Shown one piece after another: positions 1 to 64,000 of a DNA stretch of 64,000 bases. Every line of letters begins with the position of its first letter. Position 1 is the first letter of the stretch. This DNA is from Diprion similis (taxonomy: Eukaryota; Arthropoda; Insecta; Hymenoptera; Diprionidae): NCBI RefSeq assembly GCF_021155765.1, contig NC_060118.1, forward strand, positions 7,006,001 to 7,070,000, given 5' to 3'. Position numbers and translations under genes: made by a program. The notes below the pieces were generated by a model, which had not been told where the DNA came from, searched no databases, and was given only the letters and a program-made list of their open reading frames with translations.

Positions 1-59
1 TTTCACAAATTAACAAAGTCTTGATCATCCAAATAACCTATAAGTTTGTTTACATTCTA

Positions 60-570
60 CTAACAACGAGTTTTTTCAATTAAAATATCATTGTTCCAAC
101 CATATTTTCCCACAAAACAATTCCTCATTACTTTTCCCAGCCTTTGGTAACAGTTATTCAAATATTCGTGACGGACCCATTTTTGCAAATTGAGCTTAAA
201 GTTTGGGCCGCACGCTATCCACATAACCTGCAACTTTTTACCTTGTGACATTACATCAAAAATCATAATTCTTACTGCTATTGGTTTTGGCAAATCTTCC
301 AAACTCACCTGCAATTCTATTAAAACTTCGACCATCATTTTCCACATCATTTTCATATACTTTTACTCCTTCAATCGCTTTGTTTTATTGTGCGTAAACA
401 CAGCAGTGTTTCCAGTATTGATAAAACATTGTACCGATCTGTTTTGCAACCGTTTCATCCTCAAACCCACTTAAATTATTCATTTTTCTATCAGGCAATA
501 ATATCCGCATCGCATAGTATAAAAGACCAAAATGAACCTGCTTTAATCAAGACATCTATTTGATATTCTA
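60..570 (-). pseudogene. Broken minus-strand reading frames, unrecognised
   Basis: Two open stretches lie on the minus strand. The upper one (about 567 down to 480) begins MAVEYQIDVLIKAG and stops after 28 codons. The lower one (356 down to 60) encodes 98 residues with a compositionally plausible core (KLQVMWIACGPNFKLNLQ). Between them are several stops in every frame. A CAG|GTGAGT donor-like site sits inside the lower frame, so a split gene entering from the left is possible, but no acceptor chain could be built. I do not recognise the family. The fragments could be a decayed gene copy, the 3' end of a gene whose body lies left of the window, or chance. No function is assigned. Confidence 0.2.
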
Positions 571-2287
571 CAGCCATACTCGTAAGCTAAGAAATGTTGT
601 TTTCGAGCTTAGTGTCGTCTGATTTTCACTGCAAACAAACCGTTCAGTAAAACATAAATTCGTGCAACATTCAATCTAAAAAAGTTATTGCAATGCTATT
701 GTAAAAGCATATTTTATGATCGACAAAAATATTGTAAAACTTTTTTTTTTTTACAGTTAATCGATTACTGCTTTTAATGCTATTCAATTTTTCTGACAAA
801 ATAAAAAATGTTCTTGAATATATATATATATTTTTTTTTTTTTACATCAAGTTCACTGTGCCACACAAACTATTTTTACAAATTGAACTATAAAAATTAC
901 TGCGGCTCAATGCTAACTTGAACAAAAGAGATAAAAGATCTGAAAAGTGAAAGCATATCGTGTATTTGGAATTATATGCATTCCTAGTTGTTTTTTCTTT
1001 TACAAATTATGATAACTTCTCTGGTTAATAATACCGTTTGCTCATATTCCTAAACTCAATTATATGCTTATAATGCAAATTAATACTTACTATTGAGGCA
1101 CTGGTATTATTTTCTTATAATTCGATCGGGATGCACGATTTAATTCTTACATAGTTTTGTTTCAAATTAGTGATGAATAATTGCATTACAGTGTATATTC
1201 ATATTTCTTTTATCGAAACGTTTAGAAGTCAGTTTTTTTTATCGCTTAATATTATTTCTTTGATCGTTGATCAATGATTTGCTTTTTACATGTCTAGGAA
1301 TCTGCATTCGATATTTGGAAGAGCTATCACATCACGCATATAAATTTTTTTCTCCAATCTATCACCAAACTGTTAAGACATCCAAATATAAATAAAGTTA
1401 GCTGGAAAATATTTGCCGGATAAATTTTGTCGGAGATCCTAATCACAACTAATCAATAGCTAATTTAAGATTACCTTATTTAAACACCTGGATTTACATA
1501 TTGTACCCAAACGATTGAATCAACACTGAAATGTTGATGTAACTTTTGTATGTTTAAATAAACCCACTTATTATACATTAAAAAAAAAAAAAAAAAAGTA
1601 TATAAGTCATTTTATTTCCATCCTTCTTGTATGTAATTATCTAGGCTTAGTACATAAGACGAGGTAAAACTATTAACAAGGTTGCATCGTTTGTCCTGGA
1701 ATCTGATTCCAAAAGCTAAGAATGCTCATCGTCGATATCTGTGGATCAAAGGAATTTAAGGTGGATTTTCGCATGCCTGCTGTACAACTCCGATAAGACT
1801 GCAGTGTCGAAAAAAGGATAGCAAAATAATTTTAACTCTGGATAAAAGTATCAGATTTACTTCGCGGCGATAAAGAATAATTATAGAAGCAATACAAGCC
1901 ACATTAGCAAGCTATAATTGTAATAAATTCGTTACTTCTGTTATACATACAGCGTAAACAAAATGGCGGATGAATCTCACAAAATGGCTGCTGAGAAATG
2001 TGCGGAATTTAATAAATATGAATTTAAATATGACATAGCAATGCCTGATCGAATAGATCCATTATAAATTTTACTATTTCATATTCGCAACAGATAGTCA
2101 AGCCTAATAGCGTTATTGTTATTATTATTAACACTGCTCCTGATGATATCGTTTTATTCAATTACTGGATAAACATTAGCACAGCATTTCCAAACAACAC
2201 CGTGGTATCTGGTCTTTCTTATATCGATGACTATATAAGTGATTACTGGTTGGTTATTAGATTGAATATTTGGAATTGCATTTACAG
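571..2287. other. AT-rich upstream region of CHD1, start exon unresolved
   Basis: This stretch must hold the promoter and the first exon of CHD1, because the first recognised CHD1 exon (2288) opens in phase 0 without an in-frame ATG. A well-placed ATG with AAAATGG context lies at 1963, but its frame closes after 34 codons and no convincing donor with the right phase was found in it. Nothing else could be supported here. Confidence 0.4.
1556..1597 (+). other. AATAAA followed by poly(A): possible retroposed 3' end
   Basis: An AATAAA hexamer at about 1556 is followed 20 bases later by an uninterrupted run of about 18 A. This spacing is that of a polyadenylated cDNA end copied into DNA. No parent gene could be recognised in the AT-rich sequence to its left (600-1550), and a chance A-tract is the main alternative. 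Confidence 0.25.
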
Positions 2288-5200
2288 AAAACTTTAGATT
2301 CTGAGTCTGGTAAGGAATCTGGTTCAGATTCGGAAAATGAGAGTAAAAGCGACAGCTCTTCGTCCGGAAGCAATTCTGGGTCTGGATCTGGCTCAGACAG
2401 GTGTGTATATGTATTAAATTTAAGTTAATTGAATTGAATTTAGTAATACATAATACGATGTCCAGTCGTATCAGGGAAAACTTGAATATTTAAGAAAGCG
2501 TATTATAATATCTGATTCAAGTTACGGAATATCTTTGGGAACAATCAGTAAATTGAATTCTGTTATATTTGAAATATTTTCATCTAACGGAGAGGTGAAA
2601 AGTATAAAGAAAGAGAAAAGTCTTCTTTGAAATCTATTTGACATCGTTTTGTGCAAAAACTAAAAGATCGGATGAAATGATTAATAGAACTAGATGAAAG
2701 TCAATTTTGGTATTTAAAATCTTGTCTTGTGGTTTTTTTTTTTTTTTTTTTTTTGAGGTCATATCGATACTTCTCACAGTTTCACGTGATTAAAAATCAA
2801 TCAAGATAATTGCTGAAGCTTTGCACGCCAGTACTAACTTACTTTACCTTGCTGATATTATGGCTAACTGTTATTTGTTCTTTTCTTTTAATGTTGGAAA
2901 GTATAGAAACAAGGCATTCCATCCCACAATTGAGTATCAATTTACAATTGTTATATTTTTTTTTTTTTCACTTTATGTTCCGTACTTTAATTTAACAGTA
3001 AAGATTTCTTTGCCATATGTGTTAAACTTTGTAACAAAGATATAGACATTTTAATAATTATTACGTACAGATCATTTGGAATCTGAATACAATAGCCAGA
3101 ATTTTATGAATTTTTCATATTCTGATCATTTTTAATTCTGTTATAGAAATCACTTAAGTTGGGCAAATTTTATGAAAATCTATGAAGCGATAAATACTCT
3201 TGAATATTTGTATTTTAAATCAGAACTTAGGAGTGGGAATTGGATCAAGTTCCGTGTTTGCCTTACTTGTTATTACATAGTTTCATCATATGTCAATACT
3301 GGAGTCACTGTGATTTTGATCGACGCTAAAGACAAAGTCAAACGATTAGTTACCACAGTGAACTACACACATGAAAATATTTCTTATTCAAAATGCTTGT
3401 AAAATTGTACGACGAAAGTATTACATCCGAGCGTAAAAGGTCAAAAATGATGTAGACATTTTTTTAATTGTCTTGTATTTACTCATTAAATTATAGACAT
3501 TTTATCCACATTTTACGAGATGCTGAGACGTTAGAATTTAATATTGACAAAATTAAACCTGACATATTACAAGCGAGCAACACGTGGACGATTATCGTTA
3601 TCAGATATTATTCCTGAATGACATTTTAATTTTAAAGAGAGATAATACTTGTCTCTGGTATTAATCAATATGTTATCTCTGAAATCGCAATCATTATGCG
3701 AGTGAACAGTTATCTCTTATTCATTCATCCATTCATTCAGCGATAATCACGAACCCCTTGAAGGAGGGTGAAAAAAAAAAAAAAAGTTTTACTAGTGTAA
3801 CGAAAACAAAAATTGCTTGGCTGCTAACGCAGTGACTCTAGCTCGTCAAGCGGTTCTGGTTCAGCATCAGGTTCGGATTCTGAAAAGTCAGATAAATCGT
3901 CGAAATCGGATGCACCTGCACAAAGCGTTAGCATTCAAAGTAAAAGCTCGGTTCATAGCTCAGAGACAAAAGTTCGACATAAAAGCGACTCGAGTCGTGA
4001 ATGGGATGAAAACCCAGACGTTTATGGAATCCGAAGATCGGGGAGATCCCGCAAGGAACCAGAGAGGCTCACTACGCAACGCGAAAGCGACGGCGATGTA
4101 CGACGGAAAGTTCAAAAAAAAAGGTAAGAAGGATGAAATAGATAAAATTCTACCATAAGTAAGTATTTGTTGTGATTTGTTTTCCAAGCTTCAAGCCGTA
4201 GTTCTCAAGTTTTGTGTAATATCTTGATAAGCGATATAACATCTCACAGTCGCAGTCGTTTTACTTATTTTTTCAATGTCTTATTTCAGTACTCAAAATT
4301 CCTGGAATTCTGACAGTTCAGAGTCAGAATCGGATGAAGCTACTAAACGGAGACCTCCGCCAAGTAAATCGATAAACCGTCGAGCAGCGCAAAAGGTGAA
4401 AGAAAACACCCGTTCTCGTCATAAACGAATATCAGAATCCTCGGAGAATTCTTCGTTTGACAGCGATGATAATCGAAGGTGAATACGCATCAGTATTGAT
4501 TTAAAAATGTACAGATCGCTGTGATAGTTAAGTAATCCAACATACGACTATTGACAATTTAGGCAAGTCACGCGACGGGCTGGGACAGCCGTCAGTTACA
4601 AAGAACAGAGCGAAGAGGGAACTGATAGCGAGGATATAGTCGAGGTTGATGAGGCATTGGCGACTCCGTTGGAGCCAGACAATGCCGAAACGATTGAACG
4701 GATTCTGGGGCAGAGAAGAGGGAAAAAAGGAGGTGAGTTTCATGAAATCGGTAGAAATTGTAGCAAAATTACATTAACTCAGCATAAGCAGACCGTCTAT
4801 GATTTCTGGTATTTTATAACGAACGTGTATCAACTTTTTGTGCTTTTAGTTACTGGAAATGTGACGACTGTCTATGCTGTCGAAGAAAACGGTGATCCGA
4901 ATCCTACAGATTTGGCGGACGAAGAAGCCGAGACACAGTATTTAATAAAATGGAAAGGCTGGTCGCATATACACAACACGTGGGAATCGGAAGATTCTTT
5001 GAAGGCACAAAAGGTATGAGAAAATTTTCGGACTTTTATTGAAACTGGAATATATTTTATTTCACATTTTAAACTGATATTTTATTCAATTTTCACAGGT
5101 GAAGGGTATTAAAAAATTAGAAAATTTTGTGAAACGAGAACGGGAGATCAAACAGTGGAGAGACTACGCTGGACCTGAAGATATAGACTACTTCGAATGT

Positions 5201-8200
5201 CAGCTAGAACTGCAACAGGATTTATTGAAAAGCTATAATTACGTAGAACGAATAATTGGTAAAAATTTGTTAATTGGTTTGCTTCAATCGACAAAAGACT
5301 AGACGAATCTTGTTTCTTCTGTTATTTATTTAAATAATATTTTTTTTTACAGCTGAATATAACAAACCGGATTCGGGACATCCAGATTATTATTGTAAAT
5401 GGGAAAGTTTACCATATGCTGATGCGACGTGGGAAGATGGAGCTTTAATAATAAAAAAATGGCCTGAGAAGATTAAAGAATTTCGTGATAGGGAAGATTC
5501 GAAACGAACACCCAGTAAACATTGTAAAGTATTAAAATATAGGCCAAAATTTCATCAAGTCAAAGGGCAGCCTGAATACATGGGAAGGGGGAAAGACTTA
5601 GTCTTGAGAGACTATCAAATGGACGGATTAAACTGGTTGATTCATTCTTGGTGTAAAGAGAATAGGTAAGCCGCCGCGAGATATATATTATATATTCGAA
5701 ATACGGTATCAGAATTCAAGCGAGTACCGATAATCTAGCAAGACTGTTAACCAAAGATGACTTATTAATTTATTCTCGTTTATTTTTTTCGTTCTCAGTG
5801 TTATTCTCGCGGATGAAATGGGTCTAGGAAAAACTATACAAACTATATGCTTCCTTTACTACCTCTTTCACACGCAACAGTTGTACGGACCATTTTTATT
5901 GGTTGTACCATTGTCTACGATGACGTCTTGGCAAAGGGAAATGGCACAGTGGGCACCAGATATGAATTTTGTAACTTACCTTGGTGACGTGACGTCTAGA
6001 AACGTGGTGAGTGTTCTGAACTTGGCAGAATATTTTTATTGAATGTTTTCTCTCTGTTTTCTGTTTACTCGATGTATTTATATGGTTTACAGATTAGGGA
6101 GTTCGAATGGTGTTATAGTTCAAAGAGATTGAAATTCAACGCAATTTTGACCACGTACGAAATAGTTTTGAAGGATAAGACGTTCTTGGGGGCTATAAAT
6201 TGGGCCGCTCTGCTCGTCGATGAGGCGCATCGTCTCAAAAATGATGATTCACTTTTATACAAAGCATTAACAGAGTTTCATACAAATCATAGACTTCTTA
6301 TTACCGGAACTCCGTTACAAAACAGTTTGAAAGAGTTGTGGGCATTGCTGCATTTTATAATGCCTAACAAGTGAGTGAATCTTTTTTTATTTGGTATTAA
6401 ATAATCCGTAACACTGTTTTGAATTCTTTAAGCGACGTGTATTACAATTTCTTTCAAACAAATAGATTCAACTCTTGGGAAGAATTCGAAAAAGAACATG
6501 ACAACGCGGCGCAAAAGGGTTACTCAAAGCTTCACAGGCAATTGGAACCATTCATTTTGCGTCGAGTCAAGAAAGACGTGGAGAAATCATTGCCGGCTAA
6601 AGTTGAACAGATATTACGTGTCGAGATGACCTCTTTGCAAAAACAGTATTACAAGTGGATACTTACTAAAAATTATAATGCCCTTCGCAAGGGTGTTAAG
6701 GGATCGACGACGACGTTTCTCAACATCGTTATAGAGTTGAAAAAATGTTGCAATCATGCATTCCTGACTAAGCCAACGGACGGTGAAAGGCGAGAAAGCA
6801 ACGAGGATTATTTACAACAGATAATTCGTGGATCGGGAAAATTAGTTCTGTTGGATAAACTGTTAGTACGACTCCGAGAAACTGGTCACAGAGTTTTGAT
6901 ATTCAGCCAGATGGTCAGAATGTTGGATATCTTAGGGGAATATCTGCAAAAAAGGCATTTTCCCTTTCAAAGATTAGATGGAAGCATAAAGGGAGAGCTC
7001 AGGAAGCAAGCACTGGATCATTTCAATGCAGATGGCTCGCCAGACTTCTGCTTTTTACTGTCAACCAGGGCTGGTGGTCTCGGAATCAATTTAGCAACAG
7101 CTGATACTGTTATTATATTTGATTCTGATTGGAATCCGCAGAACGATCTGCAAGCCCAAGCTAGAGCTCATCGTATAGGTCAAAAAAACCAGGTAATTTA
7201 TCTAGATTTGGTCACTCCGGCAACATTTCTTCCAATTGACCAACTAATGCAGACTTTGCCCTGATTATCGTTTGACAGGTAAACATATATAGATTGGTAA
7301 CAAAGAATTCGGTGGAAGAAGAAATAGTTGAACGTGCGAAGCAAAAAATGGTGCTCGACCATTTAGTCATACAGAGGATGGATACCACGGGAAGAACCGT
7401 CTTGGATAAAAAGGGTCCCAACACAAATAACAACCCTTTTAACAAGGAAGATCTAAACGCCATTCTGAAGTTCGGTGCCGAAGAATTGTTCAAAGATGAA
7501 GAAGACGGGGATGAGGAACCAACTGTAAGTTTGTTCGACCTAATTTAGATCAACTTCAACGTCTTTGGCAATAAAAATCGGCTCCTTTGTTTGTTTATAG
7601 TGTGACATCGACGAAATACTGCGTCGTGCTGAAACGAGAGACGAAGCCCCGGCAACAGTGGGAGACGAACTTTTATCAGCGTTCAAAGTTGCCAGTTTTG
7701 CAGCATTCGAAGAAGAGACAGAGCCGATTCCTCAGCTTAATGAAATTGACGATGAAAGTAAAGATTGGGTGAGCATTGTTTGCACAGTTGTAAACTGATT
7801 GTTGATGTACAAAAGTAACTTTTGGATCTAATCTTTTCTTTGCAGGCTGAGATTATTCCTGAAAATTTTAGAAAAAAGCTTGAGGAAGCGGAAAAATCTA
7901 AGGAAATGGAGGATCTTTATCTACCACCCAGAAGTCGAAAGACTCTTCAGCAGATCAATCAGTCTGGCGAAGGTAACTTGTTTTAGAAATCAAATGCAGT
8001 TGTTAAGGTTGCCATTTATCGAATGAAAAACATTTGATTTATCCAGTGATATAATTCCCAAGGAAATTACTCGGCCTTCTGTGAACACATTTTCCTCATC
8101 ATTTTTTAAAAATATCGTTGATTTGAATGTATAAATCCAATAACATGATATTGACATAACGAACATACTAAATCTACATGGATATTTTATAGAAGGTAGA

Positions 8201-11200
8201 GGTAGGAAACGCAGAAAAACTGCAGGCGACGACAGCGAAGATGCTGAAGATTCGGGAAGCGAGGCAGAAGGCAGCGACGATGAGAGGCCTAAAAAGCGGG
8301 GTAGACCGAGAGTAACTCCCAGAGAAAATATGAAGAGTTTTACCGACGCCGAGGTGAATTGATTATTTCAATTTTATGCGAAATTTCACTCCACAAGATT
8401 GATTTTAAACGATACAATTTTTAATATTCAGATTCGAAGGTTCGTCAAAAGCTACAAAAAGTTTGGGGCTCCGCTGAAAAGATTAGATGACATTGCAGCT
8501 GATGCTGAATTGCAAGAGAAGCCTATGTCTGAGTTGCGCTACTTGGGCGAGCAGCTAAGAGTCAGATGTGAGGCTTGTTTGGCAGAGTTTGAAACTATCG
8601 CTAAAGAAAACAAAGGGACTGAAGAGGAAGGCCGTGGCCCAGGGCGGAAGAGAGGAAGAGGTCCAACCTTTAAAGTTGGCGGCGTTATGGTAAATGCAAA
8701 ATCCCTCTCTGCTGCTGAAAAAGAATTGGAACCCCTCGATGCAGCGCTCCCTGCGGATTCTGAGCAGAGAGCTAATTGGCACCTTGATGTAAAGTAAGTT
8801 CTTATCAGAGTCTATTAAAGTTGTGGATAAATTTGGATAAATTCACCATATTAGACAACGATTGTCAATTACCAATTATGAATCGATGTTTAGATTGAAA
8901 CCTGCGAACTTTGACTGCGATTGGACTCCCGACGATGACTCGAGGTTACTTAGAGGAATTTATCATCATGGAATGGGATCTTGGGAGGCGATTAAATTAG
9001 ACGCCAATTATAAACTTGGTGAAAAAATTCTCCCTCACAACGATAGTAAACCACAAGTTAAACAGTTAAACACACGAGCTGAGTATCTATTAAAAGTGCT
9101 CAAGAAGCAGATGGACCTTAAACTAGGAGTGGTGAGTTGTATGATTGATTATTTTTGGTATCTTACGCATTCCAAAGATCCCTGTGTGTGCACAGTTTGT
9201 AACGATAAAAAATTGTGTTTTTATTAGCTTGTAACAAATTGTTACGAACCTCTTTCCTGCGCACAAGAAGCCTAGCAGGTGGAAAAATCGATTTTTTTTT
9301 CCTGTTATCCACGTTCCCTGTCTTAATTGTTTCCTATTCCTTCTCAACAGGGATACGTCCTGTTCTCCCAGATCCTTACTAGATCCGAGGTAATATCGTC
9401 AGATTTGTTTTTCAGTTCAGAAATGAGAATTCATGTATGAAAAATGCGAGCGAAATCTGCCCTGTTATTTTCATACTCAAGTTTACCATTATATTATTTA
9501 TTTCAGACCAGAACAAGAAAGCCTCGCAAGCCTAAGGAGATAAAAACTGTTATCACTAAAGAAATTGTTGAGGAGAATGACAGTTCCGGAGACGAAAACA
9601 AAAAGCTTAAGCTTAAGCTGGACAAGGTAAAATCAAATTTTCATGAAATAAAGTTCGTTTGCAACATCAGGGAAGATATTTCACAATAGATTATGAAATA
9701 TCAATACTTAAACGGAACATTTCAGCAACCGGTTAAAAAGGAGGAAGAGCCTTTGTGCAAGAAAGAACCGAAAGAAGAAGGCGAGGTTACGTCGGATGAT
9801 AAGAAAAAGGACAAAAAATTGAAGAAAGAGAAGAAAGAGAGCAGAAGAGGGAAGAAAAACAAACAACCTGTTGGGCCAATGCATTTTACGGCTAACAATG
9901 AACCGAGAGCTCTTGATGTTCTTGGTGATCTTGATCCGTCTATATTTAACGAGGTAAGCATTATTGTTATTATTTGAGCAAGGTTGAGCAATCCAATTGA
10001 CGTCTGGATATATTTCAATTTGAAAGTATCTCATTGTAAATTTTCTTAAGCTATTAGTACTTAATCATGATTAATGATCAAATTTACAGTGCAAGGAAAA
10101 AATGAGGCCTGTCAAAAAAGCTCTGAAAGCTTTGGACAGGCCGGATCAGTCATTGAGTCAGAGCGAACAAGTAACGCACACCAGGCAATGCCTTGTTCAA
10201 ATTGGGAATCAGATAAATATCTGTCTGGCTGAGTACAAGGATCCCGAACTTATAAAAGAGTGGAGAAGTAATCTGTGGTATTTCGTGTCTAAATTTACGG
10301 AATTTGATGCGAAAAAATTATATAAGTTGTATAAACACGCGACTAAAAAGGATGATACTAGCTCGAATCCAGTATCTAGTCCCGAGAAGAAGGAAGAAAC
10401 TGTCAATCCGAAGGTAAGTCTTGGACGACAATAATTTGATGCTAGGTTTTACAAACTAATCAATTTTTTGCTAATATGTGCGGGAAAATCTTTTCATTTC
10501 AGAAGCATAATGAAAAGTTGCACGATAAACATGCCGAGAAGCACAGTGAAAAACATGTAGAAAGACATGCGGATAAGTGGAGCGATAATTCGCAATCCAA
10601 AGATAGTAGCAGCAAAGATTCACAGAGACAACAAGTGAAACGTAGAATAGACGACGTGGAGGAGAATTCAAACAGCAGTACTCCAAACAAAAAACATCAA
10701 TCTATTACCTCGATTGCAAATAGTACAACGACTGGTTCCACGACGACAGTAACAACAACCACAACGACGACACCAATTGCTACAAACACTCTGACGGCAA
10801 ACTCGAATTCGAATTCCAGTAATTCATTGAGTAGCGAACAACCGCCCAGGCACAAGGAATCGAAAGAGATTAAACACAAGGAAATGAAAAGAGACAGAGA
10901 TCGAGATAGGGAACGGGAAAGATCCCATGGCGAAAGAGGTTTGGATAGATTAGGCGGAGCGAAAGACGAGAGAGTGAGGAGAGACAGCGGAGGTTACAGC
11001 ATCGGTGGTCATTACAGCGGAGGACGAGAAGACGATCATTGGGTACCCAGAGATGGTAGAGATCCTCGAGACGGCAGGTAAGATGTGACGTGATTGCACT
11101 TTGCAATTAGTTTATTCATTGACTTTGTCACAGTCAATTGTTCATTAACGTTTCGCTGATCGACAGGTTTGGAGATCATAAACGAGAAAGATTCGAATCT

Positions 11201-11636
11201 TACGGGCGTATGCCTAGCGGTTATCATCGCGACAGAGACAGAGAACGTGATCGTGGCATGCATATGAACGAGAAACGAAGGTATGCGTTACTTATTCATA
11301 TAGAAATTCACCTTTTTTCGCATTCTTCGACTGTATTAAAGTTTATACGAGTACCTATGAACAAATTTACTCTTCTACCAAGACTTGAATTTCTGAAACC
11401 ATTATCTTTGCAGCGATTACTATAGATATCCATCAGGCCCTCCGGGTTATGGATATGGTGGACCAGGAAGTTACGGAAGTGGAAGCAGCGGCGGTTATCC
11501 ACCCTCGGATCTCCCTCCTGGCCATTTCAGAGGGCGAGCGTACCCAGGGGATGGATATCCTGGCGATTGGAGGCCCAACAAAGACTATAGACGTGATTAC
11601 GACCGTAGGCCACCTCCACCGAATGCAAATTCCTAG
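2288..11636 (+). CDS. Chd1: Chromodomain-helicase-DNA-binding protein 1 (5' end incomplete)
   Basis: ATP-dependent nucleosome-spacing remodeler of the nucleus, acting with transcribing RNA polymerase II. Coding exons: 2288-2400, 3833-4123, 4290-4478, 4563-4732, 4850-5013, 5099-5258, 5353-5665, 5799-6006, 6093-6370, 6466-7192, 7279-7524, 7601-7768, 7846-7972, 8193-8353, 8432-8793, 8855-9131, (9351-9389), 9507-9626, 9726-9953, 10090-10413, 10503-11077, 11167-11280, 11414-11636. Every junction keeps phase, giving 1858 residues from the first recovered codon, longer than the roughly 1710 of human CHD1. Order: Ser/Asp/Glu-rich N-terminus (exons 1-3), tandem chromodomains (about residues 240-410, including [14 protein letters not shown]), SNF2 ATPase with Walker A DEMGLGKT (5812-5835) and DEAH box (6219-6230), helicase C lobe with [12 protein letters not shown] and the QARAHRIGQ motif, SANT-SLIDE region (8432-9131), the CHD1 C-terminal helical domain (10090-10413), then a basic His/Arg/Asp- and Gly/Tyr-rich tail ending PPPPNANS. 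The start codon must lie in an upstream exon not identified here. Confidence 0.96.
9351..9389 (+). other. Candidate 39-nt cassette exon of CHD1
   Basis: This segment has a strong pyrimidine-rich acceptor (TTCTCAACAG) and a GAG|GTAATA donor. It is 39 bases long, in phase 0, and adds 13 residues ([13 protein letters not shown]) between the SLIDE-like region and the basic linker. The peptide does not resemble CHD1 of other animals as I know it, and joining 9131 directly to 9507 also keeps frame. An optional exon is therefore the likeliest reading. Confidence 0.45.
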
Positions 11637-14400
11637 TGCTCCTTCCTCGCCACCGTCCTTGAGTGTGTCGTCAACAGGTTGTAAAACCTGGTTAAAGTCT
11701 CCTTGTCGTCTATCATTCATTTCAATGTCCTCGTGCCCCTTGTGAATTGTGCTCTTGAGGCAAAACTTGGAAAGGTTTGCCTTTTGTACTCTATTACAAG
11801 TGCGATATCCATTACTGTCATTCGAAAAGTTGATGGCATTTAACACGGCGAAAGAAAAGACGAAGAAAAAATATCACTATGATTTAGAAAAAAAAAAAAA
11901 AAATAAAATAAAAAAATAACAAAAAAAAATAAAATAAAAAAAAAGGAAGCAAAGAAAAAAGGAATGAAAAAACGGGAAATGCGTAATTAAGTATTTCCAC
12001 CCGTACAGAATAAAATACACTTTTATATCGGACATCCGACTGATTTATCATATATAGTGAAATTATATGGTGAATTTTGAATAAATATAAACATGGTTCG
12101 AAAATAGATGCCACAAATAATGAAAAAAAAAAAAAAAAAAAACAAATAAAACAAACAAAAAATATACGTACGTATATCAATATACGGATGTATATATTAA
12201 TCTTCGAGAATTTTGCAAGGGTGAAACCTGAGCGAGACTTCTTTGAATTGGTATATTTTAAAATGTGGAACAAAAAATATTGAAAAATACAAAGCAAAAC
12301 AGAAAATTATGCGAAATTTTTACCAATGGGATTCTCTATTTTGTAATGAGTTCCAGATTATAATTATTTGTTTTATGTTTTTGTTTTTTTTTGTTTTTTT
12401 TTTTTTTTTTTATCGTTAATCAGTAGCGCATACAAAGAAGCTATTTATTTTTCGTGCTTCACGAGTTGCTGTGCAAAGACCGAAATTTTGCCAATAAGTT
12501 AGCTTTTCATGACTTGCAATCATACATGAAATTGATTCCGTTTTTTTTTTTTTTTTTTTTTTTTTTTTTGTCACAGAAGAAATCGCAAATCAAACTTTAT
12601 CGATTAAACTAGTCACCAATTCAATGTAACTGTGAAAGTAAGGAGCCATGATTGATTTTATAAGTTATCAATTTTTACCTGGGCATTTACTTTACTATTA
12701 AACTTCTTGGTCATTTGCACGGCATTGCTTGTTTCGTTTGATCAGTTTATTGTGCAATTTTTAAAGCAAGAGTATTAGCTTGATAAAAAAAAATTAAGTT
12801 TAAGCATGTATATTTTCTCCGATCATGTCGAAAGTATCGAATAAATACTGAATCGTAATCAGATGTTCTTCGGCAAGTCTTTAGGTATTACATATGTTCA
12901 TTGATACAGTTAATAATAATATGATCTGATTGTTTCGCATTGCATTGAGTTAATACTGTTTCATTCGGTTTCAGTAAAATTTGAAAAATCAAGTAGAACT
13001 AAATACGTCCCGACTTGCTTCTAACCATTATTTATTATGTTTTTTATATGTCGTTTACATGTCACCAGAGATTAAGTAACGGAAAAAAAAAAAAAAAAAA
13101 ATTGTGTCGAGGAATCAGCGGTGAAATCAGAGATCGCATTGTGGCGATTTACTTTTTTTTGAATCACATCACATTACCAACTACCTTGACACCGTCTTCT
13201 TAAACAGTTTCTCTGTTTCGATACCTTATATTTGTTTTTTGGAAACAAATGTTGAATACCTATTTACCATGGCACGTTTTCGATATCAAAGTTGAACTAA
13301 CTGTACGCAAATGATTTAGAAGTATTAGTTTTACAGTTTGATCATGATCCGATATTCTTACAATTGACAATTTGGCAATTCATTTTTCAAATTACATTCA
13401 TTGTTCGTCAATCGATTTGATTATGCTCCTTCAACTCTAGCATCGTGCGATCAAAGAGAATATTGGCATCTATTTCATTTTAATTATTCAAAAGGAGAGG
13501 CATAAATTTTTTCATCTAAAAAAGAAAAGAAATAAATAAAACTATACAGATTTCAATGTATATCTTGTGTAAATAATATAAAACGTATTAACAGAGAAAA
13601 ACAAACCCAAAGGTTGTATTGTGTGCACGTGAACAACAAAGACATGATAATATTGTTTAGAGTCCGTTTTGAAAGCTCCGATCCTAAAATTGCGTGATGC
13701 ACCTCGCTTAATTAATTAAGAAATAAATGAGAAAAGAACCCCTGCTAGATTAGATTTATATTTTTTGATGCAATCAAGTTGAAGACGTGAAAATGAGCAG
13801 AGCCGTTTATAATTTATTAATAGTCGAACACGGAATCATGATTTATATAAGAGTGAGGTAAAAATGTTGTATATATATATTATAATTAAGTAAGAAAAAG
13901 TAATTATTGATAGTGTATAACAAGAGGTATGTAGTTAATTATTATATCATAAAAATCAGTTTGAACGCATAACATGATGGCAATGTATTTTATCTATCTT
14001 CATTCTAGATGACTCAATATTTCTGGAAATATATGGAAATATATAGGAGTAAAATAGAGAGAGAGAGAGAGAAAGAGAGAGTATGTGTGTGTGTGCGTGA
14101 AAGAGAGAGAGGGAGAGAGAGAGAGAGAGAATAATGATAATTATAATTATACTAATAACCACAGGCAACTTGCAACTTTTGAATGAATATATGTCGTTTG
14201 TGAATATAATTTTTTTCTTTGATACATTTTTCGTTTTAACAGAAGTGAAGTGACAATTGAAAATGAACTGAAATTCTAGGATAATTCATGAAAAACTTTG
14301 AAAAAGAAAAGAAAAAAAAAGCAGACAAACAAACAAATAAACTGTATTTATTTAAAAATCATCTGAAAAAGTAAAACCATGTAAAGCTGGATGAACTAAT
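11637..14400 (+). other. CHD1 3' UTR and downstream A/T-tract DNA
   Basis: The sequence after the CHD1 stop is dense in A and T homopolymers (11889-11945, 12123-12140, 12541-12569) and carries AATAAA at 12009-12014, a usable polyadenylation signal about 375 bases after the stop. Further AATAAA hexamers follow (for example 12080), so the UTR may be longer. No coding potential was recognised; the long minus-strand open frame at 11884-12297 is a product of the homopolymers. Confidence 0.5.
14056..14131 (+). repeat. (GA)n / (GT)n compound microsatellite
   Basis: Simple dinucleotide runs of GA, interrupted by a short GT run, with an overall span of about 75 bases. Confidence 0.9.
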
Positions 14401-17400
14401 GCTTCTTTTTAGCACAGTGTAGAAATGAATAACGCTTAAAAGTCATGTAAAGGTGAAAGTTTGTATACAAATTGAATCTGTCCCGATTCGCTATTAAAAC
14501 AGCTTAAGTATTGGTAACGGTATACGCATTATTTTAATTTTAGTTCACAGAATAGCGACCTATGACTATACATTATTCATTGAATGCGATAAGCTGAATC
14601 CACTGCATCGATCACTTCACGGATTCTTTTGTACAGTATTATAGGAGCAATCGTTCTATTGACATTGACAATCTTCAGGGATAAAACTATTAATGTTTTT
14701 TTTACTACACGCAATTCTGAAGTATTGTTACAAGGATAATTAAAATCGCGGTTTCTCGTTTAAAAACATAATCTTATCGAACGCGAGTTGAATGACGTCG
14801 CACGAACCTATAGAGGGTCGTAAATATTGTTCGGTAAAATATTTATTATTATACTTTCTTTTTCCGTTTATGAAGTTTCACTTAGCTGCGCATAAAACTT
14901 GGAAAATAACAATTCATCAGTATCCAAACTGATAAGGTTTATTTATATTAACTACTAAAAGCTGTTCGCGGCAGAAGTAAATGAAACAAAGAACGACATT
15001 AGCGGAAGTATTAAATTGCGTATGTAGTACATGCTTCGAATTTGATATATGTATATGTATAAATATTTATTAGATTACGTCATATAATATGATAAAAACA
15101 CGTGTATAAAAGCGAGAAAAAGAAACTAAGAAACTCATAAGACGACATTTTAAATTCCTGTGTATGTCTCATACACGTCTTTCCCAAAGTATTTACGTGA
15201 TGGGATTCCTTTCTGATTAGTATTTTCGTAGAGTAGGTTGAAAACCCTTCACGCGATAATTCTCAGACATTTCTTATTATCCTGGATTGTTACTATTCGC
15301 TTCAGCAGGTATAAAAATTAAAGTATTTTCTACGGGATTGGAAAAAAAAGTTTATATTAGTCTCTCCGGCAATTATACGTTTTACAGTTTTTCATACTTT
15401 TTCTCTTATTTGTATCGATATTACGGGGAATTATAGCTCATCTCAACCAGCCAATGAAACTCACGCGTTTGATATTTTTTTTTTTTCAGAAATAATTCGT
15501 CGTAGTACAACAGAAAAGTCAATAAAGGATTTCTGTGAATTTCAGTTCGCAATTCGAAAAACTGCCGAATATATGATTTTATGAAATATTTATATATTTT
15601 TCTAAATCTTGAACGTTTCAAAAATATTCTTCGCTAATAAACGTGAAATCCGATTACATATGTGACAAATCTGATGCAAAAATCGAAAATCTCCAATTTC
15701 TCATGACCGCGGTAACGGAATCAGTGGAAATTTTTACAAAAGATTCTTGATGAAAAATAAAATCAATAACAACCAAACAGATATGCTTGGACCTCTAGTT
15801 TCAGAGTTATGAATTTATTGAATAATTAATTAGTTAAATAATATTCTATTCTCTCAAATCAAATTTTACCGATAACTTCATAATTATACAAAATACTGTT
15901 GTTATTATCGTTATTACAGTACTATATACGTATTATAATTTTTTACTGCCGATAACGCGATACTATTGTCATTATAAATAACGTTCGAAAAACTTTCTTT
16001 TTTTTTATTACACAAAGAGAGAAGAGATATATCGCTTAATATTTCGGTTATCCCACTACCACTTAGAAATTATAAAATGTGAGAAACAAACGAATCTCAT
16101 CAACATAAATGTATGTATGTATGAACATACGTACATACAAGCGTGTGTAGAAAAATATATCAAGATCGCATAGTAATTTTCAGTGTATTCAGATCAGGAT
16201 TCTTTATAATTATTTTAGAACGCTAGAGGGAACAGACGTGCTCTAAATATTTTCATTGCATTCTCTCGAGTTTCCAGAACAATTGCAACTAGAGCTGTGC
16301 TTGAAACGTTCAGAATGCTATCTTATACAATCTATATTCTATATAAACGTTGAATCGGCAAAGGCGTTTCTACAAGGTAATCAAGTAACCAGATGTACAA
16401 AAAATTCTTTCTTTTTTAACTGTAGTTTTGCATGATTATGTCACATACATCTTGCATATTTTTTTGTTACATATACCTATGTATAAGGATCCCCGTACAG
16501 TTGACGAGTTTCCGAGGGAGGGGGGGGGGGCATAATTTCTTCAAATCATACCAGAAACTATTAGTAAAAGGTATTTTTTATTTGCCAGCTTTGATAAACG
16601 ACAGTATTACAACAAGTTATGCGATTTCAGCTTTTGGATGGTGGCAATTAAATAACAGTAGTAAAAAGTAATAAATTTTTTCTTTTTTTGTAGCCGATTA
16701 TCTTGGAACGAAAATAAAACACGTTTATGACACGTTACCCGATATAAATACTATTGATGGTGTAGAAAATCGCCTCCCGACTTAAAGTCGTCAAAAAGAC
16801 GTCTAAATGATATGTCTTAGGACCTATTTTCTGACGCCTAAGTCGCCAAGGACATCCTCTACGTATCATGATATATTTTTGGGTTAAAAAAGGGGCCGTA
16901 AAAGTCGTAAGACATTATTTAGACTATGATTTATAGATTTAGACGGCTATTTGACGACTCCAATCTTGTGTTGTCTGTGGGATGGGTTAAAACATATATA
17001 GCATTATAGTTTACACCATATTATGAAAAAATAATGTATACTAATCGAATTAGAAACAGTATAACTACTGGAACAATATTCATTACAGAGAAACAGTCCG
17101 TGACCGCATCCGTGTTTTCTCTCATCGCTAAGGAATAGAAGAGACACAGATTCAGTTCAACGCATCCTTATATGCCTGCATGAATGTATGTAGTACGTAT
17201 GTATAATAATTCAATATAGGATACCGATCGCCCCTTATAAAATTCACTCAAATTTAGAGAGGCTGATTATAAAAGACCTAACTTCGGTGTGACGATTATA
17301 ATCCAAGTTACTCTACCCGTTGATCTGTACAGATTCCGATGATAAATTAACTGTTTTATAATCGTCACTTAAAATCTTTAAGTAAATTTTAATAGGGCCC

Positions 17401-17500
17401 GTCGATACAGCCATGCAAATTTTTCGCCCCTTTGCTCCGAACCTCTGCACATTCGAGGCGTAGGTATTCATCGCTACGTCAGCCAATAGCGTCGTAGGGC
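14400..17500. other. Intergenic DNA without recognised genes
   Basis: AT-rich sequence with only short chance reading frames. It contains a G-run (16520-16530) and the foldback element listed separately. I see no RNA gene or conserved coding block. Confidence 0.5.
16787..16958. mobile_element. Foldback element with 22-bp inverted arms
   Basis: Arms 16787-16808 and 16937-16958 are reverse complements over 22 bases with two mismatches. Weaker pairing continues inward (ATATGTCTT near 16811 against AAGACATTAT near 16908). The whole unit is about 172 bp and non-coding, like a small MITE or foldback transposon remnant. No target-site duplication was established. Confidence 0.5.
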
Positions 17501-17559
17501 TTATCGGAAACGACCAATCAGCTGCCACAGCCGGCTGTCGTTTAGACACGTGACCTGTT

Positions 17560-17789
17560 GCCTTCTTCTGTTTCGTATGAGCGAGAGCCGAGACGGCCGA
17601 GACGGCGCTGCGCAGTTTGAACTGCTTGTGGCTTTCTTGGGTGCTTTTGGAGTTTGGAACGGACCGGCGGAGAGGAACAACGCTACGTTACAACGGTTTC
17701 AACTGTATAATTTATCGCATTTACTCGGTTAGTAACGAATAGGGATCAGTCAAACCGTGTCCATATCACCGGGAAGCTATTTTCAACAA
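17560..17789 (+). promoter_or_regulatory. Promoter region and spliced 5' UTR exon of the SCCPDH-like gene
   Basis: A locally GC-richer segment carries a CCAAT motif at 17514-17518 and an initiator-like TCAGTC at about 17747. It ends in a good donor, CAACAA|GTGAGTAT, after 17789. The matching acceptor is GCCAACAG at 18992-18993, one base before the start codon. The UTR exon is inferred from these sites; the exact transcription start is not known. Confidence 0.5.
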
Positions 17790-18994
17790 GTGAGTATCAA
17801 AACTTTGTCAAGTCAAAGCGTATTTATTAATCTTTATCTGGTTTAATTGCGCTTAGTGACAGCTAGTTGTCGGCTTTTGAACCGAGCCACGATTTGTGGT
17901 TGACTTTGCATTTAACTCACGTGCGTTCTTTTTAATACACTTCAATTACTTATACAATACCTCTGTTTAGTAGCATTAATAAAAATTTAAAAAATTAGAT
18001 AATCGGTTCAAACCACTCGATTTCGGGCTTATCTTGCTTTTTTTTCACCGTATTTACATTCGGGGTCGAATCAGCTGCGGATCATATCATTTATAGGTAT
18101 AATGCACAAGCTGGCCGGCGTTTCGCCGGTTTTCACAAACGAATGTTGACTTTGCTCCTAAATAAATAAGCGTTCCAATTGGTGATTGATTCTCGGCAGT
18201 GGTACACTGTAAATTGTAATAACACCGATTTTCACCCACGCATATTTTCAGGGCGTGGCATATCGCTTACACTATTTGTAAATATAACTCGGAAACATAA
18301 GACCGGCACTCTACACAGTACACACGTAGGCGCAACGAATATATACCTACGGATATACGTTATCCGTTTTAATTAGCCACGTAGTTGACTTGCGCAACTA
18401 CATTTTCAATCGACCTATGTTGTACGTATAATCTCTGTTTTGGAATATTTATCGACTATAACCAAAGTTTATCATACGGAATTATTATCATTAAATTGTA
18501 ATCATTATCATTTACGTCTCGACTACACTATATAGTCAAGATATCGATATATTTTACAAATTTATTGATGCAATTGTTACTAATTTTCTGAAAATTATTT
18601 TCATTTTTTGAAAATTGTATTATTTTTTTTTTTTTCTAGTCCCAAATCTCTGAAAGAAAATACTTTAATCTCCTTTGCTGATTTCTTTAAAAAAAAAAAA
18701 CTACCAAGTTTTTATTCCTCATATGAATATATCGCACAATATAATATATTCAAATCTAATCAGACAGAAATTGTTTTTCATTTCCTGGGATTACATGCAG
18801 CACACTGAGAAAACAACTTGTCTACATACGCTATTGCAAAGTTCATTTGGAAAACTGCCGAACCTATAAGATGTAAAATAAAACTCATAAAAAATATTTC
18901 TGACAATAAATATATCTGAAATTTATTGTCTCTACATTCACAGAGATACATATACTATGTAATAAACGCTTGTGCATTTGTTTGTGCCAACAGA

Positions 18995-21927
18995 ATGGCG
19001 GGAGAACGTTTGGACATTGTGATATTTGGAGCGACTGGTTTTACTGGAAAGTATACAGTTTTACACGCAGCAAAGTTGGCTGCTGAGAAACCGTTCTCAT
19101 GGGGCGTTGCCGGCAGACGCAAGGAGGCATTGGAGGCGGTACTCAAAGAATTTGCACCTGACCAAGGTGATTATAGTGAACGATGATAACTGAACAGGAC
19201 AAGTTATTTGCTTTGGCGAGTTATCGGAGCTACAACAGCACAGAAGTTGAAAATACATTGTAGCAACATTCTGTGCTGTTATGCGGCAGTGAATGAATCA
19301 TAAAATTGTTGGATACGTTGAATATAAATAGACGATGATCTATATTTAAGAAGGATAATCAAATTCTAACAAACGACCTTAGATATTTATGTATAAATAA
19401 TATGAATGAAGCGTTTTCGTTCCTTACCTTCTTGGAGATAACCGAAATATCTTATTTTTTTTCACATCGTAGAAAATATTCCCATCATCATTGCTGATGT
19501 GAACGATGAGGATTCGCTGAAAAAAATGGCAGAACGCGCTAAAGTTATTGTCAATTGTTGCGGACCTTATAGATTTTACGGAGAGCCGGTCATCAAGGCT
19601 TGTATCGAGGCCAGAACGCATCACGTTGATGTCAGCGGTGAACCGCAGGTAATAATCACTCATATAAGTTGTAACATAGATCTTTGTAATTCTGTTTCAC
19701 TCATGCTGTGTGTTCTCTGGATTAATTCAATTACTGTAGTTCATAGAACGGATGGCACTGGAGTATGGAAAGCAGGCGAAAGAAGCAGGGGTTTACGTAG
19801 TCAGTGCCTGCGGATTTGACAGCATTCCCTGTGACCTGGGGATCATATTTTTGCAAGAAAAATTTAATGGAGAAGTAAATAGTGTCGAAACATACCTTAA
19901 CTCTTGGAATACGAAAAAAGTTGGGGGTGCTTCGATCCACTACGGCACATGGGAATCCGCTGTATATGGATTGGCCCATGCCAATGAACTCCGCGAGCTC
20001 AGAAGCAAACTTTACCCTGAACCTTTACCTAAGTTGAAGCCAAAACTTGAGTCCAAGTAATTTCAAAGCTTTTCATTTTTGAGCTCGATCCTTACTTTCA
20101 AACGCAGAGTTAATACAATAAACGAACAACTTTTCCAGAGGCAGCATTCATAGAAGTGCTATATCTGAAGGTTGGTCAACGATATTTCCAGGATCTGATC
20201 GATCGGTAGCGCTGCGTACTCAACGCTTTTTGTACGAAAAATACAAGCAAAGGCCAGCCCAGATCCATACCTACGTGACATTTAAGTAAGTTTACATGAG
20301 TAAAAGGACGCAGAGTTTTCGATTTCAATTCAGTACACGTCTTCACTCGTGCGTAAGTTACTGTGTTTTAGTTCTACTCAAACAAACAGTTTACAGATGC
20401 AACGCTGTGTTTTTATAATTCTTTTTTTCTGTTTTTATCTAAACCTGTAAATGCGATTCAAAAACGGTTTCTGTAATTTTATTCTGTTTCGTTTATTCAA
20501 CACCTTTTTTTCCTGTAGGTCCTTTTTTACTTTACTCGCTACGGCTGTTATTGGTGCAGTGTTTACCCTGATGACAAAATTCGAATGCGGACGAACGCTG
20601 CTTCTTAAGGTACAAATTACAGTTGGGCAATATGCATGAGTCATTGAACACAGTTACATTAGGCCACATCTCCCATAGCGAAAGCTACATGACAATATAT
20701 TTTCATCTACAGCATCCAAAGTTGTTCTCTGGAGGGTTCGTTAGTCACGAAGGTCCTGTGCCGGAATCAATGAACAACGCTCATTTCTCTTTGACTTTTA
20801 AAGCTTGCGGCTGGACAGAAAAATTAACTGAACCAACAGATGAACATAAGGAGCCTCCAAACAAGGAAATGATAACCAAAGTCTCAGGCGTTAATCCTGG
20901 ATATGGCGCAACCTGTACTACTCTCTTACTTGCTGCGCTGACCATTCTAAGAGAGGCTGATAAAATGCCGGACAAGTAAGTTTACTTCTACATGTTCCTA
21001 AAGAGTTCCATGCATTCTCAAACTTTACAGTTTATTAACATACAAAGAAAACTGGGCAACTTTAGATTGTGAAAAAATGTATCGCGTACACATCTATCCT
21101 TCTTTTAGCACCGAAGACGTATGACGTACAACGAAGTTGGTAGAAAAGTATCATGATATTTTTAGCAGTGTAAACATGACGGTATTTTAGTCTTTGATAG
21201 CAAAGAGCGAGACGAAAGAAAATAACAGAAAGCAATGATATAGTAAGAAACGTGATAAAAATTGACTATTGAAAAGCATAAAAAATTTTCAGGTCTTGAT
21301 AGGTAATTAAGATACCTTCAAGTCTGCTTTAATTACTAACGCAATTGAATATGGATTAATACTCGGATTTCAATGGATTACAGTTCTCCCCATCACCCCA
21401 AGACGCACCTTTGGTGCAAAAACCTTTTGCCATTAAATCTGGTCATTACTCACAAAAATATCTTTCTTGATCAAAAATGCAAGCATTCAATCACTTGATG
21501 CGAAAAACTCATTAAATGAAAGCTCATCAAACCTTAACGTTCTAAACAAAGTTGTCAAATGTCGCATTTTGTCGCGAAAGAGGAGAAATATTTGATAATA
21601 TTTTCGCTATATAGCTCGACGGCTTCTCTTCGCATTTGGAACTACTCAAAGAGTGTTAAGATTTGTTCATTCGATATTGAATTTCAAGCTAATTGAACAT
21701 TTCTCAAGTTGCCTGCAGCATCGGGAATATGAAAAACTGTAAAAACATCTCGCAGACTTGGATATAAAGCTGATGAAATTGAATTCGACTGAATAAATAG
21801 AATATCTTATTCCAATTTCAGCGGCGGAGTTCTTTCACCAGGCGCAGCTTTTGGCAAGACTTCAATTATTGAGGAATTGAATAAACACGATTTGAAATTC
21901 GAGGTAGTATCATCGATTGAAAAGTAA
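18995..21927 (+). CDS. SCCPDH: Saccharopine dehydrogenase-like oxidoreductase
   Basis: A putative NAD(P)-dependent oxidoreductase of the SCCPDH family. In animals these are lipid-droplet or membrane-associated proteins whose substrate is not settled; they are distinct from the lysine-degrading enzyme. Exons: 18995-19166, 19473-19648, 19740-20056, 20139-20285, 20519-20609, 20713-20975, 21822-21927; total 423 residues, against 429 in human. Residues 6-20 hold the Rossmann fingerprint VIFGATGFTGKY. The family blocks NCCGPYRFYGEPVIKACIE, DVSGEPQ, CGFDSIPCDLG and GGVLSPGAAF are all present. A hydrophobic segment at about residues 272-290 (exon 5) is a probable membrane helix, as in relatives. The start was chosen because it follows a 5' UTR acceptor by one base and matches the family N-terminus; the in-frame ATG upstream at about 18926 would lie in the intron. 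AATAAA at 22174-22179 may end the transcript. Confidence 0.93.
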
Positions 21928-24180
21928 AGGTAAACAAACTATGAAACTTGATATATCCGACTGTTTCGATCGACCACACAATGCATAATATGATAGTCCT
22001 ATTGTATTTTCTTGACTTTTGACTGATATATGCGAGGTGAAGAGATCTAATCGAATAATAACAATATTCTACTATATTTTAATACAAAGTTTGTCGCACA
22101 AACATATGCCGTTACACATATAATCTCTAATATACTCCACTTTCAAAAAATAGTATAGTATTATATAATGATAAATAAATGACAACTTTCTAAGAATTCA
22201 ATACAATGCTAGTAAAATTCAAGATTTTCTATAATCCGGAACAATCGTTCCATTGATACGCAACTGTTATTTTTTTATGCTAATTCTATTATTATTAATC
22301 GTTAATACCCACGTGCATTTATATGTATTAAACATGTTAACACTTGATGTGTAATATGAATTAAAAAGAAAAGAAGTACAGCGTGAGAGTGAGAGAGAGA
22401 GAGAGAGAGTAGAGTAGAGTAGAGTAGAGTAGAGTAGAGTAGACTAGAGTAGAGTTTTATTTAGGGAGACAGAGAGGGAGAAAGACAGAGAGAGAAAGTG
22501 AGCTGAAAACTTAATTATACATAATATATACGCTAATTCAATATTCGTATAATTATCTTTGTACTTTATATAGATATATATGGACGTCTTAATATTCTAA
22601 CAGGAAAGTCTTAATTTTGTGATAATTTCTGGGTATAAAAATGTAAACAAGAGGTGTTACACCTACCTAATAAAATCGTTGGATTATTTTGTAAAATGTT
22701 GTATGAATAAAAAAAACGTTTGATAATCATTCGTCATCATCGCAAACGTAATTCATCTACATTTGCACAAATATAAATACCCAGCGATGTATGAATTTAT
22801 TTCTGAAAAAAATTATCTGCATAGTTTACAGTGAAAAAAATTTTGTGAGACCCAGTTGTTGTTAAAATTGTTATTAAGAAATTCAGTCGAACGTTTGCTA
22901 TTCAATTAACATATTAGTGGATATCTACACCTACAAATCTATCAAATTCGTTGTGCGATCATAATCATCAAGCCGTTTATTTAGACAGATTTATCTTTTT
23001 ACTTTTCCTTTTATTTATTTATTTTTCTATTTTCTATCTGATATCAGATCAAAGTGAACATTACATAAGGAAGTAAGCGATTATTACATCAGCCGTCGGT
23101 CGCGAATTTCAAAGTCATATAAAAAATTGTGTATGTAGAAAAGTGGGTCAAGATCTGACTTCGATATTGCAAATCACGAAATCATGTATCTGCATGATCT
23201 ACACGTGTGACAAGCACCACATCTACGACCTTGCTCCGAGAGTATACATATGTGTATCTATTTTACATTGTGACATTGATTATGCAGCAGCAGCCGTTTA
23301 AAAATATGATTATTCTCTCAAAGGCAGTCGATAACTCGTTTCACATGATCAATGTGCTATTATACTTATCCACGCATACCCACGCGTGATACACGCGTGC
23401 CTCGACACATACGAACATAAGTATACGAATTCGACTCGAGGTCTTCGGCCAAATGTTATCGACCCGTGTTATGCGGGAATCAAAGAGAGGAAATTAATTC
23501 TAATGTAGGTGAAAAAAATGTTGATCCAAATACGTTTCTCAAACTGCGATATGACGGGCGAATAAGCGACTCTGAGAATACTTTGACAGAATAGTTTTAT
23601 AAACGTTGAAATGTTTCCTCCCATTGAGATTAAGATGACAAGATATTAAAGCCTAATTCCGGTCTGGAATAAATTTTTTGCTTATAATCTACTCTCCATG
23701 CCTGCGTTGCGAAGAATTTTTTACAAACGAGTTCGTTTTTTTTTTTTTTTTCTTTTCTTTCTTTTTATCGTCTATGAGAGATTTTCAGTTATTTTTTTTT
23801 AAACACAATACAAATACTTAGAGAAACTAAATCGATGCGGAGACCTTGTTTAGAACATCGTAAATTGTAGACACTAATTTTGATTACCTCTCTATTGCTG
23901 AGAATGAGTACGTATTTAATTGATTTCTTTTTTATTTGAATTGGCAAAATAATCTTCGCCGTTGACTTTATAATGGTAATGCACTTAATATTCGCTAATA
24001 AAAAAGTTCATTGACCATATGGAAGTATAGTATATGTATAATTATGAGAAATAATTTTTTATTAACAGTATTTAAGGCATTTCTGATTCAGTCATAAATT
24101 TTTACAATGACCATAGGAGACTCCTAAGTCAAGGGTTGTAATAATTCAATTCATGTATCGGAAGTTACGGCGATAATAGT
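21928..24180. other. Intergenic DNA: SCCPDH 3' region and AT-rich spacer
   Basis: After the SCCPDH stop there is AT-rich sequence with the microsatellite listed separately and T-tracts near 23740. No coding block or RNA gene was recognised. Confidence 0.5.
22385..22456 (+). repeat. (GA)n followed by (AGAGT)n microsatellite
   Basis: About 12 GA units run into roughly nine copies of a GTAGA-type pentamer, with one variant unit (AGACT). Confidence 0.9.
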
Positions 24181-24187
24181 CGGGAAA

Positions 24188-24495
24188 CCCGGTTTTCAAA
24201 GGTCGCTGAAATTCACCCTCAGTTATCCAATTTCTTTATCTCACTCTATGTAATGAAGAGAAATTCCCGTAACAACTTTCAACAATCTATTTCTGACTCT
24301 CTACTGGCGGAACCAGTTGGCGAGGATGACTCATCCTCGGGAAATTCCCGTAGTTATTATCGTGGAGAAGTCGGTTGCACAGGATAATTGCACCTTCCGA
24401 AGGTGTATCCCCGTCTTTTTTAAACTCCCGGTTAAAGTTAACTGGATTTCCGTTCATTCAACTTTTCTTAGATAATTATATACGCTCCCCGGTTG
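24188..24495 (+). promoter_or_regulatory. Putative enhancer: AP-1, Grainyhead-like and kappaB-like sites
   Basis: A compact, GC-richer island in AT-rich spacer. It contains a perfect AP-1 site TGACTCA (24327-24333) at the centre of a perfect 19-bp palindrome (24321-24339). This overlaps by two bases a perfect 13-bp kappaB-like palindrome CGGGAAATTCCCG (24338-24350). A second kappaB-like site GAGAAATTCCC lies at 24258-24268. Grainyhead-like motifs are AACCAGTT (24311-24318), CCCGGTTT (24188-24195), CCCGGTTAAA (24427-24436) and CCCCGGTT (24487-24494). The nearest downstream promoter is the TATA promoter of GCH1 at 25683. Function is inferred from motif content only. Confidence 0.45.
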
Positions 24496-25682
24496 AATGA
24501 CGCAGATGGTAAAGACACACTCGTTAAACCTTATGTCTGTGGGGGAACCCCCGGAGATTGACACCTCGGTTGAGAACGCAGGTGAAGTTGTCCCGCAGGT
24601 TCTTACCCTGGAAGCCAGCTGAACAAATTACGGAAACTTTAACGACACATAACTTGTCAGCGATATTTACTTTATATATAGCTCAGAGAAGATTTCTCCG
24701 AAAATTTATCCGTTTGTATTTCCGTGGAAAAAAATTCATTGAAACGAATTGAGATTCTGCATTGTTTTGAATAAATTCACTAGTGTTCCAGATTTTTTTG
24801 AAAATTTTTGAAAATCGCTCTTGAAGATATTTTCTAATACAAATATGCGTAGAAATTTCAAGGCAATTAATAGCCGATCAATCGTAAGTTTTCGGTGACT
24901 CTTGTCACTCAAGGCCAGCAGATTGGCAACGTTTTATATTTACACGCATACATTTATTGATGTATCATCGGTTGCCTATCCGCTGGCGTTGAGCAACAAG
25001 ACTCACCGAAAATCCCCGAGTTCTGAATTTACCAATAGAGAACGCGTTAGCGAGATTATGAAATGCAAAAAGTGTCAGACAGAAGTACGAAGTCTGCAGT
25101 ACGAACTGAAAATTGGGACATTCGAAATGGCAGATCGAAGATAACCTCCCAAGGAACACAAAAATTCTAATTATCGCCAAATTTGCTCTTTCCGAACGCT
25201 GGTTGAATTCAATCTCGCAATATCGAGCTGCACGAGTTACATATGGCGTAACGACCGTAAAAGCTCTCAATAATTACAGAAGATACATCATTCGAAATTA
25301 ATAATGCATCTGTGATTGTTCAACTTCCCTCCGTTTCTTATTTTCTCTGATTTTAATTAAACTACTTATTTTCGCTTTAATTGCATGAGCGCATTTGGTG
25401 TTTTCGAATTTCAAGCTAATGAGGAACGCCGAAGCGCAAGAATTTCCTCTGCTAAAACAGGGCTTATTTTCCAAATCACTTCTCGGCCCCGCGGATTTCA
25501 TTGACGATTTTCGGGGCAACGCTCGAGACCTGATGACCGTGGATAGACGGGTTTAGCTATGATAGTCACCGTCGCTTCGGTGAGAGTTTTGCGCCGAGGG
25601 ATGCTGGAGGTTGCGTCTATATCGGGTCCAGGCAGACCGAGCATAGATCCTGACGCAAAATTGCGATCGCACAGAGCCGCCG

Positions 25683-25692
25683 TATATATAAG
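25683..25692 (+). promoter_or_regulatory. TATA box of the distal GCH1 promoter
   Basis: TATATATAAG in a GC-rich context (GCCGCCG before, CCTCGGG after), about 230 bases upstream of the ATG at 25915. Transcription would start near 25713-25720. Confidence 0.5.
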
Positions 25693-25914
25693 CCTCGGGA
25701 GTTCGCCAATCCAAGCTTACTTCTCGTTCTTATTTCGCTTGAGAAACAGTACAAACAGTCTTTAAGCAACAGCAATATAGCGAAGTGTACATTTGCCAAC
25801 ACAATAAAAAAAAAAAAAAACCTCGTTTCTGAAAGAGTCGTTCTTACTTTTTCTTCATAATATCTTTCCGATCAGACTCCGAATTCAAGCCGAAGACGCG
25901 GTGCAACTCTAATC

Positions 25915-26002
25915 ATGAAGGATCAGAAGGAGACCAATAACCGAGAAAACGGAACGGAAAATGGAAAAAGCCGGTGTCTCTGCGTTCTCAGTAATGGAAA
26001 CG
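25915..26002 (+). CDS. Pu: Alternative first coding exon of GTP cyclohydrolase I
   Basis: ATG opens a 29-codon frame (starting MKDQKETNNRENG, including CLCVLSNGN) that ends in a consensus donor AACG|GTGAGT. It leaves phase 1, exactly what the GCH1 common exon at 36286 needs. A TATA box precedes it at 25683. Alternative N-terminal exons are known for the Drosophila Punch gene, and animal GCH1 N-termini are variable regulatory regions, so a distal-promoter isoform is plausible. The intron to 36286 would be 10.3 kb and span the other first exon. Seen: ATG, open frame, donor, phase. Inferred: linkage to GCH1. Confidence 0.55.
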
Positions 26003-29000
26003 GTGAGTAGGTCAACTCTTTTATTTATTTAGACTCGGGCAAAGCTCGCAGAAAATATTCATCGACTAAATAATCGAATTTGTGGTAGGTACTTATTACG
26101 GTTTATAATTTTATGAAAAAATGATTATTCCTCCTAATTAGTATCAAATTATTTGTTAAATATTATTGAGATCTATAATTTTTTAGAGCTCAACATTTAT
26201 TCGGGTGGGGGGTTAACAGTATCAATTATTTTTATTTCTGGCTTTGGCTTGGATATCGAATTCTTAAGTTTGAATCCCGCAAAATGGACTAGAAACAATA
26301 GCAGTGAAGTTATTTCAAGATTTCGTATACGTGATTTTACCCTCGCAATAATTCGAAATATTGTAATAACGTGAAACTGGAAAAAGCGTTTCCGTTGATC
26401 TCGAAACTTGGACTGTAATTTATTCACAGTCACTGAAAACTTAAATACAATCTTGGGGATGAATTCAAAATTGTCTAATCGAGATTAAGAAATAGATTAC
26501 TCATCCGACATTATTTTTCAACGTTTTGAACACACATGACAAATTGTAGGTACGTCGGTTCTCATCCCAATTATTAATCAAAGATTGCAAAAAAAAAAAA
26601 AACACGAAAGTAAATATGAATCAAGAAAAGCTGTGATACTTCGAATTTTGAAAAGTGACGAATTATCGGACAATTTGTGAATAATCATCTGACGAAGGTG
26701 ACTGAAGGATTGTATCTGTTCAGAGGTGAAATGCAGCACCATGATAAAATTTATTACCCAAGAATAATCCGAGTGAAAACAATCGATCTGAGATTGCAGA
26801 ACAATTCGTAGATCGGTATACGCGAGACAAGGTCAACGATTTATTGCAGTCACTGTCTGCACCGTTTAAAATTGATTTATTCGTATATATTCTCCCTTGA
26901 ACGCCATTGAGCACCCAATAATTTTTTTTGGGATCCAATCAATCCTGACCTCGGGCGATTGTATAGCAAGTTAGTGTATATTAATCTATCACAACAATCA
27001 TCGTTGATCCGCAACAACGATGCAATTAATAATCTACAACACAATTATGTAGATGGATAAAATTACATGTATTTGCCACGTAACATTAATAAAATGTTTT
27101 TGTACATGAATATTGTAGAATATTTTTGGAATGCAAAAAGTAATAAATTTAGTAAATAAATTCCACTAAATAAAAAACACAAAGTTTCTGGGTGTGACTG
27201 TGTGTGTTTCTGACTATGTACCACGTACATGTTGTACATTGTATACTTGTTCATGTATAGGTATATAAATCAGAAGTCGATCAACCTGTTTGCGAAATTC
27301 CTTCCCACGAGATACTCCGCAGTTAATCAACAGCCTCGCTTCCTTTTCATCAAGTGGAAGCCTTGTCGAGTTTTAGCCTCGTTCAATTAGCCGCGCTGAT
27401 ATTTCACAAGCGCTCCGGATCGATCCCGCAGAATTATCAGTGTCACGAAAATAACGTAACTCTATCTCGGGTCTGATTTAATCCACACACTAAATTATTT
27501 TGATCTTGCACATCATATCAGCTGATGGCCGTAATCCTTGGATATCAAACTCAACTAATATAAAAATTCCAAACCCCCGGCGCCTAAATCATAGGCAATT
27601 TCTTTTCTCTTTTGTCAAGCCAATTGCATAACGCCAGGCGTTCAGTGTTTCACATTCTTTCATAATACCTGTCAACATCGTATCCGAAAACCTGTTATGA
27701 ACCTTCACTCCTTTTCCTACATTTTATTCAAGTTGGTAAAATAATAAGAAATTGAACACATATTCAATTTTTCTTACTTGTGAAAGTTTTTGGAGAGAAA
27801 AGTAGAGTTGCGATGAAACACGAGAAAAAATTAAATAAAAAAACCCAAGGAAAGGCTTATTCACTGATATATGTGAGATAAGAGTGCGGTATACCGTTTT
27901 ACAGTTTTTTTTCCCTCTCATATACAATGAGAATCAAATTAGAGAGATGAAGAGATATGATTAAAACTCGGAACCTCAATGGTGCAAATATTTTTACCTT
28001 TTCGATTAATCACAGGGATAGTTTGATTATTTTAACTAACGAGAATGTCGATTTGGCTTATGTAATTCCATCTACTTTGAGTTTTAGTGGATCGAGGAAA
28101 GTCACCGGAGATTACCTTATAATATACCCATCAAACTTATCCCCGAAGCTTGATGATATTGCTCATTCACATGCGTCAATCGTCACGGGTGTAGTATTTA
28201 CTAGATACACGAAAGTGACTTGCGGTTTACCGTAATTTCTGCAAAATAGGGATATTCTCGATTAATCATCTTGCTATATATATATACTCGCGTATTAGGA
28301 GTGTGGACTTTAATGAGAACGGGGAAAAACAGTGTTCTTGACTTCAAAGGAGAATACTACCGGTCAACCGGTTTCTAAATTATTTTCTCAAAGATCACTA
28401 TCAGAAATGAATTCCAAAATTAAAAATAGTACGATTTTATTTTACGCCTATAACAGGACTTGTATTTTTTTGAATCTCTTTATAGATATAGCCAATGTGT
28501 TATTCAAGTTTCAAAATAAGAGTACGGAGATCCATATTGAGATTTGATTGACGTTCGATTGCAATCTATAATTGTTTGAAACTACTTCCTGAGTGGCAAA
28601 TAAAAAGTAAAATAAACAACCACAAAGACACTAATAATAAGTCAATATTGATTGGTTTAAAAAAGCCTGCCCAGGCATGTTATTATAGCGGTATAATAAC
28701 GTAGCTCTGAAATCACTCAGATGATTTCGTCATACTTCAAATATTTAAATCATTAATATCAGCCGTAATTGCGAGCAAGGCAATCAGAGACTTAGGAATT
28801 GGGCGCAAAAAGCAAATGAAAAGGAGAAAAGGCAAACTCACGAAGGAAAACCGTTAGTGCAGAATTAGATCGTAATAGCAAATATTGAAAAAGAACTGCA
28901 ATTTACCTTGGCGGTTTTGCGAAGAAGAAAAAAAATCACACAACAATAAAAGTAGGCGAATTATTTGTTGCAACAATCACACGCAGCTTTGCTTATAGTA

Positions 29001-30415
29001 TGAGCAGCTCCGTTTTACCCCGTTTCGCTTATAATTTCTTACTCACATTATCGACCAATTTAGTTTACGATCGGTAATATCGTTGTGTATCGCTCCCGGA
29101 GCTCGTTCAGATCTACATTCTTGTTTATACAGTTTTGTCTCTTGGAATTATCAATCTCTTCCTGGTAACCTTGTCCATTATAACTGAATCTAAGGTTCTA
29201 TACGGCGTATTTCGTACGAGGCCGGTATATTTATACTGTTCACGTATTTACACATTTTTTCTAGTACAATATAATTACGTGTGTCTATATATACAAGAAT
29301 GAATACTGTATTATAGATTTTAAATATCTCAGTAGAATTTTTGCCCTAGTTGCGTAATTGAAAAAACATACAGGATAATCGTCGTTCAACGGATCAAATA
29401 GAATAGGAACGGAACAACAAATGATGACATTTTTCGAAACTGCTAAAAAACCTTTTTTAAGATTACGGTTAAATGTAACCAAAATGAGCAGGTTAAATAC
29501 ATGCTTGGTCTTTTTGCTATCTTGACAATTTTCTTTAAATTTAATGCGGTGAGTTTTGAAAGATATAAAGAAAAAATTACAAACCATTCTTAAGGCTTGG
29601 AACTGTAGTAAAATGAAAGGAGAAGAAAAAAACGCAATTTTTTCAACATTCCACGGTGGCGTGACACTTCATGAGAAACAATTCGATATGATCGAAGTGT
29701 CCGAAAGTTATTGCACGGGACCAATTGGATTGTTTTTTTTTGGTTTAAATGCTTTAGTGAAAATTGCAGATTACTCGACAAGTACCTTAAGATCCTTTAC
29801 AGAGATAAACAAGATGATTTATCAAGAAGGACACACGAATATCAGTCTATTTTAGTGGGAGAACTAGCTTTTCAAGAAGTTAAATGGGAACTTAGATTAG
29901 CGTACACGGCTAATAAGTTGCAAAATGGTGCCAAACCGGGCTAACAGCTGATCGTTTTGAACGAATCATATTAACGCCAGTGTACCAAAAAGTTTGTGCA
30001 AGCTTCAGGACTTGATTTGAATCTCGTTGAGTCGATAAAAAGTGAAAAACACGACAAAAAACGTCTTTTATAATTAATTATGGTTTGTTCAGAGCATATT
30101 AGACAGTTTTTGAGATACATGATTAGAAAAATAAATGAAAGATGAACGCATGGATACATAAAAAATGAATCAGAGGGATACAAAAAACAAAATCCCTCTT
30201 CCTGGATTCCAAAGACTAATTGCCGTAGCAAAACGTTTCTAATAATATTCTCAACTATACGTATAGACAGATTACGAAAGTTTGCAAGGTGGCAATTACG
30301 AGGACGCATGAATTTTCCGCGAATGCTCTTTTCATTGTGACCATTCTACACATATTCTCGGTAATTCCGCAGACGTCTATAGCACTGACGCAGGTGGTGT
30401 GAGCTGATTTTTCCT

Positions 30416-30470
30416 ATGGATTACTACAGGCTCGAGAGCGACGAGTCAAGCGAGAGGGAAATAACTCGAG
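30416..30470 (+). other. Weak candidate for a third GCH1 first exon
   Basis: ATG followed by 18 codons of charged sequence (MDYYRLESDESSEREITR) and a GAG|GTTTGA donor, again leaving phase 1 compatible with the exon at 36286. The local base composition is more GC-rich than its surroundings. The donor is weak and no TATA box was found, so this could be chance. Confidence 0.25.
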
Positions 30471-31588
30471 GTTTGAGTGACGCAATCATTTTGTATGTTG
30501 GATTAATTTAAATTAATTCATGTAATTCAACTTAATTTTTTCAATTTCACATTAATTTCTTCGATTCAGATAAATTTCTCTAATTCAACTTATGAATTTC
30601 AATTTTTTTCTCGATAATTCTCGATAATTCATTCCCACTCAAGTAAGTTTTAATAAATTTCAATTGGTTCTTTTTTTTTTCTTGTTCGTCCAAATTATTT
30701 TTTTTAATTCAACTCAACTTTTCAATTTGATATCAATTTTTTTCTGTTTGCAAACCGGTAATCCGGGCACAAATCCAAACTAATTCAAATCAGCTTGACC
30801 TAATTTCTCATATTTAGTTATTTCTCAGTTCATTCTTATTAATTCAGACAATTCTTATTGGTTTAATTATTTTACAATAATTCAGTTGATTCTCGTTAAT
30901 CAGGTGAAGTATAATTAATTCACAAATACAAATACGAAGATATTGCCAGGAATTTAAAAATTCGTATGATCGTACCAAGGTTTACAAATAATCTTATTCG
31001 TTTATATGATTCCCTCGGTGATTCCGCAACTTTAATTTATCGGGATACGAATGAATCTGAGTTCTGTAGCTGTAACAAGAATACCTGGTATATGGTAAAA
31101 AAATTTTTAACCGGCCAGGTCACTCGTATGCATATTTTTTCGTAACTATTGCGGTAAATAAGTGACGTTGACGCAACAATAAATTCGGCTTACGGTTTTA
31201 CTTGACTAAAAAAATGTAGTCAACTGAAAAACCAATTTAAATGTTACACCAACCATAAAATGTGGTGTTCACTGTTATCATAAATATATACATATATCGT
31301 GAGTTTTTCTAACAGCGGAAGGATCCGTGCGCCTCAGGCAGGCAACCGGAGTTGCACTTCATGTTCAGGTCGAGCATCGTCACTCACCACGGTAATCCCA
31401 AACGTGAAATATTATTTGTCAAAAGAACCTAAATATTACGAAATGTGGAAAATGATGAAAAATTGAATTCAGAAAATCAACGATGGCAATAATGAGGCAA
31501 TTAAGAGGAGGACTGCCATCAAGTTCGGTTATTCATCGCAATAATGAGGTAGCGGAATATGGTGCTGAACCTGTACATAAGGTGCATC

Positions 31589-31813
31589 TACAGTAATATT
31601 CATTAATGCCTTAAGTTTACGGCTAACTTATTTGTGCTCCGAAACAAAATGTGAGTTCGATTCTGTACGAATTATTTGACAATGTATCCCATTCTCTCAC
31701 GTCAGCTGCATCACAGTTATTGTCGCATAGTTCGTGTAGAATCGAACTCGCATTTTGTTTCGTACTGAGAACAAGTTAGACGAAAGATTGAGTCATTGTT
31801 GAACATTATTGTA
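31589..31813. mobile_element. Foldback MITE-like element with arms of about 85 bp
   Basis: The left arm (from TACAGTAATATTC, 31589, to about 31672) and the right arm (about 31731 to 31813) are imperfect reverse complements. The best part, 31641-31670 against 31731-31770, has few mismatches (GAAACAAAATG..GTTCGATTCT). The element is non-coding, about 225 bp, with a 60-base centre. Confidence 0.55.
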
Positions 31814-31854
31814 CCGTTAATTACCAAGTGAAAACTTATTACCTGTCAGGAAAA

Positions 31855-31858
<4 letters not shown>

Positions 31859-31902
<44 letters not shown>
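31859..31902. repeat. (TA)n microsatellite
   Basis: About 22 uninterrupted AT dinucleotides, 50 bases right of the foldback element. Confidence 0.95.
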
Positions 31903-31907
<5 letters not shown>

Positions 31908-32646
31908 TACAGAAAAAACCCTAAACTTAGGTATTCATTTGTAGTTGCAACGTTTTTCTTATGGGAATTTAGCATTATTCATGACTTTAGAGTACGAATG
32001 AACACTTATCGAGGGTTTTCCCGTGAGGGCAGGGAAGACTGCGGTAAACAGAAGATGAAGCATGTGGCATATAAGTATAATTCATGTGTAAAAAGTCAGG
32101 CTTCGACATAAGAGTAGAGTTCGATTCTCTGATACTTTTGAAATATTATTTAAAAGAAAATTACACAAACTTTTCCAACATCCTCGGATTGCAAGAATGG
32201 ACAAAGAAAATGAAATTAAGAAACTATCAAATGTGTATATCATGTATAGGTATACAGAAAGGTGAAGAATTTCTGCAACAAATTCCACCGCATTTTTCGA
32301 ACCAAAATTATTGGAAATTTGCAATTTTTTTTTTTTTAGGGAGCATCAAGCTGCCCTCATAATTCGAGAGGCACTAACTTGAAATTAGAAAAAAAAAAAT
32401 CATTTTTGTTGCTTCTCCGATTAGTCGTTAAAAATACATCCATTCACGACAGTTTTGCTATTTTGAACTTAGGGCCGTTTAAATTGTGAGGGCATCAATG
32501 GCCTGTCTCAAAATCGCCCCACCCTGCAGCGGTTCCTGAATTCGCGCTGCGTCGCCGCGTTGCGTTGCGTTGCTTTGCGTTTCGGTTCTCTTTCGCAGCC
32601 TGTATCTACATGGCAGCTGTGCACAGTAGTAACTGAGAATATAGAA

Positions 32647-32690
32647 TATAAGTAGCCAGTAACGGGCAGGCCAGTCGCACCGCGGCAGTC
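32647..32690 (+). promoter_or_regulatory. Proximal GCH1 promoter: TATA-like box and initiator
   Basis: TATAAGTAG at 32647 is followed 26 bases later by a CCAGTC initiator-like sequence within a GC-rich block (GCACCGCGGCAGTCG). This is the most promoter-like spot upstream of the ATG at 33510. It implies a 5' UTR of about 840 bases, which is A/T-rich and could contain an unseen intron. Confidence 0.4.
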
Positions 32691-33509
32691 GAACGAGCGA
32701 CATCGCGTTCCGATTTCTACAATCTTACTTTTCATCATTTCAATTATCGTTCGATTTGCAATTTTTCCACCGACAATCCGACATTCGATCAGCGTCCGTT
32801 TTTTATTCAAATTGTTGAATTAATTCATTCTTCCTATCGGACTATCTCCTTTGTGTTTGTTTGTTTTGTTTTTTTTTGTTTTTTTTTTTAAATTTTCTTT
32901 CTTATATAAATCGTTTGACAATTTATATTGTTATTGTGAATAATTATTCAGTAAAAAGGCTTATGAGGTAATAAAAGTAAAAAGATTTAATCGAACAAGC
33001 CCTACAAGCACGCGGAATTAAAAAAAAATTTAAATACAATCAAATTTTTCACATGCATATATATACTAAATTAATATATGTGCGTGATATATAATAATCA
33101 AATAATTACTTTCGAATTAAACTTATATCATTATAACAGGCACTCGATTTCTTTCAACTCTACTTTATTATTAATATTTTTATTATTGTTATTGAACAAA
33201 TTTGTATGAGAAACATAACTGTTATATATATATATATATATATAGAAGACAAAGAATTCTATCATAATTATCACTGAGTTTAAAAAAGAAAATTAAAAAA
33301 AAAACGGGGTGAATTAGAGTTGACTGAGCGTTAGAAGAGAAGAAGAAGAAGAAAAAAAAAAAAAAAAAACCCGAAAGTCACGTGAAAAATTTATGCAGAT
33401 TAAAAATCGTCAGACGATAGTATAAAGAAAATAATCATATACTAGAAGAAAATCGGGCTCGTGTAATCGTGTATAATACATAACATTGTACGCAGATAGG
33501 GGACAGACG

Positions 33510-36500
33510 ATGAACGGTGTTAACAATCAATGCGCGGCGAATGGAGGCGCAGGGGAGGGCGAGGTAGCCATCTATAATGAAAGAGCCGTACAACAAAACG
33601 ATAACAACATGCAGCAGAATAATATTGTCAAAAAGCCGGGACCACTTAGGACAGTCTCGTGGAACGAGAATGTCGAAGATTCCGAACTCGATATACCGGG
33701 AACACCTCGAACGCCGAGGACCTCCACAACTCCAGGTAAAAATTTTACGAGCAAGCACGGAGAGAGAGACGTTAAACCCGCCGATAATCGCGATGCGAAT
33801 TTGCGAAAAACAAAAAATAAAGGAAAACAGAAAACGTAGTATATATTATAATTTTCATGATTCTTTCCATTGATCACTGGAAATGTTTGTTTCTTTTTTT
33901 TAAATTTCTTATAGATTATTATGCGGTTGCTTGAAATAATTCTGGTATTGAAAACAAAAACAAAAAATCACTAGATTCGTTGTATGTACAATATGTAACG
34001 GTTTGAATATCGTTCGAAACACAAATTATTATTATTATTTAGCGTGATTATATTATACATTTTTTTTCATTACTATCAGTTATTTTCAGTTAAGTAACGC
34101 TTTAGGGTAGTAATTCATCGCTGCTTAAACAGTGGAGAATCTCAAATTCAAATGAGAGAATATAGTGAAAGTGATCGTAATTTAAAAGAATAGTAACATG
34201 TATCGTGAAAGTAGTAACATGTGCAACTAGAAATTTGTTTTTGCTATCTATAATAATGAGGATAGTTTTTCGGAAAGAGTTATTCACGTTTTTATACTAT
34301 TTATCGGTCATCGATTGACCCATTGATTATTATTTTATATTCGTCTGAATCGATGGAATGACTAATAGAACTCTCAGTTATATTATGAGACTAAAGTTAG
34401 TAACGTTAAGGCAGAGAAACATCGGGGGGAAAAATGACTATTTTGCACGATTATGGTGATTTTGAAGTGGTTAAGTTTTCGAAATGTGAATACGAATAAT
34501 TTATTGCATTACCGATATTCCGACAATTGTGAAATAACGCTTTTGTCGAAATGTAAATGATTACGATAACGTTACTAACTGCACCCTCGTGCTGCATGAA
34601 GTTAGTAACGTTGACGAAACGAAACATTGGGGGGAAAGGGTACTATTTTGTAAGTTTATAGTGACTTTGAAGTGGTTAAGTTTTGAAATTGTGAATGCAA
34701 ATGATCTATTGCATTACCGACATTCTTGCAATTGTGAAATGACGCTTTTGTCGAAATGTAAATCATTACAATAACGTTACTGAATCCTAATATTATTATG
34801 AGTGCGTTCCGATATTAACTCCTGGCGGTATCGACAATTTTTTTTGTCTCTTTTCAGCTCTCGAGTTTGTGGATAGCCTTGCCTCTTTCCTAGGGAGTTT
34901 CTAGCGCTGCCAGCTAATTTCGGAACGCAATCATCAAAATTCATTCTTTTATATTACTTCGTAATTTAAAAAGATTTTTATAATTCTTGACCACGAATTA
35001 TATCATATTATAAGATTCGCAGTAAAGTAAATCGTTTTACTGCACTGAGTTATTGATATAACGTATAATAATCACCGAAAAGAATATTTAAAAAGCCGGT
35101 ATAATTTTAACTTACATGCATCGAAGATTTCTTTCACCCGATTACATATGCATAAAGTATACGAATAATGAAAATAAAAATAGAAAAGTAACAAAACGAT
35201 CGCATGCCGTAGATTTTGTTGTTTTGACATAAAGACGCGAATTGTATGTACGAGGCATAACCTACATAAACATGTGGATATTCGCTCATCAATTTACCAT
35301 GTGCACCGTTATTGTGAACATATATATATATATAATTTTATGAGGTCTTGACTGCGATTTTTTTTCTTTCATCTTCGCGTATCCAAACAAAGATGAATAA
35401 TCTTCAAACTTCTGGGTTGCAGAGATGAATTATGGGTCATATGTATACATATACGAAATACCAAATATTCTACCGAAGAAAGTGTAAAATTTTTCCAAGA
35501 AAAGTAAAAGAAAAACCAAAAGAAAAAAAAAAAAAAAAACGAAAAAATAATCTCGATAAAAATTAAAAATATACATTTCTTCTTCGGAGATTTTCTATCG
35601 TATAATATTTGAAGGTACTTATGCCAAAAGTATTTCATAATAATGCGAACAGAAACTAATGATGTAAACCAAATTTCGGAATCAATATTATCTTTACTCA
35701 GCATAAAGTTTGTTTTCATTCAATAATGGGGGTCGCCGAGGACTATCGCCTATACGATAAGAATTGAACGAATGCACAGGCGTTTGTTAGTGTAAAACTG
35801 TATTATTGATGTGTATAAAAAAAAAAAAGCGATACGTATACACAAACGCATTATGAAAACACTTAATTGATTTCGTAATTAATTTATACGGGAGACTAAT
35901 CGCTGCTATCTGTGATTCATCACGTGTGTCTTTCATCACGTATCATTATGCTACATATTATAATGTACGATGTTTAAAGATTTTTTTCTCTTTCTGCTTC
36001 TGACGTAAGTTGCAACTATTATTTACTCGATTGCGAAAAATCATCATCTTTCTGAGATTTTCACAAAAGTACATATATATATATATATGTATATGCGTAA
36101 AAAAAACAACAACATTAAAGGAACTATTTTTTTGTTCCACAATAATTTCTTTAATAAATTTTTTCTCAAAATGTTTAACAAATTTCTTTTCCTCTCTGTG
36201 CGAGGAAAAAAGAATGATAGAAATAATTTCGAATGGGTTAAAAAAGTGATGATTCGTTATCGTGTGGGTTTGAATTTTTGCGCAGGACACGAGAAATGCA
36301 CGTTTCATCACGACTTGGAGCTCGATCATCGACCGCCAACCAGAGAAGATCTTCTACCAGAAATGTCCAGGAGTTATAAACTCCTCCTCAGTTCCCTTGG
36401 AGAGGATCCTGAACGCCAGGGTCTCCTTAAAACTCCTGAAAGAGCCGCTAAGGCCATGTTGTTTTTCACCAAGGGCTACGATCAGAGTTTAAAAGGTAAG

Positions 36501-39500
36501 TTTGTAAAAATTTTAAGCCAGTCTTAAAATTAGACCTCGTGATAATTGTAAGTAATTTCTGTTGAAAGATTTAAAATCGCAACGAAACTCCGAAATTAAT
36601 CCAGATTGAATTATATATATATATATTTTTTTTTGTTGCAATTATTTATCACATTTTATAATAAAGTAATACAGTATTTCATAGATCTGATCATTTTTTT
36701 TCAAATTTCCTGTAAAATCAACCGCAGATGCTTCGTAAAATTTTACTGATATGAAATCAAAAAATTTCTCCAATTACACCGTTCGAAATACGAAGTTAGA
36801 AATTTTTTTTTTTCAAAAACTGTATTGAATCAAAGGTTTTTTTTTCATTATTATTAAAATAAGTTTTTTTATCTGTGGAGGTAATGTTGTAATAAATTTT
36901 GCTACATTTTTACACCGCAAGTTTCTCTGAATATAACTTACGATAATTTTTGCAGGAAAAAAGAATATTTTTATGAAGGTTAATTAAATTATTTACGTAC
37001 CATTGTTTTGTTTTCGTGTACCTCTGTTGCGTGAAATTTAGTACAAGGTGATTACTATAAAATACTTACCGGTGATTATTTTCATTGTATTACAAATACT
37101 GGGTGAACAGAAAAACTCTCACTAAACAAGGACGATGTAATTGTGAATTTTTAAGTAACTTTACTGACGCATTTTAATACGTATACAATGTATATAATGT
37201 ATATATTGGGATTACTTTGAGTCAACATCGACGAGGACACCAAGGAATAATTAATTCGCTATTAAAGATTTTATTGTTTCCAGTTTAATCTTAATATCAA
37301 TATATAATCGGAGTGCTTTAAATTTGGAGTGCTTTAAAGTGTTCATTCATTTCACTTCTTTTTCTTTCAATTCTATTTTATTCCGAATCAGGGAAGAAAC
37401 GATTTTTATTTTCAAAAAAAAAAAAACGCGTCGTTTCGCGTTTCATCAATCTTTTCGTTACGAATATGATAAACTTTTCTGTATTGACCATTTCTTTTTA
37501 GTGAACACAGGATGGTCAATTACCTAGTCATTGTTTTTTCTACTTTTCGGAAATTCTTTTGGGAATCAACTTTGTGAAAAAGTCTGAACTCTGTAAACGT
37601 ACTTGTGGGGGTAATTTTTTTTTCTAGGTCTTATACAGTCATAAAAATTCGCTTTTTTGGTATCATTTTTTATCCATCAATCCGAGTCACAGGTGGCATT
37701 TTGTGCAGACCAGAGCGGAAAAAAAATCCTTGGGAAGAATCTCGCTTTATGATATTCTCGAATAAATTTTTCGCTCTTCGAAGTGTGCGATGAAGGGGAC
37801 GTGGAGAACGGGGCAGAAAGCTTTGCTTATCTGCTAAGTAGCCTGCCTCTCCGCCTATTGCGAGTCCCGAATCCAATGGCGTAGCTCGTAAATTTTTCAT
37901 CCTATTGTTGGGAAAAAATTGCAATATTACAAAAGTTCTATGATATATTGAGGATTCAAATTATTTCAAATATTTTTTTTACGGTGTAATCGGTCGAGAT
38001 CACCTTATTGGCTGGATAATTTTGTCATTATCGGTATTTCATTTCACTACATAATTATTACCTTCTATTATACATGCGTGAATTTTTGTCCTTCCATTGG
38101 ATAGTGGATACTTTTCGAACATCGATAAGTTACTTTGCAAAATTTTCAGTAATTTTCACTCCAATCATCGTATAATTCAAACTTTTTCCAATTTGTTTTG
38201 CCATTATTTTCGTTTAAACAACTCTCGCGAAAAATATCAGTTTATTGTACTAATCCAGGTATCATCAATCTTTAATCATTCATATTTACTTATTGCTCTT
38301 GTTTTTAACGATCTAGTGTTTTGTTGCTATAGGTATATTGGCTATTCTTTTATTTTTACTTTTAAAAAATTTTAGAACACTATAATTATCACCTTGGGGT
38401 AAGAATCGAGTGTATATATATATATAATGCCTGCACGCTTAATCACCCTTTTTATTCACTTGACCCGCAACCTTTTTTTGCGAGATTCTACGCCACTGAA
38501 TCGGGGAAAATCTCAGAGCATGAAATCCCGTCACGAGCACTTCGCTATGAAAGCTCCACCTCCCACGCCGTTTTCCCAGACCCTTATACCCGATTTATTC
38601 CACTCCCATTTCTCTCCGCGTCTCTGTCTCGCTTTCTTTATTTCATTTGTTAAATCGCTTGTTACCGGATCACATTCCGCACGTGCGAAACATGTCATAT
38701 AATTTCAGACAAATTCGCGAAACGAGGCTACTATAAATACCGATTAGGTAAAATGTTACTTATTTTTATTGATTATCAAAGTCTATGCATTACCGATGTA
38801 ATAATACGTAAATAACGATAAATAGTGCAATCCTATATAAAATTCCAAAGGAAAATATCCTTAAGCTGTTCTGTCTGATAATACACGAGAAAAAGGGCTA
38901 GGAAATGTATTCTGGTATTATAGTTACACTTCAAGCAAATACTTTTTTCGATGGCTAAAATGAGTGAATTTTACTCTGTCGGTAAAAAAAAGCAACGAAG
39001 AGATGAAAATAAAATTAAAAAAAAGAATTACGATCAACACGTTGTTGCCAAGCTTCAATCCAATCACCGCGTTTCCTTAGGGCGCTAGCGATTCCAGTTA
39101 AGGGTTGCCGTGGCAACGGGGGTTGGGAATCAGCACTCAGCAGACTCATGCCTACGTGTATAAAGCACAGCGAAAGCCATTGAAGACAGTGGAGATAGGT
39201 GTAGCCGATGTGCTGCTTTTTATGACTGCTTTTTATGCACATAAAATTTCAAACCCTCAGCAGCTTTCTGCAGATGCTATAGTCAGTCTTTACCGACCGA
39301 GCGAAATGCCACTTTTTGAATATTGCATACTGTTGCTTATTGATGGTCGATTTAAAAAAGTTACAGCTAGCGAAATACTTCAGATGATTTCGAACATAAA
39401 CATCCAAGAAAATGTTTGCTAAAAAATCTATGAATGTAGTAAGTAGTTGAATGAACACTAATCGCAGGAATACATTTTTCAGCTTTACTCGCGCATAAAA

Positions 39501-42500
39501 TTTTTTTTTTTATTTGTATTCTTATTCAACACTCAAATATTTATAATTACGCTATCTGAGGCATTTTTATTTCAGTTATGCATAATATAGGCTTTAGTAA
39601 CACACGAAATACATTTTACTCCGTCGGTAAAAAATGACCTATAGCATCCTCCTAAAGTAGGTCAATAACGGATAAATCACATCCATCCTTCCAGTTTTCC
39701 TCCCCGTAATTCAGAGGGAGAAAAATTCTGTGATTTTACGTGAGTAACGACCAGTGTAACGATTAACAAATTTCGTAAAAAGGGTAGCCATTATTCCAAT
39801 TGATGGACTGACGCTTCATATATCTGTCCCCTTCTGATGTCTACGTCATCTTAGATTAACGACACTCACTTTAATTAAATGAATTTTGTAGAGTAAATGT
39901 AAGTTGTCGTTTTTAAGGTGAAATATTCTTCTTTCCCTCCATGGTGAACAAGGTTTATAATATACACACGTAAGGAATGGGAGAACGTTTCACAAGTCTT
40001 TTCAATTGTGTTTACATACCGTTGTCGTAACGTATAAAAATAATCCTCACTTATTTTGAAACGAAAGCTTGGACATTGTTGTACGTACATACATATGGCA
40101 TTCCGTTTTCTCTCCTCTTTCTTTCCGATTCTTATGCTATCGGACACAGGATTACGAGAGTATACATTCTACACGAATAGCCTCGACTTATAATAAATTG
40201 TTTGCTCATCCGAACAGAAATAAGTTTATTAAGCAAACATATTATACCTATATATAGGTATCTAAATTGCGATACCAGTTTTTATTCATTGGTAGAAAGA
40301 TGAATAGACATTGAATTTATTTAAGATTAAAGTATTTGAGTTCATGTTATACACATTATTCGCTTCGTGTACAATCAATCGGTTAACTTTTATTACTTAT
40401 CGTCCGAACTGTTTGATTACAGATGTTATCAACGACGCCGTATTCGACGAGGATCACGACGAGATGGTAGTGGTGAAGGACATCGAAATGTTCTCCATGT
40501 GCGAGCACCACCTCGTTCCTTTCTATGGCAAAGTATCAATCGGCTATTTACCCTCCAAGAAGATTCTTGGACTTAGTAAATTGGCGAGGTATGCAACAGT
40601 ATCGATTGTCGGTATTTATCTTACCGTTCTGAAATGTGAAGTTTGTTAATTTCTCATTCGATGATTAAGTTGAACTAAAATCAGTACAATATTTGGACTA
40701 TTTGATTTCAATTTGGAATTTTAAAACCACAATTTAGTTCATTTAATTCAATAATTTAGTGGGTAAAGATTATTGGACAGCATGAGCAACGCCTGCAATT
40801 ACACACAGGAATTTCGAAAGCTTAATTCTCATTAGCATATTTCTCAAGAGGAAAGTGAGGATTGTATACTATTCTTGCCATCACTTTGTTCTGCGTTAAT
40901 ATAGGAATAAATATAATTTCATGATTTAAATCACTTTCTGAAACTCTTGATCGACAGTTTATAGATATTTTTTGTCAGAAATTGAGGAAAAATCTGTATA
41001 GTTCATACAGTTCTTTTCTTTACAGATCTTTTCGGGTCGAGCGTAAGCTTGCAATATGAGTCGTAGCTGGTAAGCCAAAGACGAATATTGCAAATATGTG
41101 AGGCGAAAAGATCGTTGCCTCCTTGCTGCACACGATTCTTTACACGACAAGAGTATGTTACGCGTTTTTTCACGAAGCCTGAAATTGAGGTTAAAATCGC
41201 GTAATCTCAAATTTTTTCCGCGACAGCGCATGCGCGTAGTACAGAAAAGACGACTTTTAACTCCTACGACTTAAAATTGGTTTTTTCAGCACTCTGCGCA
41301 TACGCATTCGCAGAGTTACTTGACCGTCATAGAATCGGGTACTTTGTGTGTGGAAAAAACGCATAGAAAATGCAAAAAACATGCTCGTGTTATGTATAAA
41401 AACCCGTTTCTCCCACTGTTTCTCATGATGTTCAATAATAAGCGAAATACGCATAACCTGCGCATCACGAGCCGCCATCTTGCCGCACCTTAGTAATTTA
41501 AAACGTAATTCTGATCTAATGTAGCCAACGTTGCTGGAATTTCCACGATTCTGTTACACTCTTCTCGTGAACTATTCCGCATACAAAGAAAGAGCGATCT
41601 CGTGCTTCAGCTGACCAGTAGAACGTCAAAAAACTGTAACAAGGACAGTATTTCAGTCGGTCAAGACAGCGAACACGTGGGGTAGAATCGTAGAGTGTTA
41701 ATTTTTTACAGCAATTATATCGAAGCAGCAGTAGCAGCTCGTTTAATGATACCGGTTTTTCCCTCATTTCAGATTTTAATCTAGCATCCTAAGAAGCTAA
41801 AGACAGTGTCATTTCGACAGAATTATTGCAAATTGCATTATACAGCATGTATGTACACATATACAGACGTGCGCAAATGTGTATATTACCGCACACATCC
41901 ACGTGACCTTGTACGACTGTTAATATCATTGCCTTAGCGTGAAATATGTCGAAGGAGCCAATTACAACCGCAAGGGGAATAAATTGTTCAGACTTTCACA
42001 TCGTCACGCAGTTCGGACACAATTCTCTATATCAGATTATATGTATAGATACATGCATACATAGACGGTGTTGTATACCAACATAGGTGGTATACGTGTC
42101 TCTCTCCCTCTTTCCGTGCAGTTTATATAAACCCTCTGATACAAATTCTACCTTGAGATATATGGAGTAAAGTAACTTGCGGACACGTGAGACCTGCATC
42201 CGTGTGTATATCCGTATCAAACGATCGCACATTGTTCTACATATATAAATATATATATATATATATATACCTACATACCTGACAAGAACAACGCAAATTA
42301 TTGTATAGTGATAGACAAGGTCGTTGTCGTCGTTGCTACCTTAGATTGTTCCTTGGACTATTTATCTTTCCATTCGTTATATTCATGTTTTACTCTCATA
42401 TTGTATACCGATTCGGATTCTGTTTTGCAAAGACCTATACTGAAAATATTCATTTGATAAATCATAAAATCTTATGAAAGAATCCATCCTCTACTTTATT

Positions 42501-44380
42501 ATGTGATTTCTTACATATTTTATCGAATTTACAAAGTAAATCATTTAAGAAATTACACGTAGAATTCTTCCATAGTATTTTATGGTTTATCACTTGACAT
42601 TTATAGTAGGGACAATACTACCAAAAAAAACGTTATTCGATAGTTTCTACCAACTTCTTGTGTTGTACTAGTCATTAAAAATCATTTAAATTAACTGTAT
42701 ATAGTAGTATAGAAGGATGAACGAGACGTGTTATACATGTAGATAGAAAAAAGGAAACACCACGGCCTTGAAAGATATAAAAACTGACATATGTACGATG
42801 CACCATTCTCAAAAAAAAAAAAAAAAATATGTAACTAATTTAATATTCGTTCTACAAGATTTTATCGAATTTGGTTTTACATAATCTTGTTTGTCACTGT
42901 TTCAAATGACACAGCATCTTTAAAGAATCTTGTAATCAATTTCGTAGAAACTACAAAAAAAAAAAAAAAAAAAAAAATTAGGATGAAGCAGTATACAGCA
43001 GAAGTAAAAAATAAAAATTTGTAGAAAGAATATTTTTGAAACTCGACGATGTTGTAGTCCTGAAACATCTATTTAATGTATCAAGTTTATTTGCAACCGT
43101 TGAGCTCTGCTCCAGAAGCCTCGGTAATATGCTTTCTTTATTTATGAAAGTTGTTTTTATTTTGTTATTTTTTTTTTTTTTTTCGTATAATTCCCTGTGA
43201 ACTGGTTATCAAAACGCTGCAGTTCTCTCTAAACTCCACCGTTACATTATCTTTGTGTTCATGATTCATCAGGTGTTTCATTATTTTTTTACAGAATTGT
43301 TGAGATCTTCAGTCGACGACTTCAAGTACAAGAACGTCTTACTAAACAAATTGCAATTGCAGTTACCAAGGCTGTACAACCTGTCGGTGTTGCAGTCGTC
43401 GTTGAAGGAGTGTTAGTATAATTTTATAATTTCCTACTTTCCCATACAAATAATCAAATTCTTTCAATCAAAATCTGTCTAAAAAGAAAAATGCTTCAAT
43501 CTTAAATGATAAATAAATCAGCTATAAACAGTTATTTATCTACAATAAAAGTCTCTATAATAAGTCTTTGCTTTGCTGAAATGAAATTTTTTTTCTCAAT
43601 ATAATAATGAAAACCAGGGAGCCAAAGTTAGACAAAAGCACCTTCATACGTCCCTGGAATTCCACAAATACTTGCAACAAGTAATTAAAAGATGGTAAAT
43701 AATAATTATGTAACGATCTTGTGCCATTTGCGTCATGAGTTTGAATTTTTCATTCCTAGATATCAATATTCCACCTTTCACTGAGGCAAAGATATATGCA
43801 GATTTATGTATGTATATGTTTGGATCAGATCTGTTAGATACCCTGTATGTTAAATCAAAAAACTAGGTTCAAGATCGGATGAATATTTATGACGTGGTTA
43901 TCAGATTTAAAAGAAATATTTAACTGTTATTGTCACTGATAAATATTACGGTCTAAATAACTTGACAAAGGTTTTTAAGCACCTTGAACGATTTTGTGCA
44001 TTGTAGAAAGATAAAGAATAAACATGACTTATATAGTTAAATATTAACGAAATAATAAAAGTTTTTGTAAAATATTTTTATATTTTTGCTTCAAGCGGGT
44101 GTAATTCAGTGAATGGAAATTCTCTGCATAGCTTTGTAGAAAGAAATTTTCAATGCAAATGACCAACGCAAGATGAATGCAGTATTAATGATAAGTTAAT
44201 TCTCACATATTCTAATACATTACTATAAGACTTGTTTTTTTTTATTTCAGGCACATGTGCATGGTGATGCGAGGGGTTCAAAAAATTAACAGCAAAACAG
44301 TAACGTCAACCATGCTTGGCGTTTTTCGTAACGACTCCAAGACTAGGGAGGAGTTCCTCAATTTAGTTAATTCAAAATAG
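33510..44380 (+). CDS. Pu: GTP cyclohydrolase I (Punch / GCH1)
   Basis: Converts GTP to 7,8-dihydroneopterin triphosphate, the first and rate-limiting step of tetrahydrobiopterin and, in insects, pteridine eye-pigment synthesis; cytosolic homodecamer. Exons: 33510-33735, 36286-36495, 40423-40588, 43295-43411, 44251-44380; 282 residues. Exon 1 is a family-variable N-terminus with a [16 protein letters not shown] segment typical of insect enzymes. Exons 2-5 are the catalytic core ([61 protein letters not shown]). The zinc ligands are all present: C172, H175 and C243, with the 71-residue spacing of human C141 and C212. The fourth coding exon uses a GTTAGT donor (after 43411). ATG 33510 is the first ATG in the frame; the codon upstream at 33486 is TTG. 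The distal exon at 25915 can replace exon 1. Confidence 0.95.
33736..36285. other. GCH1 intron 1
   Basis: Besides the two MITE-like units, this holds AT-rich DNA with short TA runs (near 35321 and 36073) and A-tracts. The open frame running into the exon at 36286 is read-through, since the acceptor TTTGCGCAG precedes the conserved HEKCTFHHD block. Confidence 0.5.
34396..34784. mobile_element. Two tandem 184-bp MITE-like units
   Basis: Unit 1 (34396-34579) is bounded by perfect 13-bp inverted repeats, GTTAGTAACGTTA and TAACGTTACTAAC. Unit 2 (34601-34784) has the same length and begins GTTAGTAACGTTG; its right end (TAACGTTACTGAA) has decayed. Internal sequence is clearly shared (TTTTGAAGTGGTTAAGTTTT, CGCTTTTGTCGAAATGTAAA). 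They lie in the first GCH1 intron, 21 bases apart. Confidence 0.65.
36496..40422. other. GCH1 intron 2
   Basis: A 3.9-kb AT-rich intron. It holds a perfect RFX-type X-box (39104-39117). Two short direct repeats sharing a TTTTACTC-GTCGGTAAAAA core lie near 38967 and 39615. A 96-codon open frame after the X-box (to 39422) has no upstream in-frame ATG and no recognised similarity, and is not called as a gene. Confidence 0.45.
39104..39117. promoter_or_regulatory. Perfect RFX X-box motif
   Basis: GTTGCCGTGGCAAC: two 6-bp inverted half-sites GTTGCC/GGCAAC with a 2-bp spacer, the optimal RFX-family binding site. In animals it is typical of ciliary gene promoters. Here it sits deep in GCH1 intron 2, so its target is unclear. 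Confidence 0.4.
41226..41482 (-). promoter_or_regulatory. CpG-rich promoter-like island inside GCH1 intron 3
   Basis: A perfect NRF1 palindrome GCGCATGCGC (41226-41235) is followed by near copies (TGCGCATACGCA about 41296, CTGCGCATCACG about 41459) and a YY1-type GCCGCCATCTTG (41471-41482). Read on the minus strand, the YY1 site is CAAGATGGCGGC, which begins a frame MAARDAQ with a CAG|GTTATG donor-like end. This resembles the start of a housekeeping gene on the opposite strand, but no downstream exons were found. Confidence 0.35.
42434..42611. mobile_element. MITE copy 1 (CCCTACT...AGTAGGG family)
   Basis: Inverted termini of about 45 bp: the left end (from 42434, then GAAAATATTCATTTGATAAA) pairs with the right end, which finishes AGTAGGG at 42611. 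The terminal sequence is shared with the element at 45480. The element is non-coding, 178 bp, in GCH1 intron 3. Confidence 0.6.
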
Positions 44381-45479
44381 AATCTTCAAGAACACAAAGG
44401 ATTTGCTTGCAGTTTTCTTACGCGTAGCGATGTCAACACGTAGTAGATTGTAAATTGAAAAATTTCCGCCTTCGTCTCATTTTCTGTATTCTTCTTGGAT
44501 ATATTTTTTTTCGTAGTTTCATTTTAGAAATTATGTTTACTTGAGTTAGTCTAACTGTCTGGTAAAAATTCTGTTAGACGCAGATAGATAAGTACAAAAA
44601 ATGTCCCAAACACCTTATAAAAACAGACGCAGCATCAATTTTCTGTCTCTTTCTTTATGGTGATTAGCACGTTCTCTGTACACTTCCAGCCGTGTGTAAC
44701 GGAATTTTCACCAGGGCTGTGAAACGTAGCCACATGTTTGTGTATTTGAGTCACAGTTGAGAAAAACATGTAATATTTATGTATTGTGTAAGAATTGGCA
44801 ACGTGGAGAAATCTTATCAAATATAAATGATATATATTAATGTTACTTATACATTCAGGCGTCCCGCAAACACAGAGACGTAATCAAATTGCTGACCAGT
44901 TTACAACGAGACAATATCTTAGTACTCCGAAAGATTTTCGCACTTACCATCCAACCCAAGATGTGCGAATATTACATCATCTTTGAAGAAACTCATATCG
45001 ATGCCATTTCTGTTTCATGGTTCTGTCGATCATTCCAGATAGTATGAAATTATCATAAAGCAAAACACTCTGAATTCAATTTTTTGCAAAGTATCACAGT
45101 ACGCGAGTAACAGAAAAAGAAAATCTCTTATAACGTACTACAGGTCTTGCTCTTCCAATTTTATAGAACAATGACACGTCGTTGATATTTAGATATACAT
45201 TGAAAATTTATTTTAACATAAGAAAATAACATTTAGTAAATTAAATTAAATTGAATTAAACTATAAAGCGAACAAGGTGATATCCGTGGTATGGTTATCG
45301 CAAAATTTCACAGCCAGATGTTTGGCGACTTGCCATACCTTTGTACTTAGGTGCTTAGGCAGTTGTATTTTGTCACAGGGAAGTACATGTGTGTATTTTA
45401 GGTGGCTAGAACGCGCACGCCGTACAAAAGCACTTTACATTCCATCGTTAATCTAAATTCTGAAATTGAAATCACTCTA

Positions 45480-45738
45480 CCCTGCTAAAAATATGCGTGT
45501 TTTGAATTACAAAATGTTTTGAAAGAATTCAGGGTGTCATTTATTACACACATATAGTTCACTATATAGTTGACTATATGATTTTTGATCTAGTATATCT
45601 GATGATTCGTACTTTTATAATTTATTCTGTAATTTTTTCAATATTTCATCAAACTTACAAGATAAATCATGTGACAAATTACACACAGAATTCTTTTAAA
45701 ACGTTTTATAATTTAACGCATGAACATTTTCAGTAGGG
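45480..45738. mobile_element. MITE copy 2 (CCCTACT...AGTAGGG family)
   Basis: Begins CCCTGCTAAAAATAT and ends CATTTTCAGTAGGG. The inverted termini extend about 50 bp (TTTTGAAAGAATTC against GAATTCTTTTAAAA) and it is flanked by TA on both sides, as expected for a Tc1/mariner-type target site. At 259 bp it is longer than copy 1 because of extra central sequence (45555-45600). It is non-coding. Confidence 0.7.
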
Positions 45739-46250
45739 TAAACTGCTCGCCACCATGCGAGTTGTTATTTGTAATTTACTGTACCTAATAAGTGAATAAG
45801 TATGTATATTGTGTTACAGTATAAAGCTTGGTTTCTTCAAAACTGTTAATCGGTACAAGCATACAAGTTTGTTGAACATAGAATTTGTTTCCTACTGTGA
45901 AAATGAATACAGTACTTCCAGTTTACATAACTTTGTGCAAAGATTATAATTATGTGATAATTTCTATATGTTTTATAATTACTGCCAATTATCGAACCGA
46001 TTGATTTACATTCCATTTACTGAGAATAATATTATTTGAAATTATTTTTTCATACTTGTATTCACTCAACTGTTTTTACAATTTCGAAGTTCAATCTTTT
46101 TTTTTTTTTTTCTGGTAAGGAACGTTGTCTCTATAAATTATAATGTATAAGGTAATTTTTTCTCTGTAAAACAGATCTGATTAACGTAGACTTTTGTTAA
46201 TAGTTTCCTTTATTATTTTATTCCATTTCGAACAAATTTTAGATCGTGAA

Positions 46251-46300
46251 TATCAGCATGGTTTGCGGTAACTTAGCCAATTACACTGTCCATGCTGATA
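46251..46300. other. 50-nt hairpin with 11-bp perfect stem
   Basis: TATCAGCATGG (46251-46261) is the exact reverse complement of CCATGCTGATA (46290-46300). A shorter inner pairing GTAA/TTAC encloses a nine-base loop. It resembles a small pre-miRNA or a foldback remnant; pairing does not extend outward, which argues against a standard miRNA. Confidence 0.3.
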
Positions 46301-47851
46301 GTAATAATACAACTTGTCTCCATTTCATTTTTCCCTCACAAAATTATTAATGTTTTGTGAAATTTTACGATTTATATTACTTTGTGTAAACGTTCTGTTA
46401 TTTATAACTGTTAAATATAATATCAGATGATGAACAGTTTTGTTATACGCACGCTAATCTTACATATAATTATAAAAACTGCTGCACAACGGTAACTAAT
46501 TTTTCTGTAGTATTGTGTAAAGAATTTACGCCAGCAAATTTACAGAAGATATAAGAAATACTTACTGATACATCATTAACAAGTCGTGTACAAAAAAATG
46601 GTGCAGCTTAATCTTCTTTCAAGTACATCGTAATCATTTTTATGGCACAGATATGGTGAACTTGGGATGAAATTATGCAAATTTCAATAGTTTCAATTTT
46701 TTTCTAAACAGCCATATGCAGGAAAAAATTGAGTAGTATAACATGAAACTTAGTAATATTTTACTATCAAAATAGTGTAAAAGCTAATTTTCATTCTTGT
46801 TTGGTAATGGTGAAAGTTGGATATAAATTTTCTTGTAACTGATGTGTGACGGGTTTCATGCTGTTTAATTTAACACCAATATCAAACAAAGCACACTAAA
46901 AGTAAATGATGAGTATAAAGTGCAAATTTAAGTCTATCTGTGAAATAAAATGAAAATCATATGCTTATAATTGGACGTTAAATTTATGAAATTTTTTTTA
47001 AGACTATATACCTATATTACATATTGTTATGCAGGACCAGATTTTAATTGTAATAAATAATAATAATAGTGTTTTAAAAAGTTATCTATACAAATGATGA
47101 AAGTTGATATTTATGATATTTTATGATATTATATTATATAAAGTTCAATTTATATTTCAAAAACAAACGTCTCTTTTTTATATACACATGCTTCTAAATA
47201 CAATTGTTAAGTACGTTTCTTCACATTCTTACGATCCCTAGTTTAATCTGTCTATATTTTTTATAACAACAGTTGATAAAGTAAGCACGTAATTCCTTAT
47301 TGTTATTTATAAAAACAGTTGCATTGCAGAGACGCATTGCAACAACAATAAAGAAAATAGTGTAGTGATTCCTTATGTACCAGAAAAAGTGTGGCATGAC
47401 AATGTAGTTAATTATCAGTCTTCTCTGTTACAGCGATTGGTATCAAAAGTAGCACATCGTTTAGCTGTCACAGCATTCCTCTTTGCTGTACCATTCTCTC
47501 CGGTTTCTTAAAAATTAAACAACAAATGTCAATGAAGTCGTTATACACGTTCTTAAGTACATCAGATCTATATAACTACCATCTCTGCTCCGGAAGTGGA
47601 TATCGCATGATTCTGGACGCAACCCAGAAGATCTTCTGGGACCTGAAACTCTGTCCCTCAGACCAGCGACTGGTTTCCTACATTTTTCACCGACACATGC
47701 GTTATCCCTGTTACTCGGAGACCCTGTCGACACACATAGGAGCATCATAAGTGTAAGTATAAATCAATATTGCCCAATAATTATTGACAATTCTGCTATA
47801 AGTTTTGCAGTGTAATGAGAAGAATAATCGATTATTGCTCTGTCTTCAAGT

Positions 47852-49480
47852 TCACGTTACTGCGATCAGTTCTCCAATATTTATCGCACCGTAAGTCTCA
47901 GGCTGATGGCGCTTCATGCAGGGTTGACATAAATTCTCAGCGTCACCGTGGTGCAGGAGAAGGACCACGCCATTTTCGCTAGTCATCTTGTCGCCTCCGT
48001 TGAAGTTTAGTAAATGCTCAGAGAGTTTCTGCGAGCCGACGTTTGTCCCAGCACCATTTTGGCTTCTAGTCTTATCAGTTTTTTCGCTTCTTGGCATAGC
48101 CTTTGATCCTCTTTGAGATGGCTGTGGGACAGCACCGAGCCTTTTGGCAGGATTTCTCGGATGGCAGGAAACAACAATCGGCTCTCTAAAAGACCAAAGA
48201 CAATGGATGAGTAACGGAGCAGCTATCGATTGTGTCCATTGATTCAACTAACTGAGAAATAGAGCATGGAGGGGAATATGCACAGGGGCTGCAGCACGGA
48301 ATTGGCGGACACCGCAACACCTTGAATGCTTCAACATTCAGCGACGAGACTCCTCTGAGCAGTGCGCACTGGACGCTGTTCTCATACTCCGTCCGTTCCT
48401 CGAGGAGCCGTTGGTTTTCCTCACGAAGTTGAGCTAACTCTTCTTCCAGCTGTAAAATCAACAATGAGTCACGCTCTAAATACCGTTCGTCGTCATACCT
48501 CAACTTCTCTATCAGCTTTTTCTTTTTCTCCGTCTTCGACAGATTGGGAAGCTGTATCGACTAAGGCAACCGCATTTCCAGTTTCCAAAATATTTCTCTC
48601 TGGCGTTGTGCTACCATTCTCTGGATTTGATTGCGCTGTTGTGGAAGTTCTTCTTTGCCCCTCGACCTGTGACGACAAGGAGTGTTTTTTTCACAACTGA
48701 TTTATTAAAATCTCATTTTCCATCAGTTTATTACTAGATTCGCTGGCGCTTTCCGAGTTACTTCAAGTTCCTTCTCTTGTGAGGCAAGTGATGCCTCCGC
48801 CTCTGCTAACTTTTTTCGCAAATCGACAAGTTCAAGCTCCTTTTCTATTAGGTCAGACACTCGAGCGATAGAATCTTTTCTAAGTAATTCGAGATCGGCA
48901 CTAGCAGCGCATATGCGATTTTGGACAACGCTAACCCAGTGTTGGACTCTTCCCATTATATCCATGAACATCAATTTTAAATCTTGTTCAAAATTCTCTC
49001 CCAAATTTGTTAGCGACTTTCCAGCTTCGTTCAAATTTCTCATCGTATAGTCAATCATTTCATCCACCTTTTTTTGCCTGCACAAAAATGCACGTTACAT
49101 TCAACTTGACGCCTTTTTCTATCAATTTACCCAAGCGATCCGCTCGATCTTGGAGCGCAGAAGCACATCGGTCCAATACCAACATCCGTCCTATTTGAAG
49201 AGGCGTCTTTACCCAAAAGATTACCGGCACTCATATACATCGTATTCAACTCGCTGTCAGTTCGGGCTCGAAGACTGTTCAAGGTGCTTGCAGTGTACGC
49301 TTGACCATCCTGGCTGCTGAGCTGATTGCGGTCGGTAAGATTTATATCTTCATGAAGGATCGAGCGTCTGTTTTCCAGAACTTTGTGTAGAGATTCATTC
49401 GTATTCGAGTGAAACTCATCGTCCATTCGCTTTTGAGTGTTATTCGTTATTTGAATTGGCTGCTTTTTTTCATTGCCCAT
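47852..49480 (-). CDS. POC5: POC5-like centriolar coiled-coil protein
   Basis: Likely structural component of centrioles, needed in other animals for distal-half assembly and bound to centrin. Exons on the minus strand: 49480-49131, 49077-48735, 48666-48499, 48449-48253, 48185-47852; 463 residues, all junctions in phase. The N-terminus is polar. Exon 2 has a W-containing helical block (RVQHWVSVVQ) followed by a long heptad region (LRKKLAEAEASLASQEKELE). Exon 4 gives LEEELAQLREENQRLLEE and then RGVSSLNVEAFKVL, which matches the POC5 signature RGVCALNLEA preceded by an acidic coiled coil. Near the C-terminus, KRHQPE lies where POC5 has its EKHHPV block. Introns are very short (53, 68, 49 and 67 bp). 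The C-terminus is uncertain: a GCA|GTAACG site just before the stop could splice to an exon at 47515-47748. Family assignment rests on recalled motifs, not an alignment. Confidence 0.6.
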
Positions 49481-50676
49481 AGTTTCTGTGATAATTATAT
49501 TTCATTCGTGATCATTTTAGTCATTTTGCACGAATGAAATCAAGCACAACATGATTTGTCATAATATTAATAGCAGAAACCTGATATTTTACTGCTGATA
49601 GGAGCGATCGAATTTCGCTTTGGTTATTTAATCACATCAGACATATTTTCATCGAGTCAATTATCGAAAGCATTTTTATTTAATTCTTGGATTGAATGTT
49701 AGTCTAGGGAAAATTTCGTACGTATACATGGCGAAAAATAATCACGATGCATGTCCGGACGTCACCGTATTACCTGAAAATTTTCTTCAAATTATTTTGC
49801 CTCATTGCATATAGTGATTGCTAAATGCTGTTTCCGTGTAGTATTTGTTAATTAATGCTTCATTGTTTTTTTTTCCGTTTAATCTCTAGTGCTTTGTTCT
49901 AAATACATTCAGGAAACTTGATTTTTGGACCGTAGATTAGTTTACTTTTCAGCAGTCTCTCGAATAGAAATTGTGACTACCAATTTTTGGTTTTCGGTAT
50001 TTATTAAATTCTTAATAGTTTACATATTCTATAAACATGTCATCAAGTTCACGCGATTCATTATTTGTTTTTGTTTTTTTTTTTTGTATAAAAACTAGTA
50101 CATTATAATATAAAATTCTTTTCATGAATATCGGTTCTACACTTTCCAAATAATTTTCATCACGCATTCAAGAATGAAATAATACATAATACAGGTTTGC
50201 AAGTTTTCAAGCTTTATTAGATGCAAACATAAACGACCATTATTTACAGCTTGAAAGTATTGAAATTAAAGTCTCTTTTCGGCCAGAAAAATAATCTGTA
50301 GCAATGCGAGCGTGTAAGGGCACACTTGCTTGTATATTTAAATGCACATCTTTGCCTCGATTAGCAAGTTTAACAAACCTGTTATGGAATTCACAAGCTC
50401 TTTATCAATAAACCGACACGATTCTTCGTCGGCGATTTGTATCGATGAAAATTACGAGACAGCTGATAATATTTGTTACAGAATTTGCAGTATGGTCGCT
50501 GTTCGTAATTAGAACATTAATGTGGATCCAGTGATTGCGTTGCTCTTGGCTGATTCAAAGTCGTTACAGTCTTTTGGATCCCAAGGCAGCGGTCAGCCGC
50601 ATCACTAGCTTATATATGAGGAAGAAACATAGTTTCAGTTACGGTATGACGTGATTCAAGCCAAATTTATACTCGA
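49481..50676. other. Spacer between the fibrillarin 3' end and the POC5-like start
   Basis: This must include the POC5-like promoter and the fibrillarin 3' UTR. A minus-strand AATAAA at 50213-50218 lies 460 bases after the fibrillarin stop. No other feature was seen. Confidence 0.5.
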
Positions 50677-53065
50677 TTACGCAGCCTTCTTGGCTGGTGG
50701 TCTGAACACTCCGACTACTACAGCGTGATCTCTTTCGTAGGGTTCTAGTGTGATTTGTTCTTGCGGTTTCAGTTTGTCTGAAACTAATTTCTTCACCTCC
50801 GCCGCGAATACTGCCTCTGGTTGCGCCGTAGAATCGATGCAGCTTGCCTGGTACAAGGATATAAGTATGATTAGCAAATTGTCAGAGATTGGAGAGTCGA
50901 ATATGTAATACACATTATGTGTTATACTGGTCATTTATTTCATTGTTTATTTTACCTTGATAGAGATAACGAAGTGGCCACCATTTTTGAGGAAGTATTG
51001 CGCATTGAGAGCAACAATTCGCGCCTGATCAGGTTGCGCAACGTCTGCAAAGATTGTGTCCACCATACCAACTAGCATTCTGTATTTGTGCGGGTGTCGA
51101 GCATCCTCGATTATTGGAATGATGTTGGTGCGTTTCTTTGCCACGTTTATCAGATCCCTACCTGATCTGTGCGAGAATTCTACAGCGTATACGAGTCCTT
51201 CCTAAATTCAAAACAGGAAACATTGTTATCAAATTAAGAAAGCACGTAACAGGAGAATTGAATTTTGAAAATTTACACCCCAATAACTAATTATTCAATT
51301 CGATTAAGGTTTGTTTTATTTAAAAGTACGTAGATTGAGCTGAATTTACATTTTTTTTCTAATTAGAAACAATCATTAGAAAGCATTGTTATTGACAATA
51401 GTGTCATTCATTTTGCTCGGTGAGACGTTTTGCAGTAGTCATATCCCTAGAAATGCTTAACCGATTTACTCCAAATTTGGGGACAGTGATCTTGGATAGT
51501 TCAAGTTGCCACATCTTTTGATAATTATACAACGAAATATTAAATTTCGGAAGAAAAATCGATATTCAACTTCAAATGGTACATACATCAATCTATGTAT
51601 ATTCAACAACTATTGTACACTTGCCTATTGTTCAATAGAAGTATTATACTTCACAGAATATCAGATAGGCTAGTTTATATTTTTATTGCATCACTTCGAC
51701 ACCAAGTAAGTGAAAATTAACAAACTTGGCTCTAATGTATGCGTGTTGCATGTCATGGATTAAAATTATTTTCAATTCATTATTTACCGGTCCAACAACA
51801 TCTGCCACATGTGACACCGTCGTTCCAGATGCAGCTCCAAGGTACAAAACTTTGCTGCCTGGTGGCATGTGAATTTGATCTACTCCTCCAAGAATTGCAG
51901 CAGCTAATTTGGATCTGAACGGATTCCACACTCTGTATTCAACCTTTTCTGAATTGTCAGCCTGGAATCAAGCGCACATTTTCATTATTCTTTATTTATT
52001 TAAAACGGAATACTGAGGTACAAAACATAATTCAAAAGTAGAAAAGTTTTACCCAAGAAACTTGATTGTCTGCACCAACCATTCTCAGTAGGAATTTAGT
52101 AACCTACAGATCTTAATAATTCGTGCAATATTTTTTCTTGCATAACTTCGACACCAAGTAAGCAATTATTAACTTATCTGGCTCTAATGTATGCATTCTT
52201 TGATATTAACTATGTAAGAATTTCTGCAAGACTCTTTTGGAGTTTTCCTTTACAGTTCAGTTACTGAAAATAATCACGTTAAAGGTACATATTTGGATTT
52301 AGACCTGAGTAAATTCTGGTAAACGATATAATATAATATTTATACATTTCGTATTACATTTGATTGAGATTGTAAAACAAGTCTCACCTCAACGCTGATT
52401 CTTTTTTCACCGTAAACCTCCGAACCTGGAACAAGGTTCAATGTGACTAATGCGTCTTCTTTTCCTCTGGCTATGAAAACTCCTTCGTGACGATGTGGCT
52501 CAATTACCACGGTTTTCCCGCCTCTGAAACCACCACCCCCGCGTCCTCGGCTACCTCCCCGACCACCCCCTCGTCCTCTCGGGGTTCCTCCGCCTCCTCG
52601 ACCGCCAAAACCTCCGCCACCTCTGCCTCGGCCACCACCTCGATCACCGAAGCCTCCACGTCCTCCACCGCCGCCTCGTCCCCCACGAAAACCACCACCG
52701 CCGCCACCACCTCGACCACCCCGAAATCCACCGCCTCCACCGCCTCCACCGCCTGGAGAAAATCCTGGAAATGCGAGAAAGCTTTAGAAAAGGTTTACAA
52801 GTTTTGATCAGTTTTATTCTTAGGAACCTTGTTGAAAAATAACTGACTCAAGTGAAAGGGGATCGAAATTAGTGATGAAAAAAATGTTGCAAGACCTGTT
52901 TTGGGGAACTAACGTATTTTCCAACGCGGTTAAAGGTTACCCCCAAGACGCGTGCGAGATGCCGCGAGACGAGGCGCTTCGCATCATCATAATTATGTGT
53001 ATTTAGAGAAAAACTTGAATGTGAAAAAATGAATGATGGGGTTATCGCTTACCTGGCTTACCCAT
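50677..53065 (-). CDS. Fib: Fibrillarin, rRNA 2'-O-methyltransferase
   Basis: Catalytic subunit of box C/D snoRNPs; it methylates ribose 2'-OH in pre-rRNA in the nucleolus using S-adenosylmethionine. Exons on the minus strand: 53065-53053, 52764-52388, 51961-51788, 51201-50956, 50847-50677; 326 residues, against 321 in human. Exon 1 encodes only MGKP plus one base. Exon 2 is the glycine-arginine-rich domain (about residues 7-90; RGG and GGFRGG repeats), then [21 protein letters not shown]. Exon 3 carries [19 protein letters not shown] and the SAM-binding [20 protein letters not shown]. Exon 4 carries [10 protein letters not shown] and [10 protein letters not shown]...ADVAQPDQ. Exon 5 ends [22 protein letters not shown]. 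The gene is complete and typical. The antisense open frame over exon 2 is a shadow of the GGN/CGN codon runs. Introns 2 and 3 host snoRNA candidates. Confidence 0.98.
51611..51742 (-). ncRNA. Paralogous H/ACA snoRNA candidate in fibrillarin intron 3
   Basis: Hairpin 1 is clearly homologous to the snoRNA in intron 2: the pocket arms CATTAGA and GTCGAAG are identical. Its upper stem is a cleaner 7-bp GCCAAGT/ACTTGGT, followed 14 nt later by an H box ATAAAA. The second half is unrelated in sequence but can form GAAGT/ACTTC and ACT-A-GCC/GGC-A-AGT stems. An ACA at 51616-51614 gives the same total length of 132 nt. The 3' hairpin is less regular than in the other copy, so this may be a functional paralog with a new 3' guide or a decaying copy. 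Confidence 0.55.
52064..52195 (-). ncRNA. H/ACA box snoRNA in fibrillarin intron 2
   Basis: The 132-nt segment has every H/ACA hallmark. Hairpin 1: basal stem TGCATA/TATGCA, pocket, upper stem GCCAG-A-TAAG/CTTA-C-TTGGT. It is followed by an H box AGAAAA (52138-52133) 14 nt after the upper stem. Hairpin 2: basal stem TGCAC/GTGCA, upper stem TC-T-GTAGG/CCTAC-T-GA. It is followed 15 nt later by ACA (52069-52067), three bases from the presumed 3' end. These distances match the 14-16-nt rule for pseudouridylation pockets. The pocket of hairpin 1 predicts a target of the form ACTTCGAC-U-N-TCTAATG. Processing would be from the spliced fibrillarin intron, the usual route for animal snoRNAs. Confidence 0.78.
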
Positions 53066-54193
53066 CTTATTTCAAAGTATGTAGAATCAAAAACACGCTC
53101 CTTACTGCGCTCGGTACCGCGTGTACTTTGGGGTATTTTAGGCACACGCCGTACACGTGAGCCAAAACGTTTGCTGGCGCGGAAATCGGGTTCCCTCTTA
53201 TCGACACTCGAATATCGATTTTCGACTGACGATTATCGAGGCTCGCAAGCGTCAAACATCGAAGAATTTCACGCGTGGTTTCCGGATTTCAAAAGTAGTA
53301 GAATATAGCTGTTCATTGGCGAATCGACAGATGACGAAAGAATTAGAAGACTATTACTCTTGAGAAAATTTACCTGACCAGTACTCTACTGGTAAGTGGG
53401 TCTGAGGACGTAAGAAGCCGTGTTAGCGGTCCGGTAGCTTCTTTATCGGCTGGAGCCGTTTAACACGAAATTTCATAAGACACATAATACCCCATTGAGG
53501 TATTTCTTCCAATCTTTAACAATCTTCAGTTGGTGATCACAAATTGCATCACATGGTCCCATACATATTTCTGTAACCAGTATCTTATGCTTTCTGTTAA
53601 ATTATTCATTCTCATCAACATGACTAACGGTTGTAAGTGCCGACAAATTCTTTACGAAAAGCGTTCAAGATTTTACGCATTACAAGTTTGGCACGATTCA
53701 CTCAGAATTATTTTAAACAGTCTCATTTATCTGCAGCATAGTAATAATGGGTGGAAAGTAATAATTAGTTCGCGGGAAAATGAGCAGAATAGAGGCGTTG
53801 ATTAAAGATATTTAATTCTAAGTTTTCTGGTTCTGCGAAGGTTTTATTATAAGAAGTAATTCTTCAGCCTTGCATTCCAGTATGGGATGAGAGAATACTG
53901 TAATTTTCTCCCTCTTCAAAACCTCTTATTATTAGTCCTTACCCTCATGCCAAAGTTCATGAGGCTAGCAGTCTACATAAATATTCAGCCAACGGCACTT
54001 ATACAGGTCGTTGACTGAGGATATGTAGTCAACGTACAGGTTTTAAAATTGTTGAAATAGTGGTAAGAACGCGCCTTATTCTAGGCATTTTGCAAAGCAA
54101 ATGATCAATGCGGGTTGCAACTATTTTTTTCAATACAATATGGCGGCAATCTCTGCAACTGTCAAATAATTTTGTGGTTCGCTTCAGTTTAGA
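53066..54193. other. Divergent promoter region of fibrillarin and NRDE2
   Basis: About 1.1 kb separates two head-to-head start codons. The GC-richer part next to fibrillarin (53080-53260) probably contains its promoter. A short perfect hairpin ACCAGTA-CTC-TACTGGT occurs at about 53378-53394. No TATA box was recognised for either gene. Confidence 0.5.
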
Positions 54194-57100
54194 ATGTCGT
54201 TATTTCCAGCGTATCCGAGTAGTTCCAATAACGAGGTAAAGCCCTTGGACGAGACTCCAAAAAGTACAGGTAAATGTTGCTCAATTTATCTTGTGTCACA
54301 TCCAGGTTGTGTGAACGATTTTGTCTAACCGAACATAACCTATCATAACAAAACAACATGACCCCGAACCAATCTCCCTAGCGTAAACGTTGTAAACAAT
54401 TATTTGATTAAACCTGACCTGAAGCAATCGTTTCTTGTATCCCAGAAGTCCAAGAATTGCGCTAGTATTTTCTTCAGCTATTCTTCGCCTTGTGAAAAGG
54501 GTAGGTCAGCTTTTTATCTCAACTTTAAAAGTCAAACAAGTTTGAAAAATTGATGATCATTGAATTTCATCTTCTTTCGTCGTTCTGATGCAACTCGTAA
54601 CGCACTTATTACTTGACGTGCATCAAATTCTAAAACTCCATGAAATTAATGTTCGAATTCTAGCGATCCAGCCAGCCTAAAGTCTTTTAAACGATCAATA
54701 TTTTTTTCTACTCTAAGTATCAAAAATATTGCAAATTCGATACTAAGGGAATATTCGCGACAAAAATCAAGCTTTCCTCACCTGACTAGCTTGAACTAAA
54801 TAATTATTTTCTTAAGTATTACTTTTTGCCACGAGACTGGTAGAATTTATTCCAAAGTCATCAATTGTTGATTTTGATTTGGCAGATGAGGCATCGAACT
54901 TGTGGCTTACAAATTCCAGTTATGTGGCACCTGTGGTTCAAAATCCTGTGATCGATCTTTGGTCGGATTCATCATCTGATGAGTCAGTCAAAGTAATATT
55001 TAATGACAACGCAACGTCACCAAAACCAGAGGTTATATCGATAGAGTCGGATAGGAGTACCAGCAGCGATTACAGCAAAAGTTCAACGTCAAGACGCGAG
55101 AGGAGGCATAAGAAGCGAAAGAAAAGAACTCGTGACAGAAGTAGTCACAGACAGAAGGGAAAGTATGAAAAGAAACTTGAAAACGTGTATTTTGAGGACA
55201 CGGCAAGAGACAAGAGAAATTTAACAGTGTCTACGCTTGGCGGCTCAGCTAGACCAAGTTACACCTTGTACTGCGCTTATCTTGGGTTTAGACCTTTCAA
55301 GAAATTGCCGAAACAAACACCGCGAAGATACTATGCCGTCAATATAGACACAGTACGCAAAGGTGAGAAACAAGATACTAGAATTAAGAGGAGCAATATC
55401 AGCAATGAAGGCAAGCGGCTGCAAAACGAGATGGAGGATTTTAACTGGGGTGTTAACATGGAAGAAGAGCAGACAAAAAAAACAAGAGAGTTTAACGAAG
55501 GGTTGGCAGAAAACCCTGACGATGTTGAATTGTGGATGAAGTACATCAACTTCCAGGTATTCGATGTTGAAAATTTACATCTGTTCTTGAGATCTCGGGG
55601 CGATACGATTGATCCCAAATTGTAATTAATCTCTCATTTTAGGATGTAATTTCCCAATTCCAAAAAGATCGTGGGATCACGGATATCAGGAGCACGATAA
55701 CTTGCCAGCGTAAACTGGCGGTAGCTAATAAAGCTTTGGAGAAAAATCCAAGTTCTACGGAACTCCTAAAGCTCAAGTTAAGCCTTACTGCTCAGTTGTT
55801 ACCTGCTGATCAATTTTCAAATGAAGTGGAGGCCCTCGTCAACAAGGATTCGGGGAATATTGTCCTGTGGCGTGCTTTAATTATGGCCACTCAAGCTTCT
55901 CTAGCTATTTGCTCAGTTCCTAAAGTCTTGGACTTGTACTCCAGATGCCTTTCGAGTCTTCGCCAAAGACTTAGGACCAATCCTCAATTATACGATCAAC
56001 AGATCCTTGGTGAGACATGAAATAATAATATTATGTAATGCGAGATCTAACACAAGATAAATTATGCATCCTTGATATTAATGCAAATTTTTCATTCGTT
56101 TATTTATTGGCTGAATCCATTTCTAATATTTTACCATGTAAATGTGTTGAAATAATTATTGCACATTGGATATACAATTTTTAATGTTAATTAGAAATGC
56201 TGTATCGCTGTCTGACGTTTCTGAGGCAGGCAGGACTTTGGGAACAGATGTGGGAAACCTTGAGACTCAATTTAACTCTGAATTTGAATTTGAGTAAGGA
56301 CAACTTTAGATTCCGAGGCTTTATTGATGAGCGAAAATTAAGTAAGTCACTAATTATATATCAGCGAATATCTTTCGGTAGCACCTTTTACTGCACGTGA
56401 GAGAAGCAAAAAAAAAAAAAAAAAGACAATAAAATAAACAATCCAGGTGTGAGGATCGCAAGGTATCGTCGGTAGGAATCAATGAACTACGAGCAAATGG
56501 AAGACTGTAAAGTCAAGTCAATCAGTACAAGTGAGTGATAAGAATACTGCAAGATGATACGAGAGTATATTTTTTCATCGATTCCTAGAGTTGCTTCTTA
56601 AAATGTTCAGATGTTTGTGCAATGTCAAATCTAGAATCATTACTGATCTTTATTTGCAATCCTGGAACTTGAACAGTTTGTACTGTAATAATGCAGAACC
56701 ATTTTTGTCTGAAAACAAGATAATGCAGAAGCCGATAGCTTTTCTAACTGCAAATTATCAATTTCTAGTTGGAATGGAAGAGGTAATATTAACATCGAGA
56801 CTTCCATTGAACCAGTTATGGTTGAGGGTAGAGTCGCTTCGAGAGAGTTGTCACTGGATTAGTGTAAGTAGCGACCAATTAGAAATGCTTGGAGACTCGC
56901 GGCGATTTGTACTACCGGAGGACGTGACTGATTATGTGCAGCCAATAATGTCGCGTGACTCCAGCCTGAAACTTGCCGTGTACTCTATACTTTCACTGAA
57001 AGTGCCTTTGCTTCCAATGCAGGATTTCATTGCCCATGTAAGTTGTGCGTCCTCTTAATTAGATAACGAATAATAATCGAGAATAAATTTTTAGGATTTA

Positions 57101-59083
57101 GGGTTGACACAGATAGAATGGGATGCTGATTCGATCGAAATGTTGCTACCATTGGTTCATCCTTTTGTTGGAATCTTGGCTGGATCTGAAGAGAAGAAGA
57201 AAGTGATGGAGAGAATACTCGAGGATCAGTTGACATCAGGACCGCAATACTTGAAATACCATCCTGCGCAAGAACCGTATCTGGATTTTGTCAGAGACAC
57301 GTTCTGGGCAATTGCAGAAAGTTTCTCAGCGTCTCAGTACGAGCGTACAAGCATCTATGTTTGGTGGTTGCGATTCGAGAGATTGTTAGCTTCGCTTAAT
57401 CAGAACGATAAGGACGATCACAGAAGGAAGAAGCTCAAGAATATGGTAAAAGATTTCCTCAAACGAGATGGGAACAGAAACAACCTTCACTTCTACCGGG
57501 AATACGCATTAATTGAAAAAGAAATTGGCCGCTTTGACAGCTGCATTAACATTCTGGAAACCACTATTGGAATGCAAACCAATTTCCTTGCAAACCTTTC
57601 TAGTCGGCAGGAGAAAACTGTCTTGTGCAGCGTATTCAGAGCTCTTTTTGAAACTCTTCTCGATCCCAAAACTTGTGAGGAAAATCACAGAGGCCGCATA
57701 CTTACAGCAGTTGCTCGAATGGTCTCCGGACCAGATGAGAATCGTTTAGAACAAGCGGAAGAATTCTTGGAGACTAGTGTCAGTGAATTTCTGCAGCAAC
57801 CTGTGTCTGATGTGATTGAAAAAACGTATTTTCTTCCAAACTTCGAATGTGACTTGATCACTTGTTACGCATATTTTCTTTATGTGAAAAATTCGACCAT
57901 CTCAAAGCCACTTGGTGTGTTGGAAAGATGTTTGAAACATTCGGAAGAAAATAAATATTTGCAGGTGAGTAAAACGATTGATTGCTATTTAACACTAGCA
58001 TGACAAAAATAATGAGGTCGATGTAAATGTTTTTTTCTCAGGAATGCTTATATGAAAGTACGATTGCACTTTTGCATTTGGATTCCAAACGTTCGAAGTT
58101 GCACGGATTTTTGAAGGAAACACTTGATCAAGCCTTGGATTTGTACCCCATGAACTGCTACTTACTTTCTGTGGAAATGGAAATCGAAGTGAGTGATCAT
58201 TATCAAATACTGTTTGGAGAAACTTTTTTGAGAACATGATTGATTCATTTTTTCCATTGTATACTTTGTATAAACAAGGAAAGTACGGCAAACTTATTTC
58301 TACATGTATAAAAATATAAGTGAAATAGAATTTTCACTTCAATTAGTTGTTTTCGATTACCATTGACGATAAATCTATTATGCCTGAATGATATTAAGAT
58401 AGTTTAGTAGATATTGTAATGGTACACAGGAGTAGAAACAAGTTCGATTCGTGTTTTTACTAACGTTTTTCAGTACTACGTAGTATTTATGTGTTCACAT
58501 AATTGAGTACAAAATAAAACCTTGCTATGTTTGTAACGCAATTTTCTAAACTTTTATTTCAATGCTTTATTCACAGAGCGAATCACCCTGCTGGAAGGTG
58601 AGCCGTAATCGAACTGGATCCTGGCAGGCAATGGCTTCATGTCTTGCTAGTCACATTCGAATCGAGCGGCTGGAGAGCCTGGGGCTTCAAGATGCTGCAG
58701 TCGCTGCGACTAATAAGCTGTTGTCAATTCATCGCAGACTAGCTAAGTAGGTGTTCATTGTTGTTTTACACTGTCATTTGGTTTCTGTTATTATACTCAC
58801 CGGAGTTTGTCAAATTCTATCAATTCACAGAGATCCAGGCTCACAGAGATGTCCGTTAATATGGAGACTTTACATGCTATTCTTGCGCGAACGTAATCTG
58901 TGTGAGGGCAGAGGTGAGGAAGTTTATCACGAAAGCGTAGCTGAATGTCCATGGGCCAGAGGCATTTACACCGATGCTGCTCAAGTGGCACCCCAACTTC
59001 TTACCGAAATTCAAGATTTGATTCGCGAAAAAGAGCTAAGAATGCATGTTACACCCGAGGAGTTGGACATTCTGCGTGGCTAA
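54194..59083 (+). CDS. NRDE2: NRDE2, nuclear RNA-interference defective-2 homolog
   Basis: Nuclear HAT-repeat protein. In animals it binds the MTR4 helicase and restrains nuclear exosome targeting; in worms it acts in nuclear RNAi. Exons: 54194-54269, 54886-55556, 55643-56009, 56195-56341, 56589-57037, 57095-57964, 58042-58188, 58577-58746, 58831-59083; all in phase, 1049 residues (human 1164). The start MSLFPAYPS matches the family N-terminus (MALFPAF). Residues about 40-110 are Ser/Asp-rich then strongly basic (RRERRHKKRKKRTR). A segment VYFEDTARDKRN...YTLYCAYLG lies where the MTR4-interacting region is in human. From EFNEGLAENPDDVELWMKYINFQ onward are HAT-type helical repeats to the end, closing with KELRMHVTPEELDILRG. 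A poly(A) signal variant ATTAAA lies at 59177-59182. Confidence 0.93.
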
Positions 59084-61041
59084 AGCTGGTTTTCCATTTA
59101 TTATTGTTCCCCTATGAAGTATGTAATATATGTATGTACGTATGTAAAGATATCCGTTATCTATATATTTATATTTATTAAATTTGTAATAATTAAATAT
59201 GTGCGCTTGAAGGATGAAAGAGGTACCATCTCCATCTATTATACCTATCGTGAATCGTACTGCTTAGCTATTTGTAAAAAAGTTTTGTACCGACAATGAG
59301 ACTGTTTTCAATGAGATGATTGATTGCAGAAATAGGAATCCAAAGGATAGCATTAACTGTACTATCTTGTAGTCGTTTTGCGCAAATTGCACCGACATTT
59401 AGGCCGTGAAAAACTGGTACAAGCTGGCGGATTTTGAATTTGTTGCATTAAGTTGATGTGTACATGGTATAATATAATTAAAAGTGTTCTGATACCTTTG
59501 ATTTGCATTGTTTGATTTCATTCCGGTTGGCAGTCGGAAATTCGGTAACTTCGGATATTGAAATAGGATATCAATATGTAATAATAATGAAAATAATGAC
59601 ACATTCATGACTCGAGGTGTTAATTTCTGAGGAACAAATTAATTAGAGTGAATATTATGATTATTGTCACTAAATTAACACTAAAATTCGACGGCAGATA
59701 TGACGAAATTAATAAGTACTAACATGAAAAATTGTGTAAATTGTAATAATTATTTAAAAAACCATCGGCATATTATTAATAATTGTACTACGGATTTACT
59801 ATAGAGTTGATATTACTAGCGTGCAGTCTCTCTATTATTTCGCTAGGATTTCGGTTCTACTGTTGGTCTAAGACTGGAGAAATCACACTCTGTGCACAAG
59901 GGAGATTTTCAACAGTAATTTAGAAAACAAGCGTAAACGAAAATGTGATATACGCGGGAAAAATGAGGCATTGTCCCAACTATTTTGACAGTCGTTCAGG
60001 AAATCATAAAAAATCTTGTTGAAGTCAGGAATTATAAAAATATGATATTGCAAAGAAAAATTCATATCTAATTCTAATTTGTGATCTCGAGAGTAAAAAT
60101 GTCGTTATTTTGAACATAGTTTTCAATTATTAAAATATACAAAAATTCACGAGTATTCTAGACAAAAACAGATTTAAACATCAAGGAGTTCGTCAATTAG
60201 TAACTATGAACGTTTTTTCGAACAGTAATGTGTGATCAATTATTTTTGTGCCCATGAATAATTTTGATACATGTGAAAAGGTTAATACGTCTATAATAAC
60301 GTTTACTTGAGTAATTCTAGACTTATACACCAAATGTTGCGTATATACCAAATCAATCAGAAAAATATCCTAATGCGTTGTTTTTGATAAAATGATTGCT
60401 GCAAAATAGTGATGGAACTTTCATTGACTAACGTGAAATATTAAGGGTATTTTGAAGTCATTATACGAATTTAACGACTTAGTAGTTCAGTATCAATAAA
60501 GTTTGAAAATGCTGTATTTATTACATGTAATGAGACTTTTATTGATTGACAACGGCTTTTCACTTATATTTAACCTTAAACGAGATTTTTAATAATCACA
60601 TTGCAACAGCCAACTAATGTTCTTCAACCATCAGTCTTCGGAAATGTTATTAAAAATCATTTTGAGCGATGTTACTGAACTCTTGTAGATGATGAATTAA
60701 TCCACAGTCATAAAGTAGAGATTCATCAGAGATAAGAAAAATTTATCAAAATTCACTGTGCTTTTTATTATCGGAGGTGTATGTAGCGTTAAATATGCTG
60801 ACACGCCAGTCAATGATTGCATTGTCCCGATGTATCGATACAGAGTTTTCCTCACGACCCATAAAGTACTAAGCATAAGGTGCATATTTTGGAAAGAGGT
60901 ATCGCCCAGTAGCCCTAATCCTCTGAAATTTTATTTCATATTAGTCTATACTTATCGAATGATCGAAATGGTTTTGAAAGCAGTTCCCACTAATTTGCTT
61001 AAAATATTTTCAAAATAATAGAAAAACCTGAAATGAAGTCC
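59084..61041. other. Spacer between NRDE2 and the satellite array
   Basis: AT-rich sequence with no recognised gene, element or RNA. All open frames here are short and without similarity that I can see. Confidence 0.5.
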
Positions 61042-64000
61042 AGTGATTTGTATGAAGCTTTTGTTACAAATTGGAACCCCAGGAACTCAAAAAACACATT
61101 CAAAAGAGCGTAGGACCGACAGCAAAGAAAAGACTATGAAAATCTGCAGTTTTTTGGCTGCAACTCTTGATCCGTTGCTCGCAGCGTATTGGGACTGCGC
61201 TGAATCGATTTCTCTCGCAAAATTACGTCGGGATAGTGCCCTGAAGAAATAACTGCAGCACTTTTCTAAGTGGTCGAAATTTTCGCCAAAAATCCAAAGG
61301 GGTTAGCCTTACTTTTTTTGCGATTTTTGAAGCCGAAAATTTCTGGTCTCCGAATTGACTTCTATGACCGTTTCTAGGCTAATTGGAACCCCAGGAACTC
61401 AAAAAACACATTAAAAAAAGGGTAGGACGAACAGCAAAGAAATGACGGTGAAAATCTGCAGTTTTTTGGCTGTAACTCTTGATCCGTTGCTCGCAGCGTA
61501 TTGGGACTGCGCTGAATCGATTTCTCTCGCAAAATTACGTCGGAATAGTGCCCTAAAGAATTAACTGCAGCACTTTTCTAAGTGGTCGAAATTTTCGCCA
61601 AAAATCCAAAGGGGTTAGCCTTACTTTTTTTGCGATTTTCGAAGCCGAAAATTTCTGGTCTCCGAATTGACTTGTATGACTGTTTTTAGGCTCAGTGGAA
61701 CCCCAGAAACTCAGAAAAAACATTAAAAACAGCGTAGAACTAACAGCAGAGAAATGATGATGAAAATCTGCAGTTTTTTGGCTGTAACTTTTGATCCGTT
61801 GCTCGCAGCGTATTGGGACTGCGCTGAATCGATTTCTCTCGCAAAATTACGTCGGAATAGTGCCCTAAAGAATCAACTGCAGCACTTTTCAAAGTGGTCG
61901 AAATTTTCGCCAAAAATCCAAAGGGGTTAGCCTTACTTTTTTTGCGATTTTTGAAGCCGAAAATTTCTGGTCTCCGAGTTGACTTGTATGACCGTTTCTA
62001 GGCTAATTGGAACCCCAGGAACTCAAAAAACACATTGAAAAAAGCGTAGGACCAACAGCAGAGAAATGACGATGAAAATCTGCAGTTTTTTGGCTGTAAC
62101 TCTTAATCCGTTGCTCGCAGCGTATTGGGACTGCGCTGAATCGATTTCTCTCGCAAAATTACGTCGGAATAGTGCCCTAAAGAATTAACTGCAGCACTTT
62201 TCTAAGTGGTCGAAATTTCCGCCAAAAATCCAAAGGGGTTAGCCTTACTTTTTTTGCGATTTTTGAAGCCGAAAATTTCTGGTCTCCGAATTGACTTGTA
62301 TGACCGTTTTTAGGCTAAGTAGAACCCCAGAAACTCAAAAAAAACATTAAAAACAGCGTAGGACCAACAGCAGAGAAATGACGATGAAAATCTGCAGTTT
62401 TTTGGCTGTAACTTTTAATCCGTTGCTCGCAGCGTATTGAGACTGCGCTGAATCGATTTCTCTCGCAAAATTACGTCGGAATAGTGCCCTGAAGTATTAA
62501 CTGCAGCACTTTTTAAAGTGGTCGAAATTTTCGCCAAAAATCCAAAGGGGTTAGCCTTACTTTTTTTGCGATTTTTGAAGCCGAAAATTTCTGGTCTCCG
62601 AATTGACTTGTATGACCGTGTCTAGGCTAAGTGGAACCCCAGGAACTCAAAAAAAACATTAAAAACAGCGTAGGACCAACAGCAGAGAAATGACGATGAA
62701 AATCTGCAGTTTTTTGGCTGTAACTTTTGATCCGTTGCTCGCAGCGTATTGGGACTGCGCTGAATCGATTTCTCTCGCAAAATTACGTCGGAATAGTGCC
62801 CTAAAGAATTAACTGCAGCACTTTTCAAAGTGGTCGAAATTTTGGCCAAAAATCCAAAGGGGTTAGCCTTACTTTTTTTGCGATTTTTGAAGCCGAAAAT
62901 TTCTGGTCTCCGAATTGACTTGTATGACCGTTTCTAGGCTAATTGGAACCCCAGGAACTCAAAAAACACATTAAAAAAAGCGTAGGACCAACAGCAGAGA
63001 AATGACGATGAAAATCTGCAGTTTTTTGGCTGTAACTCTTGATCCGTTGCTCGCAGCGTATTGGGACTGCGCTGAATCGATTTCTCTCGCAAAATTACGT
63101 CGGAATAGTGCCCTAAAGAATTAACTGCAGCACTTTTTAAAGTGGTCGAAATTTTCGCCAAAAATCCAAAGGGGTTAGCCTTACTTTTTCTGCGATTTTT
63201 GAAGCCGAAAATTTCTGGTCTCCGAATTGACTTGTATGACCGTTTCTAGGCTAATGGGAACCCCAGGAACTCAAAAAACACATTAAAAAAAGCGTAGGAC
63301 CAACAGCAGAGAAATGACGATGAAAATCTGCAGTTTTTTGGCTGTAACTCTTGATCCGTTGCTCGCAGCGTATTGGGACTGCGCTGAATCGATTTCTCTC
63401 GCAAAATTACGTCGGAATAGTGCCCTAAAGAATTAACTGCAGCACTTTTCTGAGTGGTCAAAATTCTCGCCAAAAATCTAAAGGGGTTAGCCTTACTTTT
63501 TTTGCGATTTTTGAAGCCGAAAATTTCTGGTCTCCGAATTGACTTGTATGACCGTATCTAGGCTATGTGGAACCCCAGGAACTCAAAAAAAACATTAAAA
63601 ACAGCGTAGGACCAACAGCAGAGAAATGACGATGAAAATCTGCAGTTTTTCGGCTGTAACTTTTGATCCGTTGCTCGCAGCGTATTGGGACTGCGCTGAA
63701 TCGATTTCTCTCGCAAAATTACGTCGGAATAGTGCCCTAAAGAATTAACTGCAGCACTTTTCAAAGTGGTCGAAATTTTGGCCAAAAATCCAAAGGGGTT
63801 AGCCTTACTTTTTTTGCGATTTTTGAAGCCGAAAATTTTTGGTCTCCGAATTGACTTGTATGACCGTTTCTAGGCTAATGGGAACCCCAGGAACTCAAAA
63901 AACACATTAAAAACAGCGTAGGACCAACAGCAGAGAAATGCCGATAAAAATCTGCAGTTTTTTGGCTGTAACTTTTGATCCGTTGCTCGCAACGTATTGG
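61042..64000. repeat. 312-bp satellite tandem array, open at the right edge
   Basis: Ten monomer starts, aligned on GGAACCCC, lie at 61073, 61385, 61697, 62009, 62321, 62633, 62945, 63257, 63569 and 63881, always exactly 312 bp apart. Within the window no monomer has a net indel. The first monomer is the most diverged at its left edge. Two sequence types alternate: type A has CAAAAAACACATT and TGTAACTCTT; type B has AAAAAACATTAAAAACAGCG and TAACTTTTGATCC. Because 312 is a multiple of three, a 75-codon minus-strand frame recurs in monomers from 62622 onward; this follows from the periodicity and is not called as a gene. Confidence 0.97.

Follow-up and report, generated by a model that had tools for sequence, protein, structure and literature searches.

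The fibrillarin gene of Diprion similis lies on the minus strand of the window (the whole stretch of DNA that was analyzed, 64,000 nt), and its introns 2 and 3 each contain a 132-nt element resembling a box H/ACA snoRNA. Joining of the five exons gives a product of 326 amino acids that matches the Pfam family Fibrillarin with E 4.3e-108 and human fibrillarin (PDB) with E 1e-151; judged by these matches, the host is a genuine fibrillarin. An earlier sequence-only reading had placed an H/ACA guide RNA in intron 2 of a fibrillarin gene, and both the identity of the host and the position of the RNA within this intron (52387-51962) are borne out. The features of the locus are as follows.

50677..53065, minus strand: fibrillarin gene, start to stop codon (exon joining, Pfam and human match)
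53065-53053, 52764-52388, 51961-51788, 51201-50956 and 50847-50677, minus strand: the five fibrillarin exons
51962..52387, minus strand: fibrillarin intron 2, 426 nt, GT..AG
52064..52195, minus strand: H/ACA RNA copy 1, 132 nt, in intron 2 (fold; sole descriptor match in the window)
52139..52195, minus strand: 5' hairpin of copy 1 with pseudouridylation pocket (fold; over 63 nt, 84% identical in intron 3)
52183..52189, minus strand: left guide of the 5' pocket of copy 1, CATTAGA; its ATTAGA pairs with UCUAAU of 28S
52145..52152, minus strand: right guide of the 5' pocket of copy 1, GTCGAAGT; its GUCG pairs with CGAC of 28S
52133..52138, minus strand: H box of copy 1, AGAAAA, 14 nt from the pocket
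52071..52127, minus strand: 3' hairpin of copy 1 (fold), with no sure target
52067..52069, minus strand: ACA box of copy 1, 3 nt before the predicted RNA end, 15 nt from the pocket
51202..51787, minus strand: fibrillarin intron 3, 586 nt, GT..AG
51611..51742, minus strand: H/ACA-like RNA copy 2, in intron 3, 132 nt counted from its first paired base through ACA + 3
51693..51737, minus strand: 5' pocket region of copy 2, guides at 51737-51731 and 51700-51693
51681..51686, minus strand: H box of copy 2, ATAAAA
51614..51616, minus strand: ACA box of copy 2, in register with that of copy 1

Copy 1, which lies 192 nt downstream of the 5' splice site of its intron and 102 nt upstream of the 3' one, has the H/ACA plan of a double hairpin with an internal pocket in each half. 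Both boxes occur in both copies (AGAAAA and ACA in copy 1, ATAAAA and ACA in copy 2), the 3' ends being predicted. The pocket-to-box distances of copy 1 are 14 and 15 nt, within the expected range of about 14-16, and its 3' hairpin consists of the lower stem TGCAC/GTGCA and the upper stem TCTGTAGG/CCTACTGA with an internal U-U mismatch. We scanned the whole 64-kb window with an H/ACA descriptor written for this analysis (two pocketed hairpins, ANANNA, ACA, and a spacing of 13-16 nt), which matched once on the minus strand, at exactly 52195..52064, and nowhere on the plus strand. The coordinates 52064..52195 and the parts of the RNA given in the sequence-only reading are thus correct, with the boxes located and the same two spacings recovered by the descriptor. 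That reading had also suggested folding the minus-strand segment and searching it with an H/ACA model. The 132 nt of copy 1 fold with an energy of -34.4 kcal/mol (z -3.34), one of 200 shuffles being equally stable; for the 5' hairpin alone (with 7 additional nt) and the 3' hairpin alone the z values are -3.36 and -3.38, respectively, and none of 200 shuffles is as stable in either case.

The descriptor alone proves little, since nine matches were obtained on 16 shuffled 64-kb strands, i.e. about one chance match per window. When only intron 2 was shuffled, 44 of 10,000 shuffles contained a match. Taken alone, the modeled structure of copy 1 is therefore suggestive, not proof. The chance rate per window lends some weight to the view that neither copy is a guide RNA and that both represent a duplicated intronic sequence which folds by chance and enters no RNP; we consider this very improbable, given the low rate per intron and the joint evidence of fold, boxes, paralogue, and target. 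No Rfam family reaches its gathering score anywhere in the window. A permissive Rfam scan of positions 50600-53100 produced three matches far below cut-off, one to a trypanosome H/ACA family and two to C/D families. The best of them, to the trypanosome H/ACA family TB9Cs1H1 (22.5 bits versus a cut-off of 55, E 0.17), covers the full model and falls on the 5' hairpin of copy 1 (52136-52195, minus strand). This match is most likely due to chance, and the guide letters of that family, compared by eye, misfit the rRNA site of copy 1.

The paralogue in intron 3 was absent from the sequence-only reading. A DNA search of the 269-Mb genome with copy 1 at E 0.001 found two places only, copy 1 itself and intron 3, and thus copy 1 is not a dispersed repeat. 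The copies are alignable over almost their full length with a single internal gap, and their H and ACA boxes are in register. Their 5' hairpins are identical at 53 of 63 nt, with the differences concentrated apically, and none of them falls in the 15 letters of the pocket (CATTAGA and GTCGAAGT); the anatomy, the paralogue, and the identity of the pockets are read directly from the DNA. Among the 16 stem pairs compared, none is changed on both sides, two have one-sided changes that preserve pairing, and four are broken in one copy. Copy 2 folds with z -2.84 over positions 51605-51745.

The 3' domains are much less similar. With the copies lined up on their H and ACA boxes, 30 of the 67 letters coincide, a value reached by 218 of 100,000 shuffles; of the 1120 registers compared across the region of introns 2 and 3, four more reach 29, so that this agreement speaks only weakly for homology of the 3' domains. 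Gapped alignment of the 3' domains is no better than that of shuffles (693 of 2000 equal it globally and 1851 of 2000 locally). In the 3' hairpin of copy 2 the outer stem is short and weak and the guide arms are complementary to each other, and the descriptor run on the whole window did not recover this copy; on these grounds its 3' pocket may be dead, and in the modeled fold it is doubtful as an H/ACA pocket. The same features, namely an agreement with copy 1 at just 30 of 67 letters, the short outer stem, and pocket arms that pair with each other, could mean that copy 1 is functional while copy 2 is a decaying duplicate, or pseudogene. We regard this as possible, though rather unlikely, because copy 2 has kept the pocket letters, the H box, and the ACA despite a changed apical loop and changes in much of the 3' half, and its 5' hairpin alone still folds with z -3.25. 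The likeliest history, as suggested by comparison of the copies, is that the whole RNA was duplicated between the introns and its 3' half subsequently drifted.

As regards further genes with this pocket, ACATTAGA-N20-40-GTCGAAGT was found at five places in the genome and a reversed control pattern at three. Two of the five are the fibrillarin copies; the remaining three (L021, L022, and L023) were dismissed on visual inspection alone.

Candidate targets were sought among 1336 uridines in 18S, 5.8S, and 28S pieces from the same genome. The 28S rRNA was represented by three unjoined pieces, 2541 nt from a degenerate rDNA unit (L008), 168 nt from L018, and 1231 nt from a displaced fragment (L011); parts of the rDNA are N in the assembly, and the scan covered the unmasked stretches. 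The top site for the 5' pocket is the uridine in 28S GGAATCCGAC-U-G-TCTAATTAAA (GAC-U-GUCUAAU), with 4+6 contiguous base pairs, and fits the target ACTTCGAC-U-N-TCTAATG predicted for this pocket in the sequence-only reading. This target site is present in seven of the eight 28S loci checked (8 of 11 rDNA places). The second site, 28S TAACTATGAC-U-C-TCTTAAGG, lies in helix 69 (GAC-U-CUCUUAAGG, or GAC-U-C-UCUUAAGG with the unpaired base set apart). Here seven pairs and one mismatch fall within the 8-nt right guide, and the left side contributes only 3 bp. The complementarity of the pocket to these sites is observed directly, and copies 1 and 2 share the same top two sites among all 1336 uridines.

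A single high score is not rare among shuffled guides: the best score was equaled by 67 of 1500 shuffles for copy 1 and 101 of 1500 for copy 2, and the second-best score by two and 92 of 1500, respectively. The case therefore rests on the coincidence of both sites with those of yeast snR3, a match that the sequence-only reading did not contain. In a table of PMC8307265, yeast 25S Psi2133 and Psi2264 are both guided by snR3, and both are marked H, which we read as human. The helix-69 site fits the yeast modification list of the same source, AACU(2258)AU(2260)GACU(2264)CU(2266) (PMC8307265). On this fit, the second site corresponds to Psi2264. The first site is 130 nt upstream of the helix-69 site in Diprion similis rRNA, and since the corresponding spacing in yeast 25S rRNA is, on our assumption about its sequence, 131 nt, the first site would be the equivalent of yeast Psi2133. 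A second line of counting makes use of the snR13/U15 site, which is placed at A3274 in chicken (PMC2653536) and at A2281 in yeast (PMC8307265); if these are the same position, the chicken snR3/ACA6 site 3126 is yeast 2133. By position counting, then, the 28S site with which the 5' pocket can form 4+6 contiguous base pairs corresponds to Psi2133 of yeast 25S rRNA. Identification of the first site with yeast Psi2129 was rejected, as counting leads to 2133 and PMC8307265 assigns Psi2129 to snR5, and an equation with Drosophila Psi28S-2562 was withdrawn together with it.

When the guides were shuffled 4000 times per copy, both snR3-type sites came out as the top two never for copy 1 and once for copy 2, in a test that was not blind, since the link to snR3 was noticed after the matches had been seen; nor are the two sites independent, as they share the core GACUNUCU. 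This raises the alternative that the RNA is a real H/ACA guide for the Psi2133-type site only, and that its match to helix 69 stems from the core common to both sites. The left side of just 3 bp, the mismatch on the right side, and the lower helix-69 score of copy 2 (20.3 versus 24.3 for copy 1) agree with such a restriction, and we give it serious weight, if somewhat short of even. Nevertheless, according to PMC8307265, a single yeast RNA, snR3, serves both equivalent sites, and PMC2653536 includes chicken guides whose duplex is only 3 nt long on one side. Service of the first site, with helix 69 as a possible second target, remains our preferred interpretation of the 5' pocket.

No credible target was found for the 3' pockets of copies 1 and 2 in 18S, 5.8S, the 28S pieces, U1, U2, U5, or U6. 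In particular, the sequence ATTC-U-N-TCTTAAT, predicted as the 3' target of copy 1 in the sequence-only reading, is absent from 18S, 5.8S, the scanned 28S pieces, and these four spliceosomal RNAs. The best 18S sites of the 3' pocket of copy 1 are U1354 at spacing 16 (equaled by 42 of 1500 shuffled guides) and U258 at spacing 14 (65 of 1500), and at the descriptor spacing of 15 its best score of 20.4 is equaled by 493 of 1500. These 18S sites are not known to be pseudouridines; U1354, by our counting on the presumed yeast sequence, is four bases before yeast Psi1290, and because of this offset no target is assigned to the pocket. For copy 2 the best rRNA score is 19.8 (28S_c 653, spacing 16) and the best snRNA score 18.5 (U2 U44, spacing 15).

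The latter match, together with a UGAG (the CAB motif) present in copy 1, would be compatible with a scaRNA guiding modification of spliceosomal RNA. This UGAG sits at the foot of the upper stem of the 3' hairpin, outside the loops; the apical loops of copy 1 contain no UGAG, and the pockets of copy 1 have no good match in the U1, U2, U5, and U6 of the same genome, which makes a scaRNA the least probable of the readings, with hardly any chance of being correct. Four U2 snRNA genes of the genome, two per strand, form a cluster of about 8 kb (G000:C5:2998498-3006592).

On the evidence of their target sites, copies 1 and 2 probably have the role that snR3 plays in yeast and, as regards the first site, the role of ACA6/SNORA6 in vertebrates. 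The resemblance to snR3 consists in the fact that the two best 28S uridines are both snR3 sites by position counting; the Diprion similis RNA differs in being intronic and in having two copies. ACA6 is given as the mammalian counterpart of snR3 (PMC2780460, PMC2653536). Chicken GGgACA36, identified with snR3/ACA6 in PMC2653536, is encoded in intron 3 of RPSA and pairs with 28S-3126 through 5+6 nt in its 5' pocket, versus 4+6 here, a duplex geometry that the same source gives for another guide. Human SNORA6 is likewise hosted by RPSA, with the target 28S-3616 (PMC6466398), whereas the host here is fibrillarin; the second target listed for ACA6/SNORA6 is 28S-3886 in chicken and 28S-4438 in human. 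Finally, Nc ACA3 of Neurospora crassa (26S-Psi2095) is listed together with yeast snR3 and human ACA6 in table 2 of PMC2780460 but is 217 nt long, intergenic, and guides by its ACA-side pocket.

The H/ACA assignment made in the sequence-only reading is supported by the structure, the boxes, a paralogue with identical guide letters, and a 28S target that is pseudouridylated in yeast. Its emphasis on one transcript linking both rRNA modification systems is justified as well, although such a link has precedents in chicken DKC1 and NOL5A (NOP56) and, from the title of a study, in Arabidopsis fibrillarin. That study, by Barneche et al. in 2000, to judge from its title concerns a methylation-guide snoRNA in Arabidopsis fibrillarin genes; it has fibrillarin as host in common with our case, and differs in the class of the guide, which directs ribose methylation. 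In the chicken data of PMC2653536, introns of DKC1 and NOL5A, which like fibrillarin are genes for snoRNP proteins, host both C/D and H/ACA RNAs; the host genes and the targets differ from those described here. Duplication of a guide within one host is also found there, in introns 4 and 8 of DKC1 and introns 4, 5, and 6 of RPS3 (PMC2653536). Already known, then, are RNAs of this kind, their placement in introns, and snoRNP-protein genes that house guides of the two classes side by side; fibrillarin is an unusual host, but one with close precedents. Within the open-licence literature no report of snoRNA hosting by fibrillarin introns was found. For animals, an H/ACA guide housed by fibrillarin may thus be previously undescribed, though an earlier report is possible.

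The best explanation, which we hold to be very probably correct, is that introns 2 and 3 of fibrillarin carry duplicated H/ACA snoRNA genes whose 5' pocket guides modification of the Psi2133-type site, and possibly of the Psi2264-type site. Expression, RNP assembly, and modification by copies 1 and 2 are what we infer for them. Each of the two introns would give rise to a snoRNA of the box H/ACA class, about 132 nt long, the two being copies of one duplicated gene; each spliced intron would be trimmed down to its snoRNA, which presumably would be bound by dyskerin, Nhp2, Nop10, and Gar1. The 5' pocket would then pair with the 28S flanks of GAC-U-G-UCUAAU and direct formation of the pseudouridine equivalent to yeast 25S Psi2133, and a second use of this pocket, at GAC-U-C-UCUUAAGG of helix 69 (yeast Psi2264), is possible.

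A much more tentative proposal is that the guide for both snR3 sites, including the pseudouridine of the helix-69 intersubunit bridge, moved into fibrillarin in this lineage and was duplicated into consecutive introns, with the supplies of the C/D methyltransferase and of the H/ACA guide co-varying. If so, every fibrillarin pre-mRNA would give two doses of the guide, and the two supplies would change together. The locus is probably an instance of an animal fibrillarin gene that hosts guide RNA, and it names two 28S uridines, one of them in helix 69, as testable targets. It may also be seen as a natural experiment, in which a guide has been duplicated and has kept its pocket unchanged while its other parts drift, within a gene whose product belongs to the other modification system.

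The rDNA loci consulted for the 28S sequence show some further features. The 28S copies at L018, L019, and L020 are interrupted on the 3' side of helix 69, directly after GACTCTCTTAAGG, by an insert beginning with repeated CTCTTAAGG, which resembles an R2-type retroelement site. L011 (C14:214001-223500), on the same contig as the window, contains a 28S 3' fragment at 5468-6590 downstream of a sequence that by eye looks like reverse transcriptase; this fragment is perhaps rDNA carried by an element, or a displaced rDNA unit. Contig C5 has, near its degenerate rDNA unit, an inverted piece of LSU rRNA (L008 6331-6458, minus strand).
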